From Burkholderia cepacia ATCC 25416 (lineage in GTDB: Bacteria; Pseudomonadota; Gammaproteobacteria; Burkholderiales; Burkholderiaceae), in contig NZ_CP012981.1 in assembly GCF_001411495.1 (NCBI RefSeq), forward strand, positions 1,922,001 to 1,986,000: a DNA stretch of 64,000 nt, written 5' to 3'. Both the position numbers and the translations under genes were made by a program. Of this stretch, positions 1-64,000 are shown piece after piece (positions within the stretch are counted from its first letter, which is position 1; the number at the start of each line of letters is the position of its first letter). Under the pieces are notes generated by a model that did no database searches, was not told the origin of the DNA, and was given only the letters and a program-made list of their open reading frames with translations.

Positions 1-582
1 GACCAGTGCGAACAGGTAGCTCGGCTTGCGGAACGGGTCTTCCCACTTCGCGAAGTGGCGGCCGTCGGGCAGGTCGCCGGAATCGACGAGGTTGCCGTTC
101 GACAGCAGCACCGGGTAGGCGGCCTTGTCGGCGCGCAGCGTCACCGTGTACGACGCCATGACGTCCGGGCGATCGAGGAAGTAGGTGATGCGGCGAAAGC
201 CTTCGGCTTCGCACTGCGTGAAGAAGTTGCCGCTCGATACATAGAGACCCGACAGCGTCGTATTCTGGTCGGGCGCGCATGCGCTTTCGAGCGTCAGCTC
301 GAATGCATCGGGGACGTTCTCGACGGTCAGCCCGTGCTCGTGCGCGCGCACGGCGCCATGCGGCGCGCCGTCCAGCCGTGCGCCGACGAATTCGAGCGCT
401 TCGCCCATCAGCTCCAGGTGCGGCGCGGGCGCGGCGTCCGGGTTGCGGCGCACGCGCATCGTATTCCTGACGATCGTACGGGCCGGCGCGAGATCGAATT
501 CGAGCGCAACGGCATCGATGAGAAAGGCCGGCGGCGTGTAGTCGGCGCGGCGGATCACGGTGGAGGAAGCGTTGTCGGACAT
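1..582 (-). CDS. pepN: Aminopeptidase N, N-terminal part (runs off the window)
   Basis: This is the first 194 codons of an M1-family aminopeptidase N, a cytoplasmic zinc metallopeptidase that removes N-terminal residues from peptides. The visible part starts MSDNASSTVIRRADYTPPAF and continues into the N-terminal beta-saddle domain, with the family-typical stretches LENVPDAFELTL-like, NTTLSGLYVSSGNFFTQCEAEG and FRRITYFLDRPDVM. The catalytic HEXXH domain lies outside the window. The ATG at 580-582 is the start because similarity to the family begins a few residues later and the ORF is open to the window edge. It is divergent from the DUF4136 lipoprotein gene, with about 190 bases between them. 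Identification is firm; only completeness is unknown. Confidence 0.9.
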   Translation of the reverse strand, partial: MSDNASSTVIRRADYTPPAFLIDAVALEFDLAPARTIVRNTMRVRRNPDAAPAPHLELMGEALEFVGARLDGAPHGAVRAHEHGLTVENVPDAFELTLESACAPDQNTTLSGLYVSSGNFFTQCEAEGFRRITYFLDRPDVMASYTVTLRADKAAYPVLLSNGNLVDSGDLPDGRHFAKWEDPFRKPSYLFALV

Positions 583-680
583 GGTCGTCGAGATCGGTGG
601 AGTGGGGGACGGGCCCGTGGCACGGGCCGGGCGAACCGGGCCATTGTACAAAGGCTTGCGGCTGCGTGCCGGGCGAACTT

Positions 681-709
681 TTTACCGGTTCCGGGAGTCC
701 GCGTATTAT
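681..709 (+). promoter_or_regulatory. Probable sigma-70 promoter of the DUF4136 lipoprotein gene
   Basis: A -35 element TTTACC (681-686) and a -10 element TATTAT (704-709) are separated by exactly 17 bases. They lie 60 bases before the ATG at 770 in a locally AT-richer stretch of the pepN/lipoprotein intergenic region. This is a motif match only. Confidence 0.5.
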
Positions 710-769
710 CGGCATCCCGTTACGGTTCGCGCGGTGCGACGAACGGGTGACGGATCGAAGAGGATCAAC

Positions 770-1468
770 ATGAAACGCGAATGGATTCAACGCAGTGCGG
801 GCTGGGCGGCGGTGCTGTGCGTGGCGCTGCTGACCGGCTGCACCAGCTACGTGACGACCCAGGTCACGGCCTTCTCCGACTGGAGCGGCAGCGACGCGAC
901 ACGCACCTATGCGTTCACCCGCACCGACGCGCAGAAGAACAGCATCGAGCAGTCGACCTACGAGCCGATCGTCGCGAACGAGCTGTCCACGTATGCGTTC
1001 CGGCAGGTGCCGCAGGCGCAGGCGCGCTATCTCGTCGGGCTGACCTATGCGGTCGGCAGCGATCTCGTGACGGTGCCGCAGCCCGTTTATTACGATCCGT
1101 GGTTCGTCGGGCCGGGGCCGTACTGGCGGCGCGGGCCGTGGGGCCCGTGGGGGCCCTGGGGGCCGATGCCGGCCGGTTATGTCGCGCAGACGTACCAGGT
1201 GTTCGACTACACGCTCGGCATCCGCATCACCGAGCGCGCGACGGGCAAGGAGGTCTACAACGTGTCCGCGCGCACGACCGGCGACAACGGCACGCTGCTG
1301 TACGCGATGCCGTTCCTCGCGCGCAGCGCGCTCGCCGATTTCCCGCTGTCGAACGGCGCGGTCCGCTCGGTCCGGCTGCCGGTCGACAAGCGCGGCGGCC
1401 CGGCGGCACCGGCCGCCAACGAGCGCGCGGTGCCGGCTGCGCCCGCTTCGGGCGCCGCCGCCAAGTAA
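770..1468 (+). CDS. DUF4136 outer-membrane lipoprotein
   Basis: A 232-residue predicted lipoprotein. After the start MKREWIQRSAG there is a hydrophobic segment ending in the lipobox LTGC, so the Cys at about residue 23 should be lipidated and the protein anchored in the outer membrane. The rest matches the DUF4136 layout: an N-terminal SDWSGSDATRTYAF-like strand region and a C-terminal YTLGIRITERATGKEVYNVSARTTGDN region. A Gly/Pro/Trp repeat (GPWGPWGPWGP) sits in the middle at about residues 122-134. The function of DUF4136 is not established. The ATG at 770 was preferred to longer in-frame starts because it directly precedes the signal peptide and follows a purine-rich AAGAGGATC. Alanine/proline-rich C-terminal tail. 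Confidence 0.85.
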   Translation: MKREWIQRSAGWAAVLCVALLTGCTSYVTTQVTAFSDWSGSDATRTYAFTRTDAQKNSIEQSTYEPIVANELSTYAFRQVPQAQARYLVGLTYAVGSDLVTVPQPVYYDPWFVGPGPYWRRGPWGPWGPWGPMPAGYVAQTYQVFDYTLGIRITERATGKEVYNVSARTTGDNGTLLYAMPFLARSALADFPLSNGAVRSVRLPVDKRGGPAAPAANERAVPAAPASGAAAK

Positions 1469-1483
1469 CGCGGCATCAGCCTC

Positions 1484-1516
1484 GGCGCGGCCGTCCGGCC
1501 GCGCCTGCCGTTTTCT
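1484..1516 (+). terminator. Terminator-like hairpin between convergent genes
   Basis: GGCGCGGCC and GGCCGCGCC form a perfect 9-bp stem with a GTCC loop, followed a few bases later by TTTTCTT. It lies between the convergent lipoprotein and manganese-exporter genes. The gap between stem and T-run makes it an imperfect intrinsic terminator. Confidence 0.5.
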
Positions 1517-1522
1517 TCCCCG

Positions 1523-2095
1523 TCAGACCCCGACGCCCAGCAGCGCCAGCGCGCCGAGCACGACGAACAGCACGGCCGCGATGCCGTGCACGAGCTTCGT
1601 CGGCAGGCGGTGCGCGAAACGGTCGCCGAGCAGGATCGCGGGCACGTTCGCGAGCATCATCCCGAACGTCGTGCCGGCCACGACACCGATGTAGTCCTGG
1701 AAGCGCGCGGCCAGCGCGACGGTCGCGATCTGCGTCTTGTCGCCCATTTCCGCGAGGAAGAACGCGACGAGGGTCGCACCGAACACGCCGAGCCGCGAGC
1801 GGTTGGCATTGGCCTCGTCGGCGTCGAGCTTGTCCGGCACGAGGATCCACAACCCCATCGCGATGAACGAGAACGCGAGCGCCCAGCGCATGATCGACGG
1901 CGTGACCAGCGCGCCGAGCCATTCGCCGAGCGCGCCGGCGAAACCGTGGTTCACGAGCGTCGCGACGAGCACGCCGAGAATGATCGGCACCGGCTTGCGA
2001 TAGCGCGCGGCCAGGACGAGGGAAAGCAACTGGGTCTTGTCGCCGATTTCAGCGAGGGCGACGGCGCCGGTGGAGATCAGGAAGGCTTGAGACAC
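1523..2095 (-). CDS. mntX: UPF0016/GDT1-family manganese exporter (MntX/MneA type)
   Basis: A 190-residue integral membrane protein with the duplicated UPF0016 signature: ALAEIGDKTQLL near the N terminus and FLAEMGDKTQIA in the second half. Each E-x-G-D-K-T motif lies in a transmembrane helix of a three-helix repeat, giving six to seven helices. Family members export Mn2+ (or exchange Ca2+/Mn2+) at the inner membrane. The upstream yybP-ykoY-type Mn2+ riboswitch fits manganese-induced expression and decided the functional call. The start is probably GTG at 2093-2095 (VSQAFLISTGAV); no ATG is suitably placed and the ribosome binding site is weak. The gene symbol is by family and context. Confidence 0.85.
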   Translation of the reverse strand: MSQAFLISTGAVALAEIGDKTQLLSLVLAARYRKPVPIILGVLVATLVNHGFAGALGEWLGALVTPSIMRWALAFSFIAMGLWILVPDKLDADEANANRSRLGVFGATLVAFFLAEMGDKTQIATVALAARFQDYIGVVAGTTFGMMLANVPAILLGDRFAHRLPTKLVHGIAAVLFVVLGALALLGVGV

Positions 2096-2177
2096 GTATG
2101 GGGTTCCACGGGCCGGTGTTGTGCGTGCGAGCGACGATCCACGGCGCGCCGGGCCCTGATGCGGCGCACTGTGAACC

Positions 2178-2306
2178 ATCGGTCTCGCCAGGCCTAGGTG
2201 GCTGCGCCCGCCATGGCCGCAAGGCCAAGTCTGTTGACGGACGCCTCCGTCACGATGCGCGCCGGGGGCGCGGGACATCGAGCGGAGCGGCTACTCCCCA
2301 ATGAGC
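2178..2306 (-). promoter_or_regulatory. yybP-ykoY (Mn2+-sensing) riboswitch
   Basis: On the minus strand the leader of the manganese exporter carries the two most conserved pieces of the yybP-ykoY aptamer: GGGGAGTAGC at its 5' side (2299 down to 2290) and GGCGAGACC at its 3' side (2189 down to 2181). The helical sequence between them includes a strong GGCCTTGCGGCC stem. The aptamer ends about 85 bases before the GTG start. This class binds Mn2+ and turns on exporters of the family encoded here. Boundaries are approximate because no covariance model was run. Confidence 0.85.
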
Positions 2307-2491
2307 GGCGAATTCTAGCACGGCGTGTCGCGCGCGGGAAAGCGGTCGAGCGGTGCGGTGCCTGGTGTCCGGGCGGGGATTGGCGTTCGGCAAGCTCCGG
2401 CCGTACGGCAGGCCCGGCAGACGGGCAGCCGCCCCGCAGGCAGACGCGGCGGCCGACGCCCGCGCCTGCCGGGACACCCCCCGGAACGCCG

Positions 2492-3808
2492 TTACGCGGC
2501 GGGGCGGCGCGCCGCCCCGCGCTCGTGGACGAGTTCGCCGGCCGCATAGGTGCGGTACACCGCGCGGTCGTCGCCGAGCAGCGCGAACGCGAACAGCAGT
2601 TCCTCGAGCGAATCCGCGCGCTTCGTCCGGCGCGCGAGCAGCGGCGTGGCCTGCGGATCGAGCACGACGAAGTCGGCCTCGGTGCGCGGCTTGAGCGTGC
2701 CGACCGTGTCGGCGAGGTCGAGCGCCTGCGCGGCGCCGGCCGTCGCGAGCCAGAACATCCGGGTCGCGGTCAGATGGTGGCCCGACAGCCGCGCGACCTT
2801 GTGCGCTTCGTTCATCGTCTGCAGCATCGAGAACGACGTGCCGCCGCCGACGTCGGTCGCGAGCGTGACGGGCACGTCGTGTTCACCGGCCTTGTCGAAA
2901 TCGAACAGCCCGCTGCCGAGGAAGAAGTTCGACGTCGGGCAGTGCGCGACGACGGTGCGCGTCTCGGCCATCCGGCGGCGGTCCTCGTCGTCGAGGTGGA
3001 TGCAGTGGCCGTACACCGCGCGCGGGCGCAGCAGCCCGTAGCGGTCGTAGATGTCGAGATAGCTGCGATGGCCGGGGAACAGCTCGGCCACCCATTTCAC
3101 CTCGTCGACGTTCTCCGCGACGTGGCTCTGTACGAACACGTCCGGATGGCGGCGCGCGAGTTCGCTGCACGCCTCGAGCTGCGCTTCGGTCGACGTCGGC
3201 GCGAAACGCGGCGTGAGCGCGTACATCTGGCGGCCCTTGCCGTGCCAGCGGCCGATCAGCTCGGCGCTGTCGTCATAACCGGATTGCGCGGTATCGCGCA
3301 GGAATTCGGGGCAGTTGCGATCCATCAGCACCTTGCCCGCGATCATCCGCAGGTCGCGCGCGTCGCTCGCCGCGAACAGCGCATCGGCCGACTGCTTGTG
3401 CACCGTGCAGTAGACGAGCGCGCTCGTCGTGCCGCAGGCGAGCAGTTCGTCGACGAAGAAGTCGGCCACCTCGCGCGCATGCTCGGGATCGCCGAACTGG
3501 CGCTCGGTCGGGAACGTGTACTTGTCCAGCCACGGCAGCAGGCCCGGCGCCGGCGACGCGATCATGTCCGTCTGCGGATAGTGGATGTGCGTGTCGATGA
3601 AGCCGGGCACGATCAGCTTGTCGCGCAGGTCGTGGACGATCGCGTCGCGCGCGAGCGTCGCGGCGAGCTGCGCGTACGGGCCGGCCGCGACGACTTTGCC
3701 GTCGTCGACGATCAGGAGGCCGTCGGTCTCGTAGTTCGCGGCCTGGCTCGATTGCGCCGGGTCGCCGTTGAAAGTCAGCAGCTGGGAACGGAAAGCGGTT
3801 TGCGTCAT
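2492..3808 (-). CDS. guaD: Guanine deaminase
   Basis: A 438-residue amidohydrolase that deaminates guanine to xanthine in purine salvage. The metal-binding FIDTHIHYPQTD motif (His74 and His76) is present, as are the later SHVAEN, YGHCIHLDDED and ATDVGGGTSFSML motifs typical of bacterial GuaD. Length matches the family (about 430-440). The ATG at 3806-3808 begins MTQTAFRSQLLTFNGDP, where family similarity starts; the open frame upstream is unrelated. The gene is last in a minus-strand run xdhC, add, small ORF, guaD. Its start codon overlaps the stop of the small ORF by four bases (ATGA), suggesting translational coupling if that ORF is real. Confidence 0.93.
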   Translation of the reverse strand: MTQTAFRSQLLTFNGDPAQSSQAANYETDGLLIVDDGKVVAAGPYAQLAATLARDAIVHDLRDKLIVPGFIDTHIHYPQTDMIASPAPGLLPWLDKYTFPTERQFGDPEHAREVADFFVDELLACGTTSALVYCTVHKQSADALFAASDARDLRMIAGKVLMDRNCPEFLRDTAQSGYDDSAELIGRWHGKGRQMYALTPRFAPTSTEAQLEACSELARRHPDVFVQSHVAENVDEVKWVAELFPGHRSYLDIYDRYGLLRPRAVYGHCIHLDDEDRRRMAETRTVVAHCPTSNFFLGSGLFDFDKAGEHDVPVTLATDVGGGTSFSMLQTMNEAHKVARLSGHHLTATRMFWLATAGAAQALDLADTVGTLKPRTEADFVVLDPQATPLLARRTKRADSLEELLFAFALLGDDRAVYRTYAAGELVHERGAARRPAA

Positions 3809-4152
3809 GACAAATGGTCCTGCATCAAGGTAAGGCGAACAGAAGAAAGCGATCGACGCCGGAGGGCGGCGGGACGGCGTTTCGCGAGCGGTAGCGGCAT
3901 GCTGCGTGCGGCACGACCGGAGGCGATTGCGCGGGCGAACGTGGCGGCCGAAGCCGCCGGCGAGTGGTTGCCGGCGGGCCTCGCAGCCGCTGCGTTCGCG
4001 ACCGGAGCGGCAGCGAACGCAGCGGCGAACCGCGACGGCAAGCACGGGCGGGCGACGACGAATGGCGCGCTCGCCGCGCGGGCACGCACGCGGCCGTTCC
4101 GGCGCGATGCCGGGCCGGTGGTTGCGAAGCGGATGCCGTTGCCGTGTTTCAT
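3805..4152 (-). CDS. Candidate small Ala/Arg-rich protein between add and guaD
   Basis: An unrecognised 115-residue ORF. It starts 27 bases after the add stop codon, has a plausible ribosome binding site (GAGGAA, ten bases before ATG), and ends in an ATGA overlap with guaD. Its third codon positions are very rich in G/C through the first 80 codons, like real genes here. The translation is low in complexity (Ala, Arg, Pro, Ser), shows no known domain and no clear signal peptide, and the last 20 codons lose the codon bias. It may be a genuine coupling ORF or just an untranslated spacer. Nothing indicates a function. Confidence 0.35.
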   Translation of the reverse strand: MKHGNGIRFATTGPASRRNGRVRARAASAPFVVARPCLPSRFAAAFAAAPVANAAAARPAGNHSPAASAATFARAIASGRAARSMPLPLAKRRPAALRRRSLSSVRLTLMQDHLS

Positions 4153-4179
4153 CTGTCTGGCGTTCCTCGATGCGGGCCG

Positions 4180-5223
<1,044 letters not shown>

Positions 5224-6228
5224 TCAGTAGGTAGGGGAAGCCTGCGCGGCCGCGTTCGCTTCGACGGCCTGCAGCAATTGCGCAGCCACCGAGATCGCGA
5301 TCACTTCGGGCGCCTTGTCGATGATGCCTTCGACACCGATCGGGCAGCGCATCCGCGCGACCTGGGCCGGGTCGATGCCGATCGCCGCGAGGCGATGATC
5401 GAACTGCACGCGTTTGGCGTGCGAGCCGGTCATCCCGAAGTATGCATAGTCGCCGCGTCGCAGGATGCGCTCGGCCAGCACGAAATCGAGTGCGTGGTCG
5501 TGCGTCATCACGACGAAGTAGGACTGCGGCGGCGCCGTGTCGACGGCGTCGGCCGGGGCAGCGGCCGCCTCGATCGCGAGGTTGCCGATGCCGGCGAGCG
5601 CGTCGGCCGGCGGGAACACCGCATCGGGCCCGTCGATCCAGCGCACCTGGCACGGCAGCGTCGCCAGCACCTTCACGAGCGCGGTGCCGATGTGCCCGGC
5701 GCCGAACAGCACGACGGGGAACGCATATGGCGCGATCGTTTCGGTCATCAGCGACACGCCGCCGGTTTCCCACAGCAGGCAGTCGGCACGCGCGGCTTCC
5801 GATTCGGGCTCGCTCAACAACGGCGCGCCCGGCGAGGGGCCGAATGATACGCTACGCACGGTCGCGGCGCCGGCCGCGACACGCTTCGCGAGCGACATGA
5901 TCCAGCCGAGATCGCCGACGTCGAGCCGCTCGAACGCGAGCACCACGGCGCCGCCGCAGCACTGGCCGAGACTCGGGCCGAGCGCGAGCCGTTCGAGCCG
6001 GCGCGCGTGCGGCACGTGCGCGCCGTCCTTCAGCAGATGCCGCGCGATCTCGATCGCCTTCCATTCCAGATGACCGCCGCCGATCGTATGGCGGGCCGTG
6101 TCGCGCGTGACGAGCATCTTGGTGCCGGCTTCGCGCGGCGCGGAGCCGTCGGTGTGCGCGACCGTCACGAGCACGGCCGCTTCGCCGTGCGCGAGCAGTT
6201 GCTGCAGATCGCCGAGCCAGGCTTCCAT
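5224..6228 (-). CDS. xdhC: Xanthine dehydrogenase accessory protein XdhC
   Basis: A 334-residue XdhC/CoxI-family protein, which in characterised systems binds molybdenum cofactor and aids its sulfuration and insertion into xanthine dehydrogenase. The N-terminal XdhC domain (AVLVTVAHTDGSAPREAGTK, then TIGGGHLEWKAIE and LGPSLGQCCGG) is followed by a Rossmann-like domain (VVLFGAGHIGTALVKVLATLP, then YFVVMTHDHALDFVL and YFGMTGSHAKR). The ATG at 6226-6228 has an AAGGGG ribosome binding site at good spacing. The catalytic subunits xdhA and xdhB are not in the window, so xdhC is separated from the enzyme it serves. Confidence 0.92.
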   Translation of the reverse strand: MEAWLGDLQQLLAHGEAAVLVTVAHTDGSAPREAGTKMLVTRDTARHTIGGGHLEWKAIEIARHLLKDGAHVPHARRLERLALGPSLGQCCGGAVVLAFERLDVGDLGWIMSLAKRVAAGAATVRSVSFGPSPGAPLLSEPESEAARADCLLWETGGVSLMTETIAPYAFPVVLFGAGHIGTALVKVLATLPCQVRWIDGPDAVFPPADALAGIGNLAIEAAAAPADAVDTAPPQSYFVVMTHDHALDFVLAERILRRGDYAYFGMTGSHAKRVQFDHRLAAIGIDPAQVARMRCPIGVEGIIDKAPEVIAISVAAQLLQAVEANAAAQASPTY

Positions 6229-6428
6229 CAGCACACCCCTTGCGAAACGACGCGGCACGACACGCGGCGCGGGCTGGCGAGCGTGGCGGCAACGATGACG
6301 GACGGGGGCGGGGCGGGCCGGCCGCACGGCGAATGCGGTGCGGCGGCGCGGCGACAGTGCGCGCGGACGGCACCGCCGGATGCGCGGACGCCATGAGGGT
6401 GACGGATGCGGATGGTTTGCGTTGTCAT
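6228..6428 (-). CDS. Candidate small ORF immediately upstream of xdhC
   Basis: A 66-codon ORF (MTTQTIRIRHPHGVRASGG...) whose TGA stop overlaps the xdhC ATG by one base (TGATG). About 80% of its third positions are G or C. There is no clear Shine-Dalgarno sequence, no recognisable domain, and the composition is rich in Arg, Ala, Pro and Cys. It could be a leader peptide coupled to xdhC, or chance. Upstream, 6429-6585 shows nothing I can identify. Confidence 0.22.
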   Translation of the reverse strand: MTTQTIRIRHPHGVRASGGAVRAHCRRAAAPHSPCGRPAPPPSVIVAATLASPRRVSCRVVSQGVC

Positions 6429-6585
6429 GATGAATCCAGTCGACATTGCGGATCGGGCGCGCGTTACGCAGGGGTGGTGAGACCGCCTGGCCTCGCGCAC
6501 GTAGATCGCCATCCAGCCCCGAAGATAGCACCGCACGGCGGCGGGAACATCGCGGGGCGGTGATCCGGGCTATCAGGAGGCGATC

Positions 6586-6831
6586 ATGTCGATCATAGGC
6601 CCGCCGCCCGGGATCGGGGCGCCGATGCGTGCACATCGGGCCAAAACGCAGGCGTGGCGGGGCTGGGCGCGGAAGTCGCGCGATGCGCGTTCGCCCGGCT
6701 ATCCGGGTGGCGGCGAGGTAGGTGTTTACGCGGGGCCGCCCGGGTACGGCCGGTCAGGGGCGACCGGCCGGGCCGGTTCGGAGAGTGCTCCGGTGCCGGG
6801 CTTGCCGGCTGGCGGCGTGTGGCCCGGGTGA
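6586..6831 (+). CDS. Candidate small Gly/Pro-rich protein with a perfect Shine-Dalgarno
   Basis: An 81-codon plus-strand ORF (MSIIGPPPGIGAPMRAHRAK...) preceded by AGGAGG exactly five bases before the ATG, the best ribosome binding site in this part of the window. Third positions are G/C-rich. The product would be basic and rich in Gly/Pro, with no recognised domain. It lies alone in a 640-base gap, convergent with dsbB. I could not recognise a relative; the 9-bp inverted repeat at 6747-6770 lies inside it. Confidence 0.33.
   Translation: MSIIGPPPGIGAPMRAHRAKTQAWRGWARKSRDARSPGYPGGGEVGVYAGPPGYGRSGATGRAGSESAPVPGLPAGGVWPG
6747..6770. repeat. Perfect 9-bp inverted repeat
   Basis: CGGCCGGTC (6747-6755) and GACCGGCCG (6762-6770) flank a 6-base loop. 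A related ACCGGCCGGTC copy lies at 6856-6866 just past the dsbB stop. Neither has a T-run, so these are stem-forming spacers rather than clear terminators. Confidence 0.5.
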
Positions 6832-6866
6832 GCGGGCCGCGCGCAGGCCGGTGCGAAACCGGCCGG

Positions 6867-7379
6867 TCAGGCCGCGAGCTTGCGACGATGGCGCCAGAGG
6901 CTCGCGACGACGGCAACCAGGATCGCGGCGAAGCCGATCAGCGCCCAGCCGGGCAGCAGGATGCCGAAGATCGGCGGGTAGACGGTCTCGCACAGCCCGG
7001 CGACCTTGAACATGCCGGGGAACCACTGCGCGGGCGGCAGGCTGTCGACGATCGGCTGCAGCGTGTCGAAGCCGCAGCTGAAGCCCGGATTCATCTGGAT
7101 CGACAGATGGCGGGCGGCCGTGCCGACGCCGCCGGCCGCGGCGATCGCGATCAGCAGCTCGAGCACCCAGATGACGCGCCAGTTGCGGATCCCGGCGGCC
7201 AGGAACGCGAAGATCCCGATCGCGCAGAAGAAGTAGCGCTGGATGATGCACAGCGGGCAGGGATCTTCGTTCTTCACGTACTGCAGGTAGAGCGCACCGG
7301 CCAGCAGGGCGATGCACACCCAGCCGAGCAGCATCAGCAGGCGGCGTTCGCGGCGGATTGCGAGCGTGTAGTCGTTCAT
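6867..7379 (-). CDS. dsbB: Disulfide bond formation protein B
   Basis: A 170-residue inner-membrane quinone reductase that reoxidises DsbA in the periplasm. It has four predicted transmembrane helices and two periplasmic cysteine pairs: Cys41/Cys44 in the CPLC motif of the first loop, and Cys102/Cys130 in the second loop (FSCGF and [10 protein letters not shown]). All essential cysteines and the quinone-side arginine region (CIIQRYFF) are present. Length is typical. No obvious operon partner: the amidase gene lies 139 bases upstream on the same strand. Confidence 0.95.
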
Positions 7380-7518
7380 GTCGGCGGGGTTCCTCGTGGG
7401 GTCGGTCCGGAAAACAATCGCGCGATTTTAGCGCGAACGGTCTGGCACGAAACTGACAGCGCGCGTGCGGCAACCTGCCGCACCGCGCGTCTGTCCGCCG
7501 GCGCTCGGCTGGCTGCGT

Positions 7519-8895
7519 TCAGCGGATCGTATTGAGCACGGCCTCGACGGCCTGGCCGATCGCGAGCAGCGCGTCGTCGCGATGCGGTGCGGCCGCGAGC
7601 ATCAGGCCGACCGGCGCCGCGTCGCGCGGATGGCACGGCAGCGACAGCGCACACGCGTCGAGGAAGTTGAACGCGCTCGGGTTGCGCAGGATCAGCGCGT
7701 TGGTGCGCGTGAACGCGGCGTCGTCCGTTTCGAGGTCGGCGATGCGCGGCGGCACGACCGGCACCGTCGGCGCGACGAGCGCATCGAAGCGCGCCCAGAC
7801 CGTGTGCGCGGCTTCGTCGAGCATCGCGGTGCGCGCGGCGAGCAGGTCGAGATAGTCGGCCGCGCTCGCGGGTTCGCCCTTCAGGATGCGCGTGAGCACG
7901 CGCGGGTCGTACTGGTCGCGATGCCGAGCGAGCAGCGGGCGATGCCATGCGTAGGCCTCGATCGGCGAGAAGCCGAAGCGGTTGACGTCCGGCAGCCGGT
8001 CGAGCGCCGGGAAGCGCACTTCCGTGACGATCGCGCCGGCGGCTTCGAGATGCTTGAGCGCGGCGTCGAGCGCGGCCGCGACGTCGGCATCGACACCGTC
8101 CGTCACGTAGTTCGTCAGCACGCCGAGCCGTACGCCCTCGAGCGGCCGGGCGGCCGGCACGTGCGGTTCGAGGCCCGCGAGCATCCGGTCGACGAGCGCG
8201 CAGCAGGCGACCGTCAGGCCGATCGGGCCGAACGAGTCGAGCGTCGTCGACAGCGGTACGCCGCCTTGTGTCGGGATCCGGCTCGCGGTCGGCTTGAATC
8301 CCGTCAGCCCGCACAGCGCGGCCGGAATGCGGATCGAGCCGCCCGTGTCGGTGCCGAGCGCGACGGCGGCCATCCCGTCGGCGACGGACGCGGCCGCGCC
8401 GGACGACGAGCCGCCGGAAATCCGTGCGTCGCCCGGCACGTCGCGGTGGTACGGCGAGCGCGGGTGGCCGAAGTGTGGATTCAGCCCGAGCCCCGAGAAC
8501 GCGAACTCGCTCATGTTGGTGCGGCCGACCAGCACCGCGCCCGCCCGCTTGAGCCGGGCGACGGCGACCGCATCGGTGCGCGCGGCCGGCGCGCCGTCGA
8601 GCACGCGCGAACCCGCGCGCGTCACCTGGCCCGCGACGTCGAACAGGTCCTTGACCGACACGGGAATGCCCGCGAGTGGCGACAGCACGGTGCCCGCGGC
8701 GCGCAGCCGGTCGTGCGCGTCGGCGGCGGCACGCGCGTTGTCGGCATCGACTTCGGTGAAGACGACCGCACCCTGGCCCGACGGATCGGCGATCCGGTCG
8801 AGCGCGGTGTCGACGAGCGCGCGGCTCGTGGTCCGGCCGGCGGCGAGATCGGCGGCGAGCTGGGCGAGCGGGGGAAAGGGCGTGAAAGTGGTCAT
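7519..8895 (-). CDS. Amidase-signature family hydrolase
   Basis: A 458-residue member of the amidase-signature family (GatA, AtzF, aryl-acylamidase relatives). The Ser-cisSer-Lys triad can be placed: Lys82 in PVSVKDLFDV, Ser163 in the ISGGSSSGAAASVA glycine/serine-rich motif, and Ser187 in GTDTGGSIRIPA. The substrate cannot be read from the sequence. It lies six bases downstream of a GntR/FCD regulator on the same strand, so the two form an operon probably induced by the amidase substrate or its product acid. It is not GatA of the tRNA amidotransferase, since no gatB or gatC is adjacent. Confidence 0.88.
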   Translation of the reverse strand: MTTFTPFPPLAQLAADLAAGRTTSRALVDTALDRIADPSGQGAVVFTEVDADNARAAADAHDRLRAAGTVLSPLAGIPVSVKDLFDVAGQVTRAGSRVLDGAPAARTDAVAVARLKRAGAVLVGRTNMSEFAFSGLGLNPHFGHPRSPYHRDVPGDARISGGSSSGAAASVADGMAAVALGTDTGGSIRIPAALCGLTGFKPTASRIPTQGGVPLSTTLDSFGPIGLTVACCALVDRMLAGLEPHVPAARPLEGVRLGVLTNYVTDGVDADVAAALDAALKHLEAAGAIVTEVRFPALDRLPDVNRFGFSPIEAYAWHRPLLARHRDQYDPRVLTRILKGEPASAADYLDLLAARTAMLDEAAHTVWARFDALVAPTVPVVPPRIADLETDDAAFTRTNALILRNPSAFNFLDACALSLPCHPRDAAPVGLMLAAAPHRDDALLAIGQAVEAVLNTIR

Positions 8896-8901
8896 GGCGG
8901 C

Positions 8902-9582
8902 TCAGGGGCGAAGATGTTGAAGAAGCGTGGAGCGGAACGAGTCGATATGGTTTTCGACGGCCGCGCGTGCGCCGGCGGCATCGCGCGCGGACAGCCGGTC
9001 GAACAGTTCGCGATGCTCGTGCTGGACGTCGGCGAGATGGTGGGGTTCGGACAGCGTGACGAACCAGAAGCGCAGCGAGCGTTCGTGCAGCGCGCGCAGG
9101 ATCTCGGCGAGAACCGCATTGCGCGCGGCCGCGGCGATCGCCTGGTGGAACGCGCGGTCGAGTTCCATCATGCCCTCGACGTCGTGCGTGTCGACGCACG
9201 CCTGTCCTTCGTCGAGCAGCGCGGCCAGGCGCGCGAGATCGTCGGGCGTCGCATGGCGCGCGGCGAGTTCCGCGCAGTGCGCTTCGTTGATGCGCCGCAC
9301 GTCGATCACCGCGACGATGTCGTCGAGCGACAGCGGCTGCACCATCAATCCCTTGCGCGGCATCACGGACAGCAGCCCTTCGAGCACGAGCCGATGGACG
9401 GCCTGGTGCACCGGCGTGCGGCCGATCCCGGTGCGGGCGACGAGGTCGGCTTCGTTGAGTGCGGCGCCGGGCTTCAGGCGCATCGTGATGATGTCGCGCT
9501 GGATCAGCGCATAAGCGCGGTCGGCGAGGCTGGCCGCCGGTGCGGCGGGGCGGTCGCGGGTGACGTCGGTCAGGGCATTCAT
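8902..9582 (-). CDS. GntR-family (FCD/FadR subfamily) transcriptional regulator
   Basis: A 226-residue regulator. The N-terminal winged helix (about residues 19-85) contains the GntR pattern DIITMRLKPGAALNEADLVARTGIGRTPVHQAVHRL. The C-terminal FCD effector domain carries RRINEAHCAELAARHA and the metal-site histidines of DRAFHQAI and EHRELFD. FCD regulators usually repress catabolic genes until a small carboxylate binds. The ATG at 9580-9582 was chosen because the family start is near; the upstream extension is unrelated. It shares an operon with the amidase. A 12-bp palindrome about 80 bases upstream is a likely autoregulatory operator. Confidence 0.9.
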   Translation of the reverse strand: MNALTDVTRDRPAAPAASLADRAYALIQRDIITMRLKPGAALNEADLVARTGIGRTPVHQAVHRLVLEGLLSVMPRKGLMVQPLSLDDIVAVIDVRRINEAHCAELAARHATPDDLARLAALLDEGQACVDTHDVEGMMELDRAFHQAIAAAARNAVLAEILRALHERSLRFWFVTLSEPHHLADVQHEHRELFDRLSARDAAGARAAVENHIDSFRSTLLQHLRP

Positions 9583-9663
9583 GCGGGGTGTGGCGCGGCG
9601 GCCGGGCGGGGCGCGATCATGGCGCGGGCGATCGGGAAGCGTGGACGATGCCTGGATATTATT

Positions 9664-9675
9664 GTGATATATCAC
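9664..9675. promoter_or_regulatory. Palindromic operator candidate for the GntR regulator
   Basis: GTGATATATCAC is a perfect 12-bp palindrome and the most AT-rich point of the gap between the GntR gene and the divergent amidotransferase gene. Short symmetrical sites of this type are typical of FadR-subfamily operators. Assignment to this regulator is an inference from position. Confidence 0.45.
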
Positions 9676-9862
9676 TGGTGTCCAGTACCGGCGGCGGTGC
9701 ACCGGCTTGCCGGCGCGAGGGACGGGGGCGCTTGCCGGCGCAGTTTGCCGCCGACTTGCAACAATATCGACAGGATGTTGCAGGTTTGCCGCGCGATCGT
9801 GCGCTGACGCATAATGAATCCTCGTTTATCCATACGCGTGAGCGACGTACCAGACCATCGTC

Positions 9863-11050
9863 ATGAGCGAAAACACGCCTTCCCCGGCCGGTCTGCCCGG
9901 CACCTCCTCCGTTTCTTCCGATTCCCCCCGTACCGATCCGGCGAAAGCGCCCGATGCGCCGGCAGCCCAGGCCGCCGCGCAGAACGTCGCCGCGGACGGC
10001 GCGTCGCCGGTCACTGCGGCGTCCGAGCCGGGTGCGCCCGGTGCAACGGGCACCGCCATCGATGGCGCTGTTGCCACGCCGCCGAAGCATGGCGCGCCGC
10101 CGCCGGGGTTCGGCGCGCAGCCCGACTTCGACACGCCGCGGCCGCCGCCGGCGAGCGCGCAGAATGCGCCGCCGGCCTACCTGAAGCAGAGCGACACGCC
10201 GTGGTCGGTGTTCGGCCGGATCGTGGCCGCGCGCGCGCGCCGGCTGTTCGACCGCGCTGGCCAGCGCATCACCCAGCGCACGCTGCGCATCGGCGTGTCG
10301 GCGCGGATCTTCCATCCGGAACCGGGTGCGAAGGGGCTGCGGGGCAAGACACTGCAGTATCTCGAGGAATCGATCGCGCACTGGGTGATGTCGCGCGACG
10401 TGCTCGTGTTCATGATTCCGACCGTCGGCCACCAGGGCATGATTCACCCGAGCAACATCCGCCTGCGCGACTACGCGAAGCATCTCGACGGGCTGCTGCT
10501 GCAGGGCGGCGCCGACGTGTCGCCGCAAACCTACGCCGCGTCCGACGCCCGCCCCGAATGGCCGGGCGATCGCGTGCGCGACATGTACGAACTCGAGCTG
10601 CTGCACGAGTTCGTCGAATCCGGCAAACCCGTCCTCGGCGTGTGCCGCGGCTGCCAGTTGATCAACGTCGCGTTCGGCGGCTCGCTGTACCAGGACATCG
10701 CCACCGACGTGCCCACCGCGAATGCGCACGTGAGCGAGCATTACGACCAGCATCGACACGCGATCCGCTTTCCCGATTCGTCGACGCTCGCGAGCATGTT
10801 CCCCGGGCGCAGCGAGGCGATCGTCAACTCGATTCACCATCAGGCGATCCGCGATCTCGGCCGTGATCTGAACATCGAGGCCGTGTCGGCGGGCGACGGG
10901 ATCATCGAGGGCATTCGTCATCGGCGTTCGCCGTTCGTCGTCGGCGTGCAGTGGCACCCCGAGTTCCATCGCGCCGGCGGCTCGGAGCTGCTCGACTGCA
11001 CGCCGCTGCTCGATGCGTTCCTGCGCGCGGCGCGCGAAACCCGCCTGTAG
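9863..11050 (+). CDS. Class I glutamine amidotransferase, gamma-glutamyl-GABA hydrolase type (peptidase C26)
   Basis: A 395-residue protein. Residues 1 to about 115 are low-complexity (Ala, Pro, Ser, Thr) and probably disordered; the catalytic domain follows. It has the PuuD-like features LLLQGGADVSP, the nucleophile Cys261 in LGVCRGCQL, and the His/Glu pair in VGVQWHPEF (His365 and Glu367). PuuD-type enzymes hydrolyse gamma-glutamyl-GABA in putrescine breakdown; the real substrate here is unknown since no puu genes are adjacent. The E. coli enzyme is about 254 residues, so the extension is unusual. The ATG at 9863 is the first good start. Transcribed divergently from the GntR-amidase pair. 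Confidence 0.87.
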   Translation: MSENTPSPAGLPGTSSVSSDSPRTDPAKAPDAPAAQAAAQNVAADGASPVTAASEPGAPGATGTAIDGAVATPPKHGAPPPGFGAQPDFDTPRPPPASAQNAPPAYLKQSDTPWSVFGRIVAARARRLFDRAGQRITQRTLRIGVSARIFHPEPGAKGLRGKTLQYLEESIAHWVMSRDVLVFMIPTVGHQGMIHPSNIRLRDYAKHLDGLLLQGGADVSPQTYAASDARPEWPGDRVRDMYELELLHEFVESGKPVLGVCRGCQLINVAFGGSLYQDIATDVPTANAHVSEHYDQHRHAIRFPDSSTLASMFPGRSEAIVNSIHHQAIRDLGRDLNIEAVSAGDGIIEGIRHRRSPFVVGVQWHPEFHRAGGSELLDCTPLLDAFLRAARETRL

Positions 11051-11165
11051 CCAGCCACTTTCTTCGCGTCGTACGAAGGCCGGCCGCATCCCGATAAATT
11101 CGAGATGCGGCCATTTCGTTTTGAACGATAATCGCGAGTTCCGATTCGTTCGCCGGAGTCCGACG

Positions 11166-11858
11166 TTGGTTTTCCGAAATTTCTCCCCTGCACGATGCGC
11201 AACGTGGATCGTTGCGCTGGCTGCCTGCACGCAAGCAGGCACGGCCTGGTCCGCCGACGCGACCGCGCCGGCCGCCGGTACGCGCCCGGCGGTCACGAGC
11301 CTGCGCGGCGACGCGGCGGCGTCCGCCACGGTGGCGACGGATGCATCCGCGCAAGGCAACGTCGCCGAGCTGACGCAGATGCTGCACGATGGCCGGATCG
11401 TCGAAATGCGCACGACGTACAACGGCAGCTACGGTGCGAGCCTGATGTTCGATCCGCGCGAGATGACCTACTACGTCGCGCTGTTCCAGGACAAGCACCT
11501 GTGGCGTGTGATCCGGTCGCAGGAGAAGAGCCGCGCGGAGATGGTGTACGCGAACTTCGTTCAGCAGACCGTACAACTCGCCGATATCGAGATCCGTCGT
11601 ACCGAGCTGGAGGCGCAGAAAGCGTTTCTCGAGCGCGTGATCGCGCTGCAGGCGAACCGTGCGCAGCAGTTGCAGGCCGACCTGAGCGTTGCGCGTAGCC
11701 AGCAGGCCGAAGTCGCGCAACGGCAGCGTTCGGCGCAGGAGCAGGCACAGGCGCTGCAGGTCGAGAAGCGGGCCGCGCAGATGCAGTTGCGTGATCTGCA
11801 GGAGCAGGTGCGGCAACTCGAGAAGCAGACCGAGACGGGGCTGCCGGCACACAAGTAG
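11166..11858 (+). CDS. Exported DUF2968-type coiled-coil protein
   Basis: A protein of about 230 residues with an N-terminal hydrophobic segment (WIVALAACTQAGTAWSADA) that could be a signal peptide cut after AWS, or, less likely, a lipobox LAAC. A conserved-looking core follows (LTQMLHDGRIVEMRTTYNGSYGASLMFDPREMTYYVALFQDKHLWRVI), then a long Gln/Glu/Arg-rich coiled coil over about the last 110 residues. I read it as DUF2968, function unknown. There is no suitable ATG: TTG at 11166 is preferred because GGAG lies seven bases upstream and the signal peptide begins right after. A strong terminator follows the gene. Confidence 0.7.
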   Translation: MVFRNFSPARCATWIVALAACTQAGTAWSADATAPAAGTRPAVTSLRGDAAASATVATDASAQGNVAELTQMLHDGRIVEMRTTYNGSYGASLMFDPREMTYYVALFQDKHLWRVIRSQEKSRAEMVYANFVQQTVQLADIEIRRTELEAQKAFLERVIALQANRAQQLQADLSVARSQQAEVAQRQRSAQEQAQALQVEKRAAQMQLRDLQEQVRQLEKQTETGLPAHK

Positions 11859-11890
11859 CGATTCGTCGGACGGACGGTGAGAGACGGGCA

Positions 11891-11924
11891 AAACCCGGCG
11901 AAGCGCGCTTCGCCGGGTTTTTTT
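11891..11924 (+). terminator. Intrinsic terminator after the DUF2968 gene
   Basis: AAACCCGGCGAAGCG (11891-11905) is followed directly by its exact reverse complement (11906-11920) and then TTTT, a 15-bp stem with a run of U. It separates this gene from the convergent membrane-protein gene. Confidence 0.9.
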
Positions 11925-11937
11925 CATGGTGCGGCCG

Positions 11938-12879
11938 TCAGCGCGCGAACGCGTCCGGCGTATCGGTCAGGCGGCGGTGGGACAGTTGTGCCGTCCAGTC
12001 GAAACCGGCGGCGGGCGTGTGCGATGGGCGCTCGGGTTGGGTAGCGCGCAGCGCGCTTGCCATTGCGATCAGCGTGAGCGGATCGTCGAGCGAGTCGCGT
12101 GGTTCGGCGATTGCGGGCGACGCGGGGGCGAACTGATCATGTGCGCGTGGGGCAACCGCGCTGCTCCGGACCGGTGGGCGCGCGGCCAGCCGCGACGGGG
12201 TCGCGGGCCGGGCCGGTGCTGCCGTCGCGCCGCGTTTGTCGTTCGAACGGAGTGACGATGCAACGGCCGTGGGCGGCACGTTGGACGTTGCGTCGGGACG
12301 AAGCGGTGCCGGACGGCGCGCGACGTGGTGCATGACCTGCGGCGCTTCGGCCGTTGTCGCGACAGGCGCGGCCATCGTGCGCTGCGGTGGCGTGCTCGTC
12401 GACGTACCCGGCTGTACCGTCGCGACCTGCACGGTGCCGGACCACGATGTAGCGTGATCCGGCACGCTGCCGGCCGCTTGAATCGCGTATGTGGGCCCGA
12501 AGCCCGCGGGCGGTTCATATGCGGCGATCAGCCAGCCGATGATGCCGAGCGCGCCGATGCTCCAGCAGATCGCATACCGCGCACGCCGGTCGTGAGAGCG
12601 GCGGATGCGCGCGCCGGCAACGCCGGCCGGCACGACCGGCGCGCCAGCCGAAACCGGCATCGATAACGCCACGGACCGCGGCTGCCAGCGGCATGCGCTG
12701 TGCGGCCGGTCTACGTCGATGCAGGATGTCGTCAGCGTGGCGAGACAGTGCCTGTCGGGCCGTGCACCGGGCGCGCCGCGAAAGGTCCATTCGCGGCCGA
12801 ACGACGGAGCGATATCGAGCGGCGTGACGCGAGGGCGGGCGAGTGCGCCTTCGACGGGGACGAGTGGCGATGGGGTCAT
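11938..12879 (-). CDS. Hypothetical single-pass membrane protein
   Basis: I do not recognise this 313-residue protein. From MTPSPLVPVEGALARP there is a cytoplasmic-looking N-terminal region of about 105 residues with several Arg and Cys, one transmembrane helix (YAICWSIGALGIIGWLIAAY), and then about 190 residues rich in Pro, Ala and Thr ending in SHRRLTDTPDAFAR. The proline/alanine-rich tail suggests a periplasmic linker-like domain. The start is uncertain: the frame opens further upstream (ATG at 12940-12942) and neither start has a strong ribosome binding site. It is convergent with the DUF2968 gene. The frame is supported by strong GC bias at third positions. Confidence 0.55.
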   Translation of the reverse strand: MTPSPLVPVEGALARPRVTPLDIAPSFGREWTFRGAPGARPDRHCLATLTTSCIDVDRPHSACRWQPRSVALSMPVSAGAPVVPAGVAGARIRRSHDRRARYAICWSIGALGIIGWLIAAYEPPAGFGPTYAIQAAGSVPDHATSWSGTVQVATVQPGTSTSTPPQRTMAAPVATTAEAPQVMHHVARRPAPLRPDATSNVPPTAVASSLRSNDKRGATAAPARPATPSRLAARPPVRSSAVAPRAHDQFAPASPAIAEPRDSLDDPLTLIAMASALRATQPERPSHTPAAGFDWTAQLSHRRLTDTPDAFAR

Positions 12880-13237
12880 GAGGGCGGTACGCCGTGCGAC
12901 ACGGGCAACCGTGCCGGCCGCGGCGCGGAAATGTCGTCGCAAATCGTGACATTGTGGTCAGGCGGCGAGAGCAGGTCGATCAGATCAATCCGATTTTTTC
13001 TTCCGATTCTGGGCGACTCGTACGAGAAGAGTGCCGCGACGGCAATGGCAACGGTCGCGGCGGCACAAGGCAAATGTCGGGTTGGCGTGGCATGATGCGC
13101 GAACCATGCCGGCGCGCGCGTCGTCGCGCGGCGCGCCGCCGGCGGGCAGCGATGCCCGTGCGCGCCGGCCCGGCGCCGCGCGCGTCGTCGGATCCATGCG
13201 GCGCGGATTCGCGCCATCCGAGCTGAGCGAGAAAAAC

Positions 13238-14533
13238 ATGTCCACAGCGTCACACGCCATCACGCAGGAATCGAAATTCCGCACCGTGTTCCGCGTCGTC
13301 AGCGGCAACTTCCTGGAAATGTACGACTTCATGGTCTACGGCTATTACGCGTCGGCCATCGCGAAAACCTACTTTCCGAGCGGCAACGCATTCGCGTCGC
13401 TGATGCTGTCGCTGTCGGTGTTCGGCGCGGGCTTCCTGATGCGCCCGGTCGGCGCGATCGTGCTCGGTGCGTACATCGACCACCACGGCCGGCGCAAGGG
13501 GCTGATCCTGACACTCGGGCTGATGGCGCTCGGCACGCTCACGGTGGCCGCGATACCCGGCTACGCGACGATCGGCGTGCTCGCGCCGGTGCTCGTGCTG
13601 CTCGGCCGGCTGCTGCAGGGCTTTTCGGCGGGCGTCGAACTCGGCGGCGTGTCGGTCTACCTGTCGGAGATCGCGACGAAGGGCCACAAGGGGTTCTATA
13701 CGTCGTGGCAATCGGGCAGCCAGCAGGTGGCCGTGGTGTTCGCCGCGTTCGTCGGCGTGCTGCTCAACCGTGCGCTGCCGGTCGAGGAGATGACCGCGTG
13801 GGGGTGGCGCATTCCGTTCCTGATCGGCTGCCTGATCGTGCCGTTCCTGTTCCTGATCCGGCGTTCGCTGAAGGAGACCGACGAGTTCCTCGCGAAGCGT
13901 CATCGTCCGACGATGGGCGAGATCATGCGTTCGATGCTCGACAACTGGGACGTCGTGGTGGCGGGCATGGGGATGGTGATCATGACGACGGTGTCGTTCT
14001 ACATGATTACCGCCTATACGCCGACGTTCGGCAAGGAAGTGCTGCACCTGTCGTCGCTCGACGCGCTCGTCGTGACCGTCTGCGTGGGGATTTCCAATCT
14101 CGTGTGGCTGCCGCTGTCCGGTGCGTTGTCCGACCGCATCGGTCGCCGCCCGGTGCTGATTGCGTTTACCGTGCTGACGCTGCTGTCGGCTTACCCGGCC
14201 GTGCTGTGGCTCGTCGGCGATCCGTCGTTCCTGCGGCTGCTCGCGGTCGAGCTGTGGCTGTCATTCCTGTATGCGTCGTATAACGGCGCAATGGTCGTCG
14301 CGCTGACCGAAGTGATGCCGGCCGACGTGCGCACGGCCGGTTTCTCGCTGGCATACAGCCTGGCGACGACGATCGGCGGCTTCACGCCCGCGATCTCGAC
14401 GCTGCTGATTCATCAGACCGGCAACAAGGCCGCGCCGGGGCTGTGGCTGAGCGTTGCCGCGATTTGCGGGCTGATCGCGACACTCGTGCTGTATCGCACG
14501 CCCGAGGCTCGCAACCAGTACAAGGCGGCCTGA
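13238..14533 (+). CDS. citA: MFS citrate-proton symporter
   Basis: A 431-residue, 12-helix major facilitator transporter of the metabolite:H+ symporter subfamily, importing citrate (tricarballylate is the alternative) with protons. The N terminus ([34 protein letters not shown]) is characteristic of the CitA/CitH group. The loop 2-3 motif is [13 protein letters not shown], and the second-half equivalent is [13 protein letters not shown]. Length matches (about 434). ATG at 13238 follows GAGCGAGAAAA. The gene stands alone, followed by its own terminator; the 358-base stretch before it (12880-13237) shows no gene or clear operator. Confidence 0.85.
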
Positions 14534-14580
14534 CGGGCAAGCACATGTCGCGCGGCGCCGGCCGCGCGCGTCGCATGGAC

Positions 14581-14614
14581 AAAGGGAGCCCGGGTAAACG
14601 GCGCTCCCTTTTTT
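14581..14614 (+). terminator. Intrinsic terminator after the citrate symporter
   Basis: AAAGGGAGC (14581-14589) pairs with GCTCCCTTT (14603-14611), followed by more T. The next gene is convergent and ends ten bases on, so the hairpin may serve both strands. Confidence 0.8.
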
Positions 14615-14623
14615 CGTCCGCGT

Positions 14624-16462
14624 TCAGGCTTCGCGCAGCATGCCGGCGACTGCTGTCGCCACGTCGAGCCATTGCCCCGGTGCGGGCTGGCGGGCGAGCC
14701 TGGCCTGCGGATACCACGGGCAGTCGTCGCCGGTGAACCAGCGCCAGTCGGGCGCGAACGGCAGCATGACCCACAGTGGCTTGCCGAGCGCGCCGGCGAG
14801 ATGCGCGACCGCGGTATCGATCGTGACGACGCCGTCGAGCCGTTCGATCAGCGCGGCTGTGTCGGCAAAGTCGTTCAACCGGCCGTCGAACCGGTGCACG
14901 CGCGGATGCGCGTCGACGCGCGCGCGTTCGTCCTCGTCGAGTGCGGGTTGCAGCACGATCCAGTCGATATCCGGCAGCGCGAGCAGCGGCGCGAGCGTGT
15001 CGAACGGCATCGAGCGGTTTTCCTGCGCCTGCCGGCGCCCCGACCATGCAAGGCCGAACTTGCGCTTCGACTGCCCGCCGAGCGAGCCGCGAAAGCGCCT
15101 GCCGGCGCCGTCGGGGGCGTCGAGGTAGCGCGAGCCCGCGACGATGTCCTCCGCCTGAAGCCCGAGCAGGAACGGCAAGCTCATCAGCGTGCAGGCGACA
15201 TCCGCGGCGGGCGGTTTCGCGGTGCCCTGTGCGACGAGGGTCACGCGCCAGCGCGCGGCCGCCGGCGCCAGCAGCGTAACGAGTTCCGGCTGGACTTCGA
15301 GCACGACGCGCGCGCAGCGCGCGCGGGCGAGCGGCACGAAGCGGACGAACTGCAGGGTGTCGCCGAAGCCCTGTTCCGCGCGGATCAGCAGCGTACGCGA
15401 CGCAATCGGTTCGCCTTGCCAGCGCGGCAGCGTGCCGAGCGGCGTCGCGCCCGGCGTGTCGTGGCGCGCTTCATAGGCGGGCAGGCCGCGCGTGAAGTCG
15501 CCGAGCGTCAGCAGCGTGACCGCGCGGTGCAGCCGTGCCAGCGTGAGATCGGGGGCGACACGCAGCGCCTGGTCGAACGCGCGCAGCGCCATCTCGTGCG
15601 CACCGAGCGCGTGATGTGCGTTGCCGAGGTTCAGCCAGGCCAGGCTGAACGACGGATCGAGACCGACCGCTCGCTCGTAGAAGGGCAGCGCGTCGCGGTG
15701 GCGCGCCTGCGCGCTCAGTGCGTTCGCGAGCCCGAACAGCGCGAGCGGAAACGGCGGATGCAGCGCGAGCGCGGCTTCGAACGCGGCGGCCGCCTCGGCA
15801 TGCCGGCCGACCGCGTCGAACGTGTTGCCGAGATTGAAGTGCGCGGCGACGAAGCGCGGCTGCGCGGCGATCGCGGCCTGGAAGTGCGCGATCGCATCGT
15901 CGGCGCGGCCCATCGCGTTCAGCGCCATCGCGAGGTTGTTGTGCGCCCCCGCATGCCCCGGCCGCAACTCGAGCGCGCGATGGAACGCGGCGAGCGCATC
16001 GTCGTGGCGGCCGAGCGCGTTCAGCGCGTTGCCGAGATTGTTGTGGATCGATGCATCGTCGGGCGTGAGCCGCAGCGCGCGGCCGAATGCGTCGATCGCA
16101 TCGTCGTGGCGCTGCAGCGCCGCATACGCGTTGCCGAGGTTGTAGTGCGCGAGCGGAAATTCGGGCGCGAGCGTCAGCGCGTTGCGAAAGCGGTCGACCG
16201 CTTCGTCGAGCCGGCCGAGCGCCTTCAGCGCGTTGCCGAGATTGAGCTGCAGCGCGGCATCGTCCGGACGCAGCGCGACGGCGCGGCCGACGAGGTCGGC
16301 CGCCTCGGCGTGCTGGCCCTGCTGGTGCCGCAGCACGCCGAACAGATGCAGCGCGTCGGCGTTGGCGGGATCGGAGGCGAGCGCGTTGCGATAGCCGTGC
16401 TCGGCCTCGGCGAGGCGGCCCGCGCGGTGTGCGGCATACGCTCGGTCGAATGCGGTATCCAT
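14624..16462 (-). CDS. TPR-repeat protein with C-terminal glycosyltransferase-like domain
   Basis: A 612-residue cytoplasmic protein. Residues from about 5 to 330 are nine to ten consecutive tetratricopeptide repeats (recurring W-x-x-LGN-x-x-x-x-x-G-x-x-x-x-A pattern: LHLFGVLRHQQGQHAEAADL, NLGNALKALGRLDEAVDRF and so on). The C-terminal 270 residues resemble glycosyltransferase family 9/41-like domains (LLIRAEQGFGDTLQFVRF, KFGLAWSGRRQAQENRSM, VTIDTAVAHLAGALGKPLWVMLP). Such proteins are common in proteobacteria and may glycosylate surface or flagellar components; the substrate here is unknown. ATG at 16460-16462 begins MDTAFDRAYAAHRAGR where the first repeat starts. Divergent from the flavin monooxygenase. 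Confidence 0.82.
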   Translation of the reverse strand: MDTAFDRAYAAHRAGRLAEAEHGYRNALASDPANADALHLFGVLRHQQGQHAEAADLVGRAVALRPDDAALQLNLGNALKALGRLDEAVDRFRNALTLAPEFPLAHYNLGNAYAALQRHDDAIDAFGRALRLTPDDASIHNNLGNALNALGRHDDALAAFHRALELRPGHAGAHNNLAMALNAMGRADDAIAHFQAAIAAQPRFVAAHFNLGNTFDAVGRHAEAAAAFEAALALHPPFPLALFGLANALSAQARHRDALPFYERAVGLDPSFSLAWLNLGNAHHALGAHEMALRAFDQALRVAPDLTLARLHRAVTLLTLGDFTRGLPAYEARHDTPGATPLGTLPRWQGEPIASRTLLIRAEQGFGDTLQFVRFVPLARARCARVVLEVQPELVTLLAPAAARWRVTLVAQGTAKPPAADVACTLMSLPFLLGLQAEDIVAGSRYLDAPDGAGRRFRGSLGGQSKRKFGLAWSGRRQAQENRSMPFDTLAPLLALPDIDWIVLQPALDEDERARVDAHPRVHRFDGRLNDFADTAALIERLDGVVTIDTAVAHLAGALGKPLWVMLPFAPDWRWFTGDDCPWYPQARLARQPAPGQWLDVATAVAGMLREA

Positions 16463-16592
16463 GACGCGAAAACTGACGGAAAGGGCGTATTTTCCCACAC
16501 CGCGCGGCGCCGCCGCGCGTCGGCCGATCGGCATATGGCCCCGTCACGTGGAGCGGCGTAGACTTGCAGGATCGCGTGTCATCGAGGTTCTC

Positions 16593-18236
16593 ATGGCTGA
16601 CACACTGCCCGATATCCTGCCCGTGCTGATCGTCGGTGCGGGGCCGACCGGCCTTGCCGCGGCGATGAGCCTCGCGCGAGCCCGCGTGCCGGTGCGCATC
16701 ATCGATCGGCTTGCCGCGCCCGCGCCGCATTCGCGCGCGATCGGCATCCAGGCGCGCACGCTCGAACTGCTGGAGCAGCACCGCGCGGTCGAACCGTTTC
16801 TCGCGCTCGGCCATCGTGCGCATGCAGCCGCGCTCCATGCCGACGGCCGCGTGATCGCGCGGCTCGATTTCGATCCGCTGCACACGCGCTATCCGTACCT
16901 GCTGTTTCTCGACCAGACCGTCACCGAGCGCCTGCTCGCCGAGCATCTGGCCCGGCTCGGCGTGACGGTCGAGCGCGGCGCGACGCTGACCGCATGCGAT
17001 GCGGGCGGCGCGTCGCTCGACGTGTCGATCCGCCGCGCCGACGGTCGTGACGAATCGTTCGCGCCGTCGTACCTGATCGCCGCCGACGGCGCGCACAGCA
17101 CGGTCAGGCATCTGCTCGGCCTGGGCTTCACCGGGCAGGCGTTCGAGCAGACGTTCCTGCTCGCCGATTTCGCGGCGATACCCGACTGGCCGGACGAAGA
17201 GATCCACCTGTTCGCGACACCCGAAGGCATGGCCGGCCTGTTTCCGATGGGGGGCGGCCGTTACCGGCTCGTGGCCGACCGGCCGCCCGGCAGCGACGCG
17301 TCGTCCGATGCGCCGGTCCCGTCGCTCGCGGAATGCGACGCGATCGTGCGTGCCCGTGCCGGCGCGTCGATCTCGCCGAGCGATCTCGCGTGGTCGTCCT
17401 ATTTTCACCTGCACAGCCGGATGGTCGACCGGCTGCGTCACGGCCGCGTGTTCTTCGCGGGCGACGCCGCGCACGTCCACAGCCCGGCCGGGGCGCAGGG
17501 CATGAACACCGGCATCCAGGAAGCGTTCAATCTTGGCTGGAAGCTCGCGCGCGTGCTCGGCGCGGGCACGCCCGAACGGCTTCTCGACACGTATCACGCG
17601 GAACGTCATCCGATCGAGCGCGACGTGTTGCGGCAGACCGGTTTCGTCACGCAGGTCGTCGAAGCCGAGCGCGGCGCGATGAAGCTGCTGCGCGATCATG
17701 TCGTGCCGCTGCTGGCGTCGTTCGGGCCGATGCGCGACGCGGTGCGGCGTACGGTCAGCGAACTCGGCGTGCAGTACCGGAAGAGCCCGCTCACGCTGGA
17801 GCGCGTGCTTGACGGCGGGCCGCGCGCAGGTGAGCGGGCACCCGATGCATACGTGCGCGTGGTCGACGGGCCGCTCGGTCAGGCGCCCGGCACGGCGCGG
17901 CTATACGACCTGCACGATCCGGCGAGCTTCACGTTGCTGCTGCTGGAAGAGCCGCCGGACGTCGACGCCGGCGCGTTGCCGCCGATACCGGCCGATGCGC
18001 AGGTGCTCGCGCAGGGGCTCGAACGGATCATGCCGGACGCGGTGCGCGTCTGGCGCGTCACCGATGCCGAAGGCGGGGATGCCGGGCTTGCGCAGGAATA
18101 CGGCCGCTCACGGCCGTCGTTTTACCTGCTCCGGCCCGACGGTTACGTGGCCGCGCGCGGGCGCACGGCGACCGACGCGAACGCGTTGCTGCGTCACTGC
18201 GAAAGCTGGTTCGCGGGCATGTCGCGGCCCGCGTAG
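16593..18236 (+). CDS. FAD-dependent aromatic-type monooxygenase
   Basis: A 547-residue flavoprotein of the PHBH/phenol-hydroxylase (PF01494) group. The N-terminal dinucleotide motif is VLIVGAGPTGLAAAMSLAR. The family's DG region is present (YLIAADGAHSTVRHLLGL), as is the second FAD motif GRVFFAGDAAHVHSPAGAQGMNTGIQEAFNLGWKL at about residues 285-320. The last 150 residues look like the thioredoxin-fold C-terminal domain of this group. These enzymes hydroxylate aromatic compounds with NAD(P)H and O2; the substrate is not evident and no ring-cleavage gene is adjacent. Start ATG at 16593 (MADTLPDILPV) gives the usual short lead to the GXGXXG. Confidence 0.85.
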   Translation: MADTLPDILPVLIVGAGPTGLAAAMSLARARVPVRIIDRLAAPAPHSRAIGIQARTLELLEQHRAVEPFLALGHRAHAAALHADGRVIARLDFDPLHTRYPYLLFLDQTVTERLLAEHLARLGVTVERGATLTACDAGGASLDVSIRRADGRDESFAPSYLIAADGAHSTVRHLLGLGFTGQAFEQTFLLADFAAIPDWPDEEIHLFATPEGMAGLFPMGGGRYRLVADRPPGSDASSDAPVPSLAECDAIVRARAGASISPSDLAWSSYFHLHSRMVDRLRHGRVFFAGDAAHVHSPAGAQGMNTGIQEAFNLGWKLARVLGAGTPERLLDTYHAERHPIERDVLRQTGFVTQVVEAERGAMKLLRDHVVPLLASFGPMRDAVRRTVSELGVQYRKSPLTLERVLDGGPRAGERAPDAYVRVVDGPLGQAPGTARLYDLHDPASFTLLLLEEPPDVDAGALPPIPADAQVLAQGLERIMPDAVRVWRVTDAEGGDAGLAQEYGRSRPSFYLLRPDGYVAARGRTATDANALLRHCESWFAGMSRPA

Positions 18237-18244
18237 CGGGGCGG

Positions 18245-18496
18245 TCAGGCCTTTGCCGCGGCAGGCACGAGGGACGCGCGGTGCGCGGCGATCGCGTCGC
18301 GCACGATCGGTGCCGCGCGTTGCGCGGCCTCGCATGACGGATCGTCGAGCGCCGCGAGAAGCGCGCGGCGCATCCGCGGCTCCCAGAAGCGCCGGATATG
18401 GTCGGCGATACCGGCCAGCGCTTCGTCGCGATCGGGCATCGATTCGAAGAATGCGCCGATCTGGTTGGCCATGTCGATCAGGTGTCCGTTGTCCAT
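18245..18496 (-). CDS. fdsD: Formate dehydrogenase delta subunit
   Basis: An 83-residue protein matching FdsD, the small subunit encoded at the end of fds operons. It contains HLIDMANQIGAFFESMPDRDEALAGIADHIRRFWEPRMRR, where MANQI-A-FF and HI-RFWEPRMR are the conserved pieces. FdsD is thought to aid assembly or stability of the FdsGBA complex rather than catalysis. It starts seven bases after the fdsA stop, so co-translation is likely, and it is the last gene of the operon. Confidence 0.9.
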   Translation of the reverse strand: MDNGHLIDMANQIGAFFESMPDRDEALAGIADHIRRFWEPRMRRALLAALDDPSCEAAQRAAPIVRDAIAAHRASLVPAAAKA

Positions 18497-18503
18497 CGCT
18501 TCC

Positions 18504-21455
18504 TCACTTGCCCGTGGTCACGCCGGCGGTCGCGGCCGCACGGCGCTCGAGCAGATCGAGCTGCTCGGCGTTGAAGCGTGCGTAGGCTTTCTGCCAGTCG
18601 GACGGCTGCGCGACGGGCAGCACCTGGACGGCCGTCACCTTGTACTCGGGGCAGTTCGTCGCCCAGTCCGAGCTGTCCGTCGTGATCACGTTCGCACCCG
18701 ATTCGGGGAAGTGGAACGTCGTATAGACGACGCCCGGCTGCATGCGTTCGGTCACGAGCGCGCGCAGCACCGTCTGCCCCGCGCGCGACTCGATGCCGAC
18801 CCAGTCGCCGCTGCGGATCCCGCGATCCTGCGCGTCGTGCGGATGGATCTCGAGGCGATCCTCCTCGTGCCAGCGGACGTTCTCGGTGCGGCGCGTCTGT
18901 GCGCCGACGTTGTATTGCGACAGGATGCGACCCGTCGTCAGGATCAGCGGATAACGCTGCGTGACCTTCTCCGGCGACGCGATGAACTGCGTGATCACGA
19001 ACTTGCCCTTGCCGCGCACGAATGCGTCGATGTGCATTGTCGGCGTGCCTTCCGGTGCGTGCTCGTTGCACGGCCACTGGATGCTGCCGAGCGCGTCGAG
19101 CTTCGCGTACGACACGCCCGAGAACGTCGGCGTGAGTCGCGCGATCTCGTCCATGATTTCCGACGGATGCGCATAGTCCATCTCGTAGCCGAGCGCGCGC
19201 GACAGCATCAGGGTAACTTCCCAGTCCGCGTAGCCCGCGAGCGGCGGCATCACCTTGCGCACGCGCGAGATGCGGCGTTCCGCGTTCGTGAACGTGCCGT
19301 CCTTCTCGAGGAACGACGAGCCGGGCAGCAGCACGTGCGCGTATTTCGCGGTCTCGTTCAGGAAGATGTCCTGCACGACGATGCATTCCATGGCCGACAG
19401 TGCGGCCGCGACGTGCTGCGTATTCGGGTCAGACTGGACGATGTCCTCGCCCTGGCAGTAGAGCCCCTTGAAGCTGCCGTCGAGCGCCGCGTCGAACATG
19501 TTCGGGATGCGCAGCCCCGGTTCGGGTTGCAGCGTGGCCGACCACGCCTGTTCGAACTGCGTGCGCACGATCGTGTCGCTGATGTGCCGGTAGCCGGGCA
19601 GCTCGTGCGGGAACGAGCCCATGTCGCACGAACCCTGCACGTTGTTCTGGCCGCGCAGTGGATTGACGCCGACGCCTTCGCGGCCGACGTTGCCGGTCGC
19701 CATCGCGAGGTTCGTGATGCCCATCACCGTCGTCGAGCCCTGCGCGTGCTCGGTCACGCCCAGCCCGTAGTAGATCGCGGCATTGCCGCCCGTCGCATAG
19801 AGGCGCGCGGCTTCACGGACCCGTTCCGCCGGCACGCCCGTCACGTCGGCGGTCGCCTCGGGAGAGTTGTCGGCACGCGATACGAATTCGCGCCACTGTT
19901 CGAATGCGCGCGTCTCGCAGCGCTCGGCGACGAACGCGTCGTCGACGAGCCCTTCGGTGACGATCACGTGCGCGAGTGCGTTGACGATCGCGACGTTGGT
20001 GCCGGGGCGCAGCTGCAGATGGTGGGTGGCCTTCACGTGCGGGCCGTCGACGACGTCGATGCGGCGCGGGTCGATCACGATCAGCTTCGCACCTTCGCGC
20101 ACACGCCGCTTCAGCCGCGAGCCGAACACCGGGTGCCCGTCGGTCGGGTTCGCGCCCATCACGACGATCACGTCGGCCTGGCCGACCGACGCGAACGTCT
20201 GCGTGCCGGCCGATTCGCCGAGCGTCGTCTTGAGGCCGTAGCCCGTCGGCGAGTGGCACACGCGTGCGCAGGTGTCGACGTTGTTGTTGCCGAATGCGGC
20301 GCGCACCAGTTTCTGCACGAGGTAGGTTTCCTCGTTCGTGCAGCGCGACGACGTGATGCCGCCGATCGAGTCGCGGCCGTACTTCTGCTGCAGCTTGCGG
20401 AATTGCGTTGCCGCGTAGGTGAGCGCTTCGTCCCAGCTGACTTCGCGCCACGGGTCGGTGATCTTCTCGCGGATCATCGGCTTCGTGATGCGGTCCTTGT
20501 GCGTCGCGTAGCCCCATGCGAAGCGTCCCTTCACGCACGCATGGCCTTCGTTCGCGAGGCCGTTCTTGTGCGGCGTCATGCGCACGACCTGCGTGCCCTT
20601 CATCTCGGCCTTGAACGAGCAGCCGACGCCGCAGTACGCGCAGGTCGTGACGACGGAGTGTTCCGCCTGGCCGAGTTGCACGACCGTTTTTTCCTGCAGC
20701 GTGGCGGTCGGGCAGGCGGCGACGCATGCGCCGCACGATACGCATTCCGACGCCATGAACGATTCGCTTTCGCCCGCGGCGACGCGCGATTCGAAGCCGC
20801 GTGCGGCGATCGTCAGCGCGAACGTGCCTTGCGTTTCCTCGCAGGCGCGTACGCAGCGGTTGCAGACGATGCACTTCGACGGGTCGTACGTGAAGTACGG
20901 GTTCGACTCGTCCTTGCGGTCTTTCAGGTGATTCGCGCCGTCGAAGCCGTAGCGCACTTCGCGCAGCCCGACGACGCCCGCCATGTCCTGCAACTCGCAG
21001 TCGCCGTTGGCGGGGCAGGTGAGGCAGTCGAGCGGATGGTCGGAGATGTACAGCTCCATCACGTTGCGACGCAGCGACTGCAGCCGGTCCGACTGCGTGC
21101 GCACCTTCATGCCCGCTTCGGCCGGCGTCGTGCACGAGGCGGGATAACCTCGCCGGCCTTCGATCTCGACGAGGCACAGCCGGCACGAGCCGAACGGTTC
21201 GAGCGAATCGGTCGCGCAGAGCTTCGGGACGTTGACGCCGGCTTCGATCGCCGCGCGCATCACCGACGTGCCGGCCGGCACGGTGATCGGCTGGCCGTCG
21301 ATTTCGAGCGTGACGTCGGTATCGGCATGCCGTTGCGGCGTGCCGTAGTCGGTATCGTCGAACGGATCGCGGGCACGCGCTTGCGCGGCGCTCTTGCACG
21401 CGCATTGGCCCGAGCCGCAGCCGCCTTGGCGGACGTTGTTCGTGTCGAGGGACAT
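18504..21455 (-). CDS. fdsA: NAD-dependent formate dehydrogenase, alpha (molybdenum) subunit
   Basis: A 983-residue catalytic subunit of the cytoplasmic FdsGBAD complex, which oxidises formate to CO2 and passes electrons to NAD+ (and can reduce CO2). From the N terminus: a Cys-rich leader, a 2Fe-2S domain (CATDSLEPFGSCRLC), a NuoG-type region (DHPLDCLTCPANGDCELQ), two 4Fe-4S clusters (CIVCNRCVRACEE and CVSCGACVAACP), then another cluster (CAYCGVGC) and the bis-MGD molybdopterin domains. Cys400 in RVCHSPTGYG is the expected Mo ligand, so this is a cysteine, not selenocysteine, enzyme. Length fits FdsA. It starts 17 bases after fdsB. Confidence 0.95.
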   Translation of the reverse strand: MSLDTNNVRQGGCGSGQCACKSAAQARARDPFDDTDYGTPQRHADTDVTLEIDGQPITVPAGTSVMRAAIEAGVNVPKLCATDSLEPFGSCRLCLVEIEGRRGYPASCTTPAEAGMKVRTQSDRLQSLRRNVMELYISDHPLDCLTCPANGDCELQDMAGVVGLREVRYGFDGANHLKDRKDESNPYFTYDPSKCIVCNRCVRACEETQGTFALTIAARGFESRVAAGESESFMASECVSCGACVAACPTATLQEKTVVQLGQAEHSVVTTCAYCGVGCSFKAEMKGTQVVRMTPHKNGLANEGHACVKGRFAWGYATHKDRITKPMIREKITDPWREVSWDEALTYAATQFRKLQQKYGRDSIGGITSSRCTNEETYLVQKLVRAAFGNNNVDTCARVCHSPTGYGLKTTLGESAGTQTFASVGQADVIVVMGANPTDGHPVFGSRLKRRVREGAKLIVIDPRRIDVVDGPHVKATHHLQLRPGTNVAIVNALAHVIVTEGLVDDAFVAERCETRAFEQWREFVSRADNSPEATADVTGVPAERVREAARLYATGGNAAIYYGLGVTEHAQGSTTVMGITNLAMATGNVGREGVGVNPLRGQNNVQGSCDMGSFPHELPGYRHISDTIVRTQFEQAWSATLQPEPGLRIPNMFDAALDGSFKGLYCQGEDIVQSDPNTQHVAAALSAMECIVVQDIFLNETAKYAHVLLPGSSFLEKDGTFTNAERRISRVRKVMPPLAGYADWEVTLMLSRALGYEMDYAHPSEIMDEIARLTPTFSGVSYAKLDALGSIQWPCNEHAPEGTPTMHIDAFVRGKGKFVITQFIASPEKVTQRYPLILTTGRILSQYNVGAQTRRTENVRWHEEDRLEIHPHDAQDRGIRSGDWVGIESRAGQTVLRALVTERMQPGVVYTTFHFPESGANVITTDSSDWATNCPEYKVTAVQVLPVAQPSDWQKAYARFNAEQLDLLERRAAATAGVTTGK

Positions 21456-21472
21456 GCAGGGCTCCTTCTGGG

Positions 21473-23050
21473 TCAGGCCGCAGCCTTGACCGGACCCGAC
21501 GCGGCATCCTTGCCGGCGGCGAGCCCGAAATCTTCGGGGAAATGGTCGAGCGCGGACAGCACCGGGTAGGGTGTCATGCCGCCCATTGCGCACAGCGAAC
21601 CGGCCAGCATCGTGTCGCACAGGTCGCGCAGCAGCGTGACCTGCCGCTCCGACGTGTCGCCGTGGCGGATGCGCGCGATCGTCTCGACGCCACGTGTCGA
21701 ACCGATCCGGCACGGCGTGCACTTGCCGCACGACTCGATCGCGCAGAACTTCATCGCGTATTCGGCCAGCTCGGCGAGGTTCGACGTATCGTCGTGGAGC
21801 ACGATGCCGCCGTGCCCGACGACCGCGCCGATCGCCGTGTACGCTTCGTAGTCGAGCGGCACATCCCACTGTTGGTCGGGCAGGTAGGTGCCGAGCGGGC
21901 CGCCGACCTGGGCGGCGCGCGCGGGCCGTCCGCTTGCCGTGCCGCCGCCGAAATCGAACAGCAGCTCGCGCAGCGTGACGCCGAACGCGAGCTCGACGAG
22001 GCCGCCGTGGCGGATGTTGCCCGCGAGCTGGAACGGCAGCGTGCCGCGTGAGCGGCCCATCCCGTAGTCGCGATAGAACGCGGCGCCGCGCGCGAAGATC
22101 ACGGGCGCCGTCGCGAGCGTGATCACGTTGTTGATGACGGTCGGCTGGCCGTACAGGCCCGCGAGCGCGGGCAGCGGCGGTTTCGCCCGCACGACGCCGC
22201 GCTTGCCTTCGAGCGATTCGAGCAGTGCCGTTTCCTCGCCGCACACGTACGAGCCCGCGCCTTTCGCGACGTGCAGCTCGAACGCATGCGCGGAGCCGAG
22301 CACGTGCTCGCCGAGCCAGCCGGCTTCGCGTGCACGGACGATCGCGGCTTCGAGCGTGGCGATTGCATGCGGGTATTCGCTGCGCACGTAGATGTAGCCG
22401 ACCGTCGCGCCGGTCGCGACGCCCGCGATGATCATCCCTTCGATCAGGCAGTACGGATCGCACTCCATCAGCAGGCGGTCGGAGAACGTGCCCGAATCGC
22501 CTTCGTCTGCATTGCAGACGATGTATTTCTGCGTGGCGCTGGCTTGCCGGACCGTGCGCCATTTGATGCCGGCCGGGAACGCGGCACCGCCGCGGCCGCG
22601 CAACCCCGATTCGATCAGCGTTTCGCACGCGGCATCGCCGTCGAGCGCGAGCGCGTTCTTCAGGCCGGCGAGGCCTTCGTATTGCAGGTAGTCGTCGATC
22701 GACAGCGGATCGGTCAGGCCGATGCGTGCGAACGTGAGGCGTTGCTGGCGCGCGAGATAGGGCAATGCGTCGACGAGGCCGACACCGCTCGGATGCGTGC
22801 CGCCGTCGAGCCAGTTTGCGTCGAACAGGGCCGGCACGTCGGCGGCCGACAGGTTCGCATAACCGACGCGGCCGGCGGCCGTGCCGACCTCGACGAGCGG
22901 CTCGAGCCACAGCAGCCCGCGCGAACCGTTGCGGACCAGCTCGACGGCGACGCCGCGCCGCTGCGCTTCCGCCGTGATGGCGGCGGCGAGCGCGTCGGCG
23001 CCGAGTGCCAGTGCGGACGAATCGCGCGGAACGTAGATGCGGGTCGTCAT
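21473..23050 (-). CDS. fdsB: NAD-dependent formate dehydrogenase, beta (flavin/NADH) subunit
   Basis: A 525-residue NuoF-like subunit carrying FMN, the NAD+-binding site and a 4Fe-4S cluster; it receives electrons from FdsA. The N-terminal ~120 residues form a thioredoxin-like ferredoxin domain without a full cysteine set. Then come the FMN/NAD motifs GLRGRGGAAFPAGIKWR and KYIVCNADEGDSGTFSDR, the AYVCGEETALLES-type motif (here SYVCGEETALLESLEGKRG), and the cluster CGKCTPCRIG with a later Cys (DLCDTML). ATG at 23048-23050 overlaps the end of fdsG by four bases, indicating translational coupling. Confidence 0.95.
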   Translation of the reverse strand: MTTRIYVPRDSSALALGADALAAAITAEAQRRGVAVELVRNGSRGLLWLEPLVEVGTAAGRVGYANLSAADVPALFDANWLDGGTHPSGVGLVDALPYLARQQRLTFARIGLTDPLSIDDYLQYEGLAGLKNALALDGDAACETLIESGLRGRGGAAFPAGIKWRTVRQASATQKYIVCNADEGDSGTFSDRLLMECDPYCLIEGMIIAGVATGATVGYIYVRSEYPHAIATLEAAIVRAREAGWLGEHVLGSAHAFELHVAKGAGSYVCGEETALLESLEGKRGVVRAKPPLPALAGLYGQPTVINNVITLATAPVIFARGAAFYRDYGMGRSRGTLPFQLAGNIRHGGLVELAFGVTLRELLFDFGGGTASGRPARAAQVGGPLGTYLPDQQWDVPLDYEAYTAIGAVVGHGGIVLHDDTSNLAELAEYAMKFCAIESCGKCTPCRIGSTRGVETIARIRHGDTSERQVTLLRDLCDTMLAGSLCAMGGMTPYPVLSALDHFPEDFGLAAGKDAASGPVKAAA

Positions 23051-23547
23051 GCGGCCTCCGGGGTATGGGCGACCGCCTCGGCAAGCAGCGCGTCGAATTT
23101 CTCCGGCGTGACCTTCGCGTGCAGCACGCCGTTGACCGTCAGCGACGGCGATTGCGCACACAGTCCGAGGCAGTAGACCGATTCGAGCGCGACGTCTCCG
23201 GGCGCATGCGCGTTCGCGACATCGCCGTGCGCCGCGTCGAACCGGCAACCCGTGCGGGCTTCCGCATGCGCGGCCAGCGCTTCGCAGCCCATGCTGCGGC
23301 ACGCTTCGGCACGGCACATCTGGATCGTCACGCGGGCGGGCGGCGCGGTGCGGAAGTGGTGGTAGTAAGTCAGTACGCCGTGCACTTCCGCGCGCGACAG
23401 GTTGAGCGCCCTGGCGAGCGGCGCGACGCAGCCCGGCGGCACGTAGCCCGCGTCGTCCTGGATCGCGTGCAGGATCGCCACGAGCGACCGGCCGGCGCGC
23501 GCATGGCGCTCGACGAGCGCGTCGGGCGCTTCGGAATTCGGGGACAT
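23047..23547 (-). CDS. fdsG: NAD-dependent formate dehydrogenase, gamma (2Fe-2S) subunit
   Basis: A 166-residue NuoE-like thioredoxin-fold subunit holding one 2Fe-2S cluster. The ligands are in MCRAEACRSMGC and YCLGLCAQSP. The N-terminal helical part (LVAILHAIQDDAGYVPP) and EVHGVLTYYHHFRTAP are typical of NuoE/FdsG. It is the first gene of fdsG-fdsB-fdsA-fdsD and has a good AGGAG ribosome binding site. The 131-base gap to the divergent ModE-like regulator must hold the operon promoter and contains a 14-16 base direct repeat. Confidence 0.94.
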   Translation of the reverse strand: MSPNSEAPDALVERHARAGRSLVAILHAIQDDAGYVPPGCVAPLARALNLSRAEVHGVLTYYHHFRTAPPARVTIQMCRAEACRSMGCEALAAHAEARTGCRFDAAHGDVANAHAPGDVALESVYCLGLCAQSPSLTVNGVLHAKVTPEKFDALLAEAVAHTPEAA

Positions 23548-23557
23548 CGGTTGTGCT

Positions 23558-23592
23558 CCTCCAAAGTCTCATATGCGCTCCAAATTCATATA
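23558..23592 (-). repeat. Imperfect direct repeat in the fds operon leader
   Basis: CTCCAAAGTCTCATAT (23558-23573) and CTCCAAATTCATAT (23579-23592) are two near-copies spaced 21 bases apart, i.e. two helical turns; on the coding strand both read ATATGA-n-TTTGGAG. The copy nearer fdsG contains its ribosome binding site. The AT-rich ATATGA halves loosely recall ModE half-sites, and a ModE-like gene lies next door. A regulatory role is inference. Confidence 0.35.
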
Positions 23593-23678
23593 GTGCGCAC
23601 TTCGACTTCGTTCTGATTGATTTTGAACAACGATAAGCGGAAGATTTGGCGGTCGCAATAGGAAATCGGAGTGCATAA

Positions 23679-24785
23679 TTGGTTCGAATCGAATGCGACG
23701 CGTATCTGACCGTACGCGACACGGAAGGCCGTGCGGCCAGCCTGTCGGATGTCGCGCCGTTGCTGGAACTCGTGGCCGACACGGGCAGCATCGCGCAGGC
23801 CGCGCACGCGAAAGGGCTGTCCTACCGGCACGCGTGGGGCATGCTGCGCGCGCTGGAGGCGTGCATCGGCGGGGAACTGATCGAAACCGCGCGCGGCAAG
23901 GGCTCGACGCTGTCGGCGCTCGGGCAGGCGGTCGTCGATGCGCAGCGCCTCGCGCGCAGCCGGCTCGACGGTAACCTGCGGACGCTGGCGGCCGAGGTGG
24001 CGAGCGACCTGAACCGGCGGCTCGCGCAGCGCGACGGCGCCGTGCGCATTCATGCGTCGCACGGCTACGCGGTCGCGACGCTCGTATCCGCGCTCGTCGA
24101 TGCGCAGGCGGCTGTCGACATCAAGTATCGCGAGAGCGTCGAGGCCGTGCAGGCGCTTGCCCGCGGCGAGTGCGACCTGGCGGGCTTCCATCTGCCGCGC
24201 GGTGCGTTTCGTGCGCAGTGCGCGCAAATCTACCGGCCGTGGCTCGACGATACGCGCCATGTGCTGATCCACCTGACTCGGCGCCAGCAGGGGCTGTTCG
24301 TCCCGCGCGGCAACCCGAAGCAGGTTCGCGGCCTCGCGGATCTCGCGCGCAATGACATCCGCTTCGTCAACCGCCAGCCGGGGTCGGGCACGCGCATGCT
24401 GCTGGACCTCGCGCTGCGCGCGATCGGCATTGATCCCGAGCGCATCGACGGCTACGCGTCGGCCGAGCTCACGCATTCGGCGATCGCGGCGTTCGTCGCG
24501 AGCGGGATGGCCGATCTCGGCTTCGGCGTCGAACCTGCCGCCCATCATTTCGGGCTCGATTTCATCCCGGTCGTCGACGAGGACTATTACTTCGCGTGCG
24601 AACGCGCGCGGCTCGACGCGCGGCCGCTTGCCGGCGTACTGGCGCTGCTGCGCGACGCGCGCTTCGTCGAGCGCGTCGCGCATCTCGACGGCTACGATCC
24701 GGCTGCGTGCGGAACGTTGACGAGCATCGCGACGGGGCTGGCCGGCGGCGACGGCGCGAGCGTGCCGGGCGGCAATTCGCGGTAA
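23679..24785 (+). CDS. ModE-like HTH regulator with periplasmic-binding-like effector domain
   Basis: A 368-residue regulator divergent from the formate dehydrogenase operon. The N-terminal ~100 residues are a LysR/ModE-type winged helix (PLLELVADTGSIAQAAHAKGLSYRHAWGMLRALEACIGGELIETARGKGSTLSALGQ). The rest is a PBP-like substrate-binding domain of the type seen in molybdate/formate-dehydrogenase regulators (RQPGSGTRMLLDLAL, AELTHSAIAAFVASGMADLGFGVE). It probably controls fdsGBAD in response to molybdate or formate; the ligand is inference. The start is TTG at 23679: no ATG fits, and GGAG lies seven bases upstream. The usual fds regulator gene is in the same place in related bacteria. Confidence 0.85.
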   Translation: MVRIECDAYLTVRDTEGRAASLSDVAPLLELVADTGSIAQAAHAKGLSYRHAWGMLRALEACIGGELIETARGKGSTLSALGQAVVDAQRLARSRLDGNLRTLAAEVASDLNRRLAQRDGAVRIHASHGYAVATLVSALVDAQAAVDIKYRESVEAVQALARGECDLAGFHLPRGAFRAQCAQIYRPWLDDTRHVLIHLTRRQQGLFVPRGNPKQVRGLADLARNDIRFVNRQPGSGTRMLLDLALRAIGIDPERIDGYASAELTHSAIAAFVASGMADLGFGVEPAAHHFGLDFIPVVDEDYYFACERARLDARPLAGVLALLRDARFVERVAHLDGYDPAACGTLTSIATGLAGGDGASVPGGNSR

Positions 24786-24886
24786 CGCGCGCGCGATCGA
24801 ACCGCGCTGCAGCAGCGGGGGATTTGCGCTACGCTTGCCGCTTGACCAACGTTCCAACAAGTACGCCGTTCAAGCGTCATCCCGCC

Positions 24887-25156
24887 ATGAAATTTTCCGT
24901 TCCCCTCGCCGCGGCAGCGTTGACCGCGGGGCTGCTGGCCGCTGTTTCGCCGTTCGCGCTCGCGCAGAATTCCCCCGGTGTGCCTGGCGGTATCCTGAGC
25001 GAACAGTTTCGCCTGAACGAGCATCCGCAGATGCCGTTCGCAGCGTCGACGCCGTCGCAGAAATACCAGAGCGGCAAGAAGTCGGCCTTGCGCCGTAAGG
25101 GCGACCTGGGCGATCCGAACGGCTGCAACCTGAAGTGTCCGATGGATAGCCAGTAA
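24887..25156 (+). CDS. Small exported protein with a C-terminal CxxxC
   Basis: An 89-residue protein of unknown function. MKFSVPLAAAALTAGLLAAVSPFALAQ is a clear Sec signal peptide with cleavage after ALA, leaving about 62 mature residues. These are polar and basic, with a QKYQSGKKSALRRKG stretch and a cysteine pair in GCNLKCPMDSQ at the very end. The cysteines would be oxidised in the periplasm. ATG at 24887 was chosen because the signal peptide begins there; the longer frame overlaps the regulator gene in another frame. No domain recognised; probably Burkholderia-specific. Confidence 0.7.
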   Translation: MKFSVPLAAAALTAGLLAAVSPFALAQNSPGVPGGILSEQFRLNEHPQMPFAASTPSQKYQSGKKSALRRKGDLGDPNGCNLKCPMDSQ

Positions 25157-25283
25157 CCGGGCGGACGGAGTACGTCCGCAAGGGTCATGCGGCGCCGGTT
25201 CGCTTGACGGGCGTTGCGTCCACGTACTGGCCTGGCCGGTTGACCGGCGACTGCCGGAGTCCCGTGGGATTCCGGTTCTGTCG

Positions 25284-25317
25284 AGCCCCGCGAAGTGTTG
25301 CCGCTTCGCGGGCTTTT
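25284..25317 (+). terminator. Intrinsic terminator after the small exported protein
   Basis: AGCCCCGCGAAG (25284-25295) pairs with CTTCGCGGGCT (25304-25314) apart from one bulge, followed by TTTTGC. The remaining 25157-25535 gap shows no gene; the DUF4148 promoter must lie in its last 200 bases. Confidence 0.75.
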
Positions 25318-25535
25318 GCTTTCCGGCGGAATCTTCATGCGATTCGGTGTCGGGCGATGCCTGCATGCGCGCATCGTCGGCCTGATGGGGGAGGGATAGG
25401 GTTAACCCGTAAATCAGGAAGGATGTCTTCCAGAAACCTGCCTTATTCTTAAGCATCCGCCTACATAAACTTCGGGTTGTCAGCGATGAACAAGGTGTTC
25501 ACCGCGAACACAGACAAATCTGGAGGTAGGTCATC

Positions 25536-25889
25536 ATGAAGTCGCTCGTTCAAGCTGTTGTCGTTGCTGCCGCTCTCGTTGCCCCGGTCGTGTCGTTTGC
25601 CCAGTCGGGTTCGACGATCACCCGCGCGCAGGTTCGCGCCGAACTGGTCCAGTTGCAGCAGGCAGGTTACAACTCCGCTCGCGGCGAAGATCCGCATTAT
25701 CCGGAAGCGATCCAGGCCGCAACGGCGCGTGTTGCCGAGCAACAGCGCAGCGCGATGGCGCAAGCGCAAGGCGCCGACGCCAGCGGTTACGGTGCACAGG
25801 CGCAGGGTGCTTCGGCGTCGGGTTCGCGTGCAATGGGCGTGCGCCCGGCCACCGCTGAAGAAATGAAGTCGCTGTATCGCGGCAGCTAA
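25536..25889 (+). CDS. DUF4148 exported protein
   Basis: A 117-residue exported protein. The signal peptide is MKSLVQAVVVAAALVAPVVSFAQ. It is followed by the DUF4148 core ITRAQVRAELVQLQQAGYNSARGEDPHYPEAIQAATARVAEQ, in which T-RA-V-AEL-QL--AGY and the YP--IQAA segment are the family hallmarks. The tail is Ala/Gln/Gly-rich. DUF4148 proteins are abundant in Burkholderia; function unknown, likely periplasmic and stress related. A good ribosome binding site (GGAGG) lies ahead of the ATG. Confidence 0.88.
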   Translation: MKSLVQAVVVAAALVAPVVSFAQSGSTITRAQVRAELVQLQQAGYNSARGEDPHYPEAIQAATARVAEQQRSAMAQAQGADASGYGAQAQGASASGSRAMGVRPATAEEMKSLYRGS

Positions 25890-26103
25890 GCCGCACATCG
25901 CCCGGTGTGCGTGAGTGCTGGTGCGACGACGCGTCCGGCACTGCGGCACCCGGGCCGGCCGCCGCCTGGCGCGATCGATGATTGTGCGGGCGCGGCAGGA
26001 CATCCGTCACCTCCTGTCGCCGGAATACCGGTGGCATTCCGCCCGGCCCGTCCGTGGCTGGGCGCTTTTTCGGAAGGGGAAGGGGGCATGCGTTTCGGCG
26101 GCA

Positions 26104-26138
26104 ACAAAAAACCCCGCAGACTTGCGTCATGCGGGGTT
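26104..26138 (-). terminator. Intrinsic terminator of tmRNA
   Basis: On the minus strand AACCCCGCA (26138-26130) pairs with TGCGGGGTT (26118-26110), followed by TTTTT. It lies 20 bases beyond the mature 3' end of ssrA. The stretch 25890-26103 before it holds no gene. Confidence 0.85.
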
Positions 26139-26158
26139 CGTGCGACGAGCGCGGAATT

Positions 26159-26528
26159 TGGTGGAGGCGGCGGGAATCGAACCCGCGTCCAGAAGCGCTC
26201 CACGACTAGTTCTACATGTTTAGTTCAGTCATTTGATTTAACCGCAGCGACGCGGACGAACACGCTGCACTACGGCGATTCGCTAGGTTTTCGACCCTGG
26301 CGTCGCGACGCCGACAGGGCTTAACTGACGTAAATGACCTCTGGCGGTATTGCTACCGGTCTTGCGACACTAGCCCGTCAGTGAACTAGGCAGAGGACGG
26401 CGGCCCTTAGGCTGCCAGTGCGAACGTATCGTCGTTTGCAGTTACGATTTTCCCATTGATTAACGAGGTGACGGGTCCTCGACATGCCCTAGCCGCTTCA
26501 CAACCCCTGTCGAAACCAGGTCGCCCCC
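26159..26528 (-). ncRNA. ssrA: Transfer-messenger RNA (tmRNA)
   Basis: A 370-base tmRNA that rescues stalled ribosomes with SmpB. The tRNA-like ends pair: GGGGGCG at the 5' end with CGCCTCC before the discriminator A and CCA at the 3' end. The T-arm reads GGGTTCGATTCCC. The tag reading frame (26439 down to 26407) encodes ANDDTFALAA followed by TAA, so the added tag is A-ANDDTFALAA, the beta-proteobacterial form. The CCA is encoded. The intervening sequence has room for the usual four pseudoknots. The -10 box is just upstream, inside the end of gph. Confidence 0.97.
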
Positions 26529-26544
26529 GCGGATAAGATCGACC

Positions 26545-26550
26545 ATTATA
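26545..26550 (-). promoter_or_regulatory. -10 box of the ssrA promoter, overlapping the gph stop codon
   Basis: On the minus strand a consensus TATAAT lies 16 bases before the tmRNA 5' end. Its TAA is also the stop codon of gph. No good -35 is visible at 16-18 bases, so the promoter may rely on other elements. In the window only the rpsP promoter has an equally perfect -10. Confidence 0.7.
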
Positions 26551-27262
26551 GCCCAACATCGCGCAGCAGTTCGCGCAGTTGCAGTGTCGTGTCGACGAGA
26601 TGTTGCGCTTGCCAGTCGGCCGGTGCGGCGCCGTCGCCGCAGTAGCCGTACGCGGCCGCGATCGTCGCCATGCCGGCGGCGCTGCCGGCCTGAATGTCGC
26701 GCAGATCGTCGCCGACGTAGACGATGCGTGCGGGCGCGAGCGTCAACTGGTCGGCCGCATGCAGCAGCGGGGCCGGATGCGGCTTCGGGTGCGGCGTTGT
26801 GTCGCCCCCGACGACGCAGGCCGCGCGTGGCGCGAGACCGAGCAACTCGACGAGCGGCGCCGTGAGCCGCATCACCTTGTTCGTAACGATCCCCCAGCGC
26901 ACACCGCGTGCATCGAGTTCGTCGAGCACGTCGCCGATGCCGGGGAACAGCGTCGTATGCACACACAGATCCGTCGCGTAGTTGGCCAGGAACTCGTCGC
27001 GCATCGCCTCGTAACCGGGCGTGTGCGGATCGATGCCGAACGCGCCGCCGAGCAGGCCCCGCGCGCCGGCCGAGGCCAGCGGCCGCAGCACGTCGAGCGG
27101 TGTTTCGGGCAGGTCGCGCACGCGTTGCATCTTGTTGACGGCCGCCGCGAGATCGGGGGCCGTGTCGGCGAGCGTGCCGTCCAGGTCGAACAGCACGGCA
27201 TCGCAGTGCAGCAGGCGCGGTTCGTCGAGTGCAGCCCGCGCGGTCGAGAGGGGAGTCGTCAT
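26546..27262 (-). CDS. gph: Phosphoglycolate phosphatase
   Basis: A 238-residue HAD-superfamily phosphatase. Motif I is VLFDLDGTLADTAPD with nucleophile Asp26 and Asp28; motif II is GIVTNK; the Lys motif is in HPKPHPAPL; motif III is YVGDDLRDIQAG. It removes phosphate from 2-phosphoglycolate formed during DNA repair or oxygenation reactions. ATG at 27260-27262 was chosen because the family starts shortly before motif I. It lies 13 bases after ubiG, a common pairing in this group. Its stop codon overlaps the tmRNA -10 box. Confidence 0.92.
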   Translation of the reverse strand: MTTPLSTARAALDEPRLLHCDAVLFDLDGTLADTAPDLAAAVNKMQRVRDLPETPLDVLRPLASAGARGLLGGAFGIDPHTPGYEAMRDEFLANYATDLCVHTTLFPGIGDVLDELDARGVRWGIVTNKVMRLTAPLVELLGLAPRAACVVGGDTTPHPKPHPAPLLHAADQLTLAPARIVYVGDDLRDIQAGSAAGMATIAAAYGYCGDGAAPADWQAQHLVDTTLQLRELLRDVGL

Positions 27263-27275
27263 GCGGGGTGGAGGG

Positions 27276-27974
27276 TCACGCGCCGCGGCGGCACGCGACG
27301 AGGTAGTTGATGTCGGTGTCGTTCGACAGCGCGAAGCGCTTGCCGATCGGGTGATACGTGATGCCCTTGATCTCCACGATGTGCAGATCCGTCGCACGCA
27401 CGAAGCCGGCCAGTTCCGACGGGCGGATGAAGCGCGCGTAGTCGTGCGTGCCCTTCGGCAGCATTTGCGCGATGTACTCCGCGCCGATCACGGCGAACAG
27501 GTAGGCCTTCAGGTTGCGGTTCAGCGTCGAGAAGAACACCCAGCCACCCGGCTTCACGAGCGTCGCGCACGCGGCGACGACATCGCCGGGAGACGGCACG
27601 TGCTCGAGCATCTCCATGCACGTGACGACATCATAGGTGCCCGGTTCACGCGCGGCGATCGCTTCCGCTGCGATGGCTTCATAGTCGACAGTGATGCCGC
27701 TTTCGAGGCTGTGCAGGTCGGCGACGCCGAGCGCTTCGGTCGACAGGTCGATACCTTTCACCTGTGCGCCGAGTCCGGCCATCGATTCGGACAGGATGCC
27801 GCCGCCGCAGCCGACGTCGAGTGCACGCTTGCCGGCGAGGTGCGCATGCGCATCGATCCAGCCGAGGCGGACCGGGTTCAGGTCGTGCAGCGGCTTGAAT
27901 TCGGCGTTCGGATCCCACCACCGATGGGCGAGGTCGCTGAATTTCTGGAGTTCGTGCGGATCGGCGTTGGTCAT
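27276..27974 (-). CDS. ubiG: Ubiquinone biosynthesis O-methyltransferase
   Basis: A 232-residue SAM-dependent methyltransferase performing both O-methylations of ubiquinone synthesis. Motif I is [16 protein letters not shown], and the UbiG-typical N terminus [34 protein letters not shown] is present, as is [14 protein letters not shown]. Length is standard. First gene of a ubiG-gph pair, separated by a terminator from the OmpA-family gene upstream. Confidence 0.95.
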
Positions 27975-28078
27975 GTCGGCAAACGGGCTACGAGAGGAGG
28001 GCGGTACTGCGATTCGTCAGCCCCGAGTATATAAGAAGCGGACGAGCGGCGAAGCGGCAGGCGCCTGGACGGGCGTCA

Positions 28079-28107
28079 AAGAAAAAGCCCCGCCGGGGCG
28101 GGGCTTT
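28079..28107 (-). terminator. Intrinsic terminator of the OmpA-family gene
   Basis: AAAGCCCCGCC and GGCGGGGCTTT (28107-28084 on the minus strand) form an 11-bp stem with a two-base gap, followed by TTTC. It lies about 20 bases past the gene's stop. Confidence 0.9.
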
Positions 28108-28128
28108 GAAGCAGTCGAAAACCGCGGC

Positions 28129-28797
28129 TTAGTTTGCCGGAACGGTCGTCTTCTGGACTTCTTGCGTACCAACCACTTCGACTTCCACGCGGCGATCCGG
28201 TGCGAGGCAGGCGATGAGTTGCTTGCGGTTCTTCTGGTTGCAGCCCGTCGTGACCGGGTTGCGCTTGCCCTTGCCTTCCGTGTAGATCTTGTTGGCCGGC
28301 ACACCCTTGCTGACCAGGTACGACTTCACGGCTTGCGCACGGCGCAGCGACAGACGGTCGTTGTACTTGTCCGAACCGATGCGGTCCGTGTAGCCCGTTG
28401 CGACGACCACTTCCGTGTTCATGCCTTCGATCTTCGAAGCCAGTTCGTCCAGCTTTTGCTTGCCCAGCGGCTTGAGCGTTGCCTTGTCGAAGTCGAACAG
28501 TGCGTCAGCTTGATACGTGATCTTCTGGCTCGAGATAGCCGGAGCGACCGGAGCGACCGGCGGCTGCGGTGCCTGGGCGACCAGTGCGCCATCGCACTTC
28601 GCGTTGGCGGTGGCCGGCGTCCAGAACGCATCGCGCCAGCAGAGCTCGTTCGTGCCGTTCATCCACACCCATTCGCCCGTGCCGTTCACCCAGTTGTCAT
28701 TGACGGCTTGACGCGACGCCGGCACCGACTGTGCCGAAGCGGATGCAGCCATAACTGCGGTAGCTGCAATGAACGCGAGCTTTGAAAGTTTATTCAT
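28129..28797 (-). CDS. ompA: OmpA-family outer-membrane protein
   Basis: A 222-residue outer-membrane protein. Signal peptide: MNKLSKLAFIAATAVMAASASAQ. A short N-terminal module with two Cys (WVWMNGTNELCWRDAFWTPATANAKCDG) is followed by a Pro/Ala/Val linker and a C-terminal OmpA peptidoglycan-binding domain (about residues 95-205). That domain contains ALFDFDKATLKPLGKQKLDELA, VVATGYTDRIGSDKYNDRLSLRRAQAVKSYL and PDRRVEVEV. There is no 8-strand barrel, so it is an OmpA-like peptidoglycan-associated protein of the Bordetella/Burkholderia type. A strong GAGAGGAG ribosome binding site and relatively low-GC third codons fit high expression. Confidence 0.9.
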   Translation of the reverse strand: MNKLSKLAFIAATAVMAASASAQSVPASRQAVNDNWVNGTGEWVWMNGTNELCWRDAFWTPATANAKCDGALVAQAPQPPVAPVAPAISSQKITYQADALFDFDKATLKPLGKQKLDELASKIEGMNTEVVVATGYTDRIGSDKYNDRLSLRRAQAVKSYLVSKGVPANKIYTEGKGKRNPVTTGCNQKNRKQLIACLAPDRRVEVEVVGTQEVQKTTVPAN

Positions 28798-29223
28798 ATT
28801 TCTCCTCTCGAAATTGAGATTACCGCAGGTTTACTGCGAGCCTGTTGACGGTGACAAGTCATACATTGCTCGAAGTATAACATTGGTGCGGCACAAAAAA
28901 CGCGGCACCGCTCTGTGTAGACTTCGAGCAGCGTCTAACTTTCAGTGCGTTGGCATTTTGCCATATCGTTCCCTTCCTACGAAAAAAAATCCTCCCCACC
29001 CTAAGATCGCTTCAACTTTGTGGTGCATGCGCAACACCGCCCTGCCGCAACTTTTAGAGATTGTCAAGAGTGTGTCGGCGAAATTGCGCGAATGTGCGTG
29101 GTTGTTTACTCGTGCGCATGAAACAAGTGTGAGGGGATCGCCGGCGGCGTCGAGTCGCGTGCGATTTCGGTCGAATCGACGTGGCCGCGATTTTCGCTAT
29201 TTATATATAGAGGGGGCGGCGAA

Positions 29224-29251
29224 TTGGCGGCTGATGGGCGCATGTTAGAAT
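29224..29251 (+). promoter_or_regulatory. Probable gyrA promoter in the ompA/gyrA gap
   Basis: TTGGCG (29224-29229), a 16-base spacer and TAGAAT (29246-29251) lie 74 bases before the gyrA start. The full gap 28798-29324 is AT-rich for this genome and must hold divergent promoters for both genes; I see no gene in it, and no convincing promoter pair for ompA. Confidence 0.5.
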
Positions 29252-29324
29252 CTCGCGTTGCGTTGCGCATGCAGCGCCCACGCGAAAGGCGTTCGCCGTC
29301 TTCGCTCCGAAACGATACGGATAC

Positions 29325-31928
29325 ATGGATCAATTCGCCAAAGAGACCCTGCCCACCTCCCTAGAGGAGGAAATGCGCCGTTCGTATCTCGATTACGCGA
29401 TGAGCGTGATCGTCGGACGTGCCCTCCCGGATGTCCGCGATGGCTTGAAGCCCGTGCATCGGCGCGTGTTGTTCGCGATGCACGAACTGAACAACGACTG
29501 GAACCGCGCGTACAAGAAGTCGGCGCGTATCGTCGGTGACGTGATCGGTAAGTACCATCCTCACGGCGACACCGCGGTGTACGACACGATCGTGCGGATG
29601 GCGCAGGACTTCTCGCTGCGCTACATGCTGATCGACGGGCAAGGCAACTTCGGCTCGATCGACGGCGACAATGCCGCGGCGATGCGTTACACCGAAATTC
29701 GCATGGCGAAGATCGGTCACGAGCTGCTCGCCGACATCGACAAGGAAACGGTCGATTTCGAGCCGAACTACGACGGCAACGAAATGCAGCCGTCGGTCCT
29801 GCCGTCGCGCATCCCGAACCTGCTGATCAACGGCTCGTCGGGCATCGCGGTCGGTATGGCGACCAACATCCCGCCGCACAACCTGAACGAAGTCGTCGAC
29901 GCGTGCCAGCATCTGCTGGGTAACCCGGAAGCGACGATCGACGAGCTGATCGAGATCATCCCGGCGCCGGATTTCCCGACGGCCGGCATCATCTACGGCG
30001 TCGCCGGCGTGCGTGACGGCTACCGCACCGGGCGCGGTCGCGTCGTGATGCGCGCGGCCACGCACTTCGAGGAGATCGACCGCGGCCAGCGGATGGCGAT
30101 CATCGTCGACGAGCTGCCGTACCAGGTGAACAAACGCTCGCTGCTCGAGCGGATCGCCGAACTCGTCAACGAGAAGAAGCTCGAAGGCATCTCCGACATC
30201 CGCGACGAGTCCGACAAGAGCGGCATGCGCGTCGTGATCGAGCTCAAGCGCGGTGAAGTGCCGGAAGTGGTGCTGAACAACCTGTACAAGGCGACGCAGC
30301 TCCAGGATACGTTCGGCATGAACATGGTCGCGCTGGTCGACGGCCAGCCGAAGCTGCTGAACCTGAAGGAAATCCTGCAGTGCTTCCTGTCGCACCGACG
30401 CGAAGTGCTGACGCGCCGCACGATCTACGAACTGCGCAAGGCCCGTGAACGTGGCCATGTGCTCGAAGGTCTCGCGGTCGCGCTCGCCAACATCGACGAG
30501 TTCATCGCGATCATCAAGGCAGCGCCGACGCCGCCGATCGCGAAGGCGGAGTTGATGGCGAAGCCGTGGGATTCGTCGCTCGTGCGCGAGATGCTCACGC
30601 GCGCCGAGAGCGAGAACGCGGCGGCCGGCGGCCGCTCCGCGTACCGCCCGGAAGGCCTGAACCCGGCGTTCGGCATGCAGAGCGACGGGCTGTACCGCCT
30701 GTCCGACACGCAGGCCCAGGAAATCCTGCAGATGCGCCTGCAGCGCCTGACCGGCCTCGAGCAGGACAAGATCATCGGCGAGTACCGCGAAGTGATGGCG
30801 CAGATCGCCGACCTGCTGGACATCCTCGCACGCCCCGAGCGGATCACGACGATGATCGGCGAGGAGCTGACCTCGGTGAAGGCCGAATTCGGCGACGCGC
30901 GCCGCTCGAAGATCGAGCTGAACGCGACCGAGCTGAACACCGAGGATCTGATCACGCCGCAGGACATGGTCGTCACGATGTCGCACGCGGGCTACGTGAA
31001 GTCGCAGCCGCTGTCCGAGTACCGCGCGCAGAAGCGCGGCGGCCGCGGCAAGCAGGCGACGCAGATGAAGGAAGACGACTGGATCGAGACGCTGTTCATC
31101 GCGAACACGCACGACTACATCCTGTGCTTCTCGAACCGCGGCCGCGTGTACTGGGTCAAGGTCTATGAAGTGCCGCAGGGTTCGCGGAACTCGCGCGGCC
31201 GCCCGATCGTCAACATGTTCCCGCTGCAGGAAGGCGAGAAGATCAACGTCGTGCTGCCGGTCAAGGAGTTCTCGGCCGACAAGTTCATCTTCATGGCGAC
31301 GTCGCTCGGTACCGTGAAGAAGACGCCGCTCGAGGCATTCAGCCGTCCGATGAAGAAGGGCATCATCGCGGTCGGCCTCGACGAGGGCGACTACCTGATC
31401 GGCGCGTCGATCACCGACGGTGCGCACGACGTGATGCTGTTCTCCGATTCCGGCAAGGCCGTGCGCTTCGACGAGAACGACGTGCGTCCGATGGGGCGTG
31501 AAGCACGAGGCGTGCGCGGCATGCAGCTCGAGGACGGGCAGCAGGTCATCGCGATGCTGGTTGCCGGCAGCGAGGAGCAGACGGTGCTCACCGCGACCGA
31601 GAACGGCTACGGCAAGCGTACGCCGATCACCGAGTACACGCGTCACGGCCGCGGCACGAAGGGTATGATCGCGATCCAGACGTCGGAGCGTAACGGCAAG
31701 GTCGTGGCTGCAACGCTCGTCGACGCCGAAGATCAGATCATGCTGATCACGACGGCCGGCGTGTTGATTCGCACCCGTGTCTCGGAGATTCGCGAGATGG
31801 GGCGTGCCACGCAAGGTGTTACACTCATCAGTCTCGATGAGGGTACCAAGCTCTCCGGCCTGCAGCAGATCGCGGAGGCTGAAGAGGGCGATGGCGAGGC
31901 CGACGAGGCGTCGGACGGCGAAGCCTGA
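29325..31928 (+). CDS. gyrA: DNA gyrase subunit A
   Basis: An 867-residue GyrA, the DNA-breaking subunit of gyrase, which introduces negative supercoils. The catalytic tyrosine is Tyr122 ([11 protein letters not shown]). The quinolone-resistance region reads wild type for this group: Gly81, Asp82, Thr83 and Asp87 in [14 protein letters not shown]. The C-terminal wrapping domain begins with a GyrA box (QKRGGRGKQ, about residue 567) and ends in an acidic tail. Start ATG at 29325 ([29 protein letters not shown]). First of a long plus-strand run through ihfB. Confidence 0.98.
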
Positions 31929-32011
31929 AGAACGGATGAGACTCTGGCCGCCGCGGGCGTGAAGCGCCGCGGCCGGCGAGCAACCATTCATATTTCCAAA
32001 AGGGAGTGATG

Positions 32012-32611
32012 ATGCAAAAGCAATTCAAGCAACTGGTCCTGCTGGCTGCACTGGTGCCGACGTTCGCGATGGCGCAAGCGCTGTCGAATTCCGCACCGGC
32101 GCCTGCCGCGGCAGCTGCGCCGATCGACGCCGACAAGAAGGCTGCGATCAAGGATCTGCTCGACGCGATCGACGCGCCGAAGCTCGTGTCGGCAATCGGC
32201 AACAGCGCCGAAATGCAGGCCAAGCAACTCGTGCCGGCAATCCTGTCGGACGCGCTGTCGGAAAACAAGACGCTGAACGACAAGCAGAAGCAAGCTGCCG
32301 TTCCGACGCTGCAGAAGAACGCGGTGCCGAAGCTGGTCGACGGCGCAGGCAAGGTGTTCGGTACGCAACAGTTCCAGAACGACGCGATGTCGGCTCAGTA
32401 CGACGCCTACGCGAAGTACTACAGCACGTCGGAGATCAAGGATCTGACGACGTTCTACAAGAGCCCGACGGGCCGCAAGTTCATCCAGGTTCAGGATCAG
32501 GTCGGTCGCGACGTGGTCAACGGCCTGATGCAGAAGTACATGCCGCAAGCGATCCAGGCAACGCGTACGCAGGCTGACAAGGAAGTCGCAGCAGTCAAGC
32601 CGGGCAAGTAA
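32012..32611 (+). CDS. DUF2059 exported protein
   Basis: A 199-residue exported protein. Signal peptide: MQKQFKQLVLLAALVPTFAMAQ. Mature part: an Ala/Pro-rich linker, then a helical DUF2059 domain with DKKAAIKDLLDAIDAPKLVSAIGNSAEMQAK and the conserved C-terminal segment YAKYYSTSEIKDLTTFYKSPTGRKFIQ. Function unknown, probably periplasmic. Three possible starts lie in tandem (GTG-ATG-ATG); the ATG at 32012 has the best distance from AGGGAG. It follows gyrA by 83 bases and precedes serC, a conserved order in Burkholderia. Confidence 0.88.
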   Translation: MQKQFKQLVLLAALVPTFAMAQALSNSAPAPAAAAAPIDADKKAAIKDLLDAIDAPKLVSAIGNSAEMQAKQLVPAILSDALSENKTLNDKQKQAAVPTLQKNAVPKLVDGAGKVFGTQQFQNDAMSAQYDAYAKYYSTSEIKDLTTFYKSPTGRKFIQVQDQVGRDVVNGLMQKYMPQAIQATRTQADKEVAAVKPGK

Positions 32612-32647
32612 AGCCGTCCGGGCACGCCACCGGCCGTTCGGCCGGGT

Positions 32648-32713
32648 TTGGCGGGAGCCTGACGACAGTGCGATAATGGCCGTTTGCGCGCGAGCGCAAG
32701 CGGCCATTTCTTT
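32648..32713 (+). promoter_or_regulatory. Overlapping terminator hairpin and candidate serC promoter
   Basis: AATGGCCGTTTGCGC (32675-32689) pairs, with one G-U, with GCGCAAGCGGCCATT (32694-32708), followed by TTTCTTTT: a terminator for the DUF2059 gene. TTGGCG (32648-32653), 18 bases and GATAAT (32672-32677) form a possible serC promoter whose -10 touches the hairpin base, so transcription would start in the stem. Confidence 0.45.
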
Positions 32714-32766
32714 TCTGGCGCGTTCTGCCGGCGGCGAGCCGGTCGCGTCCCTCCGAGGTTTTCACG

Positions 32767-33849
32767 ATGCGCGTCTTTAATTTCTCCGCCGGCCCTGCGG
32801 CGATGCCCGAGGAAGTGCTGCGGCAAGCCGCCGACGAAATGCTCGACTGGCACGGCAGCGGTATGAGCGTGATGGAGATGAGCCATCGCGGCAAGGAGTT
32901 CATGTCGATCCACGAGGCCGCGCTGACCGACCTGCGCGACCTGCTCGGCGTGCCGGCAAGCCACCGGATCCTGTTCCTGCAGGGCGGCGGTATTGCCGAA
33001 AACGCGATCGTGCCGATGAACCTGCTCGGCTCGCGCAAGACGGCCGACTTCGTCGTGACGGGCTCGTGGTCGCAGAAATCGTTCAGCGAAGCGAAGAAAT
33101 ACGGCACGCCGCATCTCGCCGCAACCGGCAAGACGGAAAACGGCTTCACGCGTGCGCCCGCGCGCGCCGAATGGCAACTGTCGGACGATCCGGCCTACGT
33201 GCATCTGTGCACCAACGAGACGATCGACGGCGTCGAGACGTTCGAGATTCCCGATCTCGGCGACGTGCCGCTGGTCGCGGATGTCTCGTCGCATATCCTG
33301 TCGCGTCCGATGGACGTCGCGAAGTACGGTGTGCTGTTCGGCGGTGCGCAGAAGAACATCGGGATGGCCGGTGTGACGCTCGTGATCGTGCGCGAGGACC
33401 TGCTCGACCGCTCGCTGTCGATCTGCCCGTCCGCGTTCGAATGGAAGACCATCGCCGCGAACAACTCGCTGTACAACACGCCGCCCACCTACGCGATCTA
33501 CATCGCGGGTCTGGTATTCCAGTGGCTGAAGCGGCAGGGCGGTCTCGAGGCGATCGAGGCCCGCAATATCGAAAAGGCGAAGCTGCTCTACGACACGATC
33601 GATGCGAGCAGTTTCTATCTGAACAAGGTCGAGCCGGCAGCACGTTCGCGAATGAACGTGCCGTTTTTCCTGGCCGACGAAACGCGCAACGAAGACTTCC
33701 TTGCCGGCGCAAAGGCGCGCGGGCTGCTGCAGCTGAAGGGCCACAAGTCCGTCGGCGGTATGCGGGCGTCGATCTACAACGCGGTGCCGCTCGAGGGCGT
33801 GAAAGCGCTCGTCGAGTACATGAAGGACTTCGAGCAGCGCGGCGCCTGA
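32767..33849 (+). CDS. serC: Phosphoserine aminotransferase
   Basis: A 360-residue PLP enzyme converting 3-phosphohydroxypyruvate to phosphoserine for serine synthesis and, with erythronate-derived substrate, serving vitamin B6 synthesis. N terminus [16 protein letters not shown] and EMSHRGKEF are typical; the PLP lysine is Lys196 in [12 protein letters not shown]. Length is standard. Followed 33 bases later by pheA; serC-pheA-tyrA-aroA-cmk-rpsA is the classical mixed-function operon. Confidence 0.97.
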
Positions 33850-33882
33850 CGGCGGCGCTGTTCAAACAGCACGGCAAAACGC

Positions 33883-34965
33883 ATGGACGACGAACTGAAT
33901 TCCCGCCTGAAACCGCTGCGCGATCGCATCGACGCGATCGATGCGCAGCTGATCGCGCTCCTGAACCAGCGCGCCGCGGTGGCGCTGGAGGTGGGCGAGG
34001 TCAAGAAGCATTTCAACGCGCCGGTGTTCCGGCCGGAGCGCGAGCTGCAGGTGATCGCGCGGTTGCAGGATATGAGCGCGGGGCCGCTCGCGAGCGAGCA
34101 CATCAGCGCCATCTGGCGCGAGATCATGGCCGCGAGCCGCGCGCTCGAGCAGACGATCCACGTCGCGTTCCTCGGGCCGGTCGGCACGTACAGCGAGCAG
34201 GCGATGCTCGAGTATTTCGGCCAGTCGATCGAAGGGCTGCCGTGCCCGTCGATCGACGAAGTATTCCGCTCGGTCGAGGCCGGGGCTACTGCGTACGGCA
34301 TCGCGCCGGTCGAGAATTCGACCGAAGGCGCCGTGTCGCGCACGCTCGACCTGCTGCTGCAGACGCAATTGCTGATCAGCGGTGAGCTCGCGCTGCCGAT
34401 CCATCACAACCTGCTGACGCAGGGCGGCACGCTCGACGGCGTGAAGCGCGTCTGCGCGCATGCGCAGGCGCTTGCGCAATGCCAGCAGTGGCTCGCGGCG
34501 AATGCGCCGCAGCTCGAGCGGCAAGCCGTGGCGAGCAACGCGGAGGCCGCGCGTCTCGCGGCGGCCGATCCGACCGTCGCGGCGATCGCGGGCGACCGTG
34601 CGGCCGCGCACTACGGATTGCAGATCGCGTTCTCGCTGATTCAGGACGATCCGCACAACCGCACGCGCTTCGTCATCGTCGGCAAGCAGCCGGCCGGGCA
34701 AAGCGGTCACGACCAGACGTCGCTGATCGTGTCGGTGAAGAACGAGCCGGGCGCCGTGTTCAAGCTGCTCGAGCCGCTCGCGCGGCACGGCGTGTCGATG
34801 ACGCGCTTCGAGTCGCGCCCGGCGCGCGTCGGCACGTGGGAGTACTACTTCTACATCGATATCGAAGGGCACCGGGACGATGCGGCGGTGGCGGCCGCGC
34901 TCGCGGAACTCGGCCAGAAGGCCGCGTTCCTGAAGATACTCGGTTCGTATCCGCGCGCACGCTGA
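33883..34965 (+). CDS. pheA: Bifunctional chorismate mutase / prephenate dehydratase
   Basis: A 360-residue P-protein that makes phenylpyruvate from chorismate. Domains in order: AroQ chorismate mutase (about 5-90: LKPLRDRIDAIDAQLIALLNQRAAVALEVGEVK), prephenate dehydratase (about 95-275: VAFLGPVGTYSEQAM, PVENSTEGAVSRTLDLL, DDPHNRTRFVIVG) and an ACT domain (about 287-357: SVKNEPGAVFKLLEPLARHGVSMTRFESRP) for phenylalanine feedback. In the operon between serC and tyrA; 186 non-coding bases separate it from tyrA. Confidence 0.97.
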   Translation: MDDELNSRLKPLRDRIDAIDAQLIALLNQRAAVALEVGEVKKHFNAPVFRPERELQVIARLQDMSAGPLASEHISAIWREIMAASRALEQTIHVAFLGPVGTYSEQAMLEYFGQSIEGLPCPSIDEVFRSVEAGATAYGIAPVENSTEGAVSRTLDLLLQTQLLISGELALPIHHNLLTQGGTLDGVKRVCAHAQALAQCQQWLAANAPQLERQAVASNAEAARLAAADPTVAAIAGDRAAAHYGLQIAFSLIQDDPHNRTRFVIVGKQPAGQSGHDQTSLIVSVKNEPGAVFKLLEPLARHGVSMTRFESRPARVGTWEYYFYIDIEGHRDDAAVAAALAELGQKAAFLKILGSYPRAR

Positions 34966-35151
34966 TGCGCGGCGGCCCGTCGCCTGCTCGGGCAGGCGTT
35001 GCGGCGAGGCAGGCAGGGCAGGCCGGTTGGCGCTGCCGAAGGCGGGTTCGGCCCGCGTCCGGCGCAGGTTGCGCCGGGTGCGGGCCCGTTGCCCGGAATC
35101 TGGAATTCCGCATGCGGGGCGTCGTTCCGCGCGCGTAACTTGGCTCTTGTC

Positions 35152-36078
35152 GTGTCAGGCTTTGCATTCAACAAACTGGTCATTTTCGGCGTCGGCCTGA
35201 TCGGCGGATCGCTAGCCCGCGCGCTGCGCGAACGCGCGCCGGGCGGTGCGGGCGAGGTCGTCGGCGTGGGGCGTTCGCGTGCGTCGGTCGAGCGCGCGCT
35301 CGCGCTCGGCGTGATCGATCGCGCGGCGGCACTCGACGATGACGCGCAATTGCGCGACGCGCTGGCGGGCGCCGATCTCGTGCTGCTGGCGGCACCCGTT
35401 GCGCAAACGGGCCCGTTGCTCAAGCGCATCGCGCCGTGGCTTGAAGCGGCGACGATCGTCACCGATGCCGGCAGCACCAAGTCCGATGTCGTCGCGGCCG
35501 CGCGAGACGCGCTCGGCGCACGCATCGCGCAGTTCGTGCCGGGGCATCCGATTGCCGGTCGCGAGTCGAGCGGCGTCGAGGCCGCGTTGCCGGATCTGTA
35601 CGTCGGTCGCAACGTGGTGCTGTGCCCGCTGCCGGAGAATGCGCCCGAATCCGTCGCGCGGATCGACGCGATGTGGCGCGCGACCGGCGCCGACGTGCGC
35701 ACGATGAGCACGGAGCAGCACGATCGCGTGTTTGCGTCGATCAGCCATTTGCCGCACGTGCTGTCGTTCGCGCTCGTCGAGCAGATCCTCGGCGAGGCCG
35801 ACGCGGAACTTAAATTCTCGTACGCGGCGGGCGGTTTCCGCGATTTCACGCGCATCGCGGCGTCGAGCCCGGAGATGTGGCGCGACGTGTGCGTCGCGAA
35901 TCGCGCGGCGCTGCTCGACGAGCTCGACGGCTATACGCGCGTGCTCACGCGGCTGCGCGCGGCGATCGACGCCGGCGACGGCGCGGCGCTCGAAGCCGTG
36001 TTCACGCGTTCGCGCGCCGCGCGCAAGGCATGGCAGGAGCGCGGCGGCGCGCCCGCTGCCGAACCGGTCAAGAAATAA
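35152..36078 (+). CDS. tyrA: Prephenate dehydrogenase
   Basis: A protein of about 308 residues that oxidises prephenate to 4-hydroxyphenylpyruvate for tyrosine synthesis. NAD(P)-binding motif: [18 protein letters not shown]; catalytic-region motifs: [34 protein letters not shown] and [19 protein letters not shown]. No ATG is suitable; GTG at 35152 ([12 protein letters not shown]) or TTG at 35140 are the candidate starts, neither with a strong ribosome binding site. It ends 13 bases before aroA. Confidence 0.93.
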
Positions 36079-36091
36079 CAGGACGATTCCC

Positions 36092-37396
36092 ATGGACTAT
36101 CTCGATCTCGGCCCGTACTCCAGCGCATCGGGCACCGTGCGCCTGCCCGGCTCGAAGAGCATTTCGAACCGCGTGCTGCTGCTCGCGGCGCTGGCCGAAG
36201 GCGAAACGACGATCACCAACCTGCTCGACTCCGACGACACGCGCGTGATGCTCGACGCACTCGGCAAGCTCGGCGTGAAGCTCGCGCGCGACGGCGATAC
36301 CTGTGTCGTCACGGGCACGCGCGGCGCATTCACCGCGAAGACGGCCGACCTGTTCCTCGGCAACGCGGGCACGGCCGTGCGGCCGCTGACCGCCGCGCTC
36401 GCGGTGAACGGCGGCGACTATCGCGTGCACGGCGTGCCGCGCATGCACGAGCGGCCGATCGGCGATCTCGTCGACGGCCTGCGCCAGATCGGCGCGCAGA
36501 TCGACTACGAGCTGAACGAAGGCTTCCCGCCGCTGCGGATCAAACCCGCGACGATCTCGGTCGATGCGCCGATCCGCGTGCGCGGCGACGTGTCGAGCCA
36601 GTTCCTCACGGCGCTCCTGATGACGCTGCCGCTCGTGAAGGCGAAGGACGGCCGGATTGTCGTCGAGATCGACGGCGAGCTGATCTCGAAGCCGTACATC
36701 GACATCACGATCCGGCTGATGGAGCGCTTCGGCGTGACCGTCGAGCGCGACGGCTGGCAGCGCTTCGTCGTGCCGGCCGGGGTTCGCTACAAATCGCCGG
36801 GGCAGATCATGGTCGAGGGCGACGCGTCGTCGGCGTCGTATTTCCTCGCGGCCGGCGCGCTCGGCGGCGGGCCGCTGCGTGTCGAGGGCGTGGGGCGTGC
36901 GAGCATCCAGGGCGACGTCGGCTTTGCGAACGCGCTGATGCAGATGGGCGCGAACGTGACGATGGGCGACGACTGGATCGAAGTGCGCGGCATCGGCCAC
37001 GACCACGGCAAGCTCGAGCCGATCGACATGGATTTCAACCTGATTCCCGATGCGGCGATGACGATCGCGGTCGCGGCGCTGTTCGCCGCCGGCCCGAGCA
37101 CGCTGCGCAACATCGCAAGCTGGCGCGTGAAGGAAACCGACCGCATCGCGGCGATGGCGACCGAACTGCGCAAGGTCGGCGCGATCGTCGAGGAAGGTCC
37201 TGACTATCTCGTCGTCACGCCGCCGGAAAAGCTCACGCCGAACGCGGCGATCGACACGTACGACGATCACCGGATGGCGATGTGTTTCTCGCTCGTCAGC
37301 CTGAGCGGTGTGCCCGTGCGGATCAACGATCCGAAGTGCGTCGGCAAGACGTTCCCCGACTATTTCGACCGCTTCGCCGCGCTCGCCAAAGCCTGA
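36092..37396 (+). CDS. aroA: EPSP synthase (3-phosphoshikimate 1-carboxyvinyltransferase)
   Basis: A 434-residue shikimate-pathway enzyme joining PEP to shikimate 3-phosphate. Visible motifs: [37 protein letters not shown] (PEP-binding region) and [22 protein letters not shown]. The [11 protein letters not shown] sequence is of the class I, glyphosate-sensitive type. Start ATG at 36092 with AACAGGA upstream. Between tyrA and cmk with short spacers, so co-transcribed. Confidence 0.97.
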
Positions 37397-37409
37397 CCCG
37401 ACTGTTCCG

Positions 37410-38096
37410 ATGAAATCGACCCGACCCTTTCACCCGACTCCCGTCATCACGATCGACGGTCCCACTGCTTCCGGCAAGGGCACCGTCGCCGCGCTCGTCG
37501 CCGCGCATCTTGGCTTCCACCTGCTCGACAGCGGCGCGCTGTACCGCCTCGCCGCGCTCGCGAGCGTGCGCTACGGCATCGCGGCAGAGGACATCGACGC
37601 GCTGGTGAAGCTGATCGACGATCTCCACATCACGTTCCGGGAGGGCTGCGCGCAGCTCGACGGCGTCGATGTGTCGAACGACATCCGTGCCGAAGCGGTC
37701 GGCAACCGCGCATCGGCGATTGCCGTGCATGGGCCGGTGCGCACCGCGCTCGTCGCGCGTCAGCGCGCGTTCCGCAAGACGCCGGGCCTCGTTGCAGACG
37801 GGCGCGACATGGGCACCGTGATCTTCCCGGACGCCGTGTTGAAGGTGTTCCTGACGGCCAGCGCCGAGGCGCGCGCGACCAGACGGCATAAGCAATTGAT
37901 GCAAAAAGGTTTTTCTGCTAATATAGATGACTTGCTCCGGGATCTTCGTGAACGTGACGCGCGCGACAGCAATCGCGCGGCCGCGCCGCTGAAGCCTGCG
38001 GCAGATGCCAAGCTGCTCGATACGTCGGCGCTTTCGGTCGATGAAGCGGTCGACCAGGTGCTGCAGTGGTACCGGGCGCTCGGCCAGCCCGCCTGA
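37410..38096 (+). CDS. cmk: Cytidylate kinase
   Basis: A 228-residue kinase phosphorylating CMP/dCMP with ATP. P-loop: [16 protein letters not shown]; other motifs: [28 protein letters not shown] and [37 protein letters not shown]. Codons for [11 protein letters not shown] are strikingly AT-rich (TTT, TCT, GCT, AAT, ATA) in an otherwise GC3-saturated gene, because a promoter for rpsA appears to be embedded there. Start ATG at 37410, 14 bases past aroA. Confidence 0.97.
37896..37924 (+). promoter_or_regulatory. Probable rpsA promoter embedded in the cmk coding sequence
   Basis: TTGATG (37896-37901), exactly 17 bases and TAATAT (37919-37924) match sigma-70 elements. The spacer is itself AT-rich. 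It lies 315 bases before the rpsA ATG. The local codons are very rare for this genome (for example ATA and AAT), which indicates selection for something other than the protein. Confidence 0.65.
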
Positions 38097-38238
38097 GAAG
38101 GCGGGTAGCAGTAGGTGTTCCGCGTCGCAAGCGCGGAGCGTGTTTCGAACCCTTAACCCCGTGTGGTCGTCGATCTGGCCCTTTCAGCCTGCCATTCCGG
38201 CCGGCGTGGCACAGCGATCCATGCACAATCAGATTTTT

Positions 38239-39951
38239 ATGTCCGACCTGCAAACCTCCACCCCGAATACTGAATCTTTCGCGGCTCTGTTCGAAGAGTC
38301 GCTGACCCGCCAAGACATGCGCGCCGGCGAAGTGATTTCCGCCGAAGTCGTGCGCGTCGACCACAACTTCGTGGTCGTCAATGCAGGCCTGAAGTCCGAG
38401 GCTTACATTCCGATCGAGGAATTCCTGAACGATCAGGGCGAGGTTGAGGTGCAGTCGGGCGATTTCGTGTCCGTCGCGATCGACGCACTCGAAAACGGCT
38501 ACGGCGACACGATCCTGTCGCGCGACAAGGCGAAGCGCCTTGCATCGTGGCTGTCGCTGGAAAAGGCTCTCGACAACAACGAACTCGTCACCGGCACGAT
38601 CACCGGCAAGGTGAAGGGCGGCATGACCGTGATGGTCAACGGCATCCGTGCGTTCCTGCCGGGTTCGCTGGTCGACACGCGTCCGGTCAAGGACACGACC
38701 CCGTACGAAGGCAAGACGCTCGAGTTCCGCGTGATCAAGCTCGATCGCAAGCGTAACAACGTCGTGCTGTCGCGTCGTGCAGTGATCGAAGCAACCCAAG
38801 GCGAAGAGCGCGCGAAGCTGCTCGAGACGCTGAAGGAAGGCGCGATCGTCAACGGCGTGGTCAAGAACATCACCGACTACGGCGCGTTCGTCGACCTCGG
38901 CGGCATCGACGGCCTGCTGCACATCACCGACATCGCATGGCGTCGTGTGCGTCACCCGAGCGAAGTCCTGTCGGTTGGCCAGGAAGTCACCGCGAAGATC
39001 CTCAAGTTCGACCAAGAGAAGAACCGCGTCTCGCTGGGCATCAAGCAACTGGGCGACGATCCGTGGGAAGGCATCTCGCGCCGTTACCCGTCGGGCACGC
39101 GCCTGTTCGGCAAGGTCACGAACATCACCGACTACGGCGCATTCGTCGAAGTGGAATCGGGCATCGAAGGCCTCGTCCACGTGTCGGAAATGGACTGGAC
39201 CAACAAGAACGTTGCTCCGTCGAAGGTTGTCCAGCTGGGCGACGAAGTCGAAGTCATGGTCCTCGAGATCGACGAAGACCGTCGTCGTATCAGCCTCGGC
39301 ATGAAGCAGTGCAAGCCGAATCCGTGGGATGACTTCAGCCGCAACTTCAAGAAGGGCGACAAGATCACGGGCGCAATCAAGTCGATCACCGACTTCGGCG
39401 TGTTCATCGGTCTGCCGGGCGGCATCGACGGCCTGGTCCACCTGTCGGACCTGTCGTGGAGCGAAGCCGGCGAAGAAGCCGTTCGCAAGTACAAGAAGGG
39501 CGACGAAGTCGAAGCGATCGTGCTCGGTATCGACGTCGAGAAGGAGCGTATTTCGCTCGGCATCAAGCAGCTCGAAGGCGACCCGTTCAGCAACTACGTT
39601 GCAATGAACGACAAGGGCTCGATCGTCGACGGCGTCGTGAAGACGGTCGATGCGAAGGGTGCGGTCGTCACGCTGACGGGCGACATCGAAGGCTACCTGC
39701 GTGCGTCGGAAATCTCGCAGGATCGCGTCGAAGACGCACGCAACGTGCTGAAGGAAGGCGACAAGGTCAACGCGATGGTGATCAACATCGATCGCAAGTC
39801 GCGCGGCATCAACCTGTCGATCAAGGCGAAGGATTCGGCTGAACAACAGGAAGCGATCCGCGGCCTGCAGTCGGACACCAGCGCTGCTGCGACCGGTACG
39901 ACCAACCTCGGCGCGCTGCTGAAGGCGAAGCTCGACGGCCAGAACCAGTAA
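38239..39951 (+). CDS. rpsA: 30S ribosomal protein S1
   Basis: A 570-residue protein with six S1 RNA-binding domains (recurring [38 protein letters not shown] motif), delivering mRNA to the 30S subunit. Codon use is highly optimised (AAG, CTG, CGT), as in strongly expressed genes. The ATG at 38239 ([14 protein letters not shown]) has no Shine-Dalgarno sequence but an AT-rich TTTTTAT directly before it, as in other rpsA genes whose initiation S1 itself regulates; an upstream in-frame ATG at 38221 is an alternative. Followed by ihfB. Confidence 0.97.
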
Positions 39952-39973
39952 GCCTCACGAGGTCTGCTGAAGT

Positions 39974-40297
39974 ATGACCAAATCCGAGTTGGTCGCGCAG
40001 CTGGCATCGCGATTTCCGCAACTTGTCCTCAAGGATGCGGATTTCGCGGTGAAAACGATGCTCGATGCGATGTCTGACGCTCTGGCGAAAGGGCATCGTA
40101 TCGAAATTCGGGGTTTCGGCAGCTTTGGCCTCAACCGTCGCCCGGCGCGCGTCGGACGCAACCCGAAGTCAGGGGAGAAAGTGCAGGTGCCCGAGAAGTT
40201 CGTGCCGCACTTCAAGCCTGGCAAGGAATTGCGGGAACGCGTCGACGGCCGCGCCGGTGAGCCGCTGAAGGCTGACGATCCGGACGACGAGCGTTGA
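39974..40297 (+). CDS. ihfB: Integration host factor beta subunit
   Basis: A 107-residue DNA-bending protein of the HU/IHF family, forming a heterodimer with IhfA. The fold is seen in [66 protein letters not shown] and [12 protein letters not shown]; the Arg-Pro-Ala loop intercalates DNA. The C-terminal acidic extension ([13 protein letters not shown]) is longer than in E. coli. It follows rpsA by 22 bases, the usual beta- and gamma-proteobacterial pairing, and is closed by a terminator. Confidence 0.96.
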
Positions 40298-40342
40298 GCG
40301 TCACCCGGATTGCCCGGAACCCATCCGGCGAAGGCTGAAAAG

Positions 40343-40369
40343 AAAAGCGCCCCTTGCGGGCGCTTTTTT
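40343..40369 (+). terminator. Intrinsic terminator after ihfB
   Basis: AAAAGCGCCC (40343-40352) pairs with GGGCGCTTTT (40358-40367), with further T. It ends the serC-to-ihfB transcript. Confidence 0.9.
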
Positions 40370-40507
40370 CATTTCCGGCGATTGCGACGCAACGGGTGCG
40401 TGCAGGATGTGCGCAGCCGCGGAAACGCTTCCTTTACAATACGGGTCGATTCGGCGCGACGAAGGGGAGTCGCGCGCCGCGGCAAACCTCAACAAAGAGA
40501 GGGCTTC

Positions 40508-40801
40508 ATGAAGTTTATCGTCTGGCTGATCCGGGTATTGGTGTTCGTACTGCTGCTGGTGCTTGCGCTGGCCAATACGCAAACCGCGACGCTGAATTTC
40601 GTGGCCGGCTATTCATGGCAGGCGCCGCTGATCCTGATCGGCCTCGCGTTCTTCGCCGTGGGGCTGCTGGCCGGCTTGCTGTCCGCGCTGCCTTCGATCT
40701 TCCGCTTGCGTCTCGAGAACGGGCGCCTGAAGCGCGATCTGCGCGCGGCACGCGAAACGCCGGCCGTCATCGAGCAGCCGCCGATGCCGCCCGTCATTTA
40801 A
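40508..40801 (+). CDS. lapA: LapA-domain (DUF1049) inner-membrane protein
   Basis: A 97-residue protein with two transmembrane helices (FIVWLIRVLVFVLLLVLALANTQ and LILIGLAFFAVGLLAGLLSAL) and a short charged helix (RLRLENGRLKRDLRAARE). It matches LapA, which in enterobacteria acts with LapB to balance lipopolysaccharide synthesis. Good GAGAGGG ribosome binding site. Followed 53 bases later by lapB. Confidence 0.88.
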   Translation: MKFIVWLIRVLVFVLLLVLALANTQTATLNFVAGYSWQAPLILIGLAFFAVGLLAGLLSALPSIFRLRLENGRLKRDLRAARETPAVIEQPPMPPVI

Positions 40802-40854
40802 CACGGACGCCTCGCGATCATCGCGCGGTTTTCGTCTCTGCTTCGATATTTCGC

Positions 40855-42027
40855 ATGGATCTGGATTTCTGGTGGTTGCTCGCGATTCCGGTCGCGTTCG
40901 CGCTCGGTTGGGCGGCGTCACGCTATGACCTTAAGAATCTCCTGTCGGAGAGTGCCAACCTGCCGCGCTCGTATTTCCGCGGCCTGAATTTTCTGTTGAA
41001 CGAACAACCCGACAAGGCGATCGACGCGTTCATCGAGGTCGCCAAGCTGGATCCCGAGACGGTCGAGCTGCACTTCGCGCTCGGCAACCTGTTTCGCCGC
41101 CGCGGCGAAACCGACCGCGCGATCCGCGTGCACCAGAACCTGCTGAGCCGCACGGACCTGCCGGTCAACGAGCGCGATCACGCGCTGTACGAACTCGGCC
41201 AGGATTTCCTGAAGGCCGGCCTGCTCGATCGCGCCGAGGAGGCGTTCCACAAACTCGCCGACGGCGATTACGCACTCGGCGCGCAGCGGGCGCTGCTGAC
41301 GATCTACGAGATCGAGAAGGACTGGAACAAGTCGATCGATACGGCGAAGCGCATCGAGTCGATGAGCGACAAACCGCTCGGCGTCGAAATTGCGCAGTTT
41401 CACTGCGAACTTGCGCAGGATGCGCTGCAGCGCAAGAACGCGGCAGCGGCTGCCGAACAGTTGCGCCTCGCGTTGACCGTGAACCCGCAGAACGTTCGCG
41501 CGACGATCCTCTCCGGCGACGCCGCGGCGGCCGAGGGCAACCACGCGGCCGCGATCGAGCACTGGAAGCGCGTCGAAGCGCAGAATCCGGCGTATCTGCC
41601 GCTCGTCGCCGACAAGCTGATGAAGGCGTACGTCGCGCTCGGCAAGAACGCCGAAGGCGCCGAGCTGCTGATGGGCTATGTCGACCGCTATCCGTCGAAC
41701 GACCTGCTCGACATCGCATACCAGCACATCGCGGGCTTGCGCGGCCAGGACGCGGCGCACACGCTCGCGCGCACGCAGATGGAGAAGTCGCCGAACCTGT
41801 CGGGGATGCTGCACCTGCTCGATGCGCAGATCGCGGCGGCCGACGAGCCGCACCGTAAGGAACTTGAAATGATGCGTGCGCTGATCAAGCAGCGCACCAA
41901 GAATTTGCCACGGTATACGTGCCAGAATTGCGGTTTCCGGGCGCGCAATTTCTACTGGCAGTGTCCGGGCTGCAGCGGCTGGGAAACCTATGCGCCGCGT
42001 CGCGTCGATCCTGCGATGCCGGGCTGA
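40855..42027 (+). CDS. lapB: Lipopolysaccharide assembly protein LapB
   Basis: A 390-residue inner-membrane-anchored protein. The N-terminal helix (LDFWWLLAIPVAFALGWAASRYD) is followed by TPR repeats across about 60-320 and a C-terminal rubredoxin-like zinc site (Cys356, Cys359, Cys370, Cys373 in CQNCGF and CPGCSGW). In E. coli LapB works with FtsH to degrade LpxC and so sets lipopolysaccharide level. The neighbours ugd, hldA and hldD are all envelope-sugar genes, consistent with that role. Confidence 0.93.
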   Translation: MDLDFWWLLAIPVAFALGWAASRYDLKNLLSESANLPRSYFRGLNFLLNEQPDKAIDAFIEVAKLDPETVELHFALGNLFRRRGETDRAIRVHQNLLSRTDLPVNERDHALYELGQDFLKAGLLDRAEEAFHKLADGDYALGAQRALLTIYEIEKDWNKSIDTAKRIESMSDKPLGVEIAQFHCELAQDALQRKNAAAAAEQLRLALTVNPQNVRATILSGDAAAAEGNHAAAIEHWKRVEAQNPAYLPLVADKLMKAYVALGKNAEGAELLMGYVDRYPSNDLLDIAYQHIAGLRGQDAAHTLARTQMEKSPNLSGMLHLLDAQIAAADEPHRKELEMMRALIKQRTKNLPRYTCQNCGFRARNFYWQCPGCSGWETYAPRRVDPAMPG

Positions 42028-42117
42028 TCCCGGCACGCGGAGCCAACGCGCTGCGGTTGCCGCGGGGTTCGTCCCGGCGGCCAAGTTAGTCAATTACCGG
42101 GAAGTACCGGAACATCT

Positions 42118-43518
42118 ATGAAAATCACCATCATCGGCACCGGCTATGTCGGTCTCGTCACGGGCGCCTGCCTGGCGGAGATCGGCCACGACGTATTCTG
42201 CCTCGACGTCGATCCGCGCAAGATCGACATCCTGAACAACGGCGGGATGCCGATTCACGAACCTGGGCTGCTGGACATCATCGCGCGCAACCGCGCAGCG
42301 GGGCGCCTGCGCTTCTCGACCGACATCGAGGCAAGCGTCGCGCACGGCGAGATCCAGTTCATCGCCGTCGGCACGCCGCCCGACGAGGACGGCTCGGCCG
42401 ACCTGCAGTACGTGCTCGAAGCCGCGCGCAACATCGGCCGCCACATGACGGGCTTCAAGGTGATCGTCGACAAGTCGACGGTGCCGGTCGGTACCGCACA
42501 GCGCGTGCGCGGCGTGGTCGACGAAGCGCTTGCCGCCCGCGGGTTGGCAGGCAGCGTCGCGCATCGCTTCTCGGTCGTGTCGAACCCGGAGTTCCTGAAG
42601 GAAGGCGCCGCGGTCGAGGACTTCATGCGTCCGGACCGGATCATCATTGGCGTCGACGACGACGAGACGGGCACGATCGCGCGCGAGAAGATGAAGAAGC
42701 TCTACGCGCCGTTCAACCGCAACCATGAGCGCACGATCTACATGGACGTGCGTTCGGCGGAATTCGCGAAATATGCGGCGAATGCGATGCTTGCAACGCG
42801 TATCTCGTTCATGAACGAGATGTCGAATCTCGCCGACAAGGTCGGCGCCGACATCGAGGCCGTGCGCCGCGGGATCGGCTCCGATCCGCGCATCGGCTAT
42901 CACTTCCTGTACGCCGGCGTCGGCTACGGCGGCTCGTGCTTCCCGAAGGACGTCCAGGCGCTGATTCGCACGGCTGGCGAGAACGGCCAGCCGTTGCGCA
43001 TCCTGGAAGCCGTCGAGGCAGCCAACCATGCGCAGAAGGACGTGCTGATCGGCAAGATCGAGCAGCGCTTCGGTGCCGACCTGACCGGCCGCGAGTTCGC
43101 GGTCTGGGGCCTGGCGTTCAAGCCGAACACCGATGACATGCGCGAGGCGCCGAGCCGCCGCCTGATCGCCGCGCTGCTCGAACGTGGCGCGACCGTGCGT
43201 GCGTACGATCCGGTCGCGGTCGACGAGGCGCGGCGCGTGTTTGCGCTCGATTTCGGTACCGATCCGGACGCGCTGGCGCGGCTGCATCTCGTCGACACGC
43301 AGGACATTGCCGTGACGGGCGCGGACGCGCTCGTGATCGTGACCGAGTGGAAGGAATTCCGGAGCCCCGATTTCACGCGCCTGAAGGCTGAACTGAAGGC
43401 GCCGGTGATCTTCGACGGGCGCAACCTGTACGAGCCGGATGCGATGGCCGAACTGGGCATCGACTACTACGCGATCGGCCGGCCGTATGTCGATCCCCAG
43501 TCGTCCTCCCGTGGCTGA
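42118..43518 (+). CDS. ugd: UDP-glucose 6-dehydrogenase
   Basis: A 466-residue NAD-dependent enzyme oxidising UDP-glucose to UDP-glucuronate, used for exopolysaccharide and for aminoarabinose of lipid A (essential in Burkholderia). NAD motif: [22 protein letters not shown]; catalytic Cys274 in [34 protein letters not shown] is also typical. ATG at 42118; the gene ends seven bases before the preferred hldA start. Confidence 0.96.
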
Positions 43519-43525
43519 TCACACG

Positions 43526-44476
43526 ATGAATACTCTCCGCGAGGTCGTTCCGGTGCCGCGTGCGCAACTCGCGCGCTCGCGCGTGCTTGTCGTCGGCGAC
43601 GTGATGCTCGACCGTTACTGGTTCGGTAACGTCGATCGCATTTCGCCCGAGGCGCCCGTGCCGGTCGTGCACGTGCAGCGCCAGGAAGAGCGGCTCGGCG
43701 GTGCGGCCAACGTCGCGCGCAACGCCGTGACGCTCGGCGGCCAGGCCGGGTTGCTGTGCGTCGTCGGGTGCGACGAACCCGGCGAGCGCATCGTCGAACT
43801 GCTCGGCAGCAGCGGCGTGACGCCGCATCTCGAGCGCGACCCGGCGCTGCCGACCACGATCAAGCTGCGCGTGCTCGCGCGCCAGCAGCAACTGCTGCGC
43901 GTCGACTTCGAGGCCATGCCGACGCACGAGGTGCTGCTCGCGGGGCTCGCGCGCTTCGATGCGCTGCTGCCGCAGCACGACGTCGTGCTGATGTCGGATT
44001 ACGCGAAAGGCGGCCTGACGCACGTCACGACGATGATCGAGAAGGCGCGCGCGGCCGGCAAGTCCGTCCTCGTCGACCCGAAGGGCGACGACTGGGCGCG
44101 CTATCGCGGTGCGTCGCTGATCACGCCGAATCGCGCGGAATTGCGCGAAGTGGTCGGGCAGTGGAAATCGGAAGACGATCTGCGCGCACGTGTCGCGAAG
44201 CTGCGCGCGGAACTCGACATCGACGCGCTGCTGCTCACGCGTTCGGAAGAAGGCATGACGCTGTTTTCCGCCACCGGCGAACTGCACGCACCGGCACTCG
44301 CGCGCGAGGTGTTCGACGTGTCGGGCGCGGGCGATACCGTGATCGCGACGGTCGCGACGATGCTCGGTGCAGGCGTGCCGCTCGTCGACGCCGTCGTGCT
44401 CGCGAATCGCGCGGCAGGCATCGTGGTCGGCAAGCTCGGCACGGCCACGGTGGACTACGACGAACTGTTTCATTGA
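43526..44476 (+). CDS. hldA: D-glycero-beta-D-manno-heptose-7-phosphate kinase
   Basis: A 316-residue ribokinase-family enzyme, the kinase half of HldE, phosphorylating heptose 7-phosphate for the lipopolysaccharide inner core. Motifs: VLVVGDVMLDRYWFGNVDRISPEAPVPVV, RLGGAANVARNAVTLGG and the anion-hole/catalytic VFDVSGAGDTVIATVA. The adenylyltransferase domain of HldE is absent, so a separate hldC must exist elsewhere. ATG at 43526 chosen; an in-frame ATG at 43487 would overlap ugd. Upstream of hldD. Confidence 0.93.
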   Translation: MNTLREVVPVPRAQLARSRVLVVGDVMLDRYWFGNVDRISPEAPVPVVHVQRQEERLGGAANVARNAVTLGGQAGLLCVVGCDEPGERIVELLGSSGVTPHLERDPALPTTIKLRVLARQQQLLRVDFEAMPTHEVLLAGLARFDALLPQHDVVLMSDYAKGGLTHVTTMIEKARAAGKSVLVDPKGDDWARYRGASLITPNRAELREVVGQWKSEDDLRARVAKLRAELDIDALLLTRSEEGMTLFSATGELHAPALAREVFDVSGAGDTVIATVATMLGAGVPLVDAVVLANRAAGIVVGKLGTATVDYDELFH

Positions 44477-44539
44477 GCGCATGCGGCGGCGCGATGAGCG
44501 CGCCGCACGCATGGCTCGCACTTTTCAGGCAGGACGATC

Positions 44540-45532
44540 ATGACCCTCATCGTCACCGGCGCAGCCGGTTTTATCGGCGCGAACATCGTCAAGGCGCTCA
44601 ACGAGCGCGGCGAGACGCGCATCATCGCGGTCGACAACCTGACGCGCGCGGACAAGTTCCGGAATCTCGTCGATTGCGAGATCGACGACTATCTGGACAA
44701 GTCGGAATTCGTCGAACGTTTCGCGCGCGGCGATTTCGGCAAGGTGCGCGCGGTGTTCCACGAAGGTGCGTGCTCGGACACGATGGAAACCGACGGCCGC
44801 TACATGATGGACAACAACTTCCGCTACAGTCGCGCGTTGCTCGACACCTGCCTCGCACAGGGCACGCAGTTCCTGTACGCGTCGTCGGCGGCGACCTACG
44901 GCGGCTCGACGCGATTCGTCGAGGAGCGCGACGTCGAGGCGCCGCTGAATGTCTACGGCTATTCGAAGTTCCTGTTCGACCAGGTGGTCCGTCGTGTGCT
45001 GCCGACCGCGCAGAGCCAGATCGCCGGCTTCCGCTATTTCAACGTGTACGGCCCGCGCGAGACGCACAAGGGCCGCATGGCGTCGGTCGCGTTCCACAAC
45101 TTCAACCAGTTCCGTGCGGAAGGCAAGGTGAAGCTGTTCGGCGAGTACAACGGCTACGCACCGGGCGAGCAGACGCGCGACTTCGTGTCGATCGAGGACG
45201 TGACCAAGGTGAACCTGTTCTTCTTCGATCATCCGGAGAAGTCGGGCATCTTCAACCTCGGGACCGGCCGTGCGCAGCCGTTCAACGATATCGCGTCGAC
45301 GGTCGTGAATACGTTGCGCGCGCTCGACAACCTGCCGCCGCTGACGCTCGCGCAGCAGGTCGAGCAAGGGCTGATCGAATACGTGCCGTTCCCCGATGCG
45401 CTGCGCGGCAAGTACCAGTGCTTCACGCAGGCCGACCAGACGAAACTGCGCGCGGCCGGTTACGACGCACCGTTCCTGACCGTGCAGGAAGGCGTCGACC
45501 GATACGTGCGTTGGCTATCCGGCCAGGTTTAA
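44540..45532 (+). CDS. hldD: ADP-L-glycero-D-manno-heptose 6-epimerase
   Basis: A 330-residue short-chain dehydrogenase-type epimerase (also called RfaD/GmhD) making ADP-L-glycero-D-manno-heptose. NADP motif: [18 protein letters not shown]; the [21 protein letters not shown] region is family-specific; the catalytic Tyr/Lys are in [12 protein letters not shown]. Length and order (hldA-hldD) are standard. Confidence 0.97.
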
Positions 45533-45605
45533 ACGGAAGCGTTGCGCCGATAGACTGGGTCTCACGGTCGGCAGCCGCCGGCCGTATTCATCGGAGATCC
45601 AGCAC

Positions 45606-45953
45606 ATGATCAGAAAATGGTTGGCCGCAGCGGCAATGCTCGGCACGATCGCCTCGGCCTGGGCGGCCGTCGACGTCAACACCGCCAACGAGGATGCGCT
45701 CGTCGGCATCAAGGGTATCGGCCCGGCGCGGGCAAAGGCGATTCTCGACGAACGCGGCGCACGCGGTCCGTTCAGGAATGCGGAGGATCTCGCCGCACGC
45801 GTGAAAGGCATGGGCGGCCATACCGTCGAGCGGCTTCAGCAGGAAGGCCTGACGATCGGTGCGGCCGGCACGGGTGCCGCGCAGCCGGCCCCGGGCAAGC
45901 CGGCCGCCGGCAAGCCTGCGGCCGCACCTGCCCGCACCACCACGCAGAAGTAA
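45606..45953 (+). CDS. comEA: ComEA-like helix-hairpin-helix DNA-binding protein
   Basis: A 115-residue exported protein: signal peptide MIRKWLAAAAMLGTIASAWA, then a ComEA helix-hairpin-helix domain (VDVNTANEDALVGIKGIGPARAKAILDERGARGPFRNAEDLAARVKGMG) and an Ala/Pro-rich tail. In competent bacteria periplasmic ComEA binds incoming DNA. Competence is not shown here; many Burkholderia carry this gene. A perfect terminator follows. Confidence 0.87.
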   Translation: MIRKWLAAAAMLGTIASAWAAVDVNTANEDALVGIKGIGPARAKAILDERGARGPFRNAEDLAARVKGMGGHTVERLQQEGLTIGAAGTGAAQPAPGKPAAGKPAAAPARTTTQK

Positions 45954-46008
45954 CACGTCGCGCGCAGCCGACAACAAGCTCCTTCAGTCGCCGTCGTTGC
46001 GACGGCTT

Positions 46009-46032
46009 CCCGCGGCATGCCGCGGGTTTTTT
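46009..46032 (+). terminator. Intrinsic terminator after comEA
   Basis: CCCGCGGCATGCCGCGGG is a perfect 18-bp palindrome followed by TTTTTT. Confidence 0.85.
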
Positions 46033-46127
46033 GCGTGGGCACGGCGCATGCGGCGTCCACGCGTTGCACGGCATGCGTATTCCATCGCCGCAATGGGGTT
46101 GCCGGCGCGAGCAGCGGTGCTGGTTTA

Positions 46128-46141
46128 CAATCGATCGATTG
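46128..46141. promoter_or_regulatory. Palindrome at the probable cysM promoter
   Basis: CAATCGATCGATTG is a perfect 14-bp palindrome that begins within a -10-like TACAAT (46126-46131), 26 bases before the cysM ATG. It could be an operator, but repeats of CGAT also arise easily by chance. No convincing -35 is seen. Confidence 0.3.
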
Positions 46142-46167
46142 ATCGGCCTCGTACTCACGGTATATCC

Positions 46168-47070
46168 ATGGCTTACAAAACTATCGAAGACACGATCGGC
46201 AATACGCCGCTCGTCCAACTGGTCCGCTTGCCGGACGACGAGATTCGCGCGCGCAACAACGTGGTGCTCGCGAAGCTCGAAGGCAACAATCCGGCCGGTT
46301 CCGTGAAGGATCGCCCGGCGTTGTCGATGATCAGCAAGGCCGAGGCGCGCGGGCGCATCAAGCCGGGCGACACGCTGATCGAGGCGACCAGCGGCAACAC
46401 CGGTATCGCACTCGCGATGGCAGCGGCGATCCGCGGCTACAAGATGGTGCTGATCATGCCGGAGGACCTGTCGGTCGAGCGCCGCCAGAGCATGGCCGCC
46501 TACGGTGCCGAAATCATCCTGACGCCGGTGAAGGGCGGGATGGAACTGGCACGTGATCTCGCGGACGAGATGCAGCGCGAAGGAAAGGGCGTGATCCTCG
46601 ACCAGTTCGCGAACCCCGACAATCCGATTGCGCACTACGAAGCGACGGGCCCGGAAATCTGGCGCGATACCGAAGGGCGCGTCACGCACTTCGTGTCGGC
46701 AATGGGCACGACGGGCACGATCATGGGCACGTCGCGCTATCTGAAGGAGCAAAATCCGGCGATCGAGATCGTCGGTGCGCAGCCGGAAGACGGTTCGCGC
46801 ATTCCGGGCATCCGCAAGTGGCCGGAAGCCTATATGCCGACGATCTTCGATCGCAGCCGTGTCGACCGCGTCGAGAGCGTGAGCCAGGCTGCGTCGGAAA
46901 CGATGGCGCGCCGCCTCGCGGCCGTCGAAGGCATCTTCGCGGGCATTTCGTCGGGCGGCGCATGCGAAGTCGCGATGCGCATCGCGCGTCAGGTCGAGAA
47001 TGCGACGATCGTGTTCATCGTCTGCGATCGCGGCGACCGCTACCTGTCGACGGGCGTGTTTCCTGCCTGA
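46168..47070 (+). CDS. cysM: Cysteine synthase B (O-acetylserine sulfhydrylase)
   Basis: A 300-residue PLP enzyme making cysteine from O-acetylserine and sulfide or thiosulfate. PLP lysine: Lys47 in NPAGSVKDRPALSMI; phosphate loop: GMELARDL upstream and SAMGTTGTIMGTSRYLKE; substrate loop: EATSGNTGIALAMA. RRQSMAAYGAEIILTP and length favour CysM over CysK. The gene stands alone between two terminators. Confidence 0.93.
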   Translation: MAYKTIEDTIGNTPLVQLVRLPDDEIRARNNVVLAKLEGNNPAGSVKDRPALSMISKAEARGRIKPGDTLIEATSGNTGIALAMAAAIRGYKMVLIMPEDLSVERRQSMAAYGAEIILTPVKGGMELARDLADEMQREGKGVILDQFANPDNPIAHYEATGPEIWRDTEGRVTHFVSAMGTTGTIMGTSRYLKEQNPAIEIVGAQPEDGSRIPGIRKWPEAYMPTIFDRSRVDRVESVSQAASETMARRLAAVEGIFAGISSGGACEVAMRIARQVENATIVFIVCDRGDRYLSTGVFPA

Positions 47071-47105
47071 ACGCGAGCAGATGCGCGTTGCGCGCGTACG
47101 AAAAG

Positions 47106-47131
47106 AAAGCGCCGCTTGTGCGGCGCTTTTT
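47106..47131 (+). terminator. Terminator between convergent cysM and mltB
   Basis: AAAGCGCCGC (47106-47115) and GCGGCGCTTT (47120-47129) with loop TTGT, T-run on the plus strand and A-run on the left, so it can work in both directions. Confidence 0.88.
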
Positions 47132-47148
47132 CATTGGGCGGGCGGTGC

Positions 47149-48366
47149 TTACTGCGACTGTGTATCGGTGGTATTCGGCTGAAGTGCGCCGCTCGCTTCC
47201 ATCTGCGCCTTTACAGCCTCGCCAAGCTGGTACACGGTAAGCGCGTAGAAGAAGCTGCGGTTGTAGCGCGTCAGCACGTAGAAATTCTTGAGCCCGAGCA
47301 TGTATTCGGTCGCGCGGCCCGGCGACGGCAGGTCGACCACCGTCACGGGCGTGCCGGCTTCGGTCGTGATGTTGACCGTCGGCTCGTTCAGCGTCATGCC
47401 CGCGCGCAGCAGTTGCGACAGTGCCCAGTGCGGTTCGGGCTGGCCGTCGGCGGCGGCTTGTGCGATCCCCAGGCTGCCCGTGTCGGGCGTGATCTGCCAG
47501 ACCACCGGGCGGTCGGTTTCCCAGCCGTGCTGCTTCAGGTAGTTCGCGACGCTGCCGATCGCATCGACAGGACTGCTGCGCAGGTCGACATGGCCCGTGC
47601 CGTCGAAGTCGACCGCATATTCGCGGATGCTGCTCGGCAGGAACTGCGGAATCCCGATCGCGCCCGTATACGAACCGAGCACGGTGGTCGGGTCGAGCTG
47701 GTTGTCGCGGGTCCAGACCAGGAAATCCTCGAGGTTCTTGCGGAACGTCGCCTGGCGGCTGTCACGATTCGGCGTGTCCGGATAGTCGAACGTGAGCGTC
47801 GTCAGCGCGTCGAGCACGCGGAAATTGCCCATGTAGCGGCCGTAGATCGTCTCGACACCGATGATGCCGACGATCACCTCGGGCGGCACGCCGAATTGCT
47901 CGGATGCACGCTGCAGCGTTGCCTGGTTCGCCTTCCAGAATTTCACGCCCGCGTTGATGCGGATCGGCTCGATGAAGCGCGAGCGATAGACGCGCCAGTT
48001 CTTGACCGTCGGCGACGGGGCCGGTTTCACGAGCTTGACCGCTGTCGCCGAATAGCTGATACGCGAGAACAGCGCATGCAGGCTCGCGGAGTCGAAGCCG
48101 TTGCGGCTGACCATCTCGTCGATGAACGCGTCGACCTTCGCGTTGTTCGCGTAACGCTGCGGAACGATTTCCTCTTCGAAGGTCTGGCCTTGCGGCGTCG
48201 GTTGTTGCGGCTGGGCCTGTGCGACGAGCGTGCCCGCGGGCTTCGCGGGTTGCGTCTGCGCGCCGGCAGGCGCGGCGCCGAGGGCCGCGACGACAGCGGC
48301 CGCGACGAGCGGAACGCGAACACGGAACAGCGCGGAGAGAAGGGCGGCAGGCTTGCTGGAATTCAT
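47149..48366 (-). CDS. mltB: Lytic murein transglycosylase B
   Basis: A 405-residue periplasmic transglycosylase that cleaves peptidoglycan glycan strands. The signal peptide ends near AAPAGAQ; there is no lipobox, so a soluble form is likely. A Pro/Gln-rich linker precedes the catalytic domain, whose general acid/base is Glu172 in VGIIGVETIYGRYMG. Also present: GAIGIPQFLPSSIREYAVDFDGTGHVDL and the conserved AIGSVANYLKQHGW. ATG at 48364-48366 begins the signal peptide. Confidence 0.92.
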   Translation of the reverse strand: MNSSKPAALLSALFRVRVPLVAAAVVAALGAAPAGAQTQPAKPAGTLVAQAQPQQPTPQGQTFEEEIVPQRYANNAKVDAFIDEMVSRNGFDSASLHALFSRISYSATAVKLVKPAPSPTVKNWRVYRSRFIEPIRINAGVKFWKANQATLQRASEQFGVPPEVIVGIIGVETIYGRYMGNFRVLDALTTLTFDYPDTPNRDSRQATFRKNLEDFLVWTRDNQLDPTTVLGSYTGAIGIPQFLPSSIREYAVDFDGTGHVDLRSSPVDAIGSVANYLKQHGWETDRPVVWQITPDTGSLGIAQAAADGQPEPHWALSQLLRAGMTLNEPTVNITTEAGTPVTVVDLPSPGRATEYMLGLKNFYVLTRYNRSFFYALTVYQLGEAVKAQMEASGALQPNTTDTQSQ

Positions 48367-48535
48367 GTCGAAGCGGGCGGACAGGGCGATTGGGTTCGGC
48401 GCAGTATACCCGACGGATCCGGCGCGCCGGGGCGTGGCAGGCCCCCGTTGTGGTAAGTTAGCGGCGAATTCGCGGCAGACGATGGACATCATTGATGGAG
48501 ACCTGCGGCGCACCGTGCGCCGCGGATGACAGCTT

Positions 48536-49459
48536 ATGGCAACCGCTTTCTATACGCACCCCGACTGCATGCTGCACGAGATGGGGGAATGGCATCCGGA
48601 ATGCCCGGCCCGCCTGTCGGCGATCCAGGATCAACTGATCGCGAGCCGCATCGACGATCTGATCGTGCACGAAACCGCGCCGTTCGCGAGCGAGGTGGCG
48701 CTGGGACGGGTGCATACGCAGGCGCACATCGACTACATCCGGAGCATGACGCCGGTCGACGGCTACGTCGAGATCGATCCCGATACGCTGATGAACCGCG
48801 ATACGTGGCGCGCGGCGCTGCGTGCGGCCGGCGCCGCGATCGCGGCGACCGACGCGGTGATCGAAGGCCGCTATGCGAATGCGTTCTGTGGCGTGCGTCC
48901 GCCCGGCCACCATGCGGAGCCTGCGCGTGCGATGGGTTTCTGCTTCTTCAACAACGTCGCGATCGCCGCGCGACATGCGCTCGACGTACACGGTCTGGAG
49001 CGTGTCGCGATCATCGATTTCGACGTGCATCACGGCAACGGCACCGAGGCGGCATTCGCGAACGACGAGCGGGTGCTGATGTGCAGCTTCTTCCAGCATC
49101 CGCTGTACCCGTTCTCGGGCGTCGATCACCAGGCGCCGAACATGGTCAACCTGCCGATGCCCGCGCGCAGCAACGGGATGGCGATCCGCGAAGCCGTCGA
49201 CATGTTCTGGCTGCCGCGCCTCGATGCGTTCAAGCCGCAGATGCTGTTCGTGTCCGCGGGTTTCGATGCGCATCGCGAGGACGACATCGGCAACCTCGGC
49301 CTCGTCGAAGCCGATTTCGAATGGTTGACCGCGCAGATCGTCGAGGTGGCGCGCCGGCATGCGCAGGGGCGCATCGTGAGCTGCCTCGAAGGCGGCTACA
49401 ACCTGTCTGCGCTCGGGCGCAGCGTCGTCGCGCACCTGCGCGTACTGGCCGGCATCTGA
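48536..49459 (+). CDS. Histone-deacetylase-family hydrolase
   Basis: A 307-residue arginase/deacetylase-fold enzyme of the bacterial class II HDAC-like group (acetylpolyamine amidohydrolase, HDAH and relatives). Zinc ligands are Asp163 and His165 (DFDVHHGNGTE) and Asp244 (GFDAHREDD); the catalytic His pair is in RPPGHHAEP (His125 and His126); the transition-state Tyr288 is in LEGGYNL. Substrate unknown: acetylated polyamine, protein lysine or other amides are possible. Divergent from mltB; convergent with the alpha/beta hydrolase. Confidence 0.9.
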   Translation: MATAFYTHPDCMLHEMGEWHPECPARLSAIQDQLIASRIDDLIVHETAPFASEVALGRVHTQAHIDYIRSMTPVDGYVEIDPDTLMNRDTWRAALRAAGAAIAATDAVIEGRYANAFCGVRPPGHHAEPARAMGFCFFNNVAIAARHALDVHGLERVAIIDFDVHHGNGTEAAFANDERVLMCSFFQHPLYPFSGVDHQAPNMVNLPMPARSNGMAIREAVDMFWLPRLDAFKPQMLFVSAGFDAHREDDIGNLGLVEADFEWLTAQIVEVARRHAQGRIVSCLEGGYNLSALGRSVVAHLRVLAGI

Positions 49460-49486
49460 CGATCGCGTGACCGGCCCCGGGCGCAC

Positions 49487-50407
49487 TCAGCGCGCCGGCG
49501 CCCGCGCGTGAATCCACGCGATCAGCGCGTCGATCACGCGATCGCGTTCGAGATCGTTCATCGTTTCGTGAAAGCCGCCTTCGTACAGCGTCAGCGTGCG
49601 ATCGGGCGAGCCGACGCGCGCACCGAACGCACGGCTGCCGTCGGGTTCGGTCAGCTTGTCCTCGGTGCCGTGATAGACGAGCACCGGAACGCGCAGCCCG
49701 CCGCGACCGCTTTCGATGCGTGCCATCGCGTCGAGAATCTCCGCGCCGGTGCGCGCGGGCACCGCGCCGTGATGGACGAGCGGATCGGCGCGATTGGCTG
49801 CGACGATGGCCGGATCGCGCGACAGCAGCGCGGCATCGATCCTGATCGCGGGGAAGGTCGGCCATATGCGGCTGATGACGCGGCTCACAGCAAGCATCCA
49901 GCGCGGCACGTCACGTCCCGGCGCGAGCGCCGGACTCGACAGCACGAGGCCGGCCAGCGCGTGGCCGCGTGCCGGCGCGCGTTCGATCGCGTACAGCGCC
50001 GCGACCGCTCCGCCCATGCTGTGCCCCATCAGGAACAGCGGCGAATTGCCGCGTGCGGCTTCGGCGACCAGCGCATCCGCATCGTTCAGGTAGCCGTCGA
50101 AGCGCTCGACCCAGGCGCGCTTGCCGGGTGACTGGCCGTGCCCGCGCAAGTCGATCGCGAGCACCTCGATGCCGGCCGCATTCAGACGGCCGGCGAGCGC
50201 GGCATAACGACCCGCGTGTTCGGCAAGGCCATGTACGAGCGCGATCGTCGCGCGCGGCGGCTCGGTGCCGTCGCCAGCCGGCCAGCGGTACGACGCCAGT
50301 TCGAGCCCGTCGGCGGTACGCAGGCGGCCCATCGTCGGCGCGGGTGGGGACGATGGCGCCGGTCCGGCGGTGGCAGGTGCGGCGGCCGGCGTGGTGGTGG
50401 CGGTCAT
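49487..50407 (-). CDS. Alpha/beta hydrolase, monoacylglycerol-lipase-like
   Basis: A 306-residue serine hydrolase. Nucleophile elbow: LFLMGHSMGGAVAALYA. The oxyanion region is IALVHGLAEHAGRYAALAGRL, followed by DLRGHGQSPGKRAWVERFDGYLNDADALV, both typical of the Hydrolase_4/monoacylglycerol lipase (lysophospholipase PldB) group. The acid is probably in PVLVYHGTEDKLTEPDGS and the His in YEGGFHETMND. The first ~25 residues are a Thr/Ala/Pro-rich extension, so the true start may be the inner ATG at MGRLRTADG. Substrate unproven. Confidence 0.85.
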   Translation of the reverse strand: MTATTTPAAAPATAGPAPSSPPAPTMGRLRTADGLELASYRWPAGDGTEPPRATIALVHGLAEHAGRYAALAGRLNAAGIEVLAIDLRGHGQSPGKRAWVERFDGYLNDADALVAEAARGNSPLFLMGHSMGGAVAALYAIERAPARGHALAGLVLSSPALAPGRDVPRWMLAVSRVISRIWPTFPAIRIDAALLSRDPAIVAANRADPLVHHGAVPARTGAEILDAMARIESGRGGLRVPVLVYHGTEDKLTEPDGSRAFGARVGSPDRTLTLYEGGFHETMNDLERDRVIDALIAWIHARAPAR

Positions 50408-50573
50408 CTGGCGTGTCCCCTGTCGGTTGGTTGGTGTTCCGGATCATAGTCGCGGCATCGTCGTGGCGCGCCAGCGGCATCCCTCTAATTTCGTGCGGTT
50501 ATGAAAAGATCGAAATCGATTATTAAGGGGAATGAGGGGTTTGCGGTAAAATCGACGGTTATTCCAGATGCAT

Positions 50574-50620
50574 CGGCGGCCGACTGGCGGGCCAACTCGC
50601 CAGCCGGCCGCCGTTTTGTT
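50574..50620 (+). terminator. Terminator-like hairpin in the metN leader
   Basis: CGGCGGCCGACTGGCG (50574-50589) pairs over 15 of 16 positions with CGCCAGCCGGCCGCCG (50598-50613), followed by TTTTGTT. It ends only ten bases before the metN ATG. It is a full intrinsic terminator by form and may act as an attenuator, or end a short upstream RNA. Confidence 0.7.
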
Positions 50621-50623
50621 TAC

Positions 50624-51658
50624 ATGATCGAATTACGCAATCTTTCGCAGCGATTTCCCGGGCCGGGCGGCTGGGTCGAGGCGCTGCGCAACATCAACCT
50701 GACGATCCCGCAGGGCGAGGTGTTCGGCATCATCGGCCGAAGCGGCGCCGGCAAGAGCACGCTCGTGCGCACCATCAACCTGCTCACGCGGCCGACCGAA
50801 GGCAATGTCGTCGTCGGCGGGCTCGATCTCACGCTGCTGTCGGCTGGCGCGCTGCGCGAGGCGCGACGCGAGATCGGCATGATCTTCCAGCACTTCAACC
50901 TGCTGTCGTCGCGCACGGTGTTCGACAACGTCGCGCTGCCGCTCGAGCTGGCCGGCGCAAGCCGTGCCGACATCGAGGCCGCGGTGCTGCCGCTGCTCGA
51001 CCTCGTCGGGCTGTCAGCGCAGAAGGATCGCTATCCGTCTCAGATCAGCGGCGGGCAGAAGCAGCGCGTCGGCATCGCACGCGCGCTCGCGAGCCAGCCG
51101 AAGGTGCTGCTGTCGGACGAAGCGACGTCCGCGCTCGATCCCGAGACCACGCGCTCGATCCTCGACCTGCTGAAGCGCATCAACCGCGAACTCGGCCTGA
51201 CGATCGTGCTGATCACGCACCAGATGGAAGTGATCAAGCAGGTGTGCGATCGCGTCGCGGTGCTCGATGCGGGGCGCGTGGTCGAGGAAGGCCGCGTGAT
51301 CGACGTGTTCCTGCAGCCGCATCACGAAGTGACGCGCGCGCTGATCGGCGACGTGATCGCGCAGGAGTTGCCGCCCGCGCTGAAGGCGCGCGTGGCCGAG
51401 CGGCTGAAGACCGGCAGCGGGCATCTGCTGCGGCTGGCGTTTACGGGCTCGGGTGTCGACCAGCCGATCCTGTCGGAAACGATCCGTCGGTACGAACTCG
51501 ATTTCAACATCCTGCATGGCCAGATCGACGAGATTCAGGGTCAAGCATTCGGTTCGCTCGCGGTGCTCGCGGGCGGCGAGCCGGGCAAGGTCGGGCAGGC
51601 GCTCGCGTTCCTGCGCGAACAAGGTGTGGTGGTAGAGGAGCTTTCGTATGTTGAGTGA
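50624..51658 (+). CDS. metN: Methionine ABC importer ATP-binding protein
   Basis: A 344-residue ATPase energising D/L-methionine uptake. Walker [16 protein letters not shown]; signature: [16 protein letters not shown]; Walker [13 protein letters not shown]; the switch His is in VLITHQMEV. The C-terminal ~100 residues form the NIL/ACT-like methionine-sensing domain ([42 protein letters not shown]) that inhibits transport when methionine is high. No Shine-Dalgarno lies before the ATG because the terminator-like hairpin occupies that place; an upstream in-frame ATG at 50501 exists but its product would be atypical. Confidence 0.95.
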
Positions 51659-52301
51659 GATGTTCGATATGTTCGTGCAGTCGTTCTGGGAGACGCTGAT
51701 CATGGTCGGCATCTCCGGGGCGGTCGGCGCGCTCGTCGGCCTGCCGCTCGGCGTGCTGCTCTACCTGACCGACCGCCAGGGCGTGCTGCAGAACCTCGCG
51801 GTGAATCGCGTGCTCGGCGGCATCGTGAATGCCGTCCGCTCGACGCCGTTCATCATCCTGCTGGTCGCTGTGATTCCGTTTACGCGGCTCGTCACGGGTT
51901 CGTCGATCGGCACGGCCGCGGCGGTCGTGCCGCTGACGCTCGCGGCCGCGCCGTTCATCGCGCGTCTCGTCGAGACGGCGTTGCGCGAAGTCGACCGCGG
52001 GCTGATCGAGGCCGCGCAATCGATGGGCGCGACCACGTCGCAGATCGTCTTCAAGGTGCTGTTGCCCGAATCGCTGCCGGGTGTCGTCGCGGGCCTGACG
52101 ATCACGTTCGTGTCGCTGGTCGGCTATTCGGCGATGGCGGGCGCGATCGGCGGCGGCGGGCTCGGCGATCTCGGGATCCGCTACGGTTATCAGCGCTATC
52201 TGCCGGAAGTGATGTGGACGGTCGTCGCGATCCTGATCGTGTTCGTGCAGATCGTGCAGTCGTTTGGCGACTGGCTCGTCCGCCGGCTGAGCCACAAATA
52301 A
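51648..52301 (+). CDS. metI: Methionine ABC importer permease
   Basis: A 217-residue inner-membrane permease with five helices ([27 protein letters not shown] and so on). The coupling EAA-type loop is [39 protein letters not shown]. It overlaps the end of metN by 11 bases, which indicates translational coupling, and is followed by metQ. Confidence 0.95.
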
Positions 52302-52332
52302 GACGAAATTGATCCGTTAGGGGAGAGAGACG

Positions 52333-53127
52333 ATGCAACGACGCTTCATGCTGAAGTTCGCGGTGGCACTCGGCGCAGCCGCGCTGTTCGCGGGTGCGCA
52401 CGCGCAGGCCGAAACCATCAAAGTGGGCGTGACGGGTGGGCCGCACGCGCAGATCATGGAGGCGGTGAAGAAGGTCGCGGCGAAGAGCGGCCTCGACATC
52501 CGCATCGTCGAATTCTCCGATTACGTGCAGCCGAACGCCGCGCTCGCGTCGGGCGACCTCGATGCGAACAGCTACCAGCACGACCCGTATCTGCAGGCGC
52601 AGGTGAAGGATCGCGGCTACAAGCTGATCAAGGTCGCGGATACCGTCACGTTCCCGATGGGCATCTATTCGAAGCGCGTGAAGTCGCTGGCCGAACTGAA
52701 GCCGGGCGCGCGCATCGCGGTTCCGAACGATCCGACCAACGGCGGCCGTGCGTTGCTGTTGCTGCAGAAGCAGGGCCTGTTGAAGCTGCGTGCGGACGCG
52801 GGGCTGAAGGCGACGCCGCTCGATATCGTCGACAATCCGCGCAAGCTGAAGATCGTCGAGCTTGATGCGGCGCAGATTCCGCGTTCGCTCGGCGACGTCG
52901 ACGCGGCCGCGATCAATACCAACTACGCGATGGAAGCGGGGTTGAAACCGAAACAGGACGCGATCGCGATCGAAGGGCCGAGCGGCCCGTACGCGAACGT
53001 CCTGGCGATCCGCGAGGCGGACCGGAACAAGCCGTGGGTGGCGAAACTGATCGCGGCCTATCATTCGGCCGATGTGAAGCAGTTCATCGAAGGCAAGTTC
53101 GGCGGAGCGGTCATTGCCGCCTGGTAA
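52333..53127 (+). CDS. metQ: Methionine-binding protein of the ABC importer
   Basis: A 264-residue substrate-binding protein of the NLPA family. Signal peptide: LKFAVALGAAALFAGAHAQA, without a lipobox Cys, so it should be a soluble periplasmic protein rather than the lipoprotein found in E. coli. Core motifs: IKVGVTGGPHAQIMEAVKKVAAKSGLDIRIVEFSDYVQPNAAL and SYQHDPYLQAQ. Third gene of metNIQ; terminator follows. Confidence 0.93.
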   Translation: MQRRFMLKFAVALGAAALFAGAHAQAETIKVGVTGGPHAQIMEAVKKVAAKSGLDIRIVEFSDYVQPNAALASGDLDANSYQHDPYLQAQVKDRGYKLIKVADTVTFPMGIYSKRVKSLAELKPGARIAVPNDPTNGGRALLLLQKQGLLKLRADAGLKATPLDIVDNPRKLKIVELDAAQIPRSLGDVDAAAINTNYAMEAGLKPKQDAIAIEGPSGPYANVLAIREADRNKPWVAKLIAAYHSADVKQFIEGKFGGAVIAAW

Positions 53128-53173
53128 CGGGCGAACAACGGGACGCCCGGAGAGATTAGAGTCGATGATCGAA

Positions 53174-53200
53174 AACCCGGGCTTTGCGTCCGGGTTTTTT
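53174..53200 (+). terminator. Intrinsic terminator after metQ
   Basis: AACCCGG (53174-53180) and CCGGGTT (53190-53196) with a T-run. Confidence 0.85.
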
Positions 53201-53204
53201 CTCT

Positions 53205-53233
53205 TTTAAAATAGAACGATCGTTCGCTATCAT
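53205..53233 (+). promoter_or_regulatory. etfBA promoter with a TetR-type operator in its spacer
   Basis: TTTAAA (53205-53210) and TATCAT (53228-53233) are 17 bases apart. The spacer contains the perfect 12-bp palindrome GAACGATCGTTC (53214-53225), a shape common for TetR-family repressors of fatty-acid and branched-chain acyl-CoA genes. A second -10-like TATAGAAT lies at 53312, nearer etfB. No tetR gene is in the window. Confidence 0.55.
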
Positions 53234-53355
53234 TGGCGCGTCGTCAAGAAGCGGTATCCTCGACAACCATGATGGTTGGGTCCGCTTGGCCGCGCAGTCA
53301 TGAGGCCTCGCTATAGAATGGCCTCTGGTCGTATTCGTAACTTTGGAGCGTGTGC

Positions 53356-54105
53356 ATGAAAATCCTGGTGCCAGTGAAAAGAGTGGTCGATTACAACGTG
53401 AAGGTCCGCGTGAAGTCGGACAACACGGGCGTCGACATTGCGAACGTGAAGATGTCGATGAACCCGTTCGACGAAATCGCGGTGGAAGAAGCGGTGCGCC
53501 TGAAGGAAGCGGGCGTCGCGACCGAAGTGATCGCGGTGTCGGTGGGCGTCACGCAAGCGCAGGAAACGCTGCGCACGGCGCTGGCGATCGGCGCGGATCG
53601 CGCGATCCTCGTCGAATCGAACGACAGCGTCGAGCCGCTGGCCGTCGCGAAGATCCTGAAGGCGCTGGTCGACAAGGAACAGCCGCAGCTGGTGATCCTC
53701 GGCAAGCAGGCGATCGACGACGACTCGAACCAGACGGGCCAGATGCTGGCCGCGCTGGCCGGCCTGCCGCAAGCGACGTTCGCATCGAAGGTGACGATCG
53801 CCGACGGCAAGGCAACGGTCGCACGCGAAGTCGACGGCGGCGCGGAAACGCTGTCGCTGACGCTGCCGGCGGTCGTGACGACCGACCTGCGCCTGAACGA
53901 GCCGCGTTACGTGACGCTGCCGAACATCATGAAGGCGAAGAAGAAGCCGCTGGAAACGGTGAAGCCGGAAGACCTCGGCGTGGACGTCGCGCCGCGCCTG
54001 AAGACGCTGAAGGTGGCCGAGCCGCCGAAGCGCGCAGCCGGCGTGAAGGTGCCGGACGTGAAGACGCTGGTCGAGAAGCTGAAGACCGAAGCCAAGGTGC
54101 TGTAA
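53356..54105 (+). CDS. etfB: Electron transfer flavoprotein beta subunit
   Basis: A 249-residue subunit binding AMP; with EtfA it carries electrons from acyl-CoA dehydrogenases to ETF-ubiquinone oxidoreductase. Motifs: [36 protein letters not shown] and [28 protein letters not shown]; the C-terminal recognition-loop helix is [24 protein letters not shown] at 53356 has GGAG seven bases upstream. Highly biased codons suggest strong expression. Confidence 0.97.
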
Positions 54106-54121
54106 GAGGGAGCGGAAAGAA

Positions 54122-55057
54122 ATGACGATTCTGGTGATTGCAGAACACGACAACGCGTCGATCAAGGCCGCGACGCTGAACACGGTGGCGGCGGCGGCGA
54201 AGATCGGCGGTGACATTCACGTGCTGGTCGCGGGCCACAATGCGCAAGGCGCAGCCGACGCGGCAGCAAAGATCGCGGGTGTATCGAAGGTGCTGCTGGC
54301 CGACGCGCCGCAACTCGAAGCAGGTCTCGCGGAAAACGTCGAAGCGACGGCGCTGAACATCGCGAAGGACTATTCGCACATCCTCGCGCCGGCGACGGCC
54401 TACGGCAAGAACATCGCGCCGCGTATCGCCGCGAAGCTGGACGTCGCGCAGATCTCGGACATCACGGCGGTTGACAGTGCCGACACGTTCGAGCGCCCGA
54501 TCTACGCGGGCAACGCGATCGCGACGGTGCAGTCGAGCGACCCGATCAAGGTCATCACGGTGCGTGCGACCGGTTTCGATCCGGTGGCGGCGGAAGGCGG
54601 CAGCGCGTCGGTCGAGAAGATCGAAGCAGCGGCAGACGCAGGCAAGTCGCAGTTCGTCAGCCGTGAAGTGACGAAGCTGGACCGTCCGGAGCTGACGAGC
54701 GCGAAGATCATCGTGTCGGGCGGCCGCGGTCTGGGCAGCGGCGAGAACTACACGAAGGTGCTGGAGCCGCTGGCGGACAAGTTGAGCGCGGCACTCGGCG
54801 CATCGCGCGCGGCAGTCGACGCCGGCTACGTGCCGAACGACTACCAGGTCGGCCAGACCGGCAAGATCGTCGCACCGCAGCTGTACATCGCGGTCGGCAT
54901 CTCGGGTGCGATCCAGCATCTGGCCGGCATGAAGGATTCGAAGGTGATCGTCGCGATCAACAAGGATCCGGAAGCGCCGATCTTCAGCGTGGCCGACTAC
55001 GGCCTCGTCGGCGATCTGTTCGCGCTCGTGCCGGAGCTCGTGAACGAGCTCGGCTGA
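54122..55057 (+). CDS. etfA: Electron transfer flavoprotein alpha subunit
   Basis: A 311-residue FAD-binding subunit. The FAD domain motifs are [82 protein letters not shown]. It follows etfB by 16 bases with a GAGGGAG ribosome binding site. A terminator follows, then the acyl-CoA dehydrogenase gene, its likely electron donor. Confidence 0.97.
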
Positions 55058-55093
55058 CGCAGTGTGACGCTCAGGCGGTAAGCACACGAGAAG

Positions 55094-55120
55094 AGGGGCG
55101 CGACGAGCGCCCCTTTTTTT
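55094..55120 (+). terminator. Intrinsic terminator after etfA
   Basis: AGGGGCGC (55094-55101) and GCGCCCCT (55107-55114) with a seven-T run. Confidence 0.88.
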
Positions 55121-55155
55121 CGCCATCGACAGAAGAGAGAAGAGGGAGACACACC

Positions 55156-56946
55156 ATGAGCTATAACGCCCCCGTCAAGGACATGCTGTTCGTGCTGAAG
55201 GAACTCGCGGGCATCGACGCCGTTGCGCAACTGCCGGGTTTCGAGGACGCCGGTTACGACACGGCGCAGGCCGTGCTCGACGAGTCCGCGAAGTTCTGCG
55301 GCGAGGTGCTGGCGCCGCTGAACGTCGAAGGCGACCGCAATCCGAGCAGCTGGAAGGACGGTGTCGTGACCGCGACGCCGGGCTTCGGCGAAGCGTTCCG
55401 CCAGTTCGTCGAAGGCGGCTGGCAGGGACTGCAGCACCCGTCCGAATACGACGGCCAGGGGCTGCCGAAGCTGATCGCGACGCCGTGCATCGAGATGCTG
55501 AACGCGTCGAACCTGTCGTTCGCGCTGTGCCCGCTGCTGACCGACGGCGCGATCGAGGCGCTGCTGACGGCCGGCACCGACGAGCAGAAGCAGCGCTACG
55601 TGCCGAAGCTGATCTCGGGCGAATGGACCGGCACGATGAACCTGACCGAGCCGCAGGCGGGCTCGGATCTTGCGCTGGTGCGTTCGCGCGCCGAACCGCA
55701 GGGCGACGGCACGTACAAGGTGTTCGGCACGAAGATCTTCATCACGTGGGGCGAGCACGACATGGCGGACAACATCGTCCACCTGGTGCTGGCACGCACG
55801 CCGAACGCGCCGGAAGGCGTGAAGGGCATTTCGCTGTTCATCGTGCCGAAGTTCCTGGTGAACGAGGACGGCTCGCTGGGCGAACGCAATGACGTGCACT
55901 GCGTGTCGATCGAGCACAAGCTCGGGATCAAGGCGAGCCCGACGGCGGTGCTGCAATATGGCGATAACGGCGGCGCGATCGGCTACCTGATCGGCGAAGA
56001 GAACCGCGGCCTCGAATACATGTTCATCATGATGAACGCGGCGCGCTTCGGCGTCGGGATGCAGGGGATCGGCGTGGCCGACCGCGCGTACCAGAAGGCC
56101 GCGGAATTCGCGAAGGAGCGCGTGCAGAGCCGCCCGGTGGACGGGTCGGCCAAGCAGTCGGTGACGATCATCCATCACCCGGACGTGCGCCGGATGCTCG
56201 GCACGATGCGCGCGCTGACCGAAGGCGCGCGCTCGCTGGCGTACGTGGCCGCGGCGCACAGCGACATTGCCCACCGCCATTCGGACGAGGCGACGCGGGC
56301 GCGTCATCAGGCAATCTACGAATATCTGGTGCCGGTCGTGAAGGGCTGGAGCACGGAGATGGTGAACGACGTGGCGAGCCTGGGCGTGCAGGTGCACGGC
56401 GGGATGGGTTTCATCGAGGAAACCGGCGCGGCGCAGTATTACCGCGATGCGCGGATCCTGGCGATCTACGAAGGCACGACGGCGATCCAGGCGAACGACC
56501 TGGTGGGCCGCAAGACGCTGCGCGACGGCGGCGCGGTGGCGAAGGCGCTGATCGCCGAAATCGGCGAGCCTGTCGCGGCGCTGGGCAAGCTGGACGGTGC
56601 GGCGGCCGCATCCATGAAGGTGCAACTGGAGAAGGGTGCGAAGGCGCTGTCGTCGGTGGTGGATTACGTGCTGGCGAACGCGAAGCAGGACCCGAACGCG
56701 GTGTTCGCGGGCAGCGTGCCGTACCTGAAGCTGGCGGGCGTGGTGCTGTGCGGATGGCAGATGGCGCGTGCGCTGGTGGCCGCGCAGGCGAACCGCGCGA
56801 GCGACCCGGCGTTCTTCGGCGCGAAGATCGCGATCGCGCAGCTCTATGCGGAGCAGGTGCTGGTGCAGGCAGGCGCGCTCGAAGCGTCGATTGTCGGCAC
56901 CAAGGGCAACGAGGGCGTGCTCGCGTTGACGGAAGACCAGTTCTGA
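55156..56946 (+). CDS. Acyl-CoA dehydrogenase, long form (DmdC/AcdH-like)
   Basis: A 596-residue FAD enzyme, longer than classical acyl-CoA dehydrogenases (about 380) because of an N-terminal Acyl-CoA_dh_N-like extension (YNAPVKDMLFVLKELAGIDAV) and a C-terminal ~120-residue domain. Core motifs: TGTMNLTEPQAGSDLALVRSRAEP, FITWGEHDMADNIVHLVLAR and VHGGMGFIEETGAAQYYRDARILAIYEGTTAIQANDLVGRK. This layout is shared by 3-methylmercaptopropionyl-CoA dehydrogenase (DmdC) and many uncharacterised paralogues; the substrate cannot be fixed. It should donate electrons to the neighbouring EtfBA. Confidence 0.88.
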   Translation: MSYNAPVKDMLFVLKELAGIDAVAQLPGFEDAGYDTAQAVLDESAKFCGEVLAPLNVEGDRNPSSWKDGVVTATPGFGEAFRQFVEGGWQGLQHPSEYDGQGLPKLIATPCIEMLNASNLSFALCPLLTDGAIEALLTAGTDEQKQRYVPKLISGEWTGTMNLTEPQAGSDLALVRSRAEPQGDGTYKVFGTKIFITWGEHDMADNIVHLVLARTPNAPEGVKGISLFIVPKFLVNEDGSLGERNDVHCVSIEHKLGIKASPTAVLQYGDNGGAIGYLIGEENRGLEYMFIMMNAARFGVGMQGIGVADRAYQKAAEFAKERVQSRPVDGSAKQSVTIIHHPDVRRMLGTMRALTEGARSLAYVAAAHSDIAHRHSDEATRARHQAIYEYLVPVVKGWSTEMVNDVASLGVQVHGGMGFIEETGAAQYYRDARILAIYEGTTAIQANDLVGRKTLRDGGAVAKALIAEIGEPVAALGKLDGAAAASMKVQLEKGAKALSSVVDYVLANAKQDPNAVFAGSVPYLKLAGVVLCGWQMARALVAAQANRASDPAFFGAKIAIAQLYAEQVLVQAGALEASIVGTKGNEGVLALTEDQF

Positions 56947-56974
56947 TTCTTCGCGGGACACTCGACGTCATGAA

Positions 56975-57003
56975 AAAGGCGCCCCCCGGGCGCCTTTCTC
57001 TTT
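56975..57003 (+). terminator. Intrinsic terminator between convergent acyl-CoA dehydrogenase and dadA
   Basis: AAAGGCGCCC (56975-56984) and GGGCGCCTTT (56988-56997), loop CCC, with T-rich sequence after it. Confidence 0.85.
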
Positions 57004-57045
57004 GATGCCGGCCAGCAGGCCCGCATTGCCGCGGGCGGCAGCGGC

Positions 57046-58332
57046 TTATGCGTAGGCCGGGCGCGTCTGGCCTGCCACGTCCTTCAGGTAACGGTGTACC
57101 GACAGGTCGTCAGCCTGGATCGCAGGCATCTTGCCCGAGATCAGGTCCGCGAGCAGTTGGCCCGAACCGCACGACATCGTCCAGCCGAGCGTGCCGTGGC
57201 CGGTGTTCAGGAACAGGTTCGACACCGGCGTGCGGCCGACGATCGGCGTGCCGTCCGGCGTCATCGGGCGCAGGCCCGTCCAGAACGTTGCCTTCGACGT
57301 ATCGCCGCCGCCCGGGAACAGGTCGTTCACGCACATTTCGAGCGTTTCGCGGCGCGCGGCGCGCAGCTTCTTGTCGAAGCCGACGATTTCCGCCATGCCG
57401 CCGACGCGGATGCGCTGGTCGAAACGCGTGATCGCGATCTTGTAGGTTTCGTCGAGCACGGTCGACACGGGTGCGGCCGCTTCGTTGACGATCGGCGCGG
57501 TGATCGAATAGCCCTTCAGCGGATAGACGGGGATCTTCATCAGGTTCGAGATGAAGCTGGTCGAGTACGAGCCGAGCGCGACGACGTACGCGTCCGCACG
57601 CACCGTCTCGCTGCCGCACTGCACGCCGGCGATCTTGCCGCCCGCGATCGCGAGCGCATCGATCGGCGTGTTGTAGCGGAACTTCACGCCGAGCGATTCC
57701 GCGAGTGCCGCGAGGCGCGTCGTGAACAGCTGGCAGTCGCCCGTTTCGTCGCCCGGCAGGCGCAGGCCGCCCGTCAGCTTGTGCGAAACGGCGGCGAGGG
57801 CCGGTTCGGCATTCTTCAGGTCGGCCGGCGACAGCAGTTCGAACGGCACGTTCGCTTCCTGAAGGACGGCGATGTCCTTCGCTGCACCGTCGAGTTGCTG
57901 CTGCGTGCGGAACAGTTGCAGCGTGCCGCCCGTGCGGCCTTCGTACTGGATGCCGGTATCGGCGCGCAGCGCCTGCAGGCAGTCGCGGCTGTATTCGGCG
58001 AGGCGAACCATGCGGCCCTTGTTGACTGCATAGCGCTCGGCCGTGCAGTTGCGCAGCATCTGGTACATCCACTGGAGCTGGAAGCGCGTGCCGTCGAGGC
58101 GGATCGCGAGCGGCGCGTGTTTCTCGAACATCCATTTGACGGCCTTCAGCGGCACGCCGGGGGCGGCCCACGGCGCGGCATAGCCGGGGGAGATCTGGCC
58201 AGCGTTCGCGAAGCTCGTCTCGAGCGCCGGGCCGGCCTCCCGGTCGATCACCGTGACTTCATGACCGGCGCGCGCGAGGTAATACGCGCTTGCCACGCCC
58301 ACCACACCGCTGCCCAGAATGACGACTCGCAT
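57046..58332 (-). CDS. dadA: D-amino acid dehydrogenase
   Basis: A 428-residue FAD membrane-associated dehydrogenase oxidising D-amino acids (D-alanine preferred) to keto acids. FAD motif: [30 protein letters not shown]; other typical parts: [43 protein letters not shown] and [30 protein letters not shown] at 58330-58332 starts three residues before the Rossmann strand. It is divergent from an Lrp-type regulator, which probably controls it; no dadX racemase is adjacent. Confidence 0.95.
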
Positions 58333-58477
58333 AGCTGCTCCAGATGGAAGGGACCAGATCGAGGCCGGGCGCACCTGCGGCTCCGTGTAACCTCTAGCTG
58401 ATCTAGTTTTTTGCGCTATGGTATTGTCGAATGTGTAGGTTTTGTTATCGTATTTTTCAGGTTTTCAGCATAAACAA

Positions 58478-58966
58478 ATGAGAACGCAACGTCAGCCCGT
58501 ACGCTCGCTCGACAAGCTCGACCGGCGCATCCTGAAACTGCTCCAGGACGACGGCCGGATGGCGATGAAGGACCTCGCGGAACAGGTCGGACTGACCGTC
58601 ACGCCGTGCATCGAGCGTGTGCGGCGCATGGAGCGGGACGGCGTGATCACCGGTTATCACGCGCGTGTCGATCCCCACCAGCTGGATGCCGCGCTGCTGG
58701 TGTTCGTCGAGATCACGCTCGGCCACAAGGGCGGCAACATGTTCGAGCAATTCCGCCGGGAAGTGATGAAGATCGACGAGGTGCTCGAGTGTCATCTCGT
58801 GTCCGGCGATTTCGACTACCTGATCAAGGCGCGGATCGGCGAAATGGCCGACTACCGCAAGCTGCTCGGCGACATCCTGCTGCAGTTGCCCGGCGCCGTG
58901 CAGTCGAAGAGCTATGTCGTGATGGAAGAAATCAAGGAGACGCTGACGATCGCGGTGGGCGACTGA
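58478..58966 (+). CDS. lrp: Lrp/AsnC-family transcriptional regulator
   Basis: A 162-residue regulator with an N-terminal helix-turn-helix (LDKLDRRILKLLQDDGRMAMKDLAEQVGLTVTPCIERVRRMERDGVI) and a C-terminal RAM domain (ALLVFVEITLGHKGGNMFEQFRREVMKIDEVLECHLVSGDFDYLIKARI). Close to Lrp in length and sequence. The 145-base divergent gap to dadA is AT-rich (TTTTTTGCGC, TTTTCAGG, TTTTCAGCAT), as expected for an Lrp control region. ATG at 58478 fits the family start. Confidence 0.92.
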   Translation: MRTQRQPVRSLDKLDRRILKLLQDDGRMAMKDLAEQVGLTVTPCIERVRRMERDGVITGYHARVDPHQLDAALLVFVEITLGHKGGNMFEQFRREVMKIDEVLECHLVSGDFDYLIKARIGEMADYRKLLGDILLQLPGAVQSKSYVVMEEIKETLTIAVGD

Positions 58967-59012
58967 CGTACCGGCGGCAGGCCGCCGGACCCTTTATCCC
59001 GCCCTTGGCACG

Positions 59013-59052
59013 CTGCGCCCAATACTGTATAAATGTACAGTATTGGGCGCAG
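59013..59052. promoter_or_regulatory. LexA box within a perfect 16-bp-arm palindrome
   Basis: CTGTATAAATGTACAG (59025-59040) matches the LexA consensus CTGT-N8-ACAG, with TA on both sides as in the strongest sites. The arms continue perfectly outward, CTGCGCCCAATACTGT and ACAGTATTGGGCGCAG, over 59013-59052. The site ends 16 bases before the radical SAM start codon, so LexA would block that promoter. The GC-rich outer arms could also form an RNA hairpin after lrp, but there is no T-run. Confidence 0.85.
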
Positions 59053-59068
59053 GCGAATGGGTGGGCAT

Positions 59069-60244
59069 ATGGACGATCGATCCGACAACGAATTTCCGAT
59101 AGCGCCGCCCGTGCCCCGCAAGGGGCGCGGTGCGGTCGACAACCTGCAGGGGCGATACGAGATCGCCCAGCGTGAAGCGGTCGACGACGGCTGGACACAC
59201 GAGTCGGACGATGCCGATTTCCCCGCGCCGCTGCGCACGCAGGTATTCGAGGAGCGGGCGAAGAGCATCCTGACGCACAACCAGTCGCCCGATATTCCAT
59301 TCAGCGTATCGCTCAATCCGTATCGCGGTTGCGAGCACGGGTGCATCTACTGCTTTGCGCGTCCGACGCACAGTTATCTCGGCTTGTCGCCGGGGCTCGA
59401 TTTCGAAAGCCGCATCTATGCGAAGGTCAATGCGGCCGAGTTGCTCGAGCGCGAGATTTCGCGCAAGCGCTACGTGCCGGAGCCGATCGCGCTCGGCGTC
59501 AACACCGACGCCTACCAGCCGGTCGAGCGCGACTTGCGCATCACGCGCAGCGTGATTCAGGTGATGCACGATCGCGGGTTGCCGTTCGCGGCGATCACGA
59601 AGTCGTCGCTGATCGAGCGCGATCTCGACTTGCTCGCGCCGATGGCCGAGCGCAAGCAGGTGATGGCGGCGGTCACGATCACGACGCTGGACGCCGATCT
59701 TGCGCGCACGCTCGAGCCGCGCGCGGCGACGCCGGCGCGACGGTTGCGTACGATTCGTGCGCTGAGCGAGGCGGGCGTGCCGGTCGGCGTGAGCATTGCG
59801 CCGGTGATTCCGTTCGTCACCGAGCCCGACATGGAGCGTGTGCTCGAGGCGTGCGCGGAAGCCGGCGCGACGCATGCGAGCTACATCATCCTGAGGCTGC
59901 CGTGGGAAGTCGCGCCGCTGTTCAAGAACTGGCTGGCCGCGCATTTTCCCGACCGCGCGGAGCGCGTGATGAACCGCGTGCGCGACATGCGCGGCGGGAA
60001 AGACTACGACTCGGATTTCTCGAAACGGATGAAGGGCGAGGGAATCTGGGCCGACCTGCTGCGGCAGCGCTTCCGCCAGGCCGTCAAGCGGCTCGGGCTG
60101 AACGAGCGCACGAACGGCATTCTCGATCTGTCGCAGTTTCGCGGCACGCCGGCCGCCGCAGCGCCGGTGCCGCGTGTTGCTGTACGTTCAGCCGGCACGC
60201 GATCGACGCAGGCGCGCGACGACATGCAATTGAACCTGTTCTGA
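59069..60244 (+). CDS. Radical SAM protein, SplB-like (PA0069 family)
   Basis: A 391-residue radical SAM protein related to spore photoproduct lyase. The 4Fe-4S cysteines are Cys88, Cys92 and Cys95 in NPYRGCEHGCIYCFARPTH. Other family parts: SRIYAKVNAAELLEREISRKRYVPEPIALGVNTDAYQPVER, FAAITKSSLIERD and ASYIILRLPWEVAPLFKNWLAAHFPDRAERVM. It lacks a recognisable extra DNA-binding domain. Its role is not established. A near-perfect LexA box at the promoter suggests DNA-damage induction, and the SplB relationship makes a DNA-lesion role attractive but unproven. ATG at 59069 follows GGGTGGGC; earlier in-frame starts lie in or next to the palindrome. Confidence 0.88.
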   Translation: MDDRSDNEFPIAPPVPRKGRGAVDNLQGRYEIAQREAVDDGWTHESDDADFPAPLRTQVFEERAKSILTHNQSPDIPFSVSLNPYRGCEHGCIYCFARPTHSYLGLSPGLDFESRIYAKVNAAELLEREISRKRYVPEPIALGVNTDAYQPVERDLRITRSVIQVMHDRGLPFAAITKSSLIERDLDLLAPMAERKQVMAAVTITTLDADLARTLEPRAATPARRLRTIRALSEAGVPVGVSIAPVIPFVTEPDMERVLEACAEAGATHASYIILRLPWEVAPLFKNWLAAHFPDRAERVMNRVRDMRGGKDYDSDFSKRMKGEGIWADLLRQRFRQAVKRLGLNERTNGILDLSQFRGTPAAAAPVPRVAVRSAGTRSTQARDDMQLNLF

Positions 60245-60293
60245 TCGGTGCGCCAAGCCAGCGCGGGGTGCCGGTGCGTCGCGTTCGTTGCGC

Positions 60294-60761
60294 TTACTGC
60301 GAAATCTGCTTGGCTGCTTCGACCTGCGACTCGAAATACGTCTGGAACGACAGTGCGAGCGCGGTCATCAGCAGGAACGCGCCGATCAGCAGCGAGAAGA
60401 TCACCACGAAGATCACGGTCCAGCCCGACTTGCTTTGCCTGCCCGTCTCCGCGTTGAATTGCGCGTCCCATTTTTCGTCGGGACGCAGCCCGTAGACGAG
60501 CGCGGCGAGGAAGGCGGCCAGCAGCGAGATTGCGCCGGGTACCGCAAGCCACCAGCCGAGGCCGGCGCTGCGCTGGGTCGCGGCGAGCAAGAGGAAGCCC
60601 GGGATGCCGACGATCGTCGCGAGCAGGTGCGCCCAGCCGTACACGTCGCGAAAGCCATACAGATAGAAGCGGTGCGCGCCGAGCGAACCGAACAGGAACG
60701 CGAGGGCGGCGGTGAGCGTCTTGGAGCGGAAGCGGCGGGACGGTGCGGTGCTGCTGGACAT
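60294..60761 (-). CDS. TM2-domain membrane protein
   Basis: A 155-residue inner-membrane protein. The N-terminal TM2 domain (KTLTAALAFLFGSLGAHRFYLYGFRDVYGWAHLLATIVGIPG, containing the GAHRFYLG-type motif) has two helices. Two more helices follow (WWLAVPGAISLLAAFLAALVYGL and WTVIFVVIFSLLIGAFLLMTALAL), and a short tail. Function unknown. ATG at 60759-60761 (MSSSTAPSRRFRSKT) chosen. Convergent with the radical SAM gene. Confidence 0.82.
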   Translation of the reverse strand: MSSSTAPSRRFRSKTLTAALAFLFGSLGAHRFYLYGFRDVYGWAHLLATIVGIPGFLLLAATQRSAGLGWWLAVPGAISLLAAFLAALVYGLRPDEKWDAQFNAETGRQSKSGWTVIFVVIFSLLIGAFLLMTALALSFQTYFESQVEAAKQISQ

Positions 60762-60870
60762 GGATGGCGGCGTATTGTCGTTGGCATGGGCGGCCGGCGG
60801 GCCGGCGCGGGCGCGCGGCCCGGCACGCATTCTACGATGCCCGGTCGGGGCCGGTCACCCCTGTGCTGCG

Positions 60871-62010
60871 TCAAGGTGCCGCATAGGTCACGCGATAGAT
60901 TGCGCCCGCATAGTCGTCGCTGACGAGCAGCGAGCCGTCCGGCAGCGGCAGCACGTCGGCAGGGCGTCCCCATACCGTGCCGTCGGGCCGCAGCCAGCCC
61001 GTGACGAACGGAGTCTGGCGCGCGTGGCTGCCGTCCGCAGAGACCACAACACGCATCACGCGGTAGCCGACCTTCGTGCTGCGGTTCCACGAGCCGTGTT
61101 CGGCGATGAACACGTTGTTGCGGTACGACGCCGGAAACATCGGCCCTGTATAGAAGCGCATGCCAAGGGCCGCGACGTGTGCACCGAGTTTCAATACGGG
61201 CGGCGCGTAGCGGCGGCAAACGTCGGGGCTGCCGAATTCGGGGTCGGGCGTGTCGCCGCCATGGCAGTACGGGAAGCCGAAGTCGAGGCCCGCGCGCGGT
61301 GCGCGGTTCAGCTTGTCGTCGGGCACGTCGTCGCCCATCATGTCGCGCCCGTTGTCGGTAAACCACAGCTCGCCCGAATCGGGGTGCCATGCGAAGCCGA
61401 CCGTATTGCGTATGCCGCGGGCGACAACCTCGTTCCCGCTGCCGTCCGCCTTCATGCGCGCGATGATCGCGTAGCGGCTGCGATCGGCGAGACAGACGTT
61501 GCACGGTGCGCCGGTCGGCACGTACAGCTTGCCGTCGGGGCCGAACGCGATGAATTTCCAGCCGTGATGGTGTTCGGTCGGCAGCGCGTCGGTGACGACG
61601 GCGGGTGCGGGCGGCGTGGCGAGCCGGTCGTCGATGCGATCGAGCCGCAGGATGCGCGATACGGCTGATATATAGAGTGCGCCGTCACGGTAGGCGACAC
61701 CGACGGGCATGTCGAGCCCGGAAGCGATCACGTAGCGCGCGCTGATCCGGCCCTCGTGCATCACGAACGCGTGCACGCGGCCTTCCCGCGTGCCGACATA
61801 CAGGATGCCGCGTGGCGACCACGCCATTTCGCGCGCGGTCGGTACCGCGTCGGCCAGCACTTCGACGTGGAAGCCGGGCGGCACGACGAGTTCGCCCACC
61901 GGCAGCGGCGCGGCTGACGCCATTGCGGATACGAGGCAGGCAAGGCCGGCAAGCAGCGCCGCAAAACGGTGCTGCTTGCGGCGTATCGAGGCGGCGCGAA
62001 GGGGCGGCAT
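60871..62010 (-). CDS. PQQ-type sorbosone/glucose dehydrogenase-like beta-propeller protein
   Basis: A 379-residue exported protein: signal peptide [21 protein letters not shown], then a six-bladed beta-propeller of the GSDH family (L-sorbosone dehydrogenase, soluble quinoprotein glucose dehydrogenase). Motifs: [88 protein letters not shown] and [18 protein letters not shown]. Four mature cysteines are visible. Whether PQQ is bound is not known. ATG at 62008-62010 begins the signal peptide. Divergent from rpsP. Confidence 0.87.
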
Positions 62011-62088
62011 GACGGTGTGGAACGTCCCGGACACGACGATTCTATGCCCGGCGGACAGGCCGCCCGCGGATTTTTTGCGCGTAAGTGT

Positions 62089-62117
62089 TTGTTGTACCTC
62101 TGGTTTCCGGCTATAAT
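62089..62117 (+). promoter_or_regulatory. Promoter of the rpsP-rimM-trmD operon
   Basis: TTGTTG (62089-62094), a 17-base spacer and a consensus TATAAT (62112-62117), 46 bases before the rpsP ATG. This is the best full sigma-70 promoter match in the window. Confidence 0.8.
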
Positions 62118-62163
62118 CGCGTGTTTCAGTAGTTTCGAACCCGGTTTTCCCGAAGGACATCAT

Positions 62164-62418
62164 ATGGTTATCATCCGTCTGGCTCGTGGCGGCTCGAAGA
62201 AGCGCCCGTTCTACAACATCGTTGCTACCGATTCGCGCAACCGTCGTGACGGCCGCTTCATCGAGCGCGTCGGCTTCTACAACCCGGTCGCCACGAAGGG
62301 CGAATCGCTGCGTATCGCTCAGGATCGCCTGACGTACTGGCAAGGCGTTGGCGCGCAACTGTCGCCGACCGTCCAGCGTCTCGTGAAGGAAGCGCAAAAG
62401 GCGCAACCGGCTGCCTAA
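62164..62418 (+). CDS. rpsP: 30S ribosomal protein S16
   Basis: An 84-residue S16 ([41 protein letters not shown]...), required for 30S assembly. Codons are highly optimised. It has a GAAGGA ribosome binding site and a strong promoter, and heads the rpsP-rimM-trmD operon (rplS normally follows and would lie just past the window). Confidence 0.98.
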
Positions 62419-62460
62419 CATGGCACGGTGTGCCGGTCGTGCCGGCTGTGAGGTGCATTG

Positions 62461-63138
62461 ATGGCGGGTCACGATTCCGGTAATGCAAGGCGCGGGCGTG
62501 CGTCGTTTGGCGCATTCGTCCGCAAGCCGGTCGAGCGCGACGTTGTCGCGAACGCCGGTCAGGCTGCCGAGCAGGGCAGTCTCGAAGTGGCGCAAGCCTG
62601 GCCCGACGATGCCGTCGAGGTCGGGGCTGTGGTCGACGCCTATGGCCTGAAGGGTTGGGTCAAGGTGGCGACGCATGCCGACGCCGGTCGCGGTGGCGAC
62701 GCGCTGCTCAAGGCGCGCCGCTGGTGGCTGGAGCGCGGTGCGGAACGGCTTTCCGTCCGCATCCTGCAGTCGAAGACGCACAGCGACACTGTCGTTGCGC
62801 AACCCGCGGGCGTGAGCGACCGCGATGCCGCGCTGGCCATGCGCGGTTTTCGCGTGTTCGTGCGCCGGGAAGATTTCCCGGCATTGGCCGCTGACGAATT
62901 CTATTGGGTCGACCTGATCGGTCTCGATGTCGTCAACGAGCAATCGGTGGCGCTCGGAAAGGTGAGCGGGATGATCGACAACGGCGTGCATTCGATCATG
63001 CGTGTCGAGTATCCGGCGACCGGCAAAGACGGTCAGCCGACCACCGACGAGCGGTTGATTCCGTTCGTCGGCGTATACGTCAAAACGGTGGATCAGGCGG
63101 CGCGTCGCATCGTCGTCGACTGGGAAGCCGATTACTGA
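62461..63138 (+). CDS. rimM: 16S rRNA processing protein RimM
   Basis: A 225-residue 30S maturation factor that binds S19. The RimM N-terminal barrel begins at [23 protein letters not shown] and the C-terminal PRC-like barrel contains [38 protein letters not shown] and [25 protein letters not shown]. The N terminus has about 50 extra residues compared with E. coli, which seems common in Burkholderia. ATG at 62461 follows GAGG at seven bases. Confidence 0.95.
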
Positions 63139-63139
63139 A

Positions 63140-63934
63140 ATGAACCAGGTTACCGAGAGCGCGGTGCAGTTCGACGTCGTCACGCTCTTTCCCGAGATGT
63201 TCCGTGCACTGACCGACTGGGGGATCACCAGCCGGGCCGTCAAGCAAGGGCGCTTCGGGTTGCGCACCTGGAACCCGCGTGATTTCACGACGGACAACTA
63301 CCGCACGGTCGACGATCGTCCGTACGGCGGCGGTCCGGGCATGGTGATGCTGGCCAGGCCGCTCGAAGCCGCGATCGATGCCGCGAAAGCGGCGCAGGCG
63401 GAACAGGGTATCGCGAGCACGCGTGTCGTGATGATGTCGCCGCAAGGCGCACCGCTCACGCACGATCGCGCGGTGCGGATGGCGCAGGAACCCGGCGTTG
63501 TCGTGCTGTGCGGCCGTTATGAAGCGATCGACCAGCGCCTGCTCGATCGTTGCGTCGACGAGGAAATCAGCCTCGGCGATTTCGTATTGTCGGGCGGCGA
63601 ACTGCCGGCGATGGCGATGATGGATGCGGTCGTGCGGTTGCTGCCCGGCGTGCTGAACGATTCGCTGTCGGCCGTGCAGGACAGTTTCGCCGACGGCCTG
63701 CTCGATTGTCCGCACTACACGCGCCCCGAGGAATACGATGGCATGCGCGTGCCGGACGTACTGCTCGGTGGGCATCATGCCGAGATCGAGCGGTGGCGGC
63801 GCCAGGAAGCATTGAGGAATACGTTGCGGAAGCGGCCGGACCTGATCGTCCGGGCGCGCCGCGAGAAGTTGTTGAGCCGGGCCGACGAGGCGTGGCTTGC
63901 GAACCTCGCACGCGAAGCGAAGGACGCCTCCTGA
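63140..63934 (+). CDS. trmD: tRNA (guanine-37-N1)-methyltransferase
   Basis: A 264-residue SPOUT methyltransferase making m1G37 in tRNA to prevent frameshifting. The trefoil-knot SAM site is seen in [49 protein letters not shown]; also [13 protein letters not shown] at the N-terminal domain and [31 protein letters not shown]. Starts one base after the rimM stop, so coupled. After its stop only 66 bases remain in the window. Confidence 0.97.
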
Positions 63935-64000
63935 GGCGGTGTCGCGGGCGGGAATTGGCGGTGTCGTGCATGCGTGTGCGGCGCCTGATGTGAATCCATC

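Follow-up and report, generated by a model that had tools for sequence, protein, structure and literature searches.

Organization of the splB locus

The locus lies within a window of 64,000 nucleotides of Burkholderia cepacia ATCC 25416 DNA, the whole stretch that was analysed and to which all coordinates below refer. A gene for an Lrp-like regulator stands upstream of, and co-directional (+ strand) with, a gene for a radical SAM protein, termed splB here, and the two are separated by a short gap that contains a LexA box at the centre of a long inverted repeat. The features are:

58442..58966, + strand: lrp-like regulator gene, putative start (NF008370 Lrp, 216 bits against a cut-off of 233; Pfam AsnC domains)
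59005..59010, + strand: putative -35 element TTGGCA, conserved at this offset
59013..59029, + strand: left arm of the inverted repeat, pairing perfectly with the right arm
59025..59040, no strand: LexA operator CTGTATAAATGTACAG, assigned by motif match and conservation before orthologues
59028..59033, + strand: putative -10 element TATAAA, within the LexA box, 17-nt spacer, conserved at this offset
59036..59052, + strand: right arm of the inverted repeat, pairing perfectly with the left arm
59059..59065, + strand: GGGTGGG, possible weak ribosome-binding site, able to pair with CCCGCCC in a read-through RNA
59069..60244, + strand: PA0069-family radical SAM protein, 391 aa, CxxxCxxC at 88/92/95 (NF033668, E 8e-142; PF04055)

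The initial annotation had described a palindrome with 16-bp arms around an 8-base centre; the palindrome is real, but its perfect arms are 17 bp long and enclose 6 nt (59013-59052). The distance of 16 bases from the end of the right arm to the ATG at 59069 was given correctly, and there are further in-frame ATGs at 59057 and 59033. The CCCGCCC that is able to pair with GGGTGGG sits just 5' of the -35 element. With loops of at most 10 nt, the inverted repeat has the longest perfect stem of the window (17 bp; the runner-up has 16), and since the longest stems in 20 first-order Markov sequences of 64 kb were 10-15 bp, so that it exceeds every one of these maxima, we consider it to be beyond chance. 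No phage match to 58900-59130 was found. Elsewhere in the window, at 11890-11921, a 16-bp perfect palindrome without spacer and with A/T tracts at its ends resembles a bidirectional terminator.

The radical SAM protein

The protein scores well above the curated cut-off of the PA0069 family NF033668 (472.3 bits against 360, E 8e-142) and is a relative only of the Rv2578c family NF038135 (237 against a cut-off of 430). Cys88, Cys92 and Cys95, as first pointed out and numbered from the ATG at 59069, are the sole invariant cysteines across 37 aligned orthologues. The proposed kinship with spore photoproduct lyase (SPL) survives at the level of the fold and the cluster motif: comparison of the predicted structure (mean pLDDT 76.5) returned spore photoproduct lyases (PDB 4fhc and others) as the closest solved folds, a likeness in overall fold, and the three cluster cysteines in CxxxCxxC (C88, C92, C95) are common to both. 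It does not extend to the family models or to the extra cysteine. The protein had no match at E 0.001 to the SPL models TIGR04070 and PF20903, against which the homologue in L307 scored 21.4 (cut-off 400) and 19.3 (cut-off 27), and no SPL was among the matches when the PDB was searched by sequence or profile. SPL has an extra catalytic cysteine, Cys141 in B. subtilis (the SPL mutants among the fold-comparison matches are at C140), whereas the 37 orthologues contain no fourth invariant cysteine, a comparison that involved no residue-level superposition of the active sites. The enzyme probably acts on damaged or modified nucleic acid. At two loci (L159 in G046 and L160 in G016) the splB orthologue matches from residue 90 only and lies beside a divergently oriented second homologue of 49-54% identity.

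The LexA operator and the putative splB promoter

The extended pattern TACTGT-N8-ACAGTA has a single exact site in the 8.6-Mb genome, the splB operator, and we agree with the initial annotation that CTGTATAAATGTACAG, with TA on either side, is a near-ideal LexA operator. Judged by sequence, the box overlaps a promoter-like TTGGCA-N17-TATAAA. Among 64 Burkholderia loci (here and below, counts out of 64 include L159, a rearranged locus with a spurious box call), the -35 offset is occupied by TTGGCA in 59 and by TTGGCG in 3 (62/64 together), and the -10 offset by TATAAA in 61, so placed that transcription would start near 59040. The output of a simple promoter scan, whose rule demands T as the final -10 base, did not contain this putative splB promoter. 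The genome encodes LexA (one PF01726 match), with two boxes directly adjoining, each with two mismatches to the extended pattern.

The radical SAM gene is present in all of 65 Burkholderia genomes. Conservation of the box before orthologues, proposed at the outset as a check, was confirmed in 63 of these at the usual place, 54 of the boxes being intact and 9 having one half-site changed; in the remaining two genomes the locus is rearranged. The nine altered boxes (L128, L129, L139, L140, L141, L144, L146, L152 and L153) read CTGT..CCAG, with a weakened right half-site, a trait that changed 5 times on the tree, and seven of the nine loci retain 11 or more of their 14 arm pairs. In the stretch examined before 80 named orthologue loci, a few of which have little upstream DNA, CTGT-N8-ACAG was found before 46, GTTC-N7-GTTC before 15 (13 of them Alphaproteobacteria by name; L070 and L079 are otherwise named) and neither before 19. 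With one mismatch allowed, the box was found at 28/28 loci in g20, 26/26 in g10, 7/8 in g25, 3/3 in g13, 2/3 in g16, 2/2 in g8, 5/5 in g17/18 and 6/16 in g3; it was not found at the other 10 of the 16 g3 loci, nor at any locus of g24 (0/7) or g5 (0/1). One of the 100 loci fetched, L273, whose match begins at residue 50, is outside every group count.

LexA-binding sites before a splB homologue have been predicted in α- and β-Proteobacteria (Sanchez-Alberola et al. 2012, PMC3323433), with 12 Burkholderia entries in the legend of figure 5; passages of PMC8565304 cite control of SplB by the SOS response for several species, and passages of PMC3765255 tie radical SAM genes similar to splB to SOS operons. 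SOS control of splB was thus already predicted in print in 2012, and the present work adds support only. In open-access PMC we found no paper joining PA0069 with the LexA regulon. In Pseudomonas aeruginosa, PA0069 belongs to the LexA regulon.

From the overlap of operator and promoter, the conservation of both, the presence in the genome of a LexA beside its own boxes and the published prediction, we conclude that this splB-type gene is very probably under LexA (SOS) control. LexA bound over the -10 region would repress splB. Cleavage of LexA via RecA relieves repression in established LexA biology, and such RecA-triggered cleavage would switch splB on. The initial annotation had proposed a damage-induced enzyme; its SOS control is well supported by the operator, the promoter overlap and the conservation in orthologues, while induction itself is presumed from them.

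Covariation and turnover of the outer arms

The LexA consensus does not include the outer part of the left arm, 59013-59022, which covaries with 59043-59052. Within Burkholderia both sides of these ten outer base pairs change, and complementarity is mostly retained: at least 8 of the 10 pairs are formed at 56/64 Burkholderia loci with a called box, at 18/28 in the Paraburkholderia group and at 0/26 in the Caballeronia group. For alignment of the arms we considered 93 loci, of which 24 were merged because of an identical core, and used 51 of the 69 distinct hairpins. L016 and L040, the near-duplicates L097, L101, L108, L125, L127, L130, L131 and L197, and the Paraburkholderia-group loci L178, L183-L186 and L188-L190, which pair only with a gap, were left out; the unpaired or half-paired rows L174, L151-L153, L155 and L156 were retained. 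In this alignment 90.8% of cells are paired against 57.6% after shuffling, and the covariation score is 0.847 against 0.229 (sd 0.021) for shuffled and 0.118-0.175 for slid controls, the figures for the arms being raised by these omissions. Each of the ten outer pairs has changed on both sides and occurs as three or more pair types. Pieces of the lrp and splB coding sequences gave a tree of 90 rows, on which the ten pairs underwent 123 changes on the left side, 133 on the right and 167 of the pair, which implies about 89 coupled changes, a count made without a shuffled control; the orientation of the operator centre flipped 3 times.

Swapping the right flank among genomes weakened the fold in Burkholderia and in both the Paraburkholderia and the Caballeronia group, with 0 of 2000 swaps as good in each of the three; the count was 23 of 2000 in g17/18 (five sequences), and no weakening was seen in g25, g13, g8/16 or g3. 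The signal in the Caballeronia group comes from a longer-range stem, for which a genome's own flanks pair better than swapped ones. Loci of this group (L202-L226 and L272) have no arms at the box, and in many a stem TTGCG.../...CGCAA extends as far as the start codon.

The arms turn over rapidly. In 21 genomes (our own and 20 picked with the gene on the splB contig), the arms diverge more than the four-fold sites, themselves subject to codon bias, in the acyl-CoA dehydrogenase gene nearby (0.53 in the left and 0.58 in the right arm where the four-fold value is 0.28), and there are 17 distinct left arms. The stem of the etfA terminator, by comparison, has a 6-nt core that is identical in 20/20 readable genomes, the search pattern having itself contained that core. 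This invariance is not a general rule, because the stem of the terminator after the acyl-CoA dehydrogenase gene varies in several genomes, apparently, by eye, with matching changes. The dehydrogenase gene (window 55156-56946) has a second copy on another replicon (G000 contig 3:1161959-1163746; 99% protein identity), and two matches are present in several genomes of the genus as well. The arms constitute a feature of their own, in which complementarity is kept and sequence is not, and these covarying arms are the new part of the finding.

Terminators and signs of selection on RNA

An intrinsic terminator consists of a stem followed by a T-tract. Many orthologues of the Paraburkholderia group have both, whereas a T-tract is missing from the Burkholderia hairpin. 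Of the 16 distinct stems in the Paraburkholderia group, 10 are followed by at least 5 T in 8 positions and none has at least 5 A on the opposite side; lrp-splB gaps are terminator-like at 18/28 loci (at 12 of these around the box), compared with 3.0 after mononucleotide shuffling. The corresponding figures are 4/26 against 0.3 in the Caballeronia group and 3/63 against 4.3, and thus no excess, in Burkholderia, where a plain terminator is not supported, the T-tract being missing and the gaps not terminator-like.

Stems that form 8 or more of the 10 pairs contain 3 G-T, 7 A-C and 4 other mismatches, small numbers with no matched positive control; the 3 G-T against 7 A-C give no sign that lrp-sense RNA is kept. 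The Burkholderia and Paraburkholderia-group sets contain 12 G-T and 14 A-C mismatches. A G-T excess in the Caballeronia group (26 G-T, 1 A-C; 17 distinct stems, 8/26 loci skipped) was discounted, swapped pairs being similar (32.0 against 8.0).

Arms at other LexA boxes

At 43 LexA-like boxes before genes other than splB in 12 genomes, 20 of them hand-picked among the matches listed and the own-genome pattern matches L002 and L015 omitted as not LexA-like, only one has at least 8 of the 10 outer pairs and the average is 3.16, compared with 9.86 at seven splB boxes. The sole armed control (L397 / L400, G258 contig 19) has perfect outer arms and an ambiguous neighbouring gene.

A covariance model run on both strands of the own genome matched at full length only at splB, bar one full-span match at E 1. 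In 100 genomes of the family and 120 of the order, under stricter filters by which some weak matches were lost, hairpins were found elsewhere too. Three g13 genomes (L299-L301) have an armed box after a MobA-like gene and before a DUF4130/TIGR03915 + UDG-superfamily gene (families matched on L301), and the splB boxes of these genomes are without arms. In g15, L303 is a hairpin upstream of a radical SAM gene of TIGR03916 ('putative DNA modification/repair'), and because the neighbouring catalase-like gene is divergent, it represents a LexA hairpin without a read-through context; the second g15 locus, L302, has arms too. Further hairpins precede DUF2471 genes, after HTH-cupin regulators (L305 and L308; 9 and 8 pairs from the 16-mer), precede lexA in a divergent setting (L285), precede a splB after an AcrB-type gene (L284), lie between an amidohydrolase gene and one without a Pfam match (L283), or lie near a macro-domain gene (L282; 7 pairs).

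Searches of open-access PMC on LexA operators with terminators or palindromes, on Burkholderia SOS, on fold-back inhibition and on SPL in non-spore-formers listed nothing that names these arms, and passages of PMC3323433 on the SOS-regulated splB, its section 7 included, make no mention of extra arms.

Origin of the arms

The operator palindrome forms the middle of the longer inverted repeat. We hypothesize that in Burkholderia the operator hairpin would seed template switching between the arms at replication, and that such arm-to-arm copying would keep complementarity while the sequence drifts; in the Paraburkholderia group the hairpin has often gained a T-tract and would so double as an intrinsic terminator for lrp. 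Taken as a whole, an SOS-regulated PA0069-family gene whose arms arose by template switching, with a terminator recruited in the Paraburkholderia group, is a reading towards which we lean slightly. That template switching is the main cause of the arms we put at a little short of even, and the stricter proposition, that switching at the LexA operator both creates and preserves covariation without selection on RNA while one lineage recruited the terminator, is more doubtful still.

Passages of PMC8794818 describe hairpins made and maintained through template switching, the role of the process in maintaining short stems being less clear there. Those hairpins resemble the present ones in their perfect stems and coupled changes; they differ in that they concern RNA genes, and loop inversions are rare at the splB arms. 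Template switching would be expected to invert the loop at times and only 3 flips are seen, which argues against it, although the -10 element within the centre may forbid inversion. It also leaves unexplained the preference for splB, given arms at only 1 of 43 other LexA-like boxes, and selection for pairing with deleterious intermediates could yield the same pattern.

The strongest competitor is a selected hairpin that insulates splB: RNA reading through from lrp would fold and be terminated or trapped, so that splB is not driven by the lrp promoter. A splB mRNA starting near 59040 would exclude the left arm, as this explanation supposes, and a co-directional Lrp match is found upstream at 63/64 Burkholderia, 27/28 Paraburkholderia-group and 26/26 Caballeronia-group loci with a called box, ending 12-75 nt before the -35 position. 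A same-strand upstream gene was called at 63/65 Burkholderia and 28/28 Paraburkholderia-group loci; no more than 8 of 14 arm pairs are formed at the 18 splB loci whose upstream gene is confidently called on the opposite strand (L075 and L243, where that call is weak, reach 10 and 9 of 14); and in g25, where no Lrp match was found, 7/7 boxes are without arms, 5/8 of its loci ending at contig ends. The terminators of the Paraburkholderia group point the same way. Against insulation, the lrp-splB gap of Burkholderia is not terminator-like, the arms turn over fast while the etfA terminator stem core is constant in the same genomes, no G-U preference was seen in the small number of mismatches, and the armed co-directional splB loci come mostly from two related genera. 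LexA hairpins also occur in the divergent settings of L303 and L285, which weaken the proposal that arms arise only with a co-directional upstream gene. The appeal of an insulator is that it explains the bias to splB, the co-directional placement of lrp and the sister group's terminators, and we hold it to be a real but doubtful possibility. Copying between the arms explains the fast turnover, the apparent lack of G-U bias and the divergent settings, and we rank it above a selected insulator.

Fold-back inhibition of translation, of which IS10 is an example, would have the base of the hairpin in a read-through RNA hide the splB ribosome-binding site. The pairing variants CCCGCCC/GGGTGGG and CTCGCCC/GGGTGAG, a swap test of the base stem (5/5000) and the stem that reaches the start codon at many Caballeronia-group loci are in its favour. 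Computed accessibility of the ribosome-binding site lends it no support in Burkholderia, where it is unchanged across 63 loci (0.37 in the read-through RNA, 0.38 in the gene's own transcript, 0.32 with a shuffled left flank); the difference is modest at 26 Caballeronia-group loci (0.36 against 0.50), and in some Burkholderia 61-66 nt separate the box from the start codon. We regard this mechanism as improbable. The initial annotation had held the outer arms to be dispensable for LexA and possibly to serve another factor or an RNA hairpin; they are indeed not LexA sequence, but a second sequence-specific regulator, to which we give almost no credence even though dimeric regulators typically have symmetric operators, is rejected on the unconserved arm sequence (17 distinct left arms in 21 genomes).

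Implications

Compensatory change in the arms is very strong, and it occurs in a promoter that, if the transcription start is placed correctly, gives rise to no transcript with both arms. Either a hairpin around a repressor site shields an SOS gene from its neighbour, or mutation itself generates covariation. Covariation is commonly used to prove that an RNA is functional; if template switching is the cause here, covariation alone would be insufficient for that purpose, and LexA operators would be natural reporters of template switching, with Burkholderia, Paraburkholderia and other SOS-type genes as natural replicates.
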